From: Dysgonamonadaceae bacterium
GTDB lineage: Bacteria > Bacteroidota > Bacteroidia > Bacteroidales > Azobacteroidaceae
Assembly: GCA_031263685.1 (NCBI GenBank)
Contig: JAISFI010000035.1
Coordinates: 1 to 44,680 of the forward strand
Direction: 5' to 3'
DNA length: 44,680 nt
Shown here: in pieces, positions 1-44,680 of the stretch
How the letters are laid out: the number at the start of each line of letters is the position of its first letter
Numbering within the stretch: position 1 is the stretch's first letter
The notes under the pieces: model-generated
Database searches by the model: none
What the model was told of the DNA's origin: nothing
Seen by the model: only the letters and a program-made list of their open reading frames with translations
Translations under genes and position numbers: made by a program

Positions 1-173
1 AGCGCCACCACCGGCAGCCCCAGCCCGGCGGTAGCGGTATTGTTACTTCCGTTCAAATCCAGCACAACGCCCGAACGCGGAGGCGTCAGGTCGCCAATGC
101 GCACCTGAGCCTGTAAAACACTCATCGCCGAGAATAACAGAAACGATAGAACTAAAAAATGCTTTGTTTTCAT
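1..173 (-). CDS. Exported protein, N-terminal fragment (runs off the window)
   Basis: The ATG is at 173 on the minus strand and the frame stays open to the window edge, giving about 57 residues. Residues 1-23 form a signal peptide: Lys at 2 and 4, a Leu/Phe/Ser/Val core, then an Ala-Gln-Ala-Gln end where cleavage is likely. The mature part begins VRIGDLTPP and goes on to a segment with VLDLNG and GLGLP. This resembles the start of many Bacteroidetes secreted or surface proteins that begin AQVxIG...LDL...GLxLP, but no domain is visible in so short a piece. It is probably exported to the periplasm or surface. The function is unknown. Confidence 0.6.
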   Translation of the reverse strand, partial: MKTKHFLVLSFLLFSAMSVLQAQVRIGDLTPPRSGVVLDLNGSNNTATAGLGLPVVA

Positions 174-182
174 TACGTTTTT

Positions 183-238
183 GTTTGTATTGTTAATTAT
201 TAACTGTTAATTATTAATTGTTAATTATTAATTATTAC
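183..238. repeat. AT-only degenerate direct repeat
   Basis: This stretch is built from variations of TTAATTATTAA and ACTGTTAATTATTAA. A near-identical run is present at 2727-2759 between the adaptor and channel genes of the efflux operon. It is probably a dispersed low-complexity intergenic element. No regulatory role is visible. Confidence 0.5.
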
Positions 239-366
239 GGGATAATCGCGCTCACAATCTCACTCCACGGCCCCTCCTCCTCGCGTGTATTTACCCAGCA
301 GAGGCAGAAATAGACGACCCATTGAAGAAAAGATTTGTCTTTCGGAGGCAAATAATCATTTGACAT
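235..366 (-). pseudogene. Truncated remnant of a Bacteroidetes 'NDYxPxxDxxFxxW' protein
   Basis: An ATG at 366 opens a 43-residue frame starting MSNDYLPPKDKSFLQW. Many Bacteroidetes genomes carry a family of roughly 200-residue proteins of unknown function that start M-x-(N/K)-DY-(I/L)-P, followed by an acidic residue and F..W. This frame shows that opening and then stops at 235, just before the AT-only repeat, so only the first helix remains. The start codon overlaps the stop of the heptad-repeat frame (356-823). The likely reading is a gene cut off by a rearrangement. The family match is from memory of the motif, and a genuine small protein cannot be excluded. Confidence 0.4.
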
Positions 367-823
367 AATAAAAATTTTTAATTGGTTTATATTTAATATT
401 TTGCATAAAGCCGGAGACATTTTGGCCATGGCCGGAAACATTTTGGCCGCGGCCGGAAACATTTTGGCCGTGGCCGGAAACATTTTGGCCATGGCCGGAG
501 ACATTTTGGCCGTGGCCGGAGACATTTTGGCCGTGGCCGGAGACATTTTGGCCATGGCCGGAGACATTTTGGCCATGGCCGGAGACATTTTGGCCATGGC
601 CGGAGACATTTTGGCCGTGGCCGGAGACATTTTGGCCATGGCCGGAAACATTTTGGCCGTGGCCGGAAACATTTTGGCCGTGGCCGGAGACATTTTGGCC
701 GTGGCCGGAAACATTTTGGCCGTGGCCGGAAACATTTTGGCCGTGGCCGGAAATATATTTGCCGTGGCTAAAAACATCCTGGACGATATAAATAATAAAA
801 GTTAAATCTTTGATTTTGCGCAA
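356..823 (-). CDS. Possible heptad-repeat protein (SGHGQNV repeats)
   Basis: This 155-residue frame has about 17 copies of the heptad SGHGQNV between a 25-residue start and a 15-residue tail. No other known domain is visible. The two variable positions of the DNA repeat fall almost entirely on silent third positions here: GTC/GTT for Val and CAT/CAC for His, with a single Arg variant. In the other two open frames (235-777 minus and 401-805 plus) the same variation changes amino acids (S/F and M/T; D/N and M/V). That favours this frame as the coding one, if any is. Against it, the only start is TTG at 823. A promoter at 1008-1037 points in this direction. Confidence 0.35.
   Translation of the reverse strand: MRKIKDLTFIIYIVQDVFSHGKYISGHGQNVSGHGQNVSGHGQNVSGHGQNVSGHGQNVSGHGQNVSGHGQNVSGHGQNVSGHGQNVSGHGQNVSGHGQNVSGHGQNVSGHGQNVSGHGQNVSGRGQNVSGHGQNVSGFMQNIKYKPIKNFYYVK
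410..766. repeat. 21-bp tandem repeat, 17 units
   Basis: The unit is GGA(g/a)ACATTTTGGCC(a/g)TGGCC, counted as 21 bp with its neighbours. Seventeen full units run from 410 to 766 and a decayed unit follows. Variation is nearly limited to two G/A transitions per unit, plus one GCG variant near 450. The unit contains the palindrome GGCCATGGCC. Since 21 is divisible by three, three frames stay open through the whole array. There are no spacers, so it is not a CRISPR array. Confidence 0.97.
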
Positions 824-971
824 CGGATTTGGTTTTTCCGTGATAAGTTTTATTGCAGTTATGCGCGCGCCAACGCTTCATAGATGTGTGTGTGGCGAAA
901 TCATTCGGAATCTCCGAATAATCACCGTAAAGAAAATACAAATTCATATTATTTGTTTCCACAACTATCAT
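768..971 (-). CDS. Small hypothetical ORF upstream of the minisatellite
   Basis: A 67-residue frame with ATG at 971 and a stop at 768, immediately before the tandem array. I recognise no domain. It is rich in Asn, Tyr, His and Lys. The reason to list it is the well-formed Bacteroidetes promoter (1008-1037) about 40 nt ahead of the ATG, with no other gene between. Its end abutting the array suggests that the array inserted into, or expanded within, an older gene. A frameshift near 770-820 would join it to the heptad-repeat frame. It may also be only an untranslated leader. Confidence 0.3.
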   Translation of the reverse strand: MIVVETNNMNLYFLYGDYSEIPNDFATHTSMKRWRAHNCNKTYHGKTKSVAQNQRFNFYYLYRPGCF

Positions 972-1007
972 AATACCGTTTAACTCTTAGTCTTAAAACT
1001 TTGGGCG

Positions 1008-1037
1008 CAAAAGTAATGCAAAAAAATGGAAAACAAA
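1008..1037 (-). promoter_or_regulatory. Bacteroidetes-type promoter of the minisatellite locus
   Basis: On the minus strand a TTTG (1037-1034) is followed after 18 nt by TACTTTTG (1015-1008), close to the consensus TTTG-N19/20-TAnnTTTG. Transcription would start near 1000 and run through the 67-residue ORF, the 21-bp array and the gene remnant. Confidence 0.55.
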
Positions 1038-1078
1038 ATATTTGGAGAAGTTTTTAAACTAAAAGATTTTTATTATCC

Positions 1079-1172
1079 GAACTGTGATTCCTTTGATTAA
1101 ATGAGGGCTATGATTTTCTTTTGCTCGTAAAAGGAATCATAATCCTCATTAAAATCATTCTAATCACAGTTC
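1079..1172. repeat. Palindromic dispersed repeat, copy 1
   Basis: A 94-bp imperfect palindrome bounded by perfect 11-bp terminal inverted repeats, GAACTGTGATT and AATCACAGTTC. The inner arms also pair (AATGAGG/CCTCATT, TATGATT/AATCATA). A copy in the opposite orientation lies at 34699-34799. It sits just past the stop of the cusB-like gene, so it could also act as a transcript end. It has no coding capacity. Confidence 0.85.
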
Positions 1173-1190
1173 AGACTTTTAGTTTTCAGT

Positions 1191-2723
1191 TCACTTCCTG
1201 TATTTACAACATTCCGGCAGCGCCTGATAAACCGCATCATCTGCGCGGTACTTTTCCGTATCATGTCCGGCTTTTGCAATCGCTTGGGAAACAGCGTCGA
1301 TAGAGGTTTCATCTGCATCGAAAGTTAGATGCAAGTCGTTCGTTTCGCTATTCCACGAAGCAGAGGTTACGCCGGCCAGGTGTTGGGCTGCCGTTTCGAT
1401 TCGCTCCCTGCACATGTCGCAGGAACCTGCTACCCGGATAACGGCATGTTTATCGACGTGCTTATCGGCATGTTTAAGAGGCTTGTTCATCATACTGCGT
1501 TTACCTTCCAGTTGGGCGCTGGCGTCGATAGTAAATGCGCCGCTGGTGACAATCTCCTCGCCTTCGGAGAGACCTGACAAGACAATATACGAATGACCGG
1601 GCGTAGCTGCAATTTCTATCTCCCGAAGGGTAAAGGCAAGAACATTTGTATGCGCCTGTTTGAGGTAAACGATAGAACGCTTGCCCGTCCAGAGTACGGC
1701 TGTTTTGGGAATGACGATGGGATGACCACTCTGCTGCAGGATGGCGTTGACGGTAGCGTGGGCATACATTTCCGGTTTGAGTTGCAGGCCGGAGTTGGGA
1801 GTTTCTACCCGTATCCTTGCGGTGCGGGTGGTTTTGTCGAGCACCGGATCAATAAAGGTAATGTTTCCACGAAAGGTTTTACCGGGCAGGGATTGCAGGG
1901 TGTATTCGACTTTATTACCGATTTTCAAGTAGGGAAGGTCGGCTTCGTAAGCATCGAACATCGCCCAGACGGAAGAAAGGTCGGCGAGTTTGAACAGTAT
2001 GCTTCCCGGATTGATGTAATCGCCCTCTTCTACATTTTTGGCGATGACAACGCCACTTGCATCGGCGATGATGTCGACAAAAGGAGATACCTTGCCCGAC
2101 TGTTCGATAGCGGCAATTTGAGTGTCGGTTAGCTTCCACGACCGGAGTTTTTCACGGGCAGCTTGTAGAATTGCCGGTTGAGCGCTTCCAATCTTTATGG
2201 CTTCCAACAGTTCCTGCTGCGCATTGAGCCAATCGGGAGAATAGACGCTGGCAAGGACTTGACCTTTACGGACATTTTCGCCGGTGAAATTGACGTGCAG
2301 TTGTTCGATCCGCCCATTGATGTGGGAAACCAGGGAATGGGCAGTACGCTCATTGGCCTGTATAACACCGTAGAGGCTAAGCTCCATCTTCGGATTGCTC
2401 CGGCCGACAATCGTTGTCTGGATATTGGCAAGAGCCGCAGCTTCTTCCGACAGTATAATGGCATCTGTATCAATAGCCTCACTCCCACCCCCGCCTGTCT
2501 TTAGCGGAATGAGATCCATGGCGCAGATGGGACATTTTCCCTTTTTGTCCTGCCGGATTTGAGGGTGCATAGAACAAGTCCATATCTGCGATGCTTCGGA
2601 GTGAGTCTGTGCAGTATCGTCATGTTGATCGGAAGACGGGGCGCTGAGAAATAGCCAGCCAAGGAATAAACCGGCGGCAAGGAAAAGTCCGTAGCGGACG
2701 TAAATGTTGAATATTGACTTCAT
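1191..2723 (-). CDS. cusB: CusB-type periplasmic adaptor with metal-binding and HMA domains
   Basis: This is the membrane-fusion subunit of a heavy-metal RND efflux system, linking the inner-membrane pump to the outer-membrane channel. The 510 residues show an N-terminal membrane anchor at about 9-28 and a heavy-metal-binding domain at about 48-74 (WTCSMHP, then CPICAMDLIPL). The usual lipoyl/hairpin/beta-barrel adaptor body follows (VNFTGENVRKGQVLASVYSP, EGDYINPGSILFKLADLSSVW). After a His/Lys/Asp-rich linker comes a C-terminal HMA domain with GSCDMC (Cys 435 and 438), and the protein ends with another Cys pair. The HMA domain is an addition to the basic CusB layout and probably binds Cu or Ag in the periplasm. 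It is the last gene of the operon, 60 bp after the TolC-like gene. Confidence 0.93.
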   Translation of the reverse strand: MKSIFNIYVRYGLFLAAGLFLGWLFLSAPSSDQHDDTAQTHSEASQIWTCSMHPQIRQDKKGKCPICAMDLIPLKTGGGGSEAIDTDAIILSEEAAALANIQTTIVGRSNPKMELSLYGVIQANERTAHSLVSHINGRIEQLHVNFTGENVRKGQVLASVYSPDWLNAQQELLEAIKIGSAQPAILQAAREKLRSWKLTDTQIAAIEQSGKVSPFVDIIADASGVVIAKNVEEGDYINPGSILFKLADLSSVWAMFDAYEADLPYLKIGNKVEYTLQSLPGKTFRGNITFIDPVLDKTTRTARIRVETPNSGLQLKPEMYAHATVNAILQQSGHPIVIPKTAVLWTGKRSIVYLKQAHTNVLAFTLREIEIAATPGHSYIVLSGLSEGEEIVTSGAFTIDASAQLEGKRSMMNKPLKHADKHVDKHAVIRVAGSCDMCRERIETAAQHLAGVTSASWNSETNDLHLTFDADETSIDAVSQAIAKAGHDTEKYRADDAVYQALPECCKYRK

Positions 2724-2726
2724 AGG

Positions 2727-2759
2727 AATTAATAATTAACAGTTAATAATTAATAATTA
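2727..2759. repeat. AT-only repeat, second copy
   Basis: The run of TTAATAATTAACAGTTAAT type matches the stretch at 183-238 in inverted orientation. It fills most of the short gap between the channel and adaptor genes. Confidence 0.45.
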
Positions 2760-2783
2760 GCTGACGCTTGTTTTGTGCAATTT

Positions 2784-4289
2784 TTAGTTCTCATTTAAAT
2801 ACATATTGTGAATCATGGCCACAACCGTGTTGTAGGCGGCAATTGCTTCCGCTTCTTTCAGTTGATAATCCAGTTGTTGACGCTGAACCTGGATGACTGC
2901 GCTTAAATCGCTTCTGCTGGAAGCAAATTCGCGGACAAGCAGTTCGCAGGCTGTACACGCCAATGCAGCCTGTTTCCGGTAAAGTTCGATTCGGCGGGAA
3001 GCATCGTCTAATTGATGTTTGAATTGGGCTAACTCGGCCTCAAAGTTGAGGAGAGCGTCCGCATATTTCGCTTCCGTTGCCTGTTGTTGAAACGTTGCTT
3101 CTTTTTTAGCCGATTTGTATTTTCTGCGGAAAACAGGGATGGTGACGGATAGCATGGGCATTATCATATCTTTACCGTTCATCGCATTCATGCTGTTCAT
3201 CTCTGTAGAAGCAGCATTTGCTCCTGTTTTGCCAATCAGCATGTATTGCAGGCCAATGCCGAACATGGGATAACTCATCTTATCGGTCATAGCTGCTTTT
3301 GCCTTGTATGAGAGCGCTTCTTCTTTTAACATTCCCAGCATCGGATTCTGTTCGCTAACGGAGCGGAGAACAGCTTCCGTATCCAGGATACAGGCCGTTT
3401 GTGAAATTTTTTCGGGAATGATAAGCTCTTCGTTTGCAGAACGGTTCAGGAGTGCATTGAAACGTGCTTTGCCGGCGGTGATCTCGGACAGGATGCTCTG
3501 GATATTACTTTCCAGTTCTACGATTTCCAACTGGATACGCAGCACTTCCGAGAGGCCGGAAGATGATTGTCCCATGTTGCCGGAGCTATTCATAGAAGAC
3601 ATTGCAGAAGATGCGGAGGGCGACGAAGACGATTGCATCGAAGCATTGCTTCCCTTACCCATGTTCATGCCGGCAGAAGAGCCGCTCATGGCTGCCAAAG
3701 AGGTAACAGAAGAGGTGTTGGAAGTGGTGGCGCTGGAAAGATTGCTTCCGGAAAGATTGTTGCCGGAGGAAAATTTCCGGATGGCGAGGGCTTCCAGTTG
3801 CGTTAAGAGATTTTTGTTCGACTGGGTGTTGATAAGCTTTTGTTGCAGTGTGCAGAGCGTAAACCATTGGGTTTTAACTTGCAGGTACAAGCGGTTTTTG
3901 GCTTCCCGGAATTGCTCAAAAGCCATTTTTGCCATGTGGTGCGCTTCGGTTTCGGCAGCCTTCCGGGTACCAAACCAGGGGAACATTTGCATAAGTTGGA
4001 AGCGAGCAATCTCACGTCCGCCAACAATATCCATCGGTTCAAGAAAGAAGCCGATGTCCAGTTTCGGATCTTCGTAGGCGCCGGCTTGCGGTATTTTCTG
4101 CAAAGCAGCTTTGTAGGTATGGAAAGCAGCTTCTACGGCGGCATTGTTGGAAGCGGCAATTTGCAGGTAATGATTCAAGGAATCGGATGATTCCTGTGCG
4201 GACAGCATCGTTGCAGATAACAGCAACCATAGCGACAAGGCTCTATTGACCTTAAATGTCAGATATCGATATATTTCTAATGGCTTCAT
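2784..4289 (-). CDS. TolC-family outer-membrane channel with Met/Ser-rich inserts
   Basis: Outer-membrane efflux channel, the CusC equivalent of the operon. The 501 residues start with a signal peptide at about 1-31 (cleavage after LSA). TolC-family features include EDPKLDIGF, the FPWFGTR segment near 103-109, and two repeats of long helices ending in SEVLRIQLE and SDLSAVIQVQRQQLDYQLKEAE. Unusual is a 70-residue low-complexity insert at about 175-245, rich in Ser, Asn, Gly and Met (motifs such as GMNMGKG, SSMNSSGNMG). It sits where the family has the periplasmic tip. A second Met-rich loop is at about 350-379. Met-rich loops bind Cu(I) or Ag(I) in other proteins, so a role in metal handling is plausible but inferred. 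The ATG overlaps the stop of the pump gene by 4 nt. Confidence 0.92.
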   Translation of the reverse strand: MKPLEIYRYLTFKVNRALSLWLLLSATMLSAQESSDSLNHYLQIAASNNAAVEAAFHTYKAALQKIPQAGAYEDPKLDIGFFLEPMDIVGGREIARFQLMQMFPWFGTRKAAETEAHHMAKMAFEQFREAKNRLYLQVKTQWFTLCTLQQKLINTQSNKNLLTQLEALAIRKFSSGNNLSGSNLSSATTSNTSSVTSLAAMSGSSAGMNMGKGSNASMQSSSSPSASSAMSSMNSSGNMGQSSSGLSEVLRIQLEIVELESNIQSILSEITAGKARFNALLNRSANEELIIPEKISQTACILDTEAVLRSVSEQNPMLGMLKEEALSYKAKAAMTDKMSYPMFGIGLQYMLIGKTGANAASTEMNSMNAMNGKDMIMPMLSVTIPVFRRKYKSAKKEATFQQQATEAKYADALLNFEAELAQFKHQLDDASRRIELYRKQAALACTACELLVREFASSRSDLSAVIQVQRQQLDYQLKEAEAIAAYNTVVAMIHNMYLNEN

Positions 4290-7200
4290 GACTTTATTTT
4301 TGACGAATGGTTTTTAACTTGGATTTTTCCTTCTCTCCACCAGCATTGCAGCACCGGAACGACGAATATCGTCATAGATTGTATTAACATGCCTCCGAAT
4401 GTCGGGATTGCCATTGGAATCATGATGTCCGATCCTCTGCCGGAAGAGGTTAATACAGGAAGTAAGGCTATCAGCGTAGAAGCCGTTGTCATGGCTGCGG
4501 GACGGACACGCCTTAATCCGGCAAACACTACGGCTTCGCGGATTTCTTCCCTGCTTTTCGGATCTCTTTCGATGAATGTTTCATGGATGTAAGTCCCCAT
4601 CAACACCCCGTCGCTCGTGGAAATCCCGAACAGTGCGATAAAGCCAACCCATACGGCAATGCTCAGGTTGATGGGATGTATCTGGAACACCTCCCGGATA
4701 TTCACACCGCCAACAGAGAAATTGAGAAACCAGGATTCTCCATACAGCCATAGCAATATAAATCCTCCGGCAAAAGCGACGAATACTCCCGAGAAATGGA
4801 TGAGCGAAGCCGTCACCGTTTTGAACTGGAAATACAGGATGAGCAAGATCAGGAATAAACTTAACGGAATGACAATCAGCAAGCGTTTCGTTGCCCGCTC
4901 CTGCTGTTCATAATTTCCGGCGAATGTATAGGAAACGCCCTCCGGTAAGCGTATGGCGCCCGAAGCTAATTGATCCTGCAAAAAACGGTCGGCCTCCTTC
5001 ACGACGTCCACTTCGGCGCTGCCGGCCGCTTTGTCGAAGATGATGTATCCCAGAAGAAAGGTATTTTCACTTTGAATCATTTGCGCTCCTTTAGTATAGT
5101 CGATGTCGGCGACTTCCGACAAGGGGATTTGCGCCCCTGTTGCTGTCGGAACGATGAGGCGGGCGAGTGCTTCGGGACTGTCCCGCAATTCGCGCGGATA
5201 CCTCAGGCGGACAGAAAAACGCTCCCGCCCTTCAACAGTGGTTGTTAGCGACATCCCTCCGACAGCGGCGCTGATAACCTCCTGCAAATCATTGACGGTA
5301 ATTCCATAACGCGCCATATTCTTCCGGTTGAGCTTGATTTCGAGGTATGGCGCGCCTACCGCCCGATCATAAAATACGGTCGACGGCAAAATGGAAGGAA
5401 CTTCTTTTAATGCAGCTTCCAGCGTTTTTCCTCCAGCTTCAATAGATTCCAGGTCAGGCCCATACACTTTCAATCCCATCGGCGCACGCATACCGGTCGA
5501 CAACATCACTAAACGCGCCTCTATCGGCTGTAATTTCGGCGCCGAGGTTAGACCCGGTAAATGGGATACGTTGATGATTTCCTGCCAAATATCATCCGTT
5601 GTTCGGATATGACTGCGCCATTGGCGGAAATAATCTCCTTGTGCATCAAGCTGCAAACTGTCTGCCGGAATAAGCCGGAAACCGTCTGCCGGCTGGTAAG
5701 TTGTTCCGTCTTTGAGGATGAAAGCGCCTTTTCGGTCAACTCTGAATCGTTGTCGGCGGCCATTTTCGTCCAATATATATTCCGGACGATAGTTGATGGT
5801 GTTTTCAAACATCTGCACCGGCGCCGGATCCAGGGCAGAAAGAACACGTCCCCATTTGCCGACGGTGACATCTACTTCGGGAATGTGAGAAATCCGCTTG
5901 TCTAATGTTTCTATGAACGCAAGATTTTGGGCAACGCCCGTATGCGGCATACTCGTGGGCATCAGGAGAAACGATCCTTCGTTCAAACTCGGCATAAACT
6001 CTTCTCCAATGCCTGACCAAATGATTCCGCCGAACAGGATCGTAGCAACAGGTATTGCCATAAATTTCAATCTGTTGGACAAACACCAGCGCAAAATGCT
6101 TTCATAACGCGCTATCAACACCCAGAAAATAGACAGGATAAGCGCTACGCAGACTACAACGGTAAACAAGTTGGCAAATATTCCTGACTGAGGCCCTATC
6201 GGGAGCCATTCGGTTGTCAGGAAATAAGCCGCCGCCAGTATCGCAATACCCGCATGGAGGTAAGTCACGGTTTTTTCATGTTTCCAACGATGCGCAAACA
6301 GGTTGTTAAGCCCGAACAAAGGCAAGGCGAGCGCAAGATAAACGCCGGTGAACAAAAATAACAGCAATCCACCCGCTACCAATGCAATATTTGCAATCTT
6401 ACGAATCTTCTTCGATGAAAGATTGACGGAAAACAGGAACCAGGCAATGGTCGGCAATACCGTCATTCCCAGCAGCAGTGCCGATGCGAGCGTGATGGTC
6501 TTCGTATAGGCCAGCGGTTTGAAGAGTTTTCCTTCCTGCGCTTCCATAAAAAAGACCGGCAGGAAACTGATAATCGTCGTCAGCATGGCGGTAAACGTGG
6601 GCGTAGAAACTTCGCTGATAGCCTTGTATATCAGTCCGGACAAGGCTTTTCCTCTGGAGATGCCCCTGTTTTCCGGACGTTCCAGATGCCGAACGATATT
6701 TTCGACGAAGACAATCCCCACGTCGACCATCACGCCGATAGCAATCGCGATGCCGGACAGGGCGACGATATTAGCCTCAATATTCAACCGGTGCATAACA
6801 ATGAATGTTGCTAACACTGCTGTCGGCAACAAACTGGAGATAACGACAGAAGCACGAAGGTTTAAAACGAGAACGATGATGACAATGATGCAGATAAGTA
6901 CCTCGTGTATAAGCGTCGATTCCAGCGTTCCGACAGTTTCCCGGATCAATCCCGACCGGTCGTAAAACGGGACAACCGTCACTTTCGAGACACTGCCGTC
7001 GGGCAAGATTTTTTGAGGAAGTCCTGCCTGCATTTCTTTTATCTTGGCTTTCACGTTGTTAATAACTTGCATCGGGTTTGAGCCATAGCGGGCTACCACT
7101 ACGCCGCCTGCGGCTTCCACGCCTTCCTTGTCCAATCCTCCACGACGGGTGGCCGGGCCGAAATTGACGGTAGCGATTTCTTTGATTCTCACGGGAATTC

Positions 7201-8014
7201 CGTTTCTAACTGTTACAACCGCTTCTTCCAGATCGGAAATATGCTTTATATATCCCAATCCCCGGACAAGATACTCGGCCATATTCATTTCAATTGTTTC
7301 CGCACCAATGTCGAGGTTACTTTTTTGTATCGCCGTCATGACATCCATAATCGAAACGTTGAAAGCCCGCAGTGCAGTCGGATTTATCTCTACCTGATAT
7401 TCCCGGACAAACCCTCCGACAGAAGCAACTTCCGATACGCCAATGGCCGATGAAAAGGCGTATTTTACATAAAAATCCTGAATACTTCGCAATTCGTCCG
7501 GATCCCAGCCACCGACGGGTTTTCCGGTTTCAGGATTCCGGCCTTCGAGGGTATACCAGAATATTTGTCCGAGGGCTGTGGCGTCGGGGCCTAATGTCGG
7601 CTGCACCTTGTCGGGCAACAGACCGGATGGCAATGCGTTTAATTTCTCCAGGATACGCGAACGGCTCCAATAAAATTCTACATCGTCATCAAATATGATG
7701 TAGATGAACGACATGCCAAACATCGATGTGCTGCGTATCGTCTTCACACCCGGAATACCCAGCAGTGAAGTGGTGAGTGGATAAGTAATCTGGTCTTGAA
7801 TGTCTTTGGGCGACCGTCCCATCCATTCCGTAGCGACGATTTGCTGATTTTCACCGATGTCCGGAATGGCGTCAACAGGAATAGGGTCTTGTTGCAGCAC
7901 ATTCCAGCGCCAATCAAAGGGCGATACTGAAATACCCCATACAATAAGGAGGACAAATAATGAAACAGTTATCAATTTATTGTCAAGAAAATACTGAATG
8001 ATTTTATTCAACAT
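4286..8014 (-). CDS. cusA: CusA/CzcA heavy-metal RND efflux pump
   Basis: Inner-membrane proton/metal antiporter of the HME-RND class, exporting monovalent (CusA-like) or divalent (CzcA-like) metal ions. Landmarks are the N-terminal membrane helix, the porter domain with PDIGENQQIVATEWMG (51-66), the TM4 segment with the acidic pair Asp431/Glu438 in MVDVGIVFVENI, and MRAPMGLKVYGPD in the second half. At 1242 residues it is about 200 longer than most members. The extra length is a membrane segment after the sixth helix and an insert of about 50 residues after QMFENTINYRPEY. Linkage to a Met-rich channel and an HMA adaptor favours Cu/Ag. The stop overlaps the channel start, so the two are translationally coupled. 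Confidence 0.95.
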   Translation of the reverse strand: MLNKIIQYFLDNKLITVSLFVLLIVWGISVSPFDWRWNVLQQDPIPVDAIPDIGENQQIVATEWMGRSPKDIQDQITYPLTTSLLGIPGVKTIRSTSMFGMSFIYIIFDDDVEFYWSRSRILEKLNALPSGLLPDKVQPTLGPDATALGQIFWYTLEGRNPETGKPVGGWDPDELRSIQDFYVKYAFSSAIGVSEVASVGGFVREYQVEINPTALRAFNVSIMDVMTAIQKSNLDIGAETIEMNMAEYLVRGLGYIKHISDLEEAVVTVRNGIPVRIKEIATVNFGPATRRGGLDKEGVEAAGGVVVARYGSNPMQVINNVKAKIKEMQAGLPQKILPDGSVSKVTVVPFYDRSGLIRETVGTLESTLIHEVLICIIVIIVLVLNLRASVVISSLLPTAVLATFIVMHRLNIEANIVALSGIAIAIGVMVDVGIVFVENIVRHLERPENRGISRGKALSGLIYKAISEVSTPTFTAMLTTIISFLPVFFMEAQEGKLFKPLAYTKTITLASALLLGMTVLPTIAWFLFSVNLSSKKIRKIANIALVAGGLLLFLFTGVYLALALPLFGLNNLFAHRWKHEKTVTYLHAGIAILAAAYFLTTEWLPIGPQSGIFANLFTVVVCVALILSIFWVLIARYESILRWCLSNRLKFMAIPVATILFGGIIWSGIGEEFMPSLNEGSFLLMPTSMPHTGVAQNLAFIETLDKRISHIPEVDVTVGKWGRVLSALDPAPVQMFENTINYRPEYILDENGRRQRFRVDRKGAFILKDGTTYQPADGFRLIPADSLQLDAQGDYFRQWRSHIRTTDDIWQEIINVSHLPGLTSAPKLQPIEARLVMLSTGMRAPMGLKVYGPDLESIEAGGKTLEAALKEVPSILPSTVFYDRAVGAPYLEIKLNRKNMARYGITVNDLQEVISAAVGGMSLTTTVEGRERFSVRLRYPRELRDSPEALARLIVPTATGAQIPLSEVADIDYTKGAQMIQSENTFLLGYIIFDKAAGSAEVDVVKEADRFLQDQLASGAIRLPEGVSYTFAGNYEQQERATKRLLIVIPLSLFLILLILYFQFKTVTASLIHFSGVFVAFAGGFILLWLYGESWFLNFSVGGVNIREVFQIHPINLSIAVWVGFIALFGISTSDGVLMGTYIHETFIERDPKSREEIREAVVFAGLRRVRPAAMTTASTLIALLPVLTSSGRGSDIMIPMAIPTFGGMLIQSMTIFVVPVLQCWWREGKIQVKNHSSKIKS

Positions 8015-8051
8015 GGTTTATTTAAATTAGATATTTATAATTGGATATCAA

Positions 8052-8130
8052 CGTCATTGCGAGGACGACAAGCCAAAGCAATCCAAGATGTTAGCTGTTA
8101 TTGGATTGTTTCGCTGCACTCGCAATGACG
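8052..8130. repeat. GTCATTGCGA inverted-repeat element, copy 1
   Basis: A perfect 12-bp inverted repeat, CGTCATTGCGAG (8052-8063) and CTCGCAATGACG (8119-8130), encloses an inner pair around AGCAATCCAA and TTGGATTGTT. Related elements are at 13049-13130 and 44579-44680. It lies inside the efflux operon between the HYC_CC_PP gene and the pump gene, where the transcript would form a long hairpin. Confidence 0.85.
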
Positions 8131-8159
8131 CTGCACAGAGCATAACTACGCGCTTTAAT

Positions 8160-8600
8160 TCAAATAATGAAAGTACAAATAAGTGTCAGCAAATCTGTTT
8201 TGCATATTACAGGAGTGCCGGGTGGGAAAGTGTATTGTATTTTCCGGAAGATTTCGGGATTTCCCGATAAAAATATCTGATCTGCGGGAATATAAACCGG
8301 GTTAGTGCCAATGTTGGAAAGAATTTGCTGTTGTGATACTCGAAAATCGTCGGTTGAGATTTTGATTAAGTGATTAAGACAGCAAGGGGTTTCCGGTTGA
8401 GCGATAACTGCAAATTTATCTGCTTTACCTTCCGATGCATGGTTTGTTTGTTCATCTGTTCCGCAGCAACCTGCAGCGGCTTCGCCGCCTGCAATACCGA
8501 TGGAATGTAAATGTCCGCCACAATAATGAAACGCCCACGTCGTATGCACAGAAGTGAGCGACAAGATGATCAGTAACAGTATAGCGGTTATTCGCCTCAT
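8160..8600 (-). CDS. HYC_CC_PP family small exported protein
   Basis: A 146-residue protein with a signal peptide (about 1-23, ending TTWA) followed by the signature order of the HYC_CC_PP family: FHYCGGHL, then CC in AAGCCGTD, a second CC in TPCCLNHL, and FPPGTPVI near the C-terminus. The paired Cys and His residues suggest metal binding in the periplasm. The family is widespread in Bacteroidetes beside heavy-metal resistance genes, and its biochemistry is not known to me. Here it has its own promoter (8630-8660) and is followed on the same strand by the pump, channel and adaptor, so it is probably the first gene of the efflux operon. Confidence 0.85.
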   Translation of the reverse strand: MRRITAILLLIILSLTSVHTTWAFHYCGGHLHSIGIAGGEAAAGCCGTDEQTNHASEGKADKFAVIAQPETPCCLNHLIKISTDDFRVSQQQILSNIGTNPVYIPADQIFLSGNPEIFRKIQYTFPPGTPVICKTDLLTLICTFII

Positions 8601-8629
8601 TCTCGAATGTTTTCAGTAGGAATATCCGG

Positions 8630-8660
8630 CAAAAGTAAGTATAATATAGTAAATTTCCAA
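8630..8660 (-). promoter_or_regulatory. Promoter of the metal-efflux operon
   Basis: On the minus strand TTG (8660-8658) is followed after 20 nt by TACTTTTG (8637-8630), about 30 nt before the ATG at 8600. This fits the Bacteroidetes consensus. No better promoter is seen in front of the pump gene. No operator palindrome for a metal regulator is obvious. Confidence 0.65.
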
Positions 8661-8710
8661 CAGGCGGATGTGTTTTTTTATAATTATTGAATCTTTTATC
8701 TGTATCGTAA

Positions 8711-9787
8711 TCACAAGGTTATCAGCTTATTTATTAACTTTTGAGTATAAGCGTCCCAATTTATACGGTTGATGTTTTTTTCTATCGGATTTGTGATAAC
8801 TTGTCTAATCTTGTCTATTAAAATTCCAACTATCATGACTGTTATTGCCAGAAAGACAAAATAAATAACCAAAACACATTCATGTCCTGCATAATGTTGT
8901 CCAAGTTTATTAATATACGGATATAACCTTGAACCTACAAAACCGTTTTCGTGCAATAGATATACGGCAAGCACCGATTGAGCACACCAATTGATTTGTT
9001 TGTTCTGAACTTTGATACTGCGAAAAAACAAAACGAATGCAATGGATGAGATAATCATTAACGGACTATTGTATGGATAAACGTATGTAAACAGCCATTT
9101 ACGGTCCATATTCAAATGTGTAATACTGAGACTTAAAATCCCTGTTATTATTGAGCACAGCAGATATACACAAATATATATCGTTCTTTTCTTGGCTGTT
9201 ATCGCATTTTGGGTATGCAAGGCAATAAATCTTCCGATAAAGTATAAAAAGATAAAATTCATTACATTATAGCCACGATTATTAATCTCTCCTTGCCATA
9301 GAAAACCACAATAAAACGTTAATATACTCCAGAATAAAAGCAATCCTATATACTCTTTTTTACTGCAATTATCAACAACTTTATTTAACATTGGAGACAG
9401 TAAGAAAAGATAAAAATAGCATTTGATAAACCAAAAACCTGATTGTGAAAATGGAAGTAGTGAATATATGACTTTTTTTATGCTTAAATGATCGCCATAC
9501 GTTACAGATACTACAAGAAATAATACTCCATAAAACGCGCACATGATATACAAGCGAAAGAACCCTTTCCAACTTGTTTTTATACTAAAGTAGCCCGAAA
9601 TAAGGATAAAACAATTAACGGCAATAACAAAGAAACCATTAAAGAACATGCTATGTTCCTCATAATTACTTGATTTTAATCCATGTACGATAAAGTGATG
9701 CAGTATGATATAGAACATGCACACCAATCGCAATAATTCAAAATTGGACTCTCGTGTTTTTGACTGATAAAATGCTACTTGTTTCAT
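8711..9787 (-). CDS. Acyltransferase family 3 (OafA/YrhL-like) membrane protein
   Basis: A 358-residue polytopic protein with the family opening RESNFELLRLVCMFYIILHHF: the E..R.....I...H pattern, with the probable catalytic His in the first helix. About ten hydrophobic helices follow, and the C-terminus is basic. Members transfer acetyl, succinyl or other acyl groups to sugars of surface polysaccharides or to antibiotics. Neighbours give no hint of the substrate. The coding sequence looks more AT-rich than the adjacent operon, as is common for surface-polysaccharide genes gained by transfer. It is separated from the next gene by 110 bp and is probably a single-gene unit. Confidence 0.85.
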   Translation of the reverse strand: MKQVAFYQSKTRESNFELLRLVCMFYIILHHFIVHGLKSSNYEEHSMFFNGFFVIAVNCFILISGYFSIKTSWKGFFRLYIMCAFYGVLFLVVSVTYGDHLSIKKVIYSLLPFSQSGFWFIKCYFYLFLLSPMLNKVVDNCSKKEYIGLLLFWSILTFYCGFLWQGEINNRGYNVMNFIFLYFIGRFIALHTQNAITAKKRTIYICVYLLCSIITGILSLSITHLNMDRKWLFTYVYPYNSPLMIISSIAFVLFFRSIKVQNKQINWCAQSVLAVYLLHENGFVGSRLYPYINKLGQHYAGHECVLVIYFVFLAITVMIVGILIDKIRQVITNPIEKNINRINWDAYTQKLINKLITL

Positions 9788-10323
9788 ATTGTTTTATGAT
9801 TTCAAAGATATAAAAAATAATTGACATACAATACAATATTTTCTTGAGCATTATGCATTTTTAATATATACATCGAATTACGAACCTAAAATCTCTTTTC
9901 GGGTACATCCTGCTTGTAAATTGAACTTACGTTGTTAATAACTTGTCAACAGCCGTTAATTTTTTCTGATAAAAATATTTGACAGATAAGAAATAACAGT
10001 TAATATAAAAAATCCGGATAATAACAAAAAAACGAAGCCCTAAATTACTCTTTTTTTATAAGCCATTTTTTCACGATTATTGACAAGCGGATGCTGGAAA
10101 ATTTTTTAACTTTGCACGCTATTAACCGAATGTTGATAAGATTTTAAAGCACTTTAGCAATCAGTCAATTAATAGATATAGACTTGTCGATAAAATAATG
10201 AAAAGTCCGATGAAAACGATGATTACTTAAAAAACAAGTATCAGTTACTTTATTTTTCAACACTATCAACAGGCTATTATTATCATCATTCAATTTTTAA
10301 ATTAAAAGAATATATATAATAAT
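9788..10323. other. 536-bp AT-rich gap with DnaA-box-like words
   Basis: No gene is seen. The gap is strongly AT-rich and contains several words within one or two changes of the DnaA box TTATCCACA or its complement: TGTTAATAA (9933), TTGTCAACA (9943), TGTTGATAA (10131), TGTCGATAA (10185) and CTATCAACA (10263). It could be a replication origin or simply a long regulatory region for nadA. The words are short and the base composition makes chance matches likely. Confidence 0.4.
10107..10114 (+). promoter_or_regulatory. Possible -7 element for nadA
   Basis: TAACTTTG fits the Bacteroidetes -7 motif TAnnTTTG. A TTGAC lies upstream at 10079 but the spacing of about 23-25 nt is too long. A start here would give a leader of about 200 nt. 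Confidence 0.35.
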
Positions 10324-11283
10324 ATGATGTCTGAAAATCTTTCCGGTATACATTTGAAGGATGCCATTGTATCCCTGAAAAAAGAAAAAAATGCTGTTAT
10401 CCTCGCCCACTATTATCAAACGGGGGAGATACAAGATATGGCAGATTACGTCGGAGACAGCCTGGCGTTAGCTCAGTGGGCTTCAAAGACTGCGGCCGAC
10501 GTTATTGTACTCTGCGGCGTACATTTCATGGGAGAGACGGCTAAAATCCTTTCTCCCGATAAAAAGGTGCTGGTACCTGACCTCAATGCCGGTTGTTCGT
10601 TGGCCGACAGTTGTCCGGCAGAGGAATTTGAAAAGTTTGTCAAAGAACATCCCGGTTATACGGTTATTTCGTACGTGAATACTACGGCAGCCGTCAAGGC
10701 GCTTACGGATGTAGTGGTGACTTCTACCAATGCTAAACAGATAGTAGACAGTTTTCCCAAAGATACGCCTATTATTTTTGGCCCGGACAGAAATCTTGGA
10801 AATTATATTAACAGTATTACCGGAAGAAATATGCTGCTTTGGGATGGCGCTTGCCATGTGCATGAACAGTTTTCTCTCGAAAAAATAATTGCATTGAAAG
10901 CAACTTATCCTCAAGCATTGATACTGGCGCATCCGGAATGTAAGGCGCCTGTCTTGAAGATAGCTGATTATGTGGGTTCTACCGCTGCACTGTTGAAATA
11001 TGCTACCGCTTCGCCTGTTCAGGAGTTTATCGTTGCTACGGAATCCGGCATCCTGCATGAAATGCAGAAGAAAAACCCCGCCAAGACATTTATTCCCGCT
11101 CCTCCGAACGACAGTACCTGTGCCTGTAATGAATGTAATTTCATGCGCCTGAATACGATGGAGAAACTCTACAACTGCCTGAAATATGAAATTCCTGAAA
11201 TATTTGTCGACAAAAAAGTGGCAGAAAAAGCCGTTAAACCCATCAGAAAAATGCTGGAATTATCGGAAAAACTGGGACTTTGA
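10324..11283 (+). CDS. nadA: Quinolinate synthase NadA
   Basis: Condenses iminoaspartate with dihydroxyacetone phosphate to quinolinate in de novo NAD synthesis, using a [4Fe-4S] cluster. The 319 residues show NAVILAHYYQ near the start, NAGCSLADSC with the cluster ligand Cys91, DGACHVHEQF with Cys177, and the C-terminal CACNECNFM with the third ligand. Length is normal for the short form of the family. The start is ATGATG at 10324; either codon may be used. nadB and nadC are not in the window. A pnuC gene lies 33 kb away. The gene is convergent with the SulP transporter, with only 9 bp between stops. Confidence 0.97.
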   Translation: MMSENLSGIHLKDAIVSLKKEKNAVILAHYYQTGEIQDMADYVGDSLALAQWASKTAADVIVLCGVHFMGETAKILSPDKKVLVPDLNAGCSLADSCPAEEFEKFVKEHPGYTVISYVNTTAAVKALTDVVVTSTNAKQIVDSFPKDTPIIFGPDRNLGNYINSITGRNMLLWDGACHVHEQFSLEKIIALKATYPQALILAHPECKAPVLKIADYVGSTAALLKYATASPVQEFIVATESGILHEMQKKNPAKTFIPAPPNDSTCACNECNFMRLNTMEKLYNCLKYEIPEIFVDKKVAEKAVKPIRKMLELSEKLGL

Positions 11284-11292
11284 TAGAGACTT

Positions 11293-12969
11293 TTATATAA
11301 GCGCGTTAGCCCTGTTTAATGCATCGTTAATATTGCTGCATACATTGTCTTCGCCTATCTTGTTGATAAATCCCGTTTTTTTCATCATAGATTTGACTTC
11401 TTCATTTACGCCGGATAGTACGATCTTGATTTCCTTTTGCTGAGAAATTCGCAATAAACTTTCCAGGTTGTGCAAACCAGTGGAATCCATGAAAGGAACT
11501 TTTCTCATGCGTATGATTCGTATTTTGGGCTTGCTTTTTCCAATCTGTTTCATGCTTTCGTCGAATTTGTTGGCAATTCCGAAGAAAAACGGGCCGTTTA
11601 TTTCGTATATTTCTACACCTGCGGGAATGATTAGTTTTTCCAAATCGTTGACTACATCTGTTTCGGAAGCTACATCCAACTCATCTTTAATAACAGATAT
11701 TTGCGTACTTTCCATGATTCGCCTCATGAAAGAAAGTGTAGCGATGAGCAATCCTATTTCGATAGCGATGGTCAGGTCGAACAAGACTGTCAGGAAGAAA
11801 GTTACCAGCAACACTGTGACATCCGATTTGGGATTTTTCATCAGCGAGCGAAAAGTTCGCCATTCACTCATGTTGTAAGAAATGATAACCAGTACTCCGG
11901 CCAGACAAGCCATGGGAATATGCTTGGTGAGGGGAACTAAAAACAGTAAAATAAGCAACAGGACAATGGCGTGTATAATGCCGGCTACCGGTGTTTTTCC
12001 ACCATTGTTGATATTGGTCATTGTTCGTGCGATGGCTCCCGTGGCCGGTATTCCTCCCAGAATAGGCGTAACAATGTTGGCTATCCCCTGCCCTATCAGT
12101 TCCGTGTTTGAATCATGTTTATCTCCTGTTACACCGTCGGCTACTGTGGCAGATAATAATGATTCTATGGCACACAGCATGGCGACGGTGAAAGCGGAAG
12201 GTAATAACTCGTTGATAAGTTCCATGTTGAAAGATAAATGTACAGGTTTGGGTAATGAAGCGCTAATTTCAAATCTATCTCCAATAGTTTCTATCGCTCC
12301 TATTTGAAAGTAATTTTTCAGGATGTACACGATCAGCGTCATGACGATGATAGAAACAAGAGAACCTGGTATTTTTTTGATAAACTTCGGCGTCAGGATA
12401 ATGATGAGTATGCTGAGTATCCCTATCAGGATAGCCCATAAATTGACTGTGTCGAAAACTTCTCCGTAAGCAATCCACTTCGAGATAAATTCTGCCGGCA
12501 CGACATCCATCGTTAAACCAAAAAGATCTTTCATCTGTGTCGTGAAAATGGTCAATGCGATACCGCTGGTGAAACCTACTACTATTGGATAAGGAATAAA
12601 TTTGATGACTGTTCCTAATTTCAAGATTCCCATCAACAGTAAAATGAATCCTGCCATGATCGTGGCAATGATCAATCCTTCGACCTGAAATTTCTGAATA
12701 ATTCCATAAACGATGATGATAAAAGCGCCCGTAGGCCCTCCAATCTGTACGGAACTTCCTCCGAAAAAGGAAATCAGAAAACCTGCTATGATAGCTGTTA
12801 TCAAACCTCTTTCGGGATTGACGCCCGAAGCTATACCAAAAGCAATAGCCAAAGGTAATGCAACGATACCTACAATAATGCCGGCCATTAAGTCGGCCAT
12901 AAATTTTTCTTTGGAGTAATTTTTTAGAGCACTGAATAATCTGGGTTGGAATTGAATATCTAATTTCAT
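11293..12969 (-). CDS. SulP family anion transporter with STAS domain
   Basis: A 558-residue inner-membrane transporter. The first 430 residues contain the hydrophobic SulP core, including GIIVGIVALPLAIAFGIASG near the start, GGPTGAFIIIVYGI, and GIPATGAIARTMTNINNGG. Residues from about 440 to the end form a cytosolic STAS domain with PFMDSTGLHNLESLL, where the Ser/Thr of DSTG is the usual regulatory position. Family members carry sulfate, bicarbonate or dicarboxylates. The sequence alone does not settle the substrate, and no sulfate-assimilation or carbonic-anhydrase gene is adjacent. A TACTTTTG at 12998-13005 (minus) may be its -7 element. Confidence 0.92.
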   Translation of the reverse strand: MKLDIQFQPRLFSALKNYSKEKFMADLMAGIIVGIVALPLAIAFGIASGVNPERGLITAIIAGFLISFFGGSSVQIGGPTGAFIIIVYGIIQKFQVEGLIIATIMAGFILLLMGILKLGTVIKFIPYPIVVGFTSGIALTIFTTQMKDLFGLTMDVVPAEFISKWIAYGEVFDTVNLWAILIGILSILIIILTPKFIKKIPGSLVSIIVMTLIVYILKNYFQIGAIETIGDRFEISASLPKPVHLSFNMELINELLPSAFTVAMLCAIESLLSATVADGVTGDKHDSNTELIGQGIANIVTPILGGIPATGAIARTMTNINNGGKTPVAGIIHAIVLLLILLFLVPLTKHIPMACLAGVLVIISYNMSEWRTFRSLMKNPKSDVTVLLVTFFLTVLFDLTIAIEIGLLIATLSFMRRIMESTQISVIKDELDVASETDVVNDLEKLIIPAGVEIYEINGPFFFGIANKFDESMKQIGKSKPKIRIIRMRKVPFMDSTGLHNLESLLRISQQKEIKIVLSGVNEEVKSMMKKTGFINKIGEDNVCSNINDALNRANALI

Positions 12970-13048
12970 TTTAATGCAATTGTTTAAAAAGAATCCGCAA
13001 AAGTACAGGAAATTTTTGTAAATAACACACCGATGGATAAAAATTTCC

Positions 13049-13130
13049 TGGATTGCTTTAGGCTATCGTTTTCGCAATGACGATGCTTCCTGCATGTCAT
13101 TGCGATCCACTTGTGGCGAAGCAGTTCGGA
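13049..13130. repeat. GTCATTGCGA inverted-repeat element, copy 2
   Basis: TCGCAATGAC (13072-13081) and GTCATTGCGA (13096-13105) form a perfect 10-bp inverted repeat with a 14-nt centre. The left flank contains GGATTGCTTT, as in the other copies. It lies between the divergent SulP and rubrerythrin genes. Confidence 0.8.
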
Positions 13131-13177
13131 CAATTCGCAAAAGAAAAAATTCATAGAGAAAATTTTTATCTTAAATC

Positions 13178-13209
13178 TTTGAATAAACCAATAAGATTTT
13201 TTACATTTG
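13178..13209 (+). promoter_or_regulatory. Rubrerythrin promoter
   Basis: TTTG (13178-13181), 20 nt, TACATTTG (13202-13209): an exact match to the Bacteroidetes consensus. The start codon follows about 47 nt later. Confidence 0.8.
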
Positions 13210-13256
13210 TACTTTCTATATTTGAAGGGCATTATTAATTTTATTAGAACAGAAAA

Positions 13257-13835
13257 ATGGAAAAAAGTTTGAAAGGAACTCGTACAGAGCAAAATCTGTT
13301 AAAATCGTTTGCAGGAGAATCCCAAGCAAGAAGCAGGTATACTTTTTTTGCAAGTGTAGCAAAAAAAGAAGGTTATGAACAAATAGCAGGAATTTTCCTT
13401 GAAACGGCAGAACAGGAAAAGGAACATGCTAAAAGATTTTTTAAATTCCTGGAAGGAGGAATGGTAGAAATAACCGCTTCTTATCCCGCCGGTGTTATAG
13501 GTACTACAGCCGAAAATTTGGCCGCCGCCGCCGAAGGCGAATTGGAAGAATGGAGTATTCTTTACAAAGAATTTGGCGAAGTTGCCGAACAGGAAGGTTT
13601 TTCCCGCATCGCCACGGCATTCAAGATGATTGCTAAAGTAGAAGTCGAACACGAAATAAGATACCGCAAATTACTGGCCAAATTGGAAGCCGACAAGTTC
13701 TTTGAACGTGAAGAAGAAATAGAATGGCAATGTCGAAACTGCGGATATGTGCACAAAGGTAAAAAAGCGCCCGAAAAATGTCCGGCATGTGAACATCCGA
13801 AAGCGTATTTTGAGCCGAAGAAAAATAACTATTAA
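13257..13835 (+). CDS. rbr: Rubrerythrin
   Basis: Non-haem iron peroxidase that reduces hydrogen peroxide in the cytoplasm of anaerobes. The 192 residues comprise a four-helix ferritin-like diiron domain (about 1-145) with Glu ligands in FAGESQARSRY, ETAEQEKEHAKR, AAEGELEEW and KVEVEHEIRY. A C-terminal rubredoxin-like domain carries CRNC (159, 162) and CPAC (175, 178) that bind the second iron. Length and domain order are standard. It is a single-gene unit with a consensus promoter and a strong terminator, fitting oxidative-stress defence in an anaerobe or microaerophile. No PerR or OxyR site could be recognised upstream. Confidence 0.97.
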   Translation: MEKSLKGTRTEQNLLKSFAGESQARSRYTFFASVAKKEGYEQIAGIFLETAEQEKEHAKRFFKFLEGGMVEITASYPAGVIGTTAENLAAAAEGELEEWSILYKEFGEVAEQEGFSRIATAFKMIAKVEVEHEIRYRKLLAKLEADKFFEREEEIEWQCRNCGYVHKGKKAPEKCPACEHPKAYFEPKKNNY

Positions 13836-13850
13836 CTTACTTATATGGTG

Positions 13851-13886
13851 AAAAGAGGCTGCTTCAACAGCCTCTTTTGCTTTTTT
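13851..13886. terminator. Terminator between rubrerythrin and ychF
   Basis: AAAAGAGGCTG and CAGCCTCTTTT pair perfectly over 11 bp with a 6-nt loop, followed by GC and six T on the plus strand. It is strong for rubrerythrin. On the other strand four T in the stem make it weakly bidirectional for the convergent ychF gene. Confidence 0.9.
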
Positions 13887-13902
13887 ATATATTAAAGTTT
13901 TT

Positions 13903-15006
13903 TTATACGTTAAATCGGAAGTGCATGATGTCGCCATCTTTTACAACGTATTCCTTACCTTCAATATTTATTTTACCTGCTTCTTTACAGGCGCTTTCCG
14001 ATCTATAGTGGATGAAATCTTCATACTTGATGACTTCTGCGCGGATAAATCCTTTTTCAAAATCTGTGTGTATAACTCCGGCGCATTGAGGAGATTTGCT
14101 CCCCCGTTTGTAAGTCCATGCGCGAACTTCCGGTTCGCCTTGTGTGATAAATGTTTCGAGATTCAGCAGTTTATAGGCCGATTTGATGAGGCGGTTTGCT
14201 CCCGATTCTTCCAAACCTATTTCGTTCAGAAACAATTGTCTTTCTTCATAAGTATCCAGTTCGGCTATTTCCGACTCTATTTTGGCTGCGACGATAAGTA
14301 ATTCGGCGTTTTCTTCGCGAGTAGCTTCGCGAATGGCAGTTACATAATCATTGCCGGTTGTAGCGGATTGTTCGTCGACATTGCAAACATATAAAACAGG
14401 CTTGTAAGTCAGAAGATATAATTCTTTAGCAATTTTTTCGTCATCTTTGTTGTCGAAAGTGACCGTTCGGGCAGATTTTCCCTGCTCCAATGCTTCTTTG
14501 AAACGGATCAGTACATCGTATACGGCTTTTGCAGCCTTGTCGCCTCCTGTTTGCGCTTGTTTTTGGACTTTGGAGATGCGGGAATCTACGGTTTCGAGAT
14601 CTTTTATTTGGAGTTCGTAGTCGATGATTTCTTTGTCCCGTATGGGATTAACGCTTCCATCGACATGTGTTACGTTTTCATCGTCAAAACATCTTAGAAC
14701 GTGTAAAATAGCGTCTGTTTCCCGAATGTTTGCCAGGAATTTATTTCCTAAACCCTCTCCCCTACCCGCTCCTTTTACCAAACCGGCAATATCGACAATT
14801 TCTACGGTAGTCGGAACTATGCGCTGAGGGTTGACGAGTTCGGCTATCTTTGTAAGCCGTTCGTCGGGTACGGTAATTACGCCTACATTTGGCTCTATTG
14901 TACAGAAAGGAAAATTTGCCGCTTGCGCTCTTGCATTGGACAAACAGTTGAAAAGTGTTGATTTACCTACATTTGGCAGGCCTACGATGCCACATTGCAA
15001 TGCCAT
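13903..15006 (-). CDS. ychF: Ribosome-binding ATPase YchF (OLA1 family)
   Basis: Obg-related P-loop protein that hydrolyses ATP and binds ribosomes. The 367 residues begin with [16 protein letters not shown] (G1), followed by [11 protein letters not shown], the G3 region [17 protein letters not shown] and [15 protein letters not shown] coiled-coil insert lies in the middle and the TGS domain is C-terminal ([21 protein letters not shown]-type segment, then [14 protein letters not shown]). Length is normal. The ATG lies 26 bp downstream of the tRNA-Gln gene, so it is likely transcribed with that tRNA. Confidence 0.96.
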
Positions 15007-15032
15007 GTTATATGTTTACAAGTTTTTTTCTG

Positions 15033-15103
15033 CTGTCCCACCAAGATTCGAACTTAGACTGGCTGAACCAAAATCAGATGTGCTACCATTACACCATGGG
15101 ACA
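15033..15103 (-). tRNA. tRNA-Gln (anticodon TTG)
   Basis: The minus strand folds into a cloverleaf. The acceptor stem is TGTCCCA/TGGGACA. The D arm contains GTGTAATGGTAGCAC. The anticodon stem CTGA/TCAG has loop TTTTGGT, giving anticodon TTG. The T arm is CTAAG-TTCGAAT-CTTGG and the discriminator is G. The outermost anticodon-stem pair is a T-C mismatch. CCA is not encoded. A consensus promoter stands directly upstream. Confidence 0.95.
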
Positions 15104-15129
15104 ATCCTGTGCCTTTCAAAAAAGCGCTG

Positions 15130-15160
15130 CAAAGATAGCGTACTTTCCGGAAAGTACAAA
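15130..15160 (-). promoter_or_regulatory. tRNA-Gln promoter whose spacer is a perfect palindrome
   Basis: On the minus strand TTTG (15160-15157), 19 nt, TATCTTTG (15137-15130). The spacer is taken up by the 18-bp perfect palindrome GTACTTTCCGGAAAGTAC (15140-15157). The promoter match is strong. Whether the palindrome is an operator or chance is not known. Confidence 0.75.
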
Positions 15161-15177
15161 CCTTTTCAGAGATTTTT

Positions 15178-16470
15178 TTATTTAGCAATCAGCAGGAAGT
15201 AATTCTTTTTACCTTTTTGAGCCAGTAAATATTTGTCGTTTAAGAGATAAGAATGATTGATTATTTCGTCGAAAGCCATCAATTTTTCTTTGTTGACAGC
15301 AGTTCCTCCGCTTTGTGTCGTCTTCTTCATTTCTGCTTTGGATGGGAATACAGCGGCTTGTTCCGTCAATAATTCTACCGCCTTGATACCTTTTTGCAGC
15401 TCTTCTTTGGAAATTTCAAATTGAGGAACACCTTCAAATACAGACAATAGCGTTTCTTCATCCAATTTTTTCAGTGTTTCGGATGTAGAATTACCGAACA
15501 GGATACTGGAAGCTTCAACGGCGGCCTGATAGTCTTCTTTAGTGTGTACCATGATTGTCACTTCTTCGGCCAGTCTTTTTTGCAGCGGGCGGAGATGTGG
15601 CGCTGTCCTTTGTTCTGCTATCAGACTTTCGACTTCTTCTTTCGATAGAAAAGTGAAAATTCTGATATACTTTTCTGCATCTGCATCGCTTACGTTCAAC
15701 CAGAATTGGTAGAATTTATAAGGAGAAGTGTATTTCCGGTCTAACCAAATATTACCGGATTCTGTTTTTCCGAATTTTCCGCCGTCGGCTTTAGTGATGA
15801 GCGGACAGGTTAATGCGAATGCTTCGCCACTTTCTTTCCGGCGGATGAGTTCGGTACCGGTGGTGATGTTGCCCCATTGGTCGGATCCTCCCATTTGCAG
15901 TTTACAACCATATTCTCTGTATAGAAAAAGAAAATCGTAGCCTTGCATGAGCTGGTAGGAAAATTCCGTGAAAGACATACCAACGTTGGATTCCGTGCTG
16001 AGCCTTTTTTTGACGGAATCTTTCGACATCATGTAATTGACTGTAATATGTTTTCCAATGTCGCGAATGAAATGCAGAAAGGAATAGTTTTTCATCCAGT
16101 CGTAATTATTTACCAGAAGGGCTTTATTGGGTTGATCTGATTCAAAATCAAGGAACTTGGCCAATTGCATCCGAATTCCCTCCTGATTTTTGCGTAAAGT
16201 CTGTTCGTCAAGCAGGTTACGTTCCTGCGATTTCATGGATGGATCGCCAATCATACCGGTAGCGCCGCCAACCAGAGCGATGGGACGATGACCTGCCCGT
16301 TGAAAATGTTTTAACATCATGACACTGACCAGATGTCCGATGTGCAGTGAATCGGCTGTCGGGTCTATTCCCACATAGGCAGAGGTCATTTCCTGTTGGA
16401 GTTGTTCTTCCGTGCCGGGCATCATGTCGTGAATCATGCCGCGCCATTTCAATTCTTCTACGAAATTCAT
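15178..16470 (-). CDS. tyrS: Tyrosyl-tRNA synthetase
   Basis: Class I aminoacyl-tRNA synthetase charging tRNA-Tyr. The 430 residues contain the HIGH motif in [13 protein letters not shown], the tyrosine-pocket segments [15 protein letters not shown] and [13 protein letters not shown], the KMSKS equivalent KFGKTESGN, and a C-terminal S4-like RNA-binding domain ([17 protein letters not shown], ending YFLLIAK). The length is typical of the bacterial TyrRS-1 form. A TACCTTTG at 16494-16501 upstream may serve as its -7 element. It lies upstream of tRNA-Gln on the same strand, but the tRNA has its own promoter. Confidence 0.97.
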
Positions 16471-16493
16471 TGTTGATAAACTTAAAATGTGTG

Positions 16494-16501
16494 CAAAGGT
16501 A
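16494..16501 (-). promoter_or_regulatory. Possible -7 element for tyrS
   Basis: TACCTTTG on the minus strand, 24 nt before the tyrS ATG. No TTTG at the right distance upstream is seen. Confidence 0.4.
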
Positions 16502-16546
16502 ATGAAGAATTGGGAATTGGAGGTTAGAAATGAAGGATTATTTCAA

Positions 16547-17203
16547 TCAAGCATCAATCAAACAATACTTCTCGCAGTTTTGGGCGATTTGTGTGATCAA
16601 TGATTCTTCCGACAAACCGATACACTTGGCGACTTTTCTGTAGACTTCCTGAATGGAAATATCGGTCGTGTCGGTTTCCAAAAAGAATTTATTCGGCGAA
16701 ATTTTCCGAACAGTTTCTTCGTTGAAATGACTGCCGAAGGAAAGGAGAAAATTCTGTCTGATAAGTTGTTCCGCTTGTTGCGGATTGCCTCTGAATCCGT
16801 GAATAATCCATGCTTGTTGCGGTTGGATTGTCTTGCGCAAAGCAATCAGTTCGTCGAAAGCTTTCACGCAGTGGATGATCAGGGTTTTGTTGAATTTTTC
16901 ACTGAGGTCTATTTGTGAGCGAAAAGCACGGAGTTGCAATTCCCAAGGCGTCTTGCAACATTTGTCCAAACCACATTCTCCAACGGCTTTCACGCAGTTG
17001 AACGGAATGTTTTGTTCCATAAATCGGAGATGTTTGTCAAGGAGATTCCCGTCGATTTTCCAGGGGTGAATGCCGATGCTGTAATTTGTCTGTAAGTCTA
17101 AACTGTAGCAGCAAATGCAATCGGAAACATTCAGGTTCCGAATAACGGTTACGCCTTTTTCGTGTAAACAGGGCTGATGATGGGTGTGAATATCAACATA
17201 CAT
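16547..17203 (-). CDS. TatD family metal-dependent hydrolase
   Basis: A 218-residue TIM-barrel hydrolase of the TatD type, a metal-dependent DNase or 3'-exonuclease in characterised members. Motifs: MYVDIHTHH at the start (metal-binding HxH), VGECGLDK with the conserved Glu, LIIHCVKAFDELI, WIIHGFRGN and FLETDTTD. It is 40 residues shorter than the usual TatD, a compact form common in Bacteroidetes. I chose the ATG at 17203 because MYVDIHTH is the natural start and it lies 10 nt after the yidD stop. A start at 17263 would add 20 residues inside yidD without family support. It ends the run hemD-rnpA-yidD. Confidence 0.88.
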   Translation of the reverse strand: MYVDIHTHHQPCLHEKGVTVIRNLNVSDCICCYSLDLQTNYSIGIHPWKIDGNLLDKHLRFMEQNIPFNCVKAVGECGLDKCCKTPWELQLRAFRSQIDLSEKFNKTLIIHCVKAFDELIALRKTIQPQQAWIIHGFRGNPQQAEQLIRQNFLLSFGSHFNEETVRKISPNKFFLETDTTDISIQEVYRKVAKCIGLSEESLITQIAQNCEKYCLIDA

Positions 17204-17213
17204 GTTAAACAAA

Positions 17214-17435
17214 TTAAGGTACCGGATCATACCCCTGCCCTCCCCAGGGATGACAGCGAACAATCCTTTTTACCATAAGCCAACCGCCTTTCAACGCGCC
17301 ATATTTTTGAATTGCCTCAACAGCGTATTCCGAACAGGTTGGTGTGAACCTGCAAGTAGGCGGTTTTATTGGAGAAATACAGTATTTGTAGAAATAAATT
17401 GGCAGCAAGACAATATAAGCGCATATTTTTTTCAT
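17214..17435 (-). CDS. yidD: Membrane protein insertion efficiency factor YidD
   Basis: Small membrane-associated protein (73 residues) thought to assist YidC-dependent insertion of inner-membrane proteins. The family core is intact: [20 protein letters not shown] with the conserved Cys, [27 protein letters not shown] and the ending GYDPVP. It overlaps the end of rnpA by 4 nt, the classic rnpA-yidD arrangement. Confidence 0.95.
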
Positions 17436-17851
17436 GAAAACTTTTCTGAAAATTTCTCTGAAAACTTCTCTCTGTGTATGGAGTTCAGCGCTTTTTTCAC
17501 GCCCTTTTCTACTTCCTGGTAGGTAGATTGCTCTTTGTGGATGTAAAGAAATGCTATTTGTAACGAATATCCGCTTAGTTCGGCAGAAGCTGCAAGAGTG
17601 GATTTATTCAGACGATAGCTTTCCCGGATCAATCTTTTGATGCGATTTCTGTCAACTGCCTTTTTGAAATGTCTTTTGGGAACGCTGATGAGTATGGAAA
17701 CTCCCGTTTTTTCCGGATCACAGTCGGTTACAACATATACCACGCGCAAAGGAAAAGCCAAAAAAGCATTTCCTTCAGCAAATAATTTTTCAATATCCTT
17801 TTTATTGGATATGCGTTCTTTTTTAGAAAGCGTATGTTTATTTTTTTCCAT
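17432..17851 (-). CDS. rnpA: Ribonuclease P protein component
   Basis: Protein subunit of RNase P, which removes 5' leaders from tRNA precursors. The 139 residues show [17 protein letters not shown] near the start, [17 protein letters not shown], and the RNR motif in [18 protein letters not shown]. The C-terminus ends [12 protein letters not shown], made by three tandem 12-nt units directly before the yidD start. This is a recent-looking expansion beyond the conserved fold. The gene overlaps hemD by 14 nt upstream and yidD by 4 nt downstream. The usual partner rpmH is not adjacent. Confidence 0.95.
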
Positions 17852-18602
17852 TCTTCGAAGCCGACTTCAGGAAGTTCTCCAAAGCTGCAGTCATCGAAGG
17901 AGCATGCTCGTTAGGCGCTTCAATATCTAACCGTAAACCTGCATCCTTAACGGCTTTTGCTGTTGTAGGGCCAAAACTTCCGATGATAATATTGTTTTGT
18001 TCAAAATTCGGGAAGTTTTTTGTCAAAGAAGCAATACCCAATGGAGAAAAAAAGAGCAACAAATCGTAGTCGAAAGGTTCTTTATCGGTAAAATCGTTAC
18101 TGACTGTCCGATACATTGTTACCTTGGTGTAATTGATTCTTTTAGCATCGAGTAAATGTAACAAATCATCTTTATGTATATCCGAAACCGGAACTAAATA
18201 AGTCTCTTTGTTGTGTTTGCCAACCGGGATTATTAATCCCTCGATTTTTCCTGTGGAACCGAAGAATATTTTCCGCTTTCTATAAATGATATATTTTTGT
18301 AAATAGACGGCAATTGATTCGCTTATACAGAAATATTTCATAGTTTCCGGAATCTGAATACGCATCTCTTCACAGATTTTGAAGAAACAGTCGATCGCAG
18401 TTTTTGCAGTAAAAATTATCGCCGAATAGTCCAGAATATTTATCCTTTGGCCTCTAAATTCTTTCACAGGCAAAGACTCTACTTTAATAAACGGCCTGAA
18501 TACAACTTCTACGCCATATTTTTCTGCAATATCATAATAGGGCGATTTTTCGGTAGATGGTTTAGGCTGCGAAACTAATATTTTTCTTATTTTCAACTCC
18601 AT
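17838..18602 (-). CDS. hemD: Uroporphyrinogen-III synthase
   Basis: Cyclises hydroxymethylbilane to uroporphyrinogen III in tetrapyrrole synthesis. The 254 residues match the weakly conserved HemD family: ILVSQPKP at the start, IIFTAKTAIDCFF (the first subdomain ending), FCISESIAVYL, YRTVSND in the middle, LLLFFSPLGIASLTKNFP, and IGSFGPTTAKAVKDAGL near the end. The family is recognised mainly by this order of short motifs. It overlaps the DUF4271 gene upstream by 10 nt and rnpA downstream by 14 nt, so the set DUF4271-hemD-rnpA-yidD is one operon, a common Bacteroidetes arrangement. Confidence 0.88.
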   Translation of the reverse strand: MELKIRKILVSQPKPSTEKSPYYDIAEKYGVEVVFRPFIKVESLPVKEFRGQRINILDYSAIIFTAKTAIDCFFKICEEMRIQIPETMKYFCISESIAVYLQKYIIYRKRKIFFGSTGKIEGLIIPVGKHNKETYLVPVSDIHKDDLLHLLDAKRINYTKVTMYRTVSNDFTDKEPFDYDLLLFFSPLGIASLTKNFPNFEQNNIIIGSFGPTTAKAVKDAGLRLDIEAPNEHAPSMTAALENFLKSASKNGKK

Positions 18603-19465
18603 AAAGTACCTTTTTCCAAGACAATCTCAAATGCCAAAATCGAACCTTTATACAGTAAAAATAGCGGTACGATTTCTTGGGCGCAAAGGTACAAAAATAA
18701 ATAATGCAAATCTGTTATCCTTTTAAAAAATATCGCGTACGATTTGTAAATAATGATTATACGGGTTGCAAAAAACCACAATAAAATGAGGTAAAAGTTG
18801 AAATAATATAAATTTTGGACGAAATAGAGTAAAATACCGAATACAAAAAGAAATGTACCACTGAGAAAAATCAGGTAACTCCACGATTCTATCCAGAGCG
18901 CGCTTTGCAGTTTGCTGAAGAACACATAAGCGACAATTTTATAAATCAACCATTTGTATATCAAATAAATAGCAATCAATAAACAAAAACAGCCGATACA
19001 GGTCAACGTGTTTGTGACGGAAATATTAACAATATCCTCTTTCCGGGAGATACATGTGAACAGCAAAACGGACGATACAGTGATAAACAGGATTAAAAAA
19101 AGCAGTTTATTAAAGAAATCATTACTGGTTGTCTCGTAAAATGTGTTTTGCTTGGATTTCATTAAAAAAATGTCGTCGACCATCGACTTAATCATTCGTT
19201 TGCCTCGAACAAAAACGAAAGAAATCATCAATAAACAGCATAAAAAGATGAGGAAAATAAGGTTATCGCCTGCCGCTTTAGCAGGTCGTTCGATGTTTGG
19301 AAAGGCTTCGTATGCCGGACGTTGGATAGTTTGTGCGGAAAGGCGGGCGCTATCCACAACCGTGCTGTCGGCAAAAAATAAAATTGTTTGCGGAGCTTGT
19401 TGAGATGTAACCTGTATACTATCCGTTGTCTGAAGACTGTCTGTATCTATATTGATTTCCGGCAT
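18593..19465 (-). CDS. DUF4271 family membrane protein
   Basis: A 290-residue integral membrane protein. A 90-residue N-terminal part rich in Ser, Thr, Gln and Asp leads into a first hydrophobic helix (LIFLIFLCCLLMISFVFV). After about 60 residues, six further helices follow, ending in the family-typical LYLCAQEIVPLFLLYKG. DUF4271 proteins are nearly always found next to hemD in Bacteroidetes, as here; their role is unknown. I chose the ATG at 19465 (MPEINIDTDSLQ), since the longer frame to 19597 would run into the LOG gene. Confidence 0.85.
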   Translation of the reverse strand: MPEINIDTDSLQTTDSIQVTSQQAPQTILFFADSTVVDSARLSAQTIQRPAYEAFPNIERPAKAAGDNLIFLIFLCCLLMISFVFVRGKRMIKSMVDDIFLMKSKQNTFYETTSNDFFNKLLFLILFITVSSVLLFTCISRKEDIVNISVTNTLTCIGCFCLLIAIYLIYKWLIYKIVAYVFFSKLQSALWIESWSYLIFLSGTFLFVFGILLYFVQNLYYFNFYLILLWFFATRIIIIYKSYAIFFKRITDLHYLFLYLCAQEIVPLFLLYKGSILAFEIVLEKGTLWS

Positions 19466-19481
19466 GATGTATATTCGAGGA

Positions 19482-20033
19482 TTAGCGCCACGTTTTTGCT
19501 TCTTCGATGATGGACAGCGCCTCTTTGGGCGAAGATGCAACCTGATAAATGTGTTGATGTTGCAGATACATGAAATTTTCCCGGATGGCTTTTTCAAGCA
19601 TCCTCAACAAATCGTCGTAATAATTGTGAATATTCAGAATAACAATCGGTTGCGTGTACAGTCCTAATTGTTTCCATGTGATAATTTCCAGTAATTCTTC
19701 CAGCGTGCCGATGCCGCCGGGGAGGGCGATGCAGGCATCCGATTTTTCGGCCATCAGTTGTTTCCGGGTGTGTATATCGTTGGTCACAATCATCTCCGTC
19801 AAGTCCGGGTGTGACCATCCTTCTTCAACCATGAAGCGTGGAATGATCCCAGTGACTTTCCCACCGGATTCCAATATGGCGTTAGACAGCGCCGCCATCA
19901 ACCCTCTATTGCCCGCCCCATTGATGCAGGCTATATTTTTTGCGGCCATCAAACGTCCTAATTGTTGGGCTTCTGCTGTATATATGGACGCAATCTGTGA
20001 ACTGGACGCGCAATAAACTGTAATCGTTTTCAT
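19482..20033 (-). CDS. LOG family (TIGR00730) nucleoside 5'-monophosphate phosphoribohydrolase
   Basis: Rossmann-fold enzyme of the LOG family, which splits nucleoside monophosphates (such as cytokinin-type AMPs) into base and ribose 5-phosphate. The 183 residues begin MKTITVYCASS and contain NGAGNRGLMAALSNA and the catalytic PGGIGTLEELLEI motif (PGGxGTxxE). I chose the ATG at 20033 because family members begin with this strand; an in-frame ATG at 20072 would add 13 polar residues. The substrate in bacteria without cytokinin signalling is uncertain. The gene is divergent from the DUF4834 gene. Confidence 0.9.
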   Translation of the reverse strand: MKTITVYCASSSQIASIYTAEAQQLGRLMAAKNIACINGAGNRGLMAALSNAILESGGKVTGIIPRFMVEEGWSHPDLTEMIVTNDIHTRKQLMAEKSDACIALPGGIGTLEELLEIITWKQLGLYTQPIVILNIHNYYDDLLRMLEKAIRENFMYLQHQHIYQVASSPKEALSIIEEAKTWR

Positions 20034-20153
20034 TCGGTTTTCATCCTGATTTTTATCCGATGAATTTTTCATTTAACATCAATTATGGGTGCAAAATGTC
20101 CATCGACCGGCAAAGTTAATTATCTTTGCACGACAAAACAAATAAGTTATAAG

Positions 20154-20393
20154 ATGTTTAAGTTTTTGCTCGTCATAATTTTATTTTTTTTATTGATGGC
20201 TATCCTTTTAGGTTTCTCTTTCGTGAGAGGACTGAAAAACCTGATTTTTGGTTCGTCCAGCAGGCAACAATCTTATAAATCTACCCGTTCTCAAAAGCAA
20301 TATCAACAAAAAGCGCAAAAAGAGGAAGCTAAAATAGTCCGCAAGCTAATGGAAGATGCGGAATATGTGGATTATGAAGAAGTGAAAGATTGA
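20154..20393 (+). CDS. DUF4834-like small membrane protein
   Basis: A 79-residue protein: one N-terminal membrane helix (MFKFLLVIILFFLLMAILLG), then FSFVRGLKNLIFG, a basic and polar stretch, and the ending DAEYVDYEEVKD. This layout fits the Bacteroidetes DUF4834 family; its function is unknown. The longer frame to 20085 would include promoter-like DNA (TATCTTTG at 20121-20128), so the ATG at 20154 is preferred. It is convergent with tadA and the two stop codons abut. Confidence 0.75.
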   Translation: MFKFLLVIILFFLLMAILLGFSFVRGLKNLIFGSSSRQQSYKSTRSQKQYQQKAQKEEAKIVRKLMEDAEYVDYEEVKD

Positions 20394-20834
20394 TTATCTT
20401 TTGTTTTTGAAGAAAGTTCTCATCAATGCGGCCGATTCGTCCGCCAAAACACCACTGGTAATTTTTGTTTTAGGATGAAAGACAGAAGAGCCTGTCAAAT
20501 GGTATCCTCTTTTTTCGTCGGTGGCGCCGTATACTATTCGATCTATCTGCGACCAGGATAGCGCTCCGGCGCACATGAGGCAAGGCTCTAATGTTACATA
20601 CAATGTGCAATTAATCAGATATTTACCTCCCAAAACGTGTGCAGCTATCGTGATCGCCTGCATTTCTGCATGGGCGGTTACATCGTTCAGGCGTTCCGTC
20701 ATGTTATGCGCTCTGGCGATGATTTTTCCTTGACAAACGATGATGGCGCCAACGGGGATCTCTCCTTCTTCGAAGGCTTGTTGGGCTTCAAGGAGCGCTT
20801 GTTTCATGAAATGGGTATCGTTTGGTGCTGTCAT
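20394..20834 (-). CDS. tadA: tRNA-specific adenosine deaminase TadA
   Basis: Deaminates adenosine 34 to inosine in tRNA-Arg(ACG). The 146 residues include the zinc-site motifs HAEMQAI (His and catalytic Glu) and PCLMCAGAL, as well as EIPVGAIIV near the start and YGATDEKRG. Length is normal. The -7-like TATTTTTG at 20850-20843 stands only about 9 nt before the ATG, which would give a very short leader. The guanine deaminase-type alternative is less likely given the TadA-like PCLMCAGA. Confidence 0.94.
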   Translation of the reverse strand: MTAPNDTHFMKQALLEAQQAFEEGEIPVGAIIVCQGKIIARAHNMTERLNDVTAHAEMQAITIAAHVLGGKYLINCTLYVTLEPCLMCAGALSWSQIDRIVYGATDEKRGYHLTGSSVFHPKTKITSGVLADESAALMRTFFKNKR

Positions 20835-20882
20835 TTTTGCTACAAAAATAAAATCTTATTCGGGAATAAAAAAGAAAAAATG

Positions 20883-20890
20883 TACTTTTG
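20883..20890 (+). promoter_or_regulatory. -7 element for the yraN operon
   Basis: TACTTTTG, 21 nt before the yraN ATG. No clear -33 TTTG is present. It lies back to back with the tadA -7-like element. Confidence 0.45.
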
Positions 20891-20911
20891 TAGCGGATAA
20901 AAAAGGAAATA

Positions 20912-21277
20912 ATGGCAGAACATAATATACTGGGAAATAAAGGAGAAGAAATAGCTGTTGATTTCCTGAAAAACAAAGGCTATCGTATCCTGAACACAAA
21001 TTGGCGAAAAGGTAGATATGAGTTGGATATCGTGGCTTGTTTTAATGAGGAACTGGTTGTTGTTGAGGTAAAAACCCGGTCGGACAACAGTATCATCGCT
21101 CCGGAAGAAGCTGTTGATCGAAAAAAAATTCTTCATATCGTGGCTGCGGCCAACAAATATGTTTGTTATTTCGACATCGATCTACCCGTCAGGTTTGATA
21201 TTATTGCCATAACAGGAGGAAAAATCGAACATATTGAGGATGCTTTTTATCCTCCGGCGATGTTCGACAAGTCGTAA
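20912..21277 (+). CDS. YraN family (UPF0102) endonuclease-like protein
   Basis: A 121-residue protein with the restriction-endonuclease-like fold of the UPF0102 family. It shows GNKGEEIAVDFLKNKGYRIL at the start, then the nuclease-like core NWRKGRYELDIVA (E-D) and LVVVEVKTR (E-K). Family members are widespread, non-essential, and suspected to act in recombination or repair; none has a settled role. It is the first gene of a three-gene run with the YjbR-like gene and birA. Confidence 0.92.
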   Translation: MAEHNILGNKGEEIAVDFLKNKGYRILNTNWRKGRYELDIVACFNEELVVVEVKTRSDNSIIAPEEAVDRKKILHIVAAANKYVCYFDIDLPVRFDIIAITGGKIEHIEDAFYPPAMFDKS

Positions 21278-21308
21278 AATACATCGTAAAAACACATTAT
21301 AAAACACG

Positions 21309-21665
21309 ATGAATGTAGAAGAATTATATGAAATTTGCATGTCCATAAAAGGGGCTGAGGACACATTCCCTTTTGATGACGTATCGCTTGTTTTCAAGGT
21401 GATGGGCAAAATGTTTGCCCTGTTGCCTTTGGATGCCGACAGCTTACAAATCACTCTCAAATGCGATCCGGATGTAGCCGTTGAACTGAGAGAGCAGTAT
21501 ACCTGTGTGGAAGCGGCATACCATTTCAATAAAAAATACTGGAATACAATTTATGTGAACGGAACAATGAGCAAAGAAGAAATTGTCCGTTGGGTGAATC
21601 ATTCCGTAGCAGAAGTTATCAAAAAACTCCCTAAAAATCAGCAACTGGAATATGAGCATTTGTGA
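21309..21665 (+). CDS. MmcQ/YjbR family protein
   Basis: A 118-residue protein of the CyaY-like YjbR fold: MNVEELYEICMSIKGAEDTF at the start, PFDDVSLVFKVMGKMFALL, LKCDPDVAVELRE, HFNKKYWNTIYVNG and the final helix IVRWVNHSVAEVIKKLPK. The family is described as DNA-binding in one structure, but its cellular role is unclear. It overlaps birA by 14 nt, so the two are probably cotranslated. Confidence 0.9.
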   Translation: MNVEELYEICMSIKGAEDTFPFDDVSLVFKVMGKMFALLPLDADSLQITLKCDPDVAVELREQYTCVEAAYHFNKKYWNTIYVNGTMSKEEIVRWVNHSVAEVIKKLPKNQQLEYEHL

Positions 21666-22398
21666 TCCGTCTTTTATTTATGTACCGGAAACAGCGTCGA
21701 CCAATACATGCCTGAAGGCATTGAACCGACAACAGATTTTGAAGGAAGGTACGGTGGTATATACCTCAAACCAAGTGTCCGGAAGAGGGCAGGTCGGAAC
21801 TTCATGGGAATCCGAACCTGGTAAAAACCTGACGTTTAGTATCATCCTGTTTCCGCAGAAAATCCCTGTGAATCGGCAGTTTATCCTTTCTCAACTGGTG
21901 TCGCTCGCTGTCCGGGATGTGCTTTCGGAAGCGGTGGATTTTATTTCCGTCAAATGGCCGAATGATATTTATTATAAAAATCAAAAAATAGCCGGAATAC
22001 TGATTGAAAATGATATAGAAGGAGATAGCATTTCTGTATCCATTATGGGTATTGGTTTGAATGTTAATCAACGGGTTTTTCTCAGCGATGCTCCGAATCC
22101 GGTATCTCTTTGTCAGATTACGAATAAGGAGTATGATTTACAGTTGTTGATGCAACGAATCGTTGACCGTTTGTTGTTTTTGTATGAAGAAGTAAACGAA
22201 AATCGGCAGGATGACATTATTTCCCGCTATAAAGAATCCTTGTACCGGAAAGACGGTTATCATCTTTTTTCCGATAAAAACGGTATATTTATGGCCACAA
22301 TTGAAGATATAGAACCTGCCGGTGCGATTGTTTTGCGTACCAAAGAAGGCGAACGCCGAAAGTATCTTTTTAAGGAGGTTACATTAAAAATTCCCTGA
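21652..22398 (+). CDS. birA: Biotin--[acetyl-CoA-carboxylase] ligase
   Basis: Activates biotin with ATP and transfers it to the carrier lysine of biotin enzymes. The 248 residues contain only the catalytic and C-terminal domains; the N-terminal helix-turn-helix of E. coli BirA is missing, so it is not a repressor. Motifs: ETASTNTCLK, the biotinyl-AMP loop SGRGQVGTSWESEPGKN, VKWPNDIYY, and KIAGILIEND. It ends in a 20-bp overlap with the convergent AbiEii gene, which marks the left edge of the accessory island. Confidence 0.95.
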   Translation: MSICDPSFIYVPETASTNTCLKALNRQQILKEGTVVYTSNQVSGRGQVGTSWESEPGKNLTFSIILFPQKIPVNRQFILSQLVSLAVRDVLSEAVDFISVKWPNDIYYKNQKIAGILIENDIEGDSISVSIMGIGLNVNQRVFLSDAPNPVSLCQITNKEYDLQLLMQRIVDRLLFLYEEVNENRQDDIISRYKESLYRKDGYHLFSDKNGIFMATIEDIEPAGAIVLRTKEGERRKYLFKEVTLKIP

Positions 22399-23005
22399 CT
22401 TTCTTTTTAAGTTCTTCTTTTATTTCCGTCCATGTTTGCCCTTTGAGGCTGACAGGCTCGTCGCTTTTGTCGGCATCGTCGAAATAAATTATTGCCTGAG
22501 GAATGGAAATCAACAGCATCTGACTTGGAAATTTCGCTTTATGAAATTCAATCATATCCGATAATTTATAATGTTGCAGCAACTCATACAAGTCCCAGAA
22601 ATCTTTCTTTTTTCCTCTGCCAAGAATTGCCTGAATCTTCATAGCAATCAAATCACGGTCGTCATACATGCGTATCTTATCCCATACCTTTACCGGATAC
22701 AATATTGGATTGGGATAGTGCACAATATCTACTTTTACTCCACTGATTTGACAAAAAATGCCCCATTTAGTGAAATTTCCTTCATATACAAATGCCTTGC
22801 CAAATGAACGTTGCAGCGTATCAATAATTGGTTGATGTTCAAATTGATCCACACAAAACAGGTCTAAATCAATCGAAGTGCGATGTCCGTATTTCAAGGC
22901 AAGCGCAGTTCCTCCAACCAAATGAAATGATTGAAGCTCCGGTATCTCCATCAAGGATCTCAATAAGGATAAAGTCCCGGGTATAACTGTCTGAGTTTGT
23001 AGCAT
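22379..23005 (-). CDS. AbiEii/AbiGii-type nucleotidyltransferase (toxin-like)
   Basis: A 208-residue protein of the AbiEii nucleotidyltransferase family. The catalytic motif is HLVGGTALALKYGHRTSIDL, continuing DLF, with Gly31-Gly32 and Asp46/Asp48. The second family motif is RDLIAMKIQAILGRGKKKDF, followed by WDLYELL. In characterised pairs the AbiEii-type enzyme is the toxin and a partner neutralises it. Here it overlaps the upstream DUF6922 gene by 46 nt, a strong sign of a two-gene module. It is convergent with birA and overlaps its end. Confidence 0.9.
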   Translation of the reverse strand: MLQTQTVIPGTLSLLRSLMEIPELQSFHLVGGTALALKYGHRTSIDLDLFCVDQFEHQPIIDTLQRSFGKAFVYEGNFTKWGIFCQISGVKVDIVHYPNPILYPVKVWDKIRMYDDRDLIAMKIQAILGRGKKKDFWDLYELLQHYKLSDMIEFHKAKFPSQMLLISIPQAIIYFDDADKSDEPVSLKGQTWTEIKEELKKKVREFLM

Positions 23006-23322
23006 CTGAAATTTTCTACAGGTTTGTCAATCACAGCGGCAGCAAGCAACATTCTATGTTCCATCAAAAATTTTGCATCAGTCAATGCTTCCGACACTTT
23101 GCCGTCTCCATAATATCGCCTGCATTGCCGTATATCGTCCACATCGCCGCGGTCGAACACGCGCTCAATAATAAAATCGGCATATTTGTCGTAGTCGAGT
23201 TTATCAAAATCTACATCCCAGAAAATTCGTCGATTAAACTTGGGAAGTTTGCCGCCCGGCCCTTCCAGCGGATAGGGATTCTGAGATTGTTTGATAAAAA
23301 GATTTGTATTCTCGGTTTTCAT
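22960..23322 (-). CDS. DUF6922-like protein, probable antitoxin partner
   Basis: A 120-residue protein with RRIFWDVDFDKLDYDKYADF, then IIERVFDRGDVDDI, RRYYGDGKVSEALTDAK and a C-terminal FRCYKLRQL. This pattern matches the DUF6922 group that often precedes AbiEii-like nucleotidyltransferases in Bacteroidetes. It is the first gene of the pair and overlaps the next one by 46 nt, so an antitoxin role is the natural inference, not proven. A TACCTTTG at 23357-23350 lies 28 nt ahead of the ATG and may be the -7 element. Confidence 0.8.
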   Translation of the reverse strand: MKTENTNLFIKQSQNPYPLEGPGGKLPKFNRRIFWDVDFDKLDYDKYADFIIERVFDRGDVDDIRQCRRYYGDGKVSEALTDAKFLMEHRMLLAAAVIDKPVENFRCYKLRQLYPGLYPY

Positions 23323-23366
23323 TTTCTGATGTGACTATTAAACAATATGCAAAGGTAGTGCAATTT

Positions 23367-24353
23367 TTAAAATCTCCGGTTGATTTCGGATAAATTTGCC
23401 TTCGCTTTTGTTAACTCATTTAATGTCTTCTTTTTTTGTTCTAATTGATGTTCTATAATCAAGTCATAGTCGCTTTTATTGTCACCAATTTTACTGAATA
23501 CTACAAAAAGTTCGAGCGATGTTAGAAATAAAAACAATAGAAGATAAAAAATGCCTGCTTCTAATCTTGTAAAAACGATTTCAAACATTGCTCGCAATTC
23601 TTCCAAAAACCCCTGTTTTTCTCCCAATTCAATTCTTAATTTATCTTCTATCTCAATTTTATCTTTATTGTCTTTTTCTTGCAAATTTCTCAAACGTTCA
23701 AGATTGCTGTTGTTCATTTCCACTTGTTTCTTTTTGGGATTCTCAAATATATTTTCTGTTTTAGTTACAGTACGAGAAGTTGGTCTGTTTGTGCTGTCTT
23801 TTGTAGTGGAAGTATTATAAGAAGCCACTGTGTATGTTGGTTTTTTAGCAATTTCTTCATATAATAACATATTCGCATTATCCAATGAATCTATTTCCAT
23901 CTGTCTTTTCTGAATAATCTTGTCTTTTTGCGCGATACGATTAGGAAATTGTTCATTAACTTGTCGATCAACAATTTCAATCATTTTTTTCTCAATATCA
24001 TCTTTAAAAATGATTTGATCAATAATTGCAGATCCGATTAGTGCCATTATAGATGCAATTACAATTCTAAATATTGCAAGCCTACAATTTTTTCCCACAG
24101 TAAGAATAATCTGTCTTTCTATCTGCAAAACAACTATAATCATAACAACAGCAGTAATCACACATCCCCACCAAGGTGCATTAACGTAGCGTTCTGCAAA
24201 TAAATAGCCAATAAGTCCCCAAAGGATTATCAATATTAACAATGCTGAAGTGTATTTTTTTAGTTGTTTACGACTTGCCTCCGTACAAGATTGTAAAATA
24301 CGAAAATTCCAACCTGTGAGCAGGCAACCAATTTTTGTCCACCAATTTTTCAT
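23367..24353 (-). CDS. DUF4407 membrane coiled-coil protein
   Basis: A 328-residue protein. Three membrane helices near the N-terminus (about 36-52, 62-78, 92-112) are followed by a long polar, coiled-coil-prone region (about 118-262). A fourth helix (about 268-288) leads to a short C-terminal coil (290-325). The opening (KIGCLLTGWN) and the helix-loop pattern fit DUF4407, a family of unknown function in Bacteroidetes. With an even number of helices the coil would lie on the side opposite both termini, probably the periplasm. Its ATG overlaps the stop of the 188-residue gene by 4 nt, so it is the last gene of a three-gene unit. Confidence 0.8.
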   Translation of the reverse strand: MKNWWTKIGCLLTGWNFRILQSCTEASRKQLKKYTSALLILIILWGLIGYLFAERYVNAPWWGCVITAVVMIIVVLQIERQIILTVGKNCRLAIFRIVIASIMALIGSAIIDQIIFKDDIEKKMIEIVDRQVNEQFPNRIAQKDKIIQKRQMEIDSLDNANMLLYEEIAKKPTYTVASYNTSTTKDSTNRPTSRTVTKTENIFENPKKKQVEMNNSNLERLRNLQEKDNKDKIEIEDKLRIELGEKQGFLEELRAMFEIVFTRLEAGIFYLLLFLFLTSLELFVVFSKIGDNKSDYDLIIEHQLEQKKKTLNELTKAKANLSEINRRF

Positions 24354-24916
24354 AATATGTCAATTTTCAAGTTTTGCAATGAAAGCGAAGCAAGCCCGCG
24401 TGTAAAGCCTACTTCATACGATTTAAAGATACCTGTCATATACAATTCTTCGTTATCGAGATCTTGTTTCATTTTATTGAGTTCTTCGATATGTTTTTCA
24501 TAAATTCCCTTTTCGGATTTCAAACGTTCTACCAAATCGGTTAGACCAGCATCGCCCCGTGATTGAATGTGAAAATTTATTCTTTGCAGCATATCCTCAT
24601 ATTTTCGTAAAACTTGTTTGAATTTTACTTCCAAGTTGCTGCGGATAATTGCCAAATTTATTTCTTTATGCGACTTGTCGGGATTAGTTAAAGCATCACG
24701 ATATGCTTTGTTCTCATAATCCGCTTTTAAAAAATCGTAAATGATGTCAATTGGCAGTTTAGAGCCAAATTCAACCGAATAAGTTGAATTTTTCTGTTCG
24801 GACGGTTCGGAGTTGTCTATAAAATCTTCTTCTTTAATTTCAGGAAGAGTTTCTTTGTTTTCAACATTTTCTTCCACCATTCTTTCTTCCTTTTTGAATA
24901 AATTGAAAAATCCCAT
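24350..24916 (-). CDS. Unknown helical protein in the HNH-DUF4407 operon
   Basis: A 188-residue protein I do not recognise. It starts MGFFNLFKKEERM, has an acidic disordered stretch to about residue 45, then an alpha-helical body: KLPIDIIYDFLKADYENKAY, a heptad-like segment around LEVKFKQVLRKYEDMLQRI, and a long helix around EKHIEELNKMKQDLDNEEL. It ends with a hydrophobic tail (LASLSLQNLKIDIL). No signal peptide or membrane helix is seen. It overlaps the DUF4407 gene by 4 nt and lies 27 bp after the HNH gene, which suggests a partner role between a nuclease-like and a membrane protein. Confidence 0.75.
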   Translation of the reverse strand: MGFFNLFKKEERMVEENVENKETLPEIKEEDFIDNSEPSEQKNSTYSVEFGSKLPIDIIYDFLKADYENKAYRDALTNPDKSHKEINLAIIRSNLEVKFKQVLRKYEDMLQRINFHIQSRGDAGLTDLVERLKSEKGIYEKHIEELNKMKQDLDNEELYMTGIFKSYEVGFTRGLASLSLQNLKIDIL

Positions 24917-24943
24917 TGTTATAAATATTTAGATATTAGTAAA

Positions 24944-25210
24944 TTAAATATATTTGATAGGTACTTGATAGCGATAATGTCCTCGATTATGACAACTTTC
25001 ACAAAGTGTTACAAGATATTTATCTTCGTAATTCCATGGTTCCACGTGTGTCTCTAATCGCTTTATAAAATGGTACTGTTTGTGATGTATACATAATTTT
25101 CCATTTGATTTGCCACAAATGACACATCTGTTATTGTCGCGTGCCAAAATTCGTTTTTTCTTTTCCAACCAACGAGGGTCGAACAATTTTTCTCCGTAAG
25201 TTACTTTCAT
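24944..25210 (-). CDS. Small HNH endonuclease-like protein
   Basis: An 88-residue protein built almost only of an HNH module: CVIC (29, 32), LCIHHKQYHF with His42-His43, and LCESCHNRGH with Cys70, Cys73, His74, Asn75 and His78. The two Cys pairs would bind a structural zinc. The His pair and the CHNRGH end would form the nuclease site. Small stand-alone HNH proteins occur in phages, mobile elements and defence loci. It is first in the operon with the 188-residue and DUF4407 genes, behind a long structured leader. Confidence 0.85.
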   Translation of the reverse strand: MKVTYGEKLFDPRWLEKKKRILARDNNRCVICGKSNGKLCIHHKQYHFIKRLETHVEPWNYEDKYLVTLCESCHNRGHYRYQVPIKYI

Positions 25211-25233
25211 TGTTTTATTGATTTATTGGCATA

Positions 25234-25535
25234 AAAAGAGCGTGGAACAACCTTATCTGAACATCAGGTTTCCACGCCTACAACTCCGACAAGTTACTCC
25301 ACGCCGCATACAGCGACGTTAGCTAACTTATTCTTGAGTTGTTGCCTCAAAAGAGGTCTATTTTGTGGAAAATGATGTTCCAAGAACAAATAGCAAACGC
25401 TACTTTTTTATATGTCTTTTGTTTTGTCCCGCAAGCAAAATGCTTTTGTTTATGCCATATTTATATTTTTAATTCGTCCAACAATAATTTGTATATATTT
25501 CTTTTCGATATTTTGCATTGTTTTATCGTCTTTTC
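25234..25535 (-). ncRNA. Candidate structured leader RNA of the HNH operon
   Basis: Transcription from the promoter at 25542-25572 would give a leader of over 300 nt. Its last 120 nt can form three hairpins: CCTC-TTTT-GAGG (25356-25345); a long stem of three helices, ACAACTC/GAGTTGT, AAGTTA/TAACTT and ACGTCGC/GCGGCGT (25342-25280); and a terminator-like hairpin (25277-25240). The innermost helix contains a G-U pair on this strand and a C-A mismatch on the other, which favours a minus-strand RNA. It could be an attenuator or a separate small RNA. The function is inferred. Confidence 0.5.
25235..25277 (-). terminator. Terminator-like hairpin in the HNH leader
   Basis: GCGTGGAA and TTCCACGC pair perfectly over 8 bp with a short inner helix, followed after TC by five T on the minus strand. 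It lies 25-30 nt before the HNH ATG, so it would block or attenuate transcription into the operon. Confidence 0.6.
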
Positions 25536-25541
25536 AATCCA

Positions 25542-25572
25542 CAAAAATAGATATTAATCTTGATTAGTCAAA
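25542..25572 (-). promoter_or_regulatory. Promoter reading into the HNH leader
   Basis: On the minus strand TTTG (25572-25569), 19 nt, TATTTTTG (25549-25542): an exact consensus match. It overlaps the divergent pyrH promoter. Confidence 0.7.
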
Positions 25573-25589
25573 ATTTATTTGTACTTTTG
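25559..25589 (+). promoter_or_regulatory. pyrH operon promoter
   Basis: CTTG (25559-25562), 19 nt, TACTTTTG (25582-25589), about 20 nt before the pyrH ATG. One mismatch to the consensus -33. Confidence 0.7.
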
Positions 25590-25609
25590 CTAAAATTAAA
25601 CGCGATATA

Positions 25610-26314
25610 ATGTACAAAAGAATACTGTTAAAATTAAGCGGAGAGTCCCTGATGGGCGAAAAACAATATGGCATAGATGAATCCCGTTTACAGGATTACG
25701 CTTTACAAATCAAAGAAATTGCCGGTATGGGCGTCCAAGTAGGCATTGTTATCGGCGGCGGAAATATTTTTCGTGGCTTGACCGGAACATCCAGAGGTTT
25801 TGACCGCGTGAAGGGAGATCAGATGGGCATGTTGGCAACAGTTATCAATAGTCTGGCATTGAGTTCCGCCCTCGAGAAATCAGGAGTGAAAGCCAAAGTG
25901 TTTACTGCTGTCAATATGGCTCCCATCGGTGAACTTTATACGAAAACAAAGGCTATGGAAGCCATGGAAAACGGTACAATTGTGATCATTGCCGGCGGCA
26001 CCGGAAATCCGTTTTTCACGACTGATACCGCCTCTGCTCTCAGAGGTATTGAGATAGAAGCCGACGTTATGTTGAAAGGAACGCGAGTAGACGGTATCTA
26101 TACTGCCGATCCGGAAAAAGATGCTTCGGCCGTTAAATTTGATGAAATTACTTATGATGAAATTTATCGGCGCGGACTCAAAATCATGGATTTAACCGCC
26201 ACTACCATGTGCAGGGAAAATGATTTACCGATCATTGTTTTTGATATGGACACATCGGGAAATCTGAAGAAAGTAATGTCAGGCGAAAAAATAGGTACAA
26301 TCGTTCACAATTAA
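25610..26314 (+). CDS. pyrH: UMP kinase
   Basis: Phosphorylates UMP to UDP in pyrimidine nucleotide synthesis. The 234 residues show [14 protein letters not shown] at the start, [28 protein letters not shown], the ATP-site [32 protein letters not shown], and the ending [20 protein letters not shown]. Length is normal. It is followed after 14 bp by frr, the widespread pyrH-frr pairing. Confidence 0.97.
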
Positions 26315-26328
26315 ATAAAAAAATACTT

Positions 26329-26889
26329 ATGGCAGATGTAAAATTGTTAGAAAATGCAGCGGAAGACAAAATGCAACACAGTGTTGAATTTCTGGAAGAA
26401 TCGTTAGCTCATATCCGCGCCGGAAAAGCAAATCCACGCATCCTGGATGGCGTTAAAGTAGATTATTATGGGAGTTTAGTCCCCTTGTCCAATGTGGCTA
26501 CCATCAACACACCGGATGCTAAAACCATTACCGTAATGCCGTGGGAGAAAAATATGCTGCGCGTTGTAGAAAAAGCAATCATGGATTCGGACGTTGGCAT
26601 TACTCCCGAAAATAACGGAGAAATCATTCGTTTAGGGATTCCTTCCTTGACAGAAGAACGTCGTAAGCAATTGGTAAAGCAGTCTAAAACAGAAGCTGAA
26701 AATGCCAAGATCAGCATCCGTAACGCCCGTCGCGATGCAATTGAAGCCGTAAAAAAATCCATTAAAGACGGTACGCCGGAAGATGTTGCCAAAGATTGTG
26801 AGGCAATCCTCCAAAAGATTCACGATAAATTTATCAAGAAAGTAGATGATTTGTTTGCCGCTAAGGAAAAAGAAATCATGACAGTCTGA
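26329..26889 (+). CDS. frr: Ribosome recycling factor
   Basis: Splits post-termination ribosomes together with EF-G. The 186 residues contain [51 protein letters not shown] and [19 protein letters not shown], all standard for the family, with the two-domain layout and normal length. It lies between pyrH (14 bp) and rsgA (22 bp) in one operon. Confidence 0.97.
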
Positions 26890-26911
26890 AAAACTTGTCT
26901 TTCGTCACTTT

Positions 26912-27844
26912 ATGAATGGTTTAATAGTAAGAAATACAGGAAGCTGGTATCAGGTAAAGCTTGATGATGACCGGATGATTGATTGTAAAATTAAGGGAAA
27001 TTTTCGCTTGAAAGACATCAAAAGCACGAATCCGATCACGGTGGGCGACCGGGTATCCATCATTGATAATGAAGAAGGCGTTGCGTTGATTGACGGTATT
27101 GAGGAGCGGAAAAATTATATCATCCGCCGCTCCTCCAATCTTTCCAAGCAATCGCATATTATTGCTTCCAATCTGGATCAGGTTTTTTTGATTGTCACGG
27201 TCAATTATCCTGTTACTACAACCACTTTTATTGACCGTTTTTTAGTTTCTGCAGAAGCTTATCGTATTCCGGTTTCTTTGATATTTAACAAGATAGATAG
27301 ATATGACGCCGACGATTTGGAGTATTTGGCCGGTTTGATCCATTTGTATGAAACGATCGGTTATCCCTGTCATAAAATTTCTGCCCTTCAAGATGATGAT
27401 TTGACTTTGCTGGAGCATCTTTTGAAGGGCAAAATAACCTTGTTGTCCGGACATTCGGGAGTAGGAAAATCAACCATAATCAACCGCATTTTGCCCGGAA
27501 CCGGCCTGAAAACCGGCGAAATATCGGAATATCACAACAAAGGGATGCATACGACCACTTTTTCTGAAATGCTGGAACTCCCTTCCGGTGGCTATATCAT
27601 TGATACTCCGGGAATCAAGGGATTCGGATTGATTGATATGGAAGATGCGGAAGTTTCTCATTATTTTCCGGAAATATTCAAAGTTTCCGAAAAGTGCAAA
27701 TTCAACAACTGTACACATCGCCATGAGCCGGACTGTGCAGTCTTGAAATCTGTTGAAAATCATTATATTAGTGATTCCCGCTACCACAGTTATTTAAATA
27801 TTCTTAAAGATAGAGAGGAAGGAAAGTACAGGGAAGCCTTTTGA
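26912..27844 (+). CDS. rsgA: Ribosome small subunit GTPase RsgA
   Basis: Circularly permuted GTPase that checks late 30S maturation. The 310 residues have an N-terminal OB domain, then FNKID (G4) before the P-loop [12 protein letters not shown] (G1), HTTTFSEM (G2) and DTPGIKGFG (G3). A C-terminal zinc domain has [14 protein letters not shown]. The permuted motif order is diagnostic. Third gene after pyrH-frr. Its stop is 17 bp from the convergent mutS stop, and no clear terminator is visible between them. Confidence 0.96.
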
Positions 27845-27861
27845 TGATCTATTTTCCGGTT

Positions 27862-30477
27862 CTATTTTCCTTTAATGATTCGCTTAATGTCGCTTAACTT
27901 ATTAAGCGCCTCGATCGGCGTTAAATTATTAACGTCTAAATTCTTGATTTCATCGCTGATTTGAGATAAAACAGGATCGTCCAATTGAAAGAAACTCAGT
28001 TGGAAGCCCTCTCTTTCCGTAGAGATTTTTTTTATGGGTTTAGCAGCAATTCCGGATTTCCGATTGTCGGATTCCAATTGATGGAGGATTTCGTTCGACC
28101 TTTTGAGGATACTTTGCGGCATTCCAGCCATTTTGGCGACGTGGATGCCAAAACTATGTTCGCTTCCGCCTTTCACTAATTTACGCAGAAAAATAACCTT
28201 ATTGTCAACTTCTTTTACCGAGACATTGTAGTTTTTGATGCGTTTGAATGTCTTTTCCATCTCGTTCAACTCATGATAGTGTGTGGCAAAGAGAGTTTTA
28301 GCCCGCGCTTTAGGATGTTCGTGAATATGTTCTACAATAGCCCAGGCGATGGAAATTCCGTCGTAAGTAGAGGTCCCTCGCCCTAATTCGTCAAAAAGGA
28401 CTAAACTTTTGGAAGATAGGTTGTTCAGAATATCTGACGCTTCAGTCATTTCCACCATAAATGTGGATTCTCCCAGCGAAATATTGTCGCTGGCTCCCAC
28501 CCGAGTGAATATTTTGTCGACCAAACCTATTGTTACCGCTTCTGCCGGAACAAAAGATCCGATTTGAGCCATTAAAGTAATCAGTGCAGTTTGGCGCAAG
28601 AGAGCGGATTTACCTGCCATATTCGGGCCGGTGATGACGATGATTTGTTGCGAATGTGTGTCCAGATATACATCGTTGGCGATATAAGGCTCGCCGGGAG
28701 GCAATTGTTTTTCGATAACGGGATGCCTTCCCTGTTTGATGTCCAGTACATCGCTTTCTTCCAAGCGGGGACGAATGTATTTGTTGAGTTTGGCCACAGA
28801 AGCGAAAGAAAGTAAACAGTCCAGTTGTGCCGTTAATGCTGCGTTTTTTTTGATGGCTGCAATGTGTTCGATAAGTACGGATACTAATTTGCCGAACAAC
28901 TCGGTTTCCAGTGCGGATATTTTTTCTTCTGCTCCCAATATTTTTTCTTCGTATGCTTTCAATTCTTCGGTAATGTAACATTCGGATTGCGCCAGTGTAC
29001 GTTTGCGAATCCAATTTTCCGGTACTTTGTCTTTGTGTGCATTGCGAACTTCAATGGAATATCCGAAAGCGCCGTTGAAATTGACTTTTAAGGAAGGGAT
29101 CCCGGTATTTTTAATTTCTCTTTGCTGAATTTGCAGCAGATAATCTTTTCCGGAAAAGAGCGTTTCCCGCAGGTCGTCCAATGCAGCGTCGACACCTTTA
29201 CGGATGACCTCTCCTTTATTGATGGATACGGGAGGTTCCGGATTTATTTCCCGTTCAATTTTTTCGGCAATTTCCAGGCAGGCATCTAATTGTTGTCCAA
29301 TCTTCTGCAAACTGATGTCTTCTGCTTCCGTACAGACTTGTTTGATGAATTTCAGGGCATTCAGCGCAATTTTTAGTTGTACGACTTCTCTCGGATTTAC
29401 TCGTCCCACAGCCACTTTGGAGATGATGCGTTCCAAATCTCCGATATGCGAGAGTTCTTCTTCCAGCAGTTCTTTGAGTTCCGGGTGGCGGAAAAAATAT
29501 TCTACCACATCCAATCGTTCTTCGATCGCTTTGATTTCTTTCAGTGGAAAAACGATCCATCGTTTGAGTAAGCGGGCGCCCATGGGCGTACTTGTTCTGT
29601 CTAATATATCCAGGAGTGCTTTTCCGCCTTCGTTCATCGTATAGAGTAACTCCAAACTACGAATAGTATACTTATCTAACCGGACAAAACGATCTTCATC
29701 TATGCGTGAAAGGCTTGTAATATGGCTTGTTTGCGTATGATGAGTGAGGTCTAAGTAATGTAAAATAGCTCCGGAAGCAATGATAGCATCTTTCAAGTCC
29801 TGGATGCCGAATCCTTTCAGGGTTTTGGTATTGAATTGTTTTAACAAACGATCTCCTGCCGCATCTTCAGTGAAAACCCAGTCTTCCATTTCGAAAGTCA
29901 GGAATTTGGAGCCGAAAGCATCTTCGAACAGTTTGCGCATGCTTCTGTCCAGCAAAATTTCTTTGGGAAGGATGTTATGCAACAATTTGTCGATGTAATT
30001 AATTGAGCCTTCTGCCGCGAGAAATTCTCCGGTAGAGATGTCCAGAAACGAAACTCCGCAGTTGTTTTTATTGAAATGAACGGCTGCCAGAAAGTTGTTT
30101 TCTTTGTGATTCAGTACATTGTCATTGATGGAAACACCTGGCGTAACTAATTCTGTGATACCTCTTTTGACTATTTTCTTAGTCAATTTCGGGTTTTCCA
30201 ACTGATCGCATATCGCAACCCTCTTTCCTGCCCGTACCAATTTAGGCAAATAAGTATCTAATGCGTGATGCGGGAATCCGGCCAATTCTACAAACTGTGC
30301 CGATCCGTTGGCGCGTCGGGTGAGTGTAATTCCTAATATTTCGGCAGCGATAATGGCATCTTCAGAAAAAGTTTCATAAAAATCACCCACCCTGAATAGC
30401 AAGATTGCATCCGGATGTTTCGATTTAATCTCGAAATATTGCTTCATTAGTGGGGTTTCTACAATTCCTTTTGTCAC
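27862..30477 (-). CDS. mutS: DNA mismatch repair protein MutS
   Basis: Recognises mismatches and starts repair. The 871 residues begin with the mismatch-binding domain, [10 protein letters not shown] (the Phe-x-Glu reading head), then connector and lever domains, and the ATPase with [13 protein letters not shown] (Walker A), [12 protein letters not shown] (Walker B) and [11 protein letters not shown]. It is the MutS1 type, with full N-terminal domain. The start is GTG at 30477, supported by a promoter 13-20 nt upstream and by alignment of the [12 protein letters not shown] opening with relatives. It is single or cotranscribed weakly behind polA, 86 bp upstream. Confidence 0.97.
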
Positions 30478-30496
30478 AGCGTTTTCTTTTGAGGAA

Positions 30497-30528
30497 CAAA
30501 GGTAGATTTTTTGTTTGTTTTCTACAAG
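30497..30528 (-). promoter_or_regulatory. mutS promoter
   Basis: On the minus strand CTTG (30528-30525), 20 nt, TACCTTTG (30504-30497). The inferred start site leaves a leader of about 13 nt, which supports the GTG start of mutS. Confidence 0.65.
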
Positions 30529-30562
30529 GGATAGCTGAAATTTTTATTTTTTACATACTTTT

Positions 30563-33373
30563 TCAATGTGCATCCAGCCAGTTCTCCCCTACCCCACAGT
30601 CGGCAATGAGCGGAACTTTCAGTGTGATAGCGTTTTCCATTTCTCCGATGACAATGCTCTTCACCTTTTCTACTTCGTCTTTCCAGACATTGAAATTGAG
30701 TTCGTCATGTACTTGCAGAATCATTTTTGAGCGCAGGTTTTCCTGTTTGAAACGCTGAAAAATGCGAATCATGGCGACCTTAATAATATCTGCCGCACTT
30801 CCCTGGATTGGTGCGTTGATGGCATAGCGCTCGGCATAGCCCCTGACGATGGAGTTCCGCGAATTAATGTCCTGTAAATAGCTTTTCCGGTGAAAAATAG
30901 TTTCCACGTAGCCGTTTTCCTGTGCCCGGACAATGCTTTCATCCATGTATCGCTTGACGTCCGGATACGTAGCAAAGTATCCGTCTATCAGTTCTTTGGC
31001 TTCACTTCGGGGGATATTCAGCCGCTCGGCAAGACCGAATACGGAAATGCCGTAGATGATGCCGAAATTGGCTGTCTTGGCCTTTCGACGCATGTCTTTG
31101 GTGACCTGCTCAATAGGCAGCTTGTAAATTTTGGCAGCGGTTGCAGCGTGGATGTCGTTGGCGTTGTTGAAAGCGTCGAGCATGTTTCGATCTCCGCTCA
31201 GGTGCGCCATGATGCGCAGTTCTATTTGGGAATAGTCGGCAGAGAAAAAGACGCAGTTGTCGCTGTCGGCCACAAAAGCGCGGCGAATTTCCTTGCCTTG
31301 TGCGTCGCGGATGGGAATGTTCTGGAGATTGGGATTGCTGGAACTCAGGCGACCGGTCGATGCAACGGTCTGATTGAAAGACGTATGTATTTTTCCCGTT
31401 TCGGCGTTAACCAGCAGTGGCAGGGCGTCGATGTAGGTGCTGAGCAGCTTCTTCAATCCGCGGTATTCGAACAGTTTTTCCACGATAGGATGCTTGCTTT
31501 TCAGGCTTTCGAGCACATCTTCGCTGGTGACGTATTGGCCGGTTTTCGTCTTCTTGGGCTTCTCTACGATTTTCATCCGGTCGAAAAGCACCTCTCCTAC
31601 CTGCTTGGAAGAGTTGATGTTGAATGTGTTCCCTGCGATTTGATAAATTTCTTGTTCGATCCGGATAAGCGTTTTGCTCATCTCGCCGGAGAGCTGTCTC
31701 ATCGTTTCCGCATCGATCTTTATGCCGGTGATTTCCATGTCGGCAAGGACTTGAACGAGCGGGATTTCGATGTCGTAGAAAAGTGATTCCAGACCTTGCT
31801 TTTTGAGTCCTTCTTCCAATACTTCCTTGAGTTGTAGCGTAATGTCGGCATCTTCGCAGGCATATTCTTTGATGTTCTGGATGGGAACGTTTCGCATCGA
31901 ACGCTGAGTTTTTCCTTTAGCTCCAATCAGTTCGTCAATATGGATGGTTTTGTAGTTGAGACAGGTTTCAGCCATGTCGTCCATGTTGTGCCTCGTTTCG
32001 GGATTCAACAGATAATGGGCAATCATCGTGTCGAAAAGTTTGCCCTTGATTTGGATGCCATACCGATGGACGACGATGATGTCGTATTTGATGTTTTGAC
32101 CGATGAAGAGGATATTTTCATCTTCAAATATCTTTTTGAATTTATTTACAATTGTTTTTGTTTCTTCAAAATCTTCCGGTACGGGGATATAATACGCTTC
32201 ATTTTTCTCGACGGAAAATGAAAAACCGACCAGGGAGGCTGAAATGGGATTGACTCCGGTCGTTTCCGTATCAAACGACACAAATTTCCGATCTTGAATT
32301 TTCCGAATTAATTCCTGTATATCTTCTTCTTTTTCAATGACATGATACGTGTGTTCCGTCGATTTTAAGTCCCTGAGATTTGAATATTTTTTTTCGTCTG
32401 TGTCTTCGACCACAAATTCTGCAAAGAGATTGCCTTGAACGGGAGCGCTTCTGGGGCTGAAAAGATCGCCCTGGACGGGAATTTTCTTGTCCGGTTTTTT
32501 TTCTTCGGTTTTGTTGACGACGCGGGTCAGCAGATTTCTAAATTCCAGTTCGGAAAAAATTTCATGGATTTTTTGTGCGTCCGGATTTTTTCTTTCACTT
32601 TCTTCCAGCCGGAAAGAAATGGGGACATCGGTTTTGATGGTTGCCAGAAATTTGGAAAAAAGAATTTGCTCCCGGTTTTCTTCCACTTTGGTTTTGAGCG
32701 ATCCTTTAAGCTGGTCGATATTTTCGAGCAGGTTGTCGATGCTGTGAAATTCTTCCAGGAGTTTCTGGGCGGTTTTTTCGCCGACGCCCGGACAGCCCGG
32801 AATGTTGTCGGCCGTGTCGCCCATCAGTCCAAGCAGGTCGATGATCTGGGAAGTACTTTCCAGAGCGTATTTATTGATCACGGCATTTTCGTCGAGGATT
32901 TCGATTTCGTTGCTTCCGTACTTGGGTTTGTAGATGTAGATGTGCGGAGCGACCAGTTGGCCGTAATCCTTGTCGGGCGTCATCATGAATACGTCGAGAT
33001 CTTCGCCGGCTGCCTGCTTGGCGATGGTACCGATGACGTCGTCGGCTTCGTACCCGGCCACTTCCAGTATCGGGATGTTGTATGCCCGGATGATGTCCTT
33101 GATGATGGGCACGGATTCCCTGATCACTTCCGGCGTTTCCTCACGTTGTGCCTTGTACTGCTCATAGGCTTCATGGCGGAAGGTGGGGCCGGCGGGATCG
33201 AAGGCGACGGCGATATGTGTCGGATCTTCTTTTCTTAACAGATCTTCCAATGTATTGACAAATCCGAAGACTGCCGAGGTGTTCACTCCTTTTGAATTGA
33301 TTCGCGGGAATTTAATGAATGCGTAGTATGAGCGATAAATGAGCGCATAAGCATCTAATAAAAATAGTTTCAT
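30563..33373 (-). CDS. polA: DNA polymerase I
   Basis: Fills gaps and removes RNA primers during replication and repair. The 936 residues hold all three activities. The 5'-3' exonuclease domain is at about 1-290 (FLLDAYALIYRSYYAF, MMTPDKDYGQLV). The 3'-5' proofreading domain keeps its acidic residues (VSFDTETTG, GQNIKYD). The polymerase domain has SADYSQIELRIMAHLSGD (motif A), RRKAKTANFGIIYG (motif B) and LQVHDELNFNV (motif C). A long linker of about 60 residues before the proofreading domain contains two near-copies of PVQGDLFSPR/PVQGNLFAEF. Divergent from the prenyl synthase gene. Confidence 0.97.
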   Translation of the reverse strand: MKLFLLDAYALIYRSYYAFIKFPRINSKGVNTSAVFGFVNTLEDLLRKEDPTHIAVAFDPAGPTFRHEAYEQYKAQREETPEVIRESVPIIKDIIRAYNIPILEVAGYEADDVIGTIAKQAAGEDLDVFMMTPDKDYGQLVAPHIYIYKPKYGSNEIEILDENAVINKYALESTSQIIDLLGLMGDTADNIPGCPGVGEKTAQKLLEEFHSIDNLLENIDQLKGSLKTKVEENREQILFSKFLATIKTDVPISFRLEESERKNPDAQKIHEIFSELEFRNLLTRVVNKTEEKKPDKKIPVQGDLFSPRSAPVQGNLFAEFVVEDTDEKKYSNLRDLKSTEHTYHVIEKEEDIQELIRKIQDRKFVSFDTETTGVNPISASLVGFSFSVEKNEAYYIPVPEDFEETKTIVNKFKKIFEDENILFIGQNIKYDIIVVHRYGIQIKGKLFDTMIAHYLLNPETRHNMDDMAETCLNYKTIHIDELIGAKGKTQRSMRNVPIQNIKEYACEDADITLQLKEVLEEGLKKQGLESLFYDIEIPLVQVLADMEITGIKIDAETMRQLSGEMSKTLIRIEQEIYQIAGNTFNINSSKQVGEVLFDRMKIVEKPKKTKTGQYVTSEDVLESLKSKHPIVEKLFEYRGLKKLLSTYIDALPLLVNAETGKIHTSFNQTVASTGRLSSSNPNLQNIPIRDAQGKEIRRAFVADSDNCVFFSADYSQIELRIMAHLSGDRNMLDAFNNANDIHAATAAKIYKLPIEQVTKDMRRKAKTANFGIIYGISVFGLAERLNIPRSEAKELIDGYFATYPDVKRYMDESIVRAQENGYVETIFHRKSYLQDINSRNSIVRGYAERYAINAPIQGSAADIIKVAMIRIFQRFKQENLRSKMILQVHDELNFNVWKDEVEKVKSIVIGEMENAITLKVPLIADCGVGENWLDAH

Positions 33374-33418
33374 GTGATTCGTTTATTTATTCGTGGTAAA
33401 AGTACAAAAAAAATTCAT

Positions 33419-33449
33419 TTTGTCAACCGGAATTATTCATGTACCTTTG
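33419..33449 (+). promoter_or_regulatory. Promoter of the polyprenyl synthetase gene
   Basis: TTTG (33419-33422), 19 nt, TACCTTTG (33442-33449), an exact match to the Bacteroidetes consensus. It supports the ATG at 33467 as the start. Confidence 0.8.
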
Positions 33450-33466
33450 CAATTTAATTGATATTT

Positions 33467-34444
33467 ATGGAAGATATAAGAGAACTCATATCTCGACCGG
33501 TTGTCAGGGAGTTGGCTCTTTTTGAGAATGCTTTTTGTCATTTGCTGGATAGTGATAATTCCAAGATGCAACAGGTAAAGGAGCATATTTTGCAAACGAA
33601 TGGTAAGAAGTTACGTCCTATATTATTGTTATTGTCTGCCTTGTTGTCTGGTAAGGTGAGTGATGTTACGATAAAATCGGCTGTTTTTATCGAGCTGTTT
33701 CATACGGCATCGTTATTGCACGATGATGTTGTTGATGATGCGAAGCTTCGGCGAGGCAAACCATCTGTAAATGCGGTGTTTGATAATAAAGTAGCGGTTT
33801 TGTCGGGCGATTATCTGTTTACGGCTTCTGCCCAGGCAGCGGCGTCTATGGGTAATTTGCAAATTATTGCTGTTCTTGGGAAATTGGGGATGCATTTGTC
33901 ATTAGGAGAATTGGATCAGTTGACAAATGTCGATGAGTTGGATTTTTCCGAAGCGAGTTATCTGAAGGTTATTCGGGAAAAGACGGCGATGCTTTTTGCG
34001 GCGTGTACGGAAATCGGCGCTTTGTCGGCTGATGCTTCAGAGGCTGAAGTAGCTGCTTTACGAAGTTATGGAGAGCATATCGGGATGGCTTTTCAAATCC
34101 GTGACGATATTTTTGATTATTTCGATGATGCCAATATCGGCAAGCCTACAGGTAATGATATTCGGGAAGGAAAAGTGACGCTTCCTCTAATCTATGCGAT
34201 TGAACATGCTGGAGAGAAAGAAAGAAAATCTTTGACCGATTTGCTTCGAACAGGAGATTTTTCCGATGAGAATGTGCATAAGTTAATCACATTTGCCAAA
34301 GAAAATCAGGGCATAAATTACGCCTATCAGACGATGCAGGTGTATGCGGATAAAGCGAAAGCCGCCTTGCATATTTTTCCGGATGTGGATGCAAAGGCGG
34401 CTTTGCTGGCTTTTGTAGATTATGTTATTGTGCGGGACAAATAA
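33467..34444 (+). CDS. Polyprenyl diphosphate synthase (octaprenyl-type)
   Basis: Trans-prenyltransferase making the long isoprenoid chain of menaquinone. The 325 residues carry the first Asp-rich motif in LLHDDVVDDAKLRRGKPS and the second in GMAFQIRDDIFDYFDD, with KLRPILLLLSALL near the start. I chose the ATG at 33467; the frame extends upstream only through a TTG. The residues that set chain length do not let me fix the exact product. A consensus promoter precedes it and a strong hairpin terminator follows. Confidence 0.93.
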   Translation: MEDIRELISRPVVRELALFENAFCHLLDSDNSKMQQVKEHILQTNGKKLRPILLLLSALLSGKVSDVTIKSAVFIELFHTASLLHDDVVDDAKLRRGKPSVNAVFDNKVAVLSGDYLFTASAQAAASMGNLQIIAVLGKLGMHLSLGELDQLTNVDELDFSEASYLKVIREKTAMLFAACTEIGALSADASEAEVAALRSYGEHIGMAFQIRDDIFDYFDDANIGKPTGNDIREGKVTLPLIYAIEHAGEKERKSLTDLLRTGDFSDENVHKLITFAKENQGINYAYQTMQVYADKAKAALHIFPDVDAKAALLAFVDYVIVRDK

Positions 34445-34525
34445 AATAAGTGCATTGATAATATAAAAAAGTCTTTACAAATTTCGTTTTTCAGTAAATA
34501 ATAAGGAAAATATGAAGATTTCTGG

Positions 34526-34568
34526 CTTTCGGAAAAGCGGCAGATATTGCCTTTTCCGAAAGTTTTTT
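34526..34568 (+). terminator. Terminator after the polyprenyl synthetase gene
   Basis: CTTTCGGAAAAG and CTTTTCCGAAAG pair perfectly over 12 bp with a 13-nt loop, followed by six T. Confidence 0.88.
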
Positions 34569-34584
34569 GTGTATGCGGTGACTT

Positions 34585-34912
34585 TGTTGCAAACGAAATC
34601 CGGAACGGATTATATCTTGGTAGCCCGGCGTTTTAACGCCGTGGTAATGTTAGCAACGAGTTATCAAGCGGCGAAGCCCCGAAATATTTTTTTTGTCAGA
34701 ACTGTGATTAGAATGATTTTAATGAATACTATGATTATTTTTCCGAACAAAAGAAAATCATAGTTCTCATTTAATCAAAAAAATCGGAAATCACAGTTCA
34801 GACAAAAATATTTCGGGGCTTCGCCGCTCCAGCACAATTATGCATGATCCTGTCCCGACGTTAAAACGTTCGGGCTACCGATATGCAATCCGTTCCGGAT
34901 TCCGTTACAACA
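34585..34912. repeat. 328-bp nested inverted-repeat element
   Basis: Two arms of about 110 bp in inverted orientation and roughly three-quarters identical flank a smaller palindrome (34699-34799). Shared arm segments include ATCCGGAACGGATT, GGTAGCCCG, CGTTTTAACG and GCGGCGAAGCCCCGAAATAT. No protein is encoded. The layout suggests one palindromic element inserted into the centre of another, or a non-autonomous mobile element. Confidence 0.8.
34699..34799. repeat. Palindromic dispersed repeat, copy 2
   Basis: Bounded by GAACTGTGATT and AATCACAGTTC, the same 11-bp ends as at 1079-1172. The interior is clearly related to the reverse complement of that copy (shared AGAATGATTTTAATGA, CAAAAGAAAATCATAG). 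It occupies the centre of the larger inverted repeat. Confidence 0.88.
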
Positions 34913-34925
34913 AAATCGTATACGG

Positions 34926-35783
34926 TTATAAACATGTTTTCAGCAGTTCATCGGCCAGACTGCTGGCGCCGATACGGAATAGGGTAGGGGAGAGCCATTC
35001 TTCGCCGAGCGTTTCCTTTACGATGGTGTAGTATTTGATGGCTTCTTCGACCGTCCGGATGCCACCAGCGGCTTTGATCCCGATTTTTTTGTTGTACAGT
35101 TCGTTGTATTCCCGGATGACTTCGCACATCACGTAGAAAGCTTCGGGCGTTGCACCCTGACCGTTTTTTCCGGTAGATGTTTTAATGAAGTCTGCGCCGG
35201 AATATATTGATAGAATGGCGGCATCTTTGATTTGCTGAGGCGATGTAAGAAGGCCGGTTTCCAAGATGACTTTCAGCGTTGCGTTGCGCGCCGCTTCTTT
35301 GATTTCCATGATTTCTTCGCACATTTCTTCATATTCTTGTTCCAGGAAAGCGCCCAAGTTAATGACAGTATCTATTTCATCGGCTCCATCAGCTACGGCA
35401 AGGGCGGTTTCTGCAATTTTGATTTCGGTGAATGTCTGAGACGACGGAAATCCTCCGGCTACGGAGGCAATTCGAGTCGTTTCTGTCGTCAACGCCTCTC
35501 TGGCAACAGATACCAGGTTGGGATATACACAGATGGCGGCTACGTTGCAGATGTCCGGACGGTCGCCGGCAGCATTAACTTTTTCCACCAATTTCCAGAT
35601 GCTTTCTTTGGAATCTTGAGGATTTAACGATGTCAAATCCAGGCAGCCATACAGAAATTTGCAAATGTTCGCGTTGTTGTTTTCCTCGAAATGACCGGCA
35701 AGGATTTGTTGTACTGCCTGTTTTACCGATGTTTCCGATGATGCTTTTTTGAAGCGGTTGAGTGTTAATTGATATTTCTCCAT
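34926..35783 (-). CDS. deoC: Deoxyribose-phosphate aldolase
   Basis: Class I aldolase splitting 2-deoxyribose 5-phosphate into glyceraldehyde 3-phosphate and acetaldehyde. The 285 residues show AAICVYPNLVSVAR, ASVAGGFPSSQT, EIDTVINLGAF, KVILETGLL and the Schiff-base lysine in DFIKTSTGKNG, followed by IGIKAAGGIRT. It is slightly longer than the E. coli enzyme, with an N-terminal extension. It shares one base with the MazG-like gene upstream and closes the uvrC-dtd-MazG-deoC block. Confidence 0.96.
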   Translation of the reverse strand: MEKYQLTLNRFKKASSETSVKQAVQQILAGHFEENNNANICKFLYGCLDLTSLNPQDSKESIWKLVEKVNAAGDRPDICNVAAICVYPNLVSVAREALTTETTRIASVAGGFPSSQTFTEIKIAETALAVADGADEIDTVINLGAFLEQEYEEMCEEIMEIKEAARNATLKVILETGLLTSPQQIKDAAILSIYSGADFIKTSTGKNGQGATPEAFYVMCEVIREYNELYNKKIGIKAAGGIRTVEEAIKYYTIVKETLGEEWLSPTLFRIGASSLADELLKTCL

Positions 35784-36118
35784 TATTGATTGAGTTTGAT
35801 GTTTTGAATATGTCGTTCTTTGTCTCGTGTTGTTTTCTTTTCCATATTTTTATGAAAAGCATCTGTCAGATCTATGCCGATTTGGTTGGCCAGACAGATT
35901 AATACCCACAGAATATCGGCTATTTCATCGGCCGGATCCTTTTCCAAATCGCTTTTCTTGAAAGACTGGTCTCCATAGGTTCTGGCCATGATGCGCGCCA
36001 GTTCTCCCACTTCTTCGGTGAGGATGGTCATGTTGGTCAGTTCGCTGAAGTAGCGGACACCATACGTTTTAATCCATTCATCTACTAATGATTGCGCCTG
36101 TTTAATCGTAATTTCCAT
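35783..36118 (-). CDS. MazG-like nucleotide pyrophosphohydrolase
   Basis: An all-alpha NTP pyrophosphatase of 111 residues. The metal-binding pattern is visible as LTEEVGELARIMA (EExxE) followed by DEIADILWVLICLANQIG (ExxD). Such enzymes hydrolyse NTPs or dNTPs, often to clear damaged nucleotides. I prefer the ATG at 36118 (MEITIKQAQSL) since relatives begin here; an in-frame ATG at 36145 would add nine residues. It sits between dtd and deoC on the same strand. Confidence 0.88.
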   Translation of the reverse strand: MEITIKQAQSLVDEWIKTYGVRYFSELTNMTILTEEVGELARIMARTYGDQSFKKSDLEKDPADEIADILWVLICLANQIGIDLTDAFHKNMEKKTTRDKERHIQNIKLNQ

Positions 36119-36158
36119 ATCTGTTTCCATTTTTTCATTTTTCACTTAATATATTTCA

Positions 36159-36611
36159 TTATTCCCTGTTTTTACTGTCTATGATAATGGTTACCGGCCC
36201 GTCGTTGAGTAGTTCCACCTTCATGTCTGCGCCGAATATTCCGGTTTTAACATCTTTCCCCAGCAGTACGCTCAAATCTACACAGAATTTTTCATACTGA
36301 GGGATAGCAATGTCCGGTTTGGATGCCCGGATGTAAGAAGGGCGATTCCCTTTTCTGGTACTTGCATGTAGCGTGAACTGACTCACTACCAGTATTTCTC
36401 CGTTCTGGTCGAGGATAGATTCGTTCATGATACCCTTAGTGTCATCGAAGATGCGCAATTGGACGATTTTCTTGCACAAATACTCTATATCTTCTTGATT
36501 ATCGGAGTCTTCTATGCCTATCAATACCAATAATCCTTTTTGTATGGCAGATTTTATTTTTCCGTCTATTGTTACCGATGCGTGACTAACGCGCTGGATG
36601 ACTGTTCTCAT
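36159..36611 (-). CDS. dtd: D-aminoacyl-tRNA deacylase
   Basis: Removes D-amino acids wrongly attached to tRNA. The 150 residues start MRTVIQRVSHASVTI and carry the two active-site motifs SQFTLHASTRKGNRPSY and NDGPVTIIID (the Gly-cisPro chirality check). The first 26 nt overlap the end of uvrC, so translation is likely coupled. Confidence 0.96.
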   Translation of the reverse strand: MRTVIQRVSHASVTIDGKIKSAIQKGLLVLIGIEDSDNQEDIEYLCKKIVQLRIFDDTKGIMNESILDQNGEILVVSQFTLHASTRKGNRPSYIRASKPDIAIPQYEKFCVDLSVLLGKDVKTGIFGADMKVELLNDGPVTIIIDSKNRE

Positions 36612-38412
36612 ATTTCAATCCGTTTATTAACAAAGTCGCTTTCTTTTTCCCAATCAAATTTTCCAGTTCAACGGGAGGCGCTTCTTTGATTTTTTTGACG
36701 CTTTTATAATGTTTTAACAATATTGTTTTCAGTTTTTCACCGATACCTTTGATATCATCCAACTCAGATTTGACTTGTTGGATGCTTCGTTTTTTTCGGT
36801 GGAACGTGATTCCGAAATGATGCGCTTCATCTCGAAGTTGCTGTATCAGCTTTAAGCTCTCGGAATTTTTGTCCAGGTACAAAGGTACGGAATCTTCCGG
36901 GAAATAAATTTCTTCCAGTCGTTTGGCGATACCGATAATGGCAATTTTTCCGTATATACCCAAATCTTTAAGCGCATTGGTAGCGGCGTGCAATTGTCCT
37001 TTGCCACCGTCAATGACAATGAGTTGGGGTAGGGGAGTGCCTTCTTCCGAAAGCCTTTTGTAGCGTCGGGAGACGGTTTCGTACATCGAAGAAAAATCGT
37101 CGGGACCGATTACTGTTTTGATGTTGAAATGTCTGTAATCGCTTCTGGAAGGCTTTGCTTTTTTGAACACCACACAAGACGAAACGGGATTGGTACCTTG
37201 TATATTGGAGTTGTCGAAACATTCGATGTGGAATGGGAGATCCTGCAGATGGAGGTCATTTTTCAGGGTAGTTAAAATCCGGGTTGTTCGCTGTTCCGGA
37301 TTGAGTTTTTCTGCTTTTTTCAGTTGGTCGATTTTGTATTGGCGAACGTTTTGTACAGACAATTCGAGCAGTTTCTTTTTGTCTCCCCGTTGTGGAATGA
37401 TAAAATGAACATCCGTCAACTGGATGTTGGGGATAAAAGGGACAATGATTTCACTTGTTTTGCTTTGAAACCTGCTTCTCAGTTCCACAATACCCAATCC
37501 GAGTATTTCCTCTTTAGGCTCGTCCAGGCGTTTTTTATATTCAATCGTGTAACCCTGTACGATGTTTCCGGACATGATGTGAAAATAATTGATGTATGCC
37601 GATTCCTTATTGTCGTCGTATGAGAATACATCAATATCGCTTAAGTTGGGATTAACAATTTCCGACTTTGCTTTGTATTTTTCGATAAGTTTGTATTTTT
37701 CTTTTAGTAGTTGTGCTTTTTCAAACTGGAGATTTTCGGACAACGCTGTCATTTCATCAAAAATTTGCTTGCTGATTCTGGAAATATTCCCTTCCAGAAT
37801 ATTTTTTATTTCGGCAATATTTCTCATGTATTCTTTCTCTGTCTGTAATTGCTGACACGGTCCCAGGCAATTTTTTATGTGATATTGCAAACAGACCGGA
37901 TATTTTTTCGATGCGATATTTTCCGGTGAAAATGCGTACTTGCAAGACCGTAACGGATAAATGTCTTTGATGGCTTGCAAAATTGCTTTCATGGCGGCGA
38001 TGGAAGAATACGGGCCAAAATAAACAGATCCGTCCTTGATGATATTTCGGGTAGAAAACACCCTGGGCAAGTATTCTTTTTTGATGACAATGGAAGGATA
38101 AGTTTTGTCATCTTTGAGTAATACATTGTAGTGCGGTTGGTGTTTTTTAATCAGATTGTTTTCGAGCAGCAAAGCATCTTCTTCGGTTTTGACCACAATG
38201 TACTTGATGTCTCTGATTTTTTTTACGAGCATTTGTGTTTTGGAAGAATCCAGCAATTTGTTGAAATAGGAGTTTACCCTGCGTTTAAGATTCTTTGCTT
38301 TTCCAACATAGATTACCTTTCCGGTTTCATCCAGATATTGATAACATCCCGGATTTTCCGGAAGAGAAGTCAATATTTCTTTAATATAGTCTTTATCTGT
38401 TTTTGCCGCCAT
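36586..38412 (-). CDS. uvrC: Excinuclease ABC subunit C
   Basis: Makes both incisions in nucleotide excision repair. The 608 residues contain an N-terminal GIY-YIG nuclease (PGCYQYLDETGKVIYVGKAK), a UVR motif around MTALSENLQFEKAQLLKEKY, and an RNase H-like nuclease starting at HIECFDNSNIQGTNPVSS. A C-terminal helix-hairpin-helix is at DDIKGIGEKLKTILLKHY. I chose the ATG at 38412 (MAAKTDKDYIKEI); the frame opens at a TTG at 38457, but relatives support the shorter form. Downstream of apt by 41 bp. Confidence 0.96.
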   Translation of the reverse strand: MAAKTDKDYIKEILTSLPENPGCYQYLDETGKVIYVGKAKNLKRRVNSYFNKLLDSSKTQMLVKKIRDIKYIVVKTEEDALLLENNLIKKHQPHYNVLLKDDKTYPSIVIKKEYLPRVFSTRNIIKDGSVYFGPYSSIAAMKAILQAIKDIYPLRSCKYAFSPENIASKKYPVCLQYHIKNCLGPCQQLQTEKEYMRNIAEIKNILEGNISRISKQIFDEMTALSENLQFEKAQLLKEKYKLIEKYKAKSEIVNPNLSDIDVFSYDDNKESAYINYFHIMSGNIVQGYTIEYKKRLDEPKEEILGLGIVELRSRFQSKTSEIIVPFIPNIQLTDVHFIIPQRGDKKKLLELSVQNVRQYKIDQLKKAEKLNPEQRTTRILTTLKNDLHLQDLPFHIECFDNSNIQGTNPVSSCVVFKKAKPSRSDYRHFNIKTVIGPDDFSSMYETVSRRYKRLSEEGTPLPQLIVIDGGKGQLHAATNALKDLGIYGKIAIIGIAKRLEEIYFPEDSVPLYLDKNSESLKLIQQLRDEAHHFGITFHRKKRSIQQVKSELDDIKGIGEKLKTILLKHYKSVKKIKEAPPVELENLIGKKKATLLINGLKYENSHPAR

Positions 38413-38453
38413 GAGTTTCTGCTTCTTAATTTTACACCTCAATGCTTTATCGA

Positions 38454-38984
38454 TCAAATTCCATACTTAATCAAACTCGTCACTTCGGTGTCTTTATCAA
38501 AGATTTCCCGGCCTTTGAGATCTTCCAGTTCAATAAGAAAATTAATAAAAATCTTTTTAGGATTAAATCTTTTCGTCAAGTGATATGCAGCACGCATTGT
38601 TCCTCCGGTAGCCAGCAGATCGTCGTGTAAGAGAATGATGTCATTTTCAGACAATGCATCTTGATGTATTTGAATGAGATCTCTACCGTATTCTTTCCCG
38701 TACGATTCTTCATAAACGGGAGCGGGGAGTTTTCCCGGTTTTCGGATAGGAACAAACCCAGCTTTGAGGCGGGTAGCCAAGACTGGCCCAAGGATAAAAC
38801 CTCTGGATTCAATGCCGACAATTTTCGTAATGCCACGGTCTTTATACTGCTCATACAACATTTCGGATATTTCCAGCAGGTTGTCTCCGCTTTTGAACAG
38901 TGTAGTGATGTCTTTGAATTGAATGCCTTTTTGCGGAAAGTCGGGCACGTTTCTTACAGATTCTTTTAGTGATTCGATGCTCAT
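38454..38984 (-). CDS. apt: Adenine phosphoribosyltransferase
   Basis: Salvages adenine to AMP with PRPP. The 176 residues show VPDFPQKGIQFKDITTLF, VGIESRGFILGP, GFVPIRKPGKLPAPV and the PRPP-binding DIILLHDDLLATGGTMRAA. The stretch DDLLATGGT is the family signature. It lies between mnmG and uvrC on the minus strand; the 82-bp gap to mnmG carries the parS-like palindrome. Confidence 0.96.
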   Translation of the reverse strand: MSIESLKESVRNVPDFPQKGIQFKDITTLFKSGDNLLEISEMLYEQYKDRGITKIVGIESRGFILGPVLATRLKAGFVPIRKPGKLPAPVYEESYGKEYGRDLIQIHQDALSENDIILLHDDLLATGGTMRAAYHLTKRFNPKKIFINFLIELEDLKGREIFDKDTEVTSLIKYGI

Positions 38985-39043
38985 ATATTAATTGTTTTTT
39001 ATGATTACTCAACTTAATCTCATTGTTTTTGTTTTTATGCGAA

Positions 39044-39061
39044 TTGTTCCACGTGGAACAA
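39044..39061. promoter_or_regulatory. parS-like ParB-binding site
   Basis: A perfect 18-bp palindrome, TTGTTCCACGTGGAACAA, with the core TGTTCCACGTGGAACA (39045-39060). Known chromosomal parS sites have the form TGTTnCACGTGAAACA in Bacillus and TGTTCCACGTGGAACC in Pseudomonas, so this is an almost exact match. It lies between apt and mnmG, outside both coding regions. It would load ParB, help segregate the chromosome and recruit SMC. Confidence 0.85.
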
Positions 39062-39066
39062 AATTT

Positions 39067-40944
39067 TTACCTCCCCAATAAAACCAATAGCACATTAATG
39101 TCGCTGGGCGAGATTCCCGGAATCCTTCCTGCTTGTGCCAATGTTTTCGGATTGATTTTCGTAAACTTCTGTTTTGCTTCGGTCGATAAAGAAGAAATAC
39201 TATTGTAATCAAATTTGTCCTCGATCCGAATATTTTCCAAACGGCTTATCTTGTCGGCAATAATTTTTTCTCGCTTGATGTATCCGTCATATTTGATACT
39301 GATTTCGGCAGCTTCGATAATTTCTGCTTTCCTGTTGTCGGAAATTTTGTCTAATTCCCATTGAAGCTCCGGAACTATTTGAGCTGTTTGCTCTATGTTC
39401 AGTTGTGGACGGAGAATCAGGTCTCGCAATTTACATCCATGTTTAAGTGGACTTATTTTCATTGCCTCCAAATGTTCGTTTACTGCTTGCGGCTTGATTG
39501 AAAAGTCGCTTATAAAATCAATGATTTGTTTAATCCATTGCTTTTTGATCATCAACAGATCATAACGTTCTTTCTTCGCCAACCCAATTTCGTAAGCTTT
39601 TTCGGTGAGCCGCATATCTGCATCGTCTTGACGAAGTAATATTCTGTACTCGGCTCTTGATGTAAACATGCGATACGGTTCATCGACGCCTTTGGTGACT
39701 AAATCGTCGATCAATACGCCGATATATGCTTCATCTCGCTTGAGCATGAACGGCGCTCCGCCATGACAGTTAACGTGCGCGTTGATACCGGCGATGAGGC
39801 CTTGTCCGCCGGCCTCTTCGTATCCAGTGGTACCGTTGATTTGTCCGGCGAAAAACAGGTTTTTGACCCGTTTGGTTTCTAAATTGTGTTTGAGTTGTGT
39901 CGGATCGAAAAAATCATATTCAATAGCATAACCAGGCCTGTATATGTGTAAATTCCGAAAAGCCGGAATGGCGAGTAATGCATTCAGTTGAATGTGGAGT
40001 GGGAGGGAGGATGAAAATCCATTCAGGTAATACTCCTGCGTGTTTTCTCCTTCAGGTTCGAGAAAGAGTTGATGCTCGGTTTTATCGGCAAATGTGACTA
40101 TTTTTGTCTCAATGCTTGGGCAATAACGGGGGCCAATACTCTTTATTTGTCCATTATATAAAGGAGAATCTGCCAATCCTTTGCGAAGTATATCATGCGT
40201 TGTTTCGTTGGTGTAACACATCCAGCAACTGAGTTGCCGGAGTGTTTTTGCCTGAAAATCCAGATAGGAAAACTTGTGGAAATCATTTTCCCCTTTTTGT
40301 TCCGTCATCAAGGAAAAATCGACGCTTCTTCCGTCTATTCTGACGGGTGTTCCTGTTTTCATTCTGCCAGCAGTAAATCCCAATGATTTTAATTGCTCTG
40401 TAATGCCATAAGATGCAGCTTCTGAAATGCGGCCTCCATCGAGTTGTGTTCTCCCGATGTGGATTAACCCGTTGAGAAATGTACCGGCAGTCAAAACCAC
40501 GGATTTGGATTTGAATACAATGCCCATACATGTTTCGACTCCTTGAATTTCACCGTTTTCAACGAGAATTCGGCCAACGGTATCTTGCCATACATACAGG
40601 TTGGGAGTATTGTCTATGGTTTGTCTCCATGCTTCGATGAAACGAACTCTGTCGCTTTGCGCTCTCGGACTCCACATTGCCGGGCCTTTAGAGCGGTTGA
40701 GGATTCGGAATTGAATGGCCGTTTTATCGGTGATAATACCCATTTGTCCGCCGAGCGCATCAATCTCCCGAACAATTTGCCCTTTAGCTATTCCGCCGAT
40801 GGCCGGATTGCAACTCATTTGGGCAATTTTGTTCATATCCATCGTTATCAGCAGGGTTTTTGAACCTAAGTTGGCGGCTGCTGTTGCGGCTTCACATCCG
40901 GCATGCCCTGCCCCTACAACGATTATATCGTAATTAAATGTCAT
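39067..40944 (-). CDS. mnmG: tRNA uridine-5-carboxymethylaminomethyl modification enzyme MnmG
   Basis: FAD-dependent enzyme that, with MnmE, modifies the wobble uridine of several tRNAs. The 625 residues start with the dinucleotide fold DIIVVGAGHAGCEAATAAANLG, followed by SCNPAIGGIAKGQIVREIDALGG, RAQSDRVRF, LTAGTFLNGLIHIG and the C-terminal GRIPGISPSDINVLLVLL. Length is typical. The gene is near the replication origin in many bacteria, which fits the neighbouring parS-like site. It follows ybeY by 21 bp. Confidence 0.97.
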   Translation of the reverse strand: MTFNYDIIVVGAGHAGCEAATAAANLGSKTLLITMDMNKIAQMSCNPAIGGIAKGQIVREIDALGGQMGIITDKTAIQFRILNRSKGPAMWSPRAQSDRVRFIEAWRQTIDNTPNLYVWQDTVGRILVENGEIQGVETCMGIVFKSKSVVLTAGTFLNGLIHIGRTQLDGGRISEAASYGITEQLKSLGFTAGRMKTGTPVRIDGRSVDFSLMTEQKGENDFHKFSYLDFQAKTLRQLSCWMCYTNETTHDILRKGLADSPLYNGQIKSIGPRYCPSIETKIVTFADKTEHQLFLEPEGENTQEYYLNGFSSSLPLHIQLNALLAIPAFRNLHIYRPGYAIEYDFFDPTQLKHNLETKRVKNLFFAGQINGTTGYEEAGGQGLIAGINAHVNCHGGAPFMLKRDEAYIGVLIDDLVTKGVDEPYRMFTSRAEYRILLRQDDADMRLTEKAYEIGLAKKERYDLLMIKKQWIKQIIDFISDFSIKPQAVNEHLEAMKISPLKHGCKLRDLILRPQLNIEQTAQIVPELQWELDKISDNRKAEIIEAAEISIKYDGYIKREKIIADKISRLENIRIEDKFDYNSISSLSTEAKQKFTKINPKTLAQAGRIPGISPSDINVLLVLLGR

Positions 40945-40965
40945 ATCGTTTTTGCTGGAAAATTT

Positions 40966-41382
40966 TTACAGGATTAGTTGTAACGCTTCATTTTCTTTTT
41001 CTCTCATTTTTTTTTCTTCTTCAGGGCTTTTGTCCTTCAAGCCGCATAGATGTAAAATCCCATGGATGATGACCCGGTGCAATTCTTCGTTGTAATGTGT
41101 ATTAAATTTTTCCGAATTGCTTTTTACGGTGTCTAAACTGATAAAAATGTCGCCGGATATAATGTCTTTTTCCGAATAATCGAAAGTAATAATATCCGTG
41201 TAATAATCGTGTTGGAGATATTGGTTGTTTATTTCCAATATTTTTTTGTCCGAACAGAAAATAAATGCGATTTCACCGGTTTTTTTCCGATGAATATGGG
41301 CGACTTCTTTGATCCAGATATTGGTTTCCCGTTGTCTGATTCTGGGAAGATCCGTGTCCTCTGTTTGATATGTAATAGGCAT
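40966..41382 (-). CDS. ybeY: Endoribonuclease YbeY
   Basis: Metal-dependent RNase for 16S rRNA 3'-end processing and ribosome quality control. The 138 residues show NNQYLQHDYYTDIITFDYSE and the zinc motif HRVIIHGILHLCGLKDKSPEEE. The usual motif is HGxLHLxGxDH; here the third His is replaced by Lys (LKDKS), as I recall in other Bacteroidetes, so the third metal ligand is changed. The rest is normal. A TAAATTTG at 41410-41403 may be its -7 element. It precedes mnmG on the same strand. Confidence 0.93.
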   Translation of the reverse strand: MPITYQTEDTDLPRIRQRETNIWIKEVAHIHRKKTGEIAFIFCSDKKILEINNQYLQHDYYTDIITFDYSEKDIISGDIFISLDTVKSNSEKFNTHYNEELHRVIIHGILHLCGLKDKSPEEEKKMREKENEALQLIL

Positions 41383-41493
41383 TTATGTATGATATTTGCA
41401 GGCAAATTTACATGAAATAATTGAGATTCCCCACAAGTGGACGAAAATTGCATAAATAAATGGGCGGTAAAGTCTGTTACCGGAAAGGTAAAC

Positions 41494-42729
41494 CTATACA
41501 TCGAAGAACAAATAACAAACAAAAATAGCTGCAATAACTCCGATTAAATCGGCAAATAATGCTCCATTGATTGTGTAGCGCGTATTCCTGATATTGACGG
41601 CGCCATAATAAACCGCTACCAAATAAAAAGTCGTATCGGTAGACCCTTGAAAGATACATGACAGACGGCCTACAAAAGAATCGGCTCCATACGTCTGCAT
41701 GGCGTCAAGCATCATACTTCGCGCCCCGTTCCCCGTTAGAGGCTTCATGATTGCAGTCGGCAGGGCAGGTACAAAATCCGTGTTAAATCCGCAACTGGAG
41801 AGCAGATAAGAGAATCCATCAATCAGAAAATCCATCGCTCCTGAGACCCTGAATAATGCAATGGCAACCAGCATGGCAACCAGATACGGAATGATCATGA
41901 CTGCGGTTTTAAATCCTTCTTTCGCCCCTTCAACAAAAGCCTCGTAGACATTGATCTTTTTACGAATCCCGGCGATGATAAATGTAGCGATGATCGCACA
42001 TAAGAATAAATTGGCAATAAATCCCGAATAGACGGCGACTTTCTCTTGAGGAAAAGCATTGACTAAAATGATAATTCCTGCGATGAAAACGACTATTCCT
42101 CCCAAAAATCCCAGTAAAACTTTGTCCAGTAACCGGATTCTTTGTTTAATACATACATAAACAATTCCGGCCAGTGTAGCCATACTTGTAGCCAGCATCA
42201 AAGGGATGAAAATGTCGGAAGGATTACTTGCTTGCTGTTGCGCCCGGTAGACCATGATGGTTATCGGGATAATTGTCAATCCGGAAGCATTGAGTACGAG
42301 AAACATAATCATGGAGTTGGAAGCAGTATCCTTGTTTTTATTCAATTCCTGCATTTCTTTCATCGCTTTCAGTCCGAGAGGCGTGGCCGCATTGTCTAAA
42401 TTGAGCATGTTGGCCGCGATATTCATAAAAATGGAACCGGTTGCCGGATGACCTTTGGGAATATCCGGAAACAGTCTGCTGAAAAGAGGACTACCTGCGT
42501 GGGCAAGAAAATTGACGATTCCTCCCTTTTCACCAATCTTCATAAAACCCAACCAAAGTGACAGTACACCGGTCAATCCCAGGGATATTTTAAAAGCGGT
42601 TTCTGCCGATGAAAAGGTCACATTCATCATTTCTTTGAAGATGTCTAAATCTCCTGTAAATACTACTTTCAAGATGCCGACAGTAAAGGCAATAAAGAAA
42701 AATCCAATCCAAATATAGTTTAGAACCAT
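41494..42729 (-). CDS. Fused SpmA/SpmB nucleoside-recognition membrane protein
   Basis: A 411-residue inner-membrane protein with two Gate (nucleoside recognition) domains, a fusion of the spore maturation proteins SpmA and SpmB. The first half has LGFMKIGEKGGIVNFLAHAG and NMLNLDNAATPLGLKAM. The second half has EGAKEGFKTAVMIIPYLVAM and FVGRLSCIFQGSTDTTFYLV. The organism does not sporulate as far as can be inferred, so the role lies elsewhere, perhaps in transport of a small molecule; this is not known. It is divergent from the HAD gene, with -7-like TATTTTTG at 42790-42783. Confidence 0.9.
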   Translation of the reverse strand: MVLNYIWIGFFFIAFTVGILKVVFTGDLDIFKEMMNVTFSSAETAFKISLGLTGVLSLWLGFMKIGEKGGIVNFLAHAGSPLFSRLFPDIPKGHPATGSIFMNIAANMLNLDNAATPLGLKAMKEMQELNKNKDTASNSMIMFLVLNASGLTIIPITIMVYRAQQQASNPSDIFIPLMLATSMATLAGIVYVCIKQRIRLLDKVLLGFLGGIVVFIAGIIILVNAFPQEKVAVYSGFIANLFLCAIIATFIIAGIRKKINVYEAFVEGAKEGFKTAVMIIPYLVAMLVAIALFRVSGAMDFLIDGFSYLLSSCGFNTDFVPALPTAIMKPLTGNGARSMMLDAMQTYGADSFVGRLSCIFQGSTDTTFYLVAVYYGAVNIRNTRYTINGALFADLIGVIAAIFVCYLFFDV

Positions 42730-42824
42730 GTTAATTATGAATGAAAGAGACAGTAAATGTCTCCAGTTATAATGATCTTCCGCAAAAATAGTATAATTTT
42801 GTGGATTGCTTTAAATAAACACAA

Positions 42825-43505
42825 ATGAATAATTTTCAAGCAGTGATTTTTGACCTGGATGGGACATTGGTAGATTCAATCCATGATATTGCCGATGCAA
42901 TGAACAGGACGTTGATGAAATACAGCTTTCCGATACATTCGTATGACGCTTATCGTTATTTTGTTGGAGAAGGGCTGAGAAAATTAGTATTCAATGCACT
43001 TCCTGAAGGAAAAAAGAGCGAAAACAGGCTGAATGAATGTTTTCACGCTGTATTGGAAGATTATCTGGAGAACTATTTGGTAAAAAGTAAATTGTACGAT
43101 GAAATCGACGATTTATTGAATATTTTATCCGAGAAGAAGATAAAAATGGCCATTCTTTCTAACAAAGCGGATGCGATCACCCAAAAAATTTGTCGTGTAT
43201 TGTTGCAGGCATGGAATTTCAATGTCATACTGGGAGCAACGGATCGTTTTCCATGCAAACCCAATCCGGAATCTGCCCTTTTCATCGCAGAAAAGCTGAA
43301 TATTTCACCGGAAAATATACTGTACATTGGTGATACCGGAATTGATATGGAAACAGCCAATCGTGCGGGCATGTTTGCCGTTGGCGTCACTTGGGGTTTC
43401 AGGAAAAGAGCAGAACTGGAACAATCCGGCGCAAAAATAATTATTGATAATCCCCTTGATTTGTTGACAAATGGAATGGATGAACTGCCTTATCGGATGG
43501 ATTGA
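42825..43505 (+). CDS. HAD hydrolase, phosphoglycolate phosphatase-like
   Basis: A 226-residue phosphatase of the HAD superfamily, subfamily I with a helical cap. Motif I is VIFDLDGTLVDS with the nucleophile Asp, motif II is MAILSNKAD, motif III is KPNPES and motif IV is YIGDTGIDMETA. It resembles phosphoglycolate phosphatase (Gph), but HAD substrates cannot be read from sequence. It overlaps the pnuC gene by 35 nt, so a role with the imported vitamin or its phosphate form is possible. TAATTTTG at 42794-42801 may be its -7 element. Confidence 0.9.
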   Translation: MNNFQAVIFDLDGTLVDSIHDIADAMNRTLMKYSFPIHSYDAYRYFVGEGLRKLVFNALPEGKKSENRLNECFHAVLEDYLENYLVKSKLYDEIDDLLNILSEKKIKMAILSNKADAITQKICRVLLQAWNFNVILGATDRFPCKPNPESALFIAEKLNISPENILYIGDTGIDMETANRAGMFAVGVTWGFRKRAELEQSGAKIIIDNPLDLLTNGMDELPYRMD

Positions 43506-44082
43506 AGCAAATTTCGTGGAGATAATCGGGTTTATCCTGGCATTGATCCATCTTTTTTTGGAAATCAAGGAACGCTGGTCGATGTGGATTATTGGTATTT
43601 TCAGTTCAATATTTTATGTTTTTATCTTTTTTCAATCGAAAATTTACGCGCAAATGGGCTTGTACGCTTACTTTATAATCGCGAATTGCTATGGTCTATA
43701 TTGTTGGAAGTTTGCCAAAGGACGGTCGGAAAAACCCCTGAAAATATCTCACATAACCCCGAAAACAGCCGGTATTTTATTCGTCATAGCTGTCATTCTT
43801 TCCGGATTCATCGGATATTTCCTTTCCGGATATACGGATTCTCCAATTCCATACATAGATGCGATTTTAGCGGCTTTGAGCATTGTTGCAACGTGGATGA
43901 TAGCTCGTAAAATATTGGAACACTGGTATATATGGATTGTTACAGACTTTTTCTCCGTCGGGTTGTATTTTTCTTTAGATCTTTATCCCACCGCACTTCT
44001 TTATCTGATGTATGGTTGTATGTCTTCTTGGGGATTGCTCAACTGGAGAAAATCTATGAAATCTGCTTTCGCATTATCCTGA
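43471..44082 (+). CDS. pnuC: PnuC family vitamin transporter
   Basis: A 203-residue membrane protein with seven or eight helices. The family core is seen as VEIIGFILALIHLFLEIKER, WIIGIFSSIFYVFIFFQSKI, YFIIANCYGLYCW and the late IWIVTDFFSVGLYFSLDLYP. PnuC-type carriers import nicotinamide riboside; relatives import thiamine or riboflavin. No riboswitch can be recognised upstream because its start lies within the HAD gene. nadA in the same window shows NAD synthesis is also made de novo. A strong hairpin ends the unit. Confidence 0.9.
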   Translation: MEWMNCLIGWIEANFVEIIGFILALIHLFLEIKERWSMWIIGIFSSIFYVFIFFQSKIYAQMGLYAYFIIANCYGLYCWKFAKGRSEKPLKISHITPKTAGILFVIAVILSGFIGYFLSGYTDSPIPYIDAILAALSIVATWMIARKILEHWYIWIVTDFFSVGLYFSLDLYPTALLYLMYGCMSSWGLLNWRKSMKSAFALS

Positions 44083-44152
44083 AAATATACTTAACAAATT
44101 AAAACACAGCTACATGTAAAATTTCATATCCTAAAATCCGAAGAATTAAATG

Positions 44153-44189
44153 AATAACCCCCAATGGAATGAAGCGATTGGGGGTTATT
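44153..44189. terminator. Bidirectional terminator-like hairpin
   Basis: AATAACCCCCAAT and ATTGGGGGTTATT form a perfect 13-bp stem with an 11-nt loop. It lies between the convergent pnuC gene and the small exported protein gene. No long T-run follows on either side. Confidence 0.75.
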
Positions 44190-44193
44190 GAGC

Positions 44194-44535
44194 TCAGCAG
44201 GTAGCTAAAATCCTGCGTATAATCATGTAACATACTGACAATAGCAATACTAATCCAAGTCCATCCGCTACCGGAACATGACTCCCATGCCCGTCGCCAA
44301 TGCCGCCTGGCGTCTCTGTCAGGGTGGATTGGGAGGTGTTGTCAAATAAACCTATACTGTTGTTTGAGGAGGATGATAACAAGTTTTGTTTTGTCTCGCC
44401 TGTCTGCGTGGATGAGGTAGATGCCTGTTGCTTTCCGTACAGTCCCACGCCGGCCTCTGCCGGCGTCAGGACATGCAGCATCACTATCATATTCACAATC
44501 ACTATACTACTGAAAATTTTATAATTTCTTTTCAT
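44194..44535 (-). CDS. Small exported protein with C-terminal membrane helix
   Basis: A 113-residue protein I do not recognise by domain. It has a signal peptide at about 1-28 (ending in AEA), a low-complexity middle rich in Ser, Thr, Gln and Asn, and a C-terminal GDGHGSHVPVADGLGLVLLL leading into a helix and RRI. Many small Bacteroidetes exported proteins end with a similar P(I/V)xDGL-hydrophobic-basic sequence. It probably ends anchored in a membrane. No promoter was found. Confidence 0.65.
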   Translation of the reverse strand: MKRNYKIFSSIVIVNMIVMLHVLTPAEAGVGLYGKQQASTSSTQTGETKQNLLSSSSNNSIGLFDNTSQSTLTETPGGIGDGHGSHVPVADGLGLVLLLSVCYMIIRRILATC

Positions 44536-44578
44536 GACTTTTGTTTTTATTTGTCCTTATAATTTTGTTTTGTAAATT

Positions 44579-44680
44579 CTCTGGATTGCTTCGCCGCAAG
44601 CGGCTCGCAATGACGTGCAGGGAAGCATGACGTGCAGAGGGCATCGTTATGCGGCTCCTCTCTACACGTCATTGCGAAGG
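44579..44680. repeat. GTCATTGCGA inverted-repeat element, copy 3 (reaches the edge)
   Basis: CTGGATTGCTTCG, CTCGCAATGACG and, at the end, CGTCATTGCGA repeat the parts of the elements at 8052 and 13049. The copy is longer, and TGACGTGCAG occurs twice in its middle. It may continue past the window. Confidence 0.75.

What the first reader, a model, noticed from the sequence alone, without database searches (positions are those of the whole stretch)
23367..25572. HNH / coiled-coil / DUF4407 membrane operon with a structured leader: candidate undescribed system
Three minus-strand genes with close spacing (27-bp gap, then a 4-nt overlap) join a stand-alone HNH nuclease-like protein, an unknown helical protein and a four-helix DUF4407 protein with a long coil. 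They lie beside a toxin-antitoxin-like pair, within otherwise housekeeping genes, and look AT-rich. A nuclease, an adaptor and a membrane effector would suit a defence or conflict module. Only the protein features are seen; the function is inference.
Basis: partly seen in the sequence, partly recalled or inferred. Interest (0 to 1): 0.68.

Follow-up and report, generated by a model that had tools for sequence, protein, structure and literature searches.

The report
Nuclease–membrane operon behind new RNA leader
Three neighbouring genes (a small DNA-cutting protein, a helical adaptor and a membrane protein) really do travel together across many gut and environmental Bacteroidota, often beside antiviral systems, and the RNA in front of them belongs to a large, apparently uncatalogued class of regulatory RNA found in about a third of sampled genomes of the order.

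Summary
In detail: a 27-bp gap, then a 4-nt overlap, in an AT-rich block between birA and pyrH, with a strongly structured leader. The birA–pyrH junction is empty in two relatives, so the block is a ~3.2-kb insertion. The three genes are a real unit. The helical gene is followed by DUF4407 in 46/46 named loci, and all 7 genomes of a 247-genome sample that hold this HNH subfamily have all three genes in order. HNH sits on the deepest branches and was lost repeatedly, so the trio is probably ancestral. HNH-bearing copies lie beside type III CRISPR-Cas (4), TOTE-like systems (3) and RtcR/CARF regulators (3); HNH-less copies show none of these. Defence is therefore the best reading, but it is inferred. 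The window's genome has no detectable Cas10.

The leader is the larger surprise: a ~175-nt rod-shaped RNA with massive covariation (193 double-changed cells against 51 shuffled), absent from Rfam 15, in 92/247 genomes of the order and elsewhere in Bacteroidota, often multicopy, just upstream of a same-strand gene (73:3). In the window its rod and a terminator hairpin compete within 1.6 kcal/mol, as expected for an attenuator. It is not specific to the trio.

The parts
24944..25210 (-). HNH-type nuclease, 88 aa; treble-clef Cys pairs C29/C32 and C70/C73, H42-H43 and H74/H78 invariant
   Evidence: subfamily found with both partners in 7/7 genomes
24350..24916 (-). helical adaptor ('CC'), 188 aa: disordered N-terminal 50 residues, then a confident helical bundle (56-187); no known family or solved fold
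   Evidence: pLDDT ~97 in 56-187; no PDB match with E <= 0.001
23367..24353 (-). DUF4407 membrane protein, 328 aa: three TM-length helices, helical hairpin 117-245 with a beta tip, fourth TM-length helix 264-290, C-terminal helix
   Evidence: pLDDT 87.5; no PDB match with E <= 0.001
25226..25406 (-). rod-shaped leader RNA, a member of a new covarying RNA class; ends 15 nt before the HNH start codon
25240..25277 (-). terminator hairpin GCGTGGAA...TTCCACGC (-15.8 kcal/mol), mutually exclusive with rod stem P2 (TTTCCAC/GTGGAAA)
   Evidence: (I13)
25233..25239 (-). U-tract TCTTTTT following the terminator hairpin
   Evidence: sequence
25388..25406 (-). 5' hairpin AAAGTAGCGTTTGCTATTT of the leader, conserved in the class (AAAGCGTTAGCTTT)
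22399..25609 (.). inserted block: birA and pyrH are contiguous (gap about 20-45 bp) in two relatives that lack it
   Evidence: L170, L172
22960..23322 (-). DUF6922 protein, putative AbiEi-like partner; neighbour inside the same inserted block
22379..23005 (-). AbiEii-like nucleotidyltransferase; neighbour inside the same inserted block

Best explanation
HNH, CC and DUF4407 form one horizontally spread three-gene module. My best reading is that DUF4407 and CC make a membrane-bound complex that holds or gates the small HNH nuclease, and that the module acts in conflict with foreign DNA (phage or plasmid), alone or as an add-on to type III CRISPR or TOTE-like systems. In the window, expression is gated by a separate leader RNA: transcription started upstream either folds the leader into a long rod, which lets RNA polymerase pass, or forms the GCGTGGAA/TTCCACGC terminator and stops before HNH. 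Shown here by computation: genetic unity, conservation, order, repeated loss of HNH, insertion into birA-pyrH, the predicted folds, covariation of the leader, and near-equal energies of its two states. Inferred: nuclease activity, complex formation, the defence role, and the direction and trigger of the RNA switch.
For: CC+DUF4407 adjacent in 12/12 relatives and in 46/46 named Bacteroidota loci, usually 0-5 bp apart or overlapping. HNH directly upstream in 23/46, normally within 25 bp. All 7 HNH-subfamily genomes of 247 carry the trio. Catalytic-type His/Cys residues invariant. HNH lies on the deepest branches of the tree and at least 6 label changes are forced. Neighbours of HNH+ copies: Cas10/Cas6b/RAMPs in 4 loci, PDC-M16/TOTE in 3, RtcR CARF_AAA_HTH in 3; none recurrent beside HNH- copies (8/27 against 0/24, Fisher p 0.005). 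Several copies have a divergent WYL regulator. Empty site in L170 and L172. Leader: 21/30 pairs with double changes, 0/500 shuffles as high; rod -66.0 against terminator -64.4 kcal/mol; next gene on the same strand 73:3.
Against: No experiment. About half of the CC-DUF4407 pairs lack HNH, and the Sphingobacterium ones sit in a fixed chromosomal place, which suggests a non-defence role for the pair. Several HNH+ copies, the window included, lie among housekeeping genes. No Cas10 was detected in the window's own (fragmented) genome. The Fisher test treats related loci as independent. No PADLOC model fits CC or DUF4407. In the commonest leader form the terminator would pair the tail with a strand ~70 nt away, an unusual geometry, and tail covariation rests on 3 cells.
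Confidence: 0.55

Rival explanations
1. CC-DUF4407 is a membrane stress or envelope-maintenance pair; HNH is a separate hitch-hiking or DNA-repair gene, and the linkage to CRISPR/TOTE loci reflects genomic islands only.
For: CC-DUF4407 without HNH is chromosomally fixed in Sphingobacterium; several copies lie in housekeeping surroundings.
Against: The HNH subfamily was found only with the pair (7/7), HNH is ancestral on the tree, and recurrent defence neighbours are seen only beside HNH+ copies.
Confidence: 0.25
2. The trio is a dedicated type III CRISPR accessory effector, triggered by Cas10 signals, and the window copy is an orphan remnant.
For: Directly downstream Cas6b-Cas10-RAMP genes in L015/L065, L029/L063, L035 and L036, the last with a CRISPR array.
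Against: Only 4 of about 27 HNH+ loci carry Cas10; no CARF-like domain was detected in the three proteins; no Cas10 found in the window's genome; window genes are intact.
Confidence: 0.12
3. The leader is a free-standing small RNA with its own terminator, or a recombination site (attC-like) or MITE, rather than a cis-acting attenuator.
For: The element ends in a U-tract, is multicopy, and occurs in tandem in L146 and L164.
Against: Next gene on the same strand 73:3, with a median gap of about 47 nt, while the upstream gene is random (36:34). P1 and P2 vary freely with pairing kept, with no fixed attC R box.
Confidence: 0.25

Closest known systems
Cam1 and other membrane effectors of type III CRISPR (PMC10808066)
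   Same: a membrane protein coded beside Cas10 genes in some loci
   Different: Cam1 has a single TM helix plus a CARF domain; DUF4407 has about four TM-length helices and no detected CARF, and mostly occurs without Cas10
Septu (PtuA/PtuB), a defence system with an HNH protein
   Same: a small HNH nuclease in an operon; PtuB1 is the only PADLOC hit (E 0.0086)
   Different: no PtuA-type ATPase; partners are a helical protein and a membrane protein
Kiwa-like membrane-sensor plus DNA-acting-effector designs (recalled, not tested by structure)
   Same: multi-TM protein paired with a DNA-acting protein, as an idea of how it may work
   Different: no PADLOC hit to KwaA or KwaB; different gene content
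Transcription attenuators and riboswitches (general kind)
   Same: leader RNA with mutually exclusive rod and terminator directly before a gene
   Different: no Rfam 15 family matches; ~175-nt rod with free-sequence P1/P2; unrelated downstream genes; no ligand known

Membership tests
Type III CRISPR-Cas accessory gene | Cas10 gene nearby or in the genome | tested here: not met
   no PF22335 match in G000 (draft, 93% complete); met in L015, L029, L035, L036
Type III CRISPR-Cas accessory gene | CARF or similar ligand-sensing domain in the accessory protein | tested here: not met
   no such domain in HNH, CC or DUF4407 by sequence profiles
Septu | PtuA ATPase beside the HNH protein | tested here: not met
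   and gene content: CC and DUF4407 only
HNH endonuclease superfamily | metal-binding HNH motif with zinc-ribbon Cys pairs | tested here: met
   C29, C32, H42, H43, C70, C73, H74, H78 invariant; PHROGs E 1.4e-11
HNH endonuclease superfamily | nuclease activity | not testable with these tools
   needs an assay
DUF4407 (PF14362) | profile match over the curated cut-off | tested here: met
   171.7 bits against 31.3
AbiE toxin-antitoxin (neighbour pair) | AbiEii nucleotidyltransferase with an adjacent partner | tested here: inconclusive
   AbiEii met; partner is DUF6922, not a recognised AbiEi
Any Rfam 15 family (leader) | covariance model match | tested here: not met
Cis-regulatory attenuator (leader) | just upstream of a gene in the same direction | tested here: met
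   73:3
Cis-regulatory attenuator (leader) | mutually exclusive terminator and antiterminator | tested here: inconclusive
   window form: -66.0 against -64.4 kcal/mol; common form: tail pairs 98% of cells but 3 double changes only
Integron attC site (leader) | conserved R-box ends and position after the gene | tested here: not met
   outer stem varies freely; element precedes genes

The most novel reading that the evidence does not exclude
Two new things meet here: an undescribed membrane-gated nuclease immune module (HNH-CC-DUF4407), also recruited by type III CRISPR and TOTE loci, and a major uncatalogued class of switch-like leader RNA that controls mobile accessory and outer-membrane genes across Bacteroidota, perhaps in answer to one common signal.
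Probability: 0.3. Interest if true: 0.87.

Novelty: new variant of a known kind. Interest (0 to 1): 0.72.

Why it matters
The trio gives a testable, compact candidate immune module whose two core proteins have no assigned function and no matching solved fold. The leader would be one of the more abundant regulatory RNAs in this order (92 of 247 genomes sampled, often several copies each), with strong structural conservation and no Rfam entry. Its target genes (TonB-dependent receptors, secreted proteins, a nuclease operon, RibD-like reductases) make the question of what it senses directly testable in gut bacteria.

Tried and rejected
1) Leader as attC or integron site: considered first because of its imperfect palindromes; dropped after the gene-position statistics and the free covariation of the outer stem. 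2) Leader as HEARO/IscB-type RNA with the HNH: no Rfam match, and the same leader precedes unrelated genes. 3) A second own-genome leader copy at C38 was a chance match inside a transposase-like coding stretch. 4) The tail pattern CACGCYYTTTTTATGCC alone also finds ordinary phage terminators; model R2 rejects the 13 phage loci given. 5) Homologues of CC in phages or IMG/VR: none; plasmids: one weak. 6) Solved-structure searches by sequence gave coiled-coil noise for DUF4407 and CC and nothing for HNH; fold searches gave no match with E <= 0.001. 8) Literature: only 3 papers hold 'DUF4407', none relevant from title and abstract; PMC8040213 lists thousands of candidate microbiome RNAs in supplements that could not be opened, so the leader may be among them.

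Full report
CHECK OF THE OBSERVATION. The three minus-strand genes are present as described: HNH 24944-25210, helical protein (here CC) 24350-24916 and DUF4407 23367-24353, with a 27-bp gap and a 4-nt overlap. The block is AT-rich, 33-34% GC against about 40-43% around it. DUF4407 is a firm Pfam match (E 2.9e-50). HNH is weak in Pfam but clear in PHROGs (1.4e-11), and 22 homologues keep the Cys pairs and histidines of an HNH/treble-clef nuclease invariant. Next to it lie an AbiEii-like gene and a DUF6922 gene. The leader upstream of HNH folds with z about -5 as RNA or DNA.

THE BLOCK IS AN INSERTION. In two relatives of the same family (L170, L172) birA and pyrH are neighbours, with about 20-45 bp between them; in the window the same junction holds about 3.2 kb with AbiEii, DUF6922, DUF4407, CC, HNH and the leader, all on the minus strand. 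No convincing direct repeats mark its ends.

THE TRIO IS A UNIT. CC was used as bait because it is the most specific part. In 393 genomes of the order 13 have it; in all 12 relatives DUF4407 follows at once, and in 7 the HNH gene precedes it. A scan of 84,980 species' genomes gave 46 named Bacteroidota loci: DUF4407 follows CC in 46/46, and HNH precedes it in 23/46 (22 found directly plus L052). In the reverse direction, the HNH subfamily was sought in 247 genomes: 7 have it, and all 7 carry CC and DUF4407 directly downstream. On a tree of CC+DUF4407, HNH-bearing loci occupy the deepest branches and at least 6 changes are forced by well-supported branches (8 in the fewest-changes count), so the trio is most likely ancestral and HNH was lost several times. 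The Sphingobacterium clade is HNH-less and keeps the pair in a fixed chromosomal place. The root is a midpoint root, one row (L038) has a very long branch, and several branches are weak, so 'ancestral' is likely rather than proven.

NEIGHBOURHOODS. In L015/L065, L029/L063, L035 and L036 the trio is followed by type III CRISPR genes (Cas6b 1.3e-36, Cas10 palm 2.1e-13, RAMPs 3e-27 in L015); L036 also has a CRISPR array. Others lie beside TOTE conflict-system genes (L028, L047, L063), RtcR-like CARF_AAA_HTH regulators (L035, L038, L070), and by reading of the translations a type I R-M locus (L071) and a retron-RT/McrBC-like region (L115); several have a divergent WYL-type regulator. Scanned against PADLOC, the neighbours of HNH+ copies recurrently match Cas10/Cas6, PDC-M16 and RtcR; neighbours of HNH- copies show no such recurrence. 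Counted per locus this is 8/27 against 0/24 (Fisher p 0.005), with the warning that related loci are not independent. The window's own genome shows no Cas10, and the genome is a fragmented draft.

PROTEIN MODELS. CC: residues 1-50 disordered, 56-187 a helical bundle at pLDDT ~97, no solved structure matched with E <= 0.001. DUF4407: helices 25-57, 61-84 and 90-115 (TM-like), a helical hairpin 117-170/207-245 with a beta tip, helix 264-290 (TM-like) and a C-terminal helix, mean pLDDT 87.5, no solved structure matched with E <= 0.001. A sensor-adaptor-nuclease arrangement follows from anatomy and is inference.

THE LEADER IS A NEW RNA CLASS. A search for its terminator tail led to L094, L097 and L106, which share its inner sequence and shape although they were not selected for it. 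A covariance model from these and the window matched 92 of 247 genomes of the order, 79 of them at about E 1e-5 or better by my count of the table, some with 10 or more copies (only 10 candidates per genome are scored, so copy number is a lower bound). A refined model found 27 of 248 genomes drawn from the phylum under stricter filters, in several families and outside the class, and further copies in the window's own genome. On a MAFFT alignment of 35 members the rod (P1 8 bp, P2 7 bp, P4, P5) has 21/30 pairs with changes on both sides, 193 double-changed cells against 51.4 in shuffles (0/500), and sliding the partner by one base collapses pairing from 94% to about 40%. All 45 members of a second set fold with z below -3, mean -7.5; P1 and P2 use all four Watson-Crick types while the internal loop AA/ACC stays fixed. 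No Rfam 15 family matches. Model R2 over 939 kb, including 13 phage loci that share the tail motif, gave three hits only.

WHERE IT SITS. The next gene is on the same strand in 73 of 76 cases (p about 2e-18), at a median of about 47 nt, while the upstream gene is on either strand (36:34). Downstream genes are unrelated to one another: 9 of 70 match TonB-dependent receptor plug domains, many others have signal-peptide-like N-termini, 2 are RibD_C reductases, and one is a restriction-like gene. Among HNH loci only the window and L059 carry it directly before HNH. So it is a general leader, not a part of the trio.

HOW IT MAY WORK. In the window the 3' strand of P2 contains GCGTGGAA, which can instead pair with TTCCACGC just before TCTTTTT. 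The full leader folds at -66.0 kcal/mol as a rod and -64.4 with the terminator forced; the hairpin alone is -15.8. This is the bistable layout of an attenuator. In the commonest form of the class the tail CCCACGC matches the 3' strand of P5 in 98% of cells with three compensatory cells, so the same logic is plausible there, but the loop would be about 70 nt and the evidence is thinner. The trigger is unknown.

COMPARISON. Not Septu (no PtuA). No detected CARF domain and no own-genome Cas10, so not a type III accessory gene by those tests, though some relatives lie in type III loci; no PADLOC model fits CC or DUF4407. Cam1 (PMC10808066) shows that type III systems use membrane effectors, which makes the association sensible without making this a Cam1. 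For the leader, novelty is stated against Rfam 15 only; the candidate lists of PMC8040213 could not be opened.

VERDICT. Observation confirmed. Joint system: very likely (about 0.95). Defence role: more likely than not (about 0.55). New covarying leader RNA class: about 0.95. Attenuator function: about 0.7.

Noticed in passing
L015, L029, L035, L036 (and L063, L065): The trio is followed directly by Cas6b, Cas10 and RAMP genes; L015 also has a double zinc-ribbon gene in between.
   Followed up: yes
L197, L198, L200, L202, L206, L207, L219: In one Bacteroidota family the leader RNA lies about 220-370 nt before TonB-dependent receptor genes with a CarboxypepD_reg domain.
   Followed up: partly
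L164:3992-4174 and 4213-4375: Two leader RNAs in tandem, about 38 nt apart, before one gene.
   Followed up: no
L146:1249-1424 and 2374-2550: Leader plus its gene duplicated head to tail, with near-identical leaders and related proteins.
   Followed up: no
L216 and L227: Leader copies in two different families precede RibD_C (dihydrofolate-reductase-like) genes.
   Followed up: no
window 235-823: Short tandem repeat block (GGCCATGGCCGGA-type units) that gives repetitive ORFs on both strands.
   Followed up: no
L115: HNH-CC-DUF4407 copy in an island with a retron-type reverse transcriptase and McrBC-like genes.
   Followed up: partly
L031:6139-6642, L032:6502-6996, L062:8552-9028: A small helical protein family recurs just upstream of CC-DUF4407, with or without HNH; possible further partner.
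   Followed up: no
L155, L157 and the window leader: A leader subtype with an extra small hairpin and GCGTGGAAA in the P2 3' strand, giving a compact terminator.
   Followed up: partly
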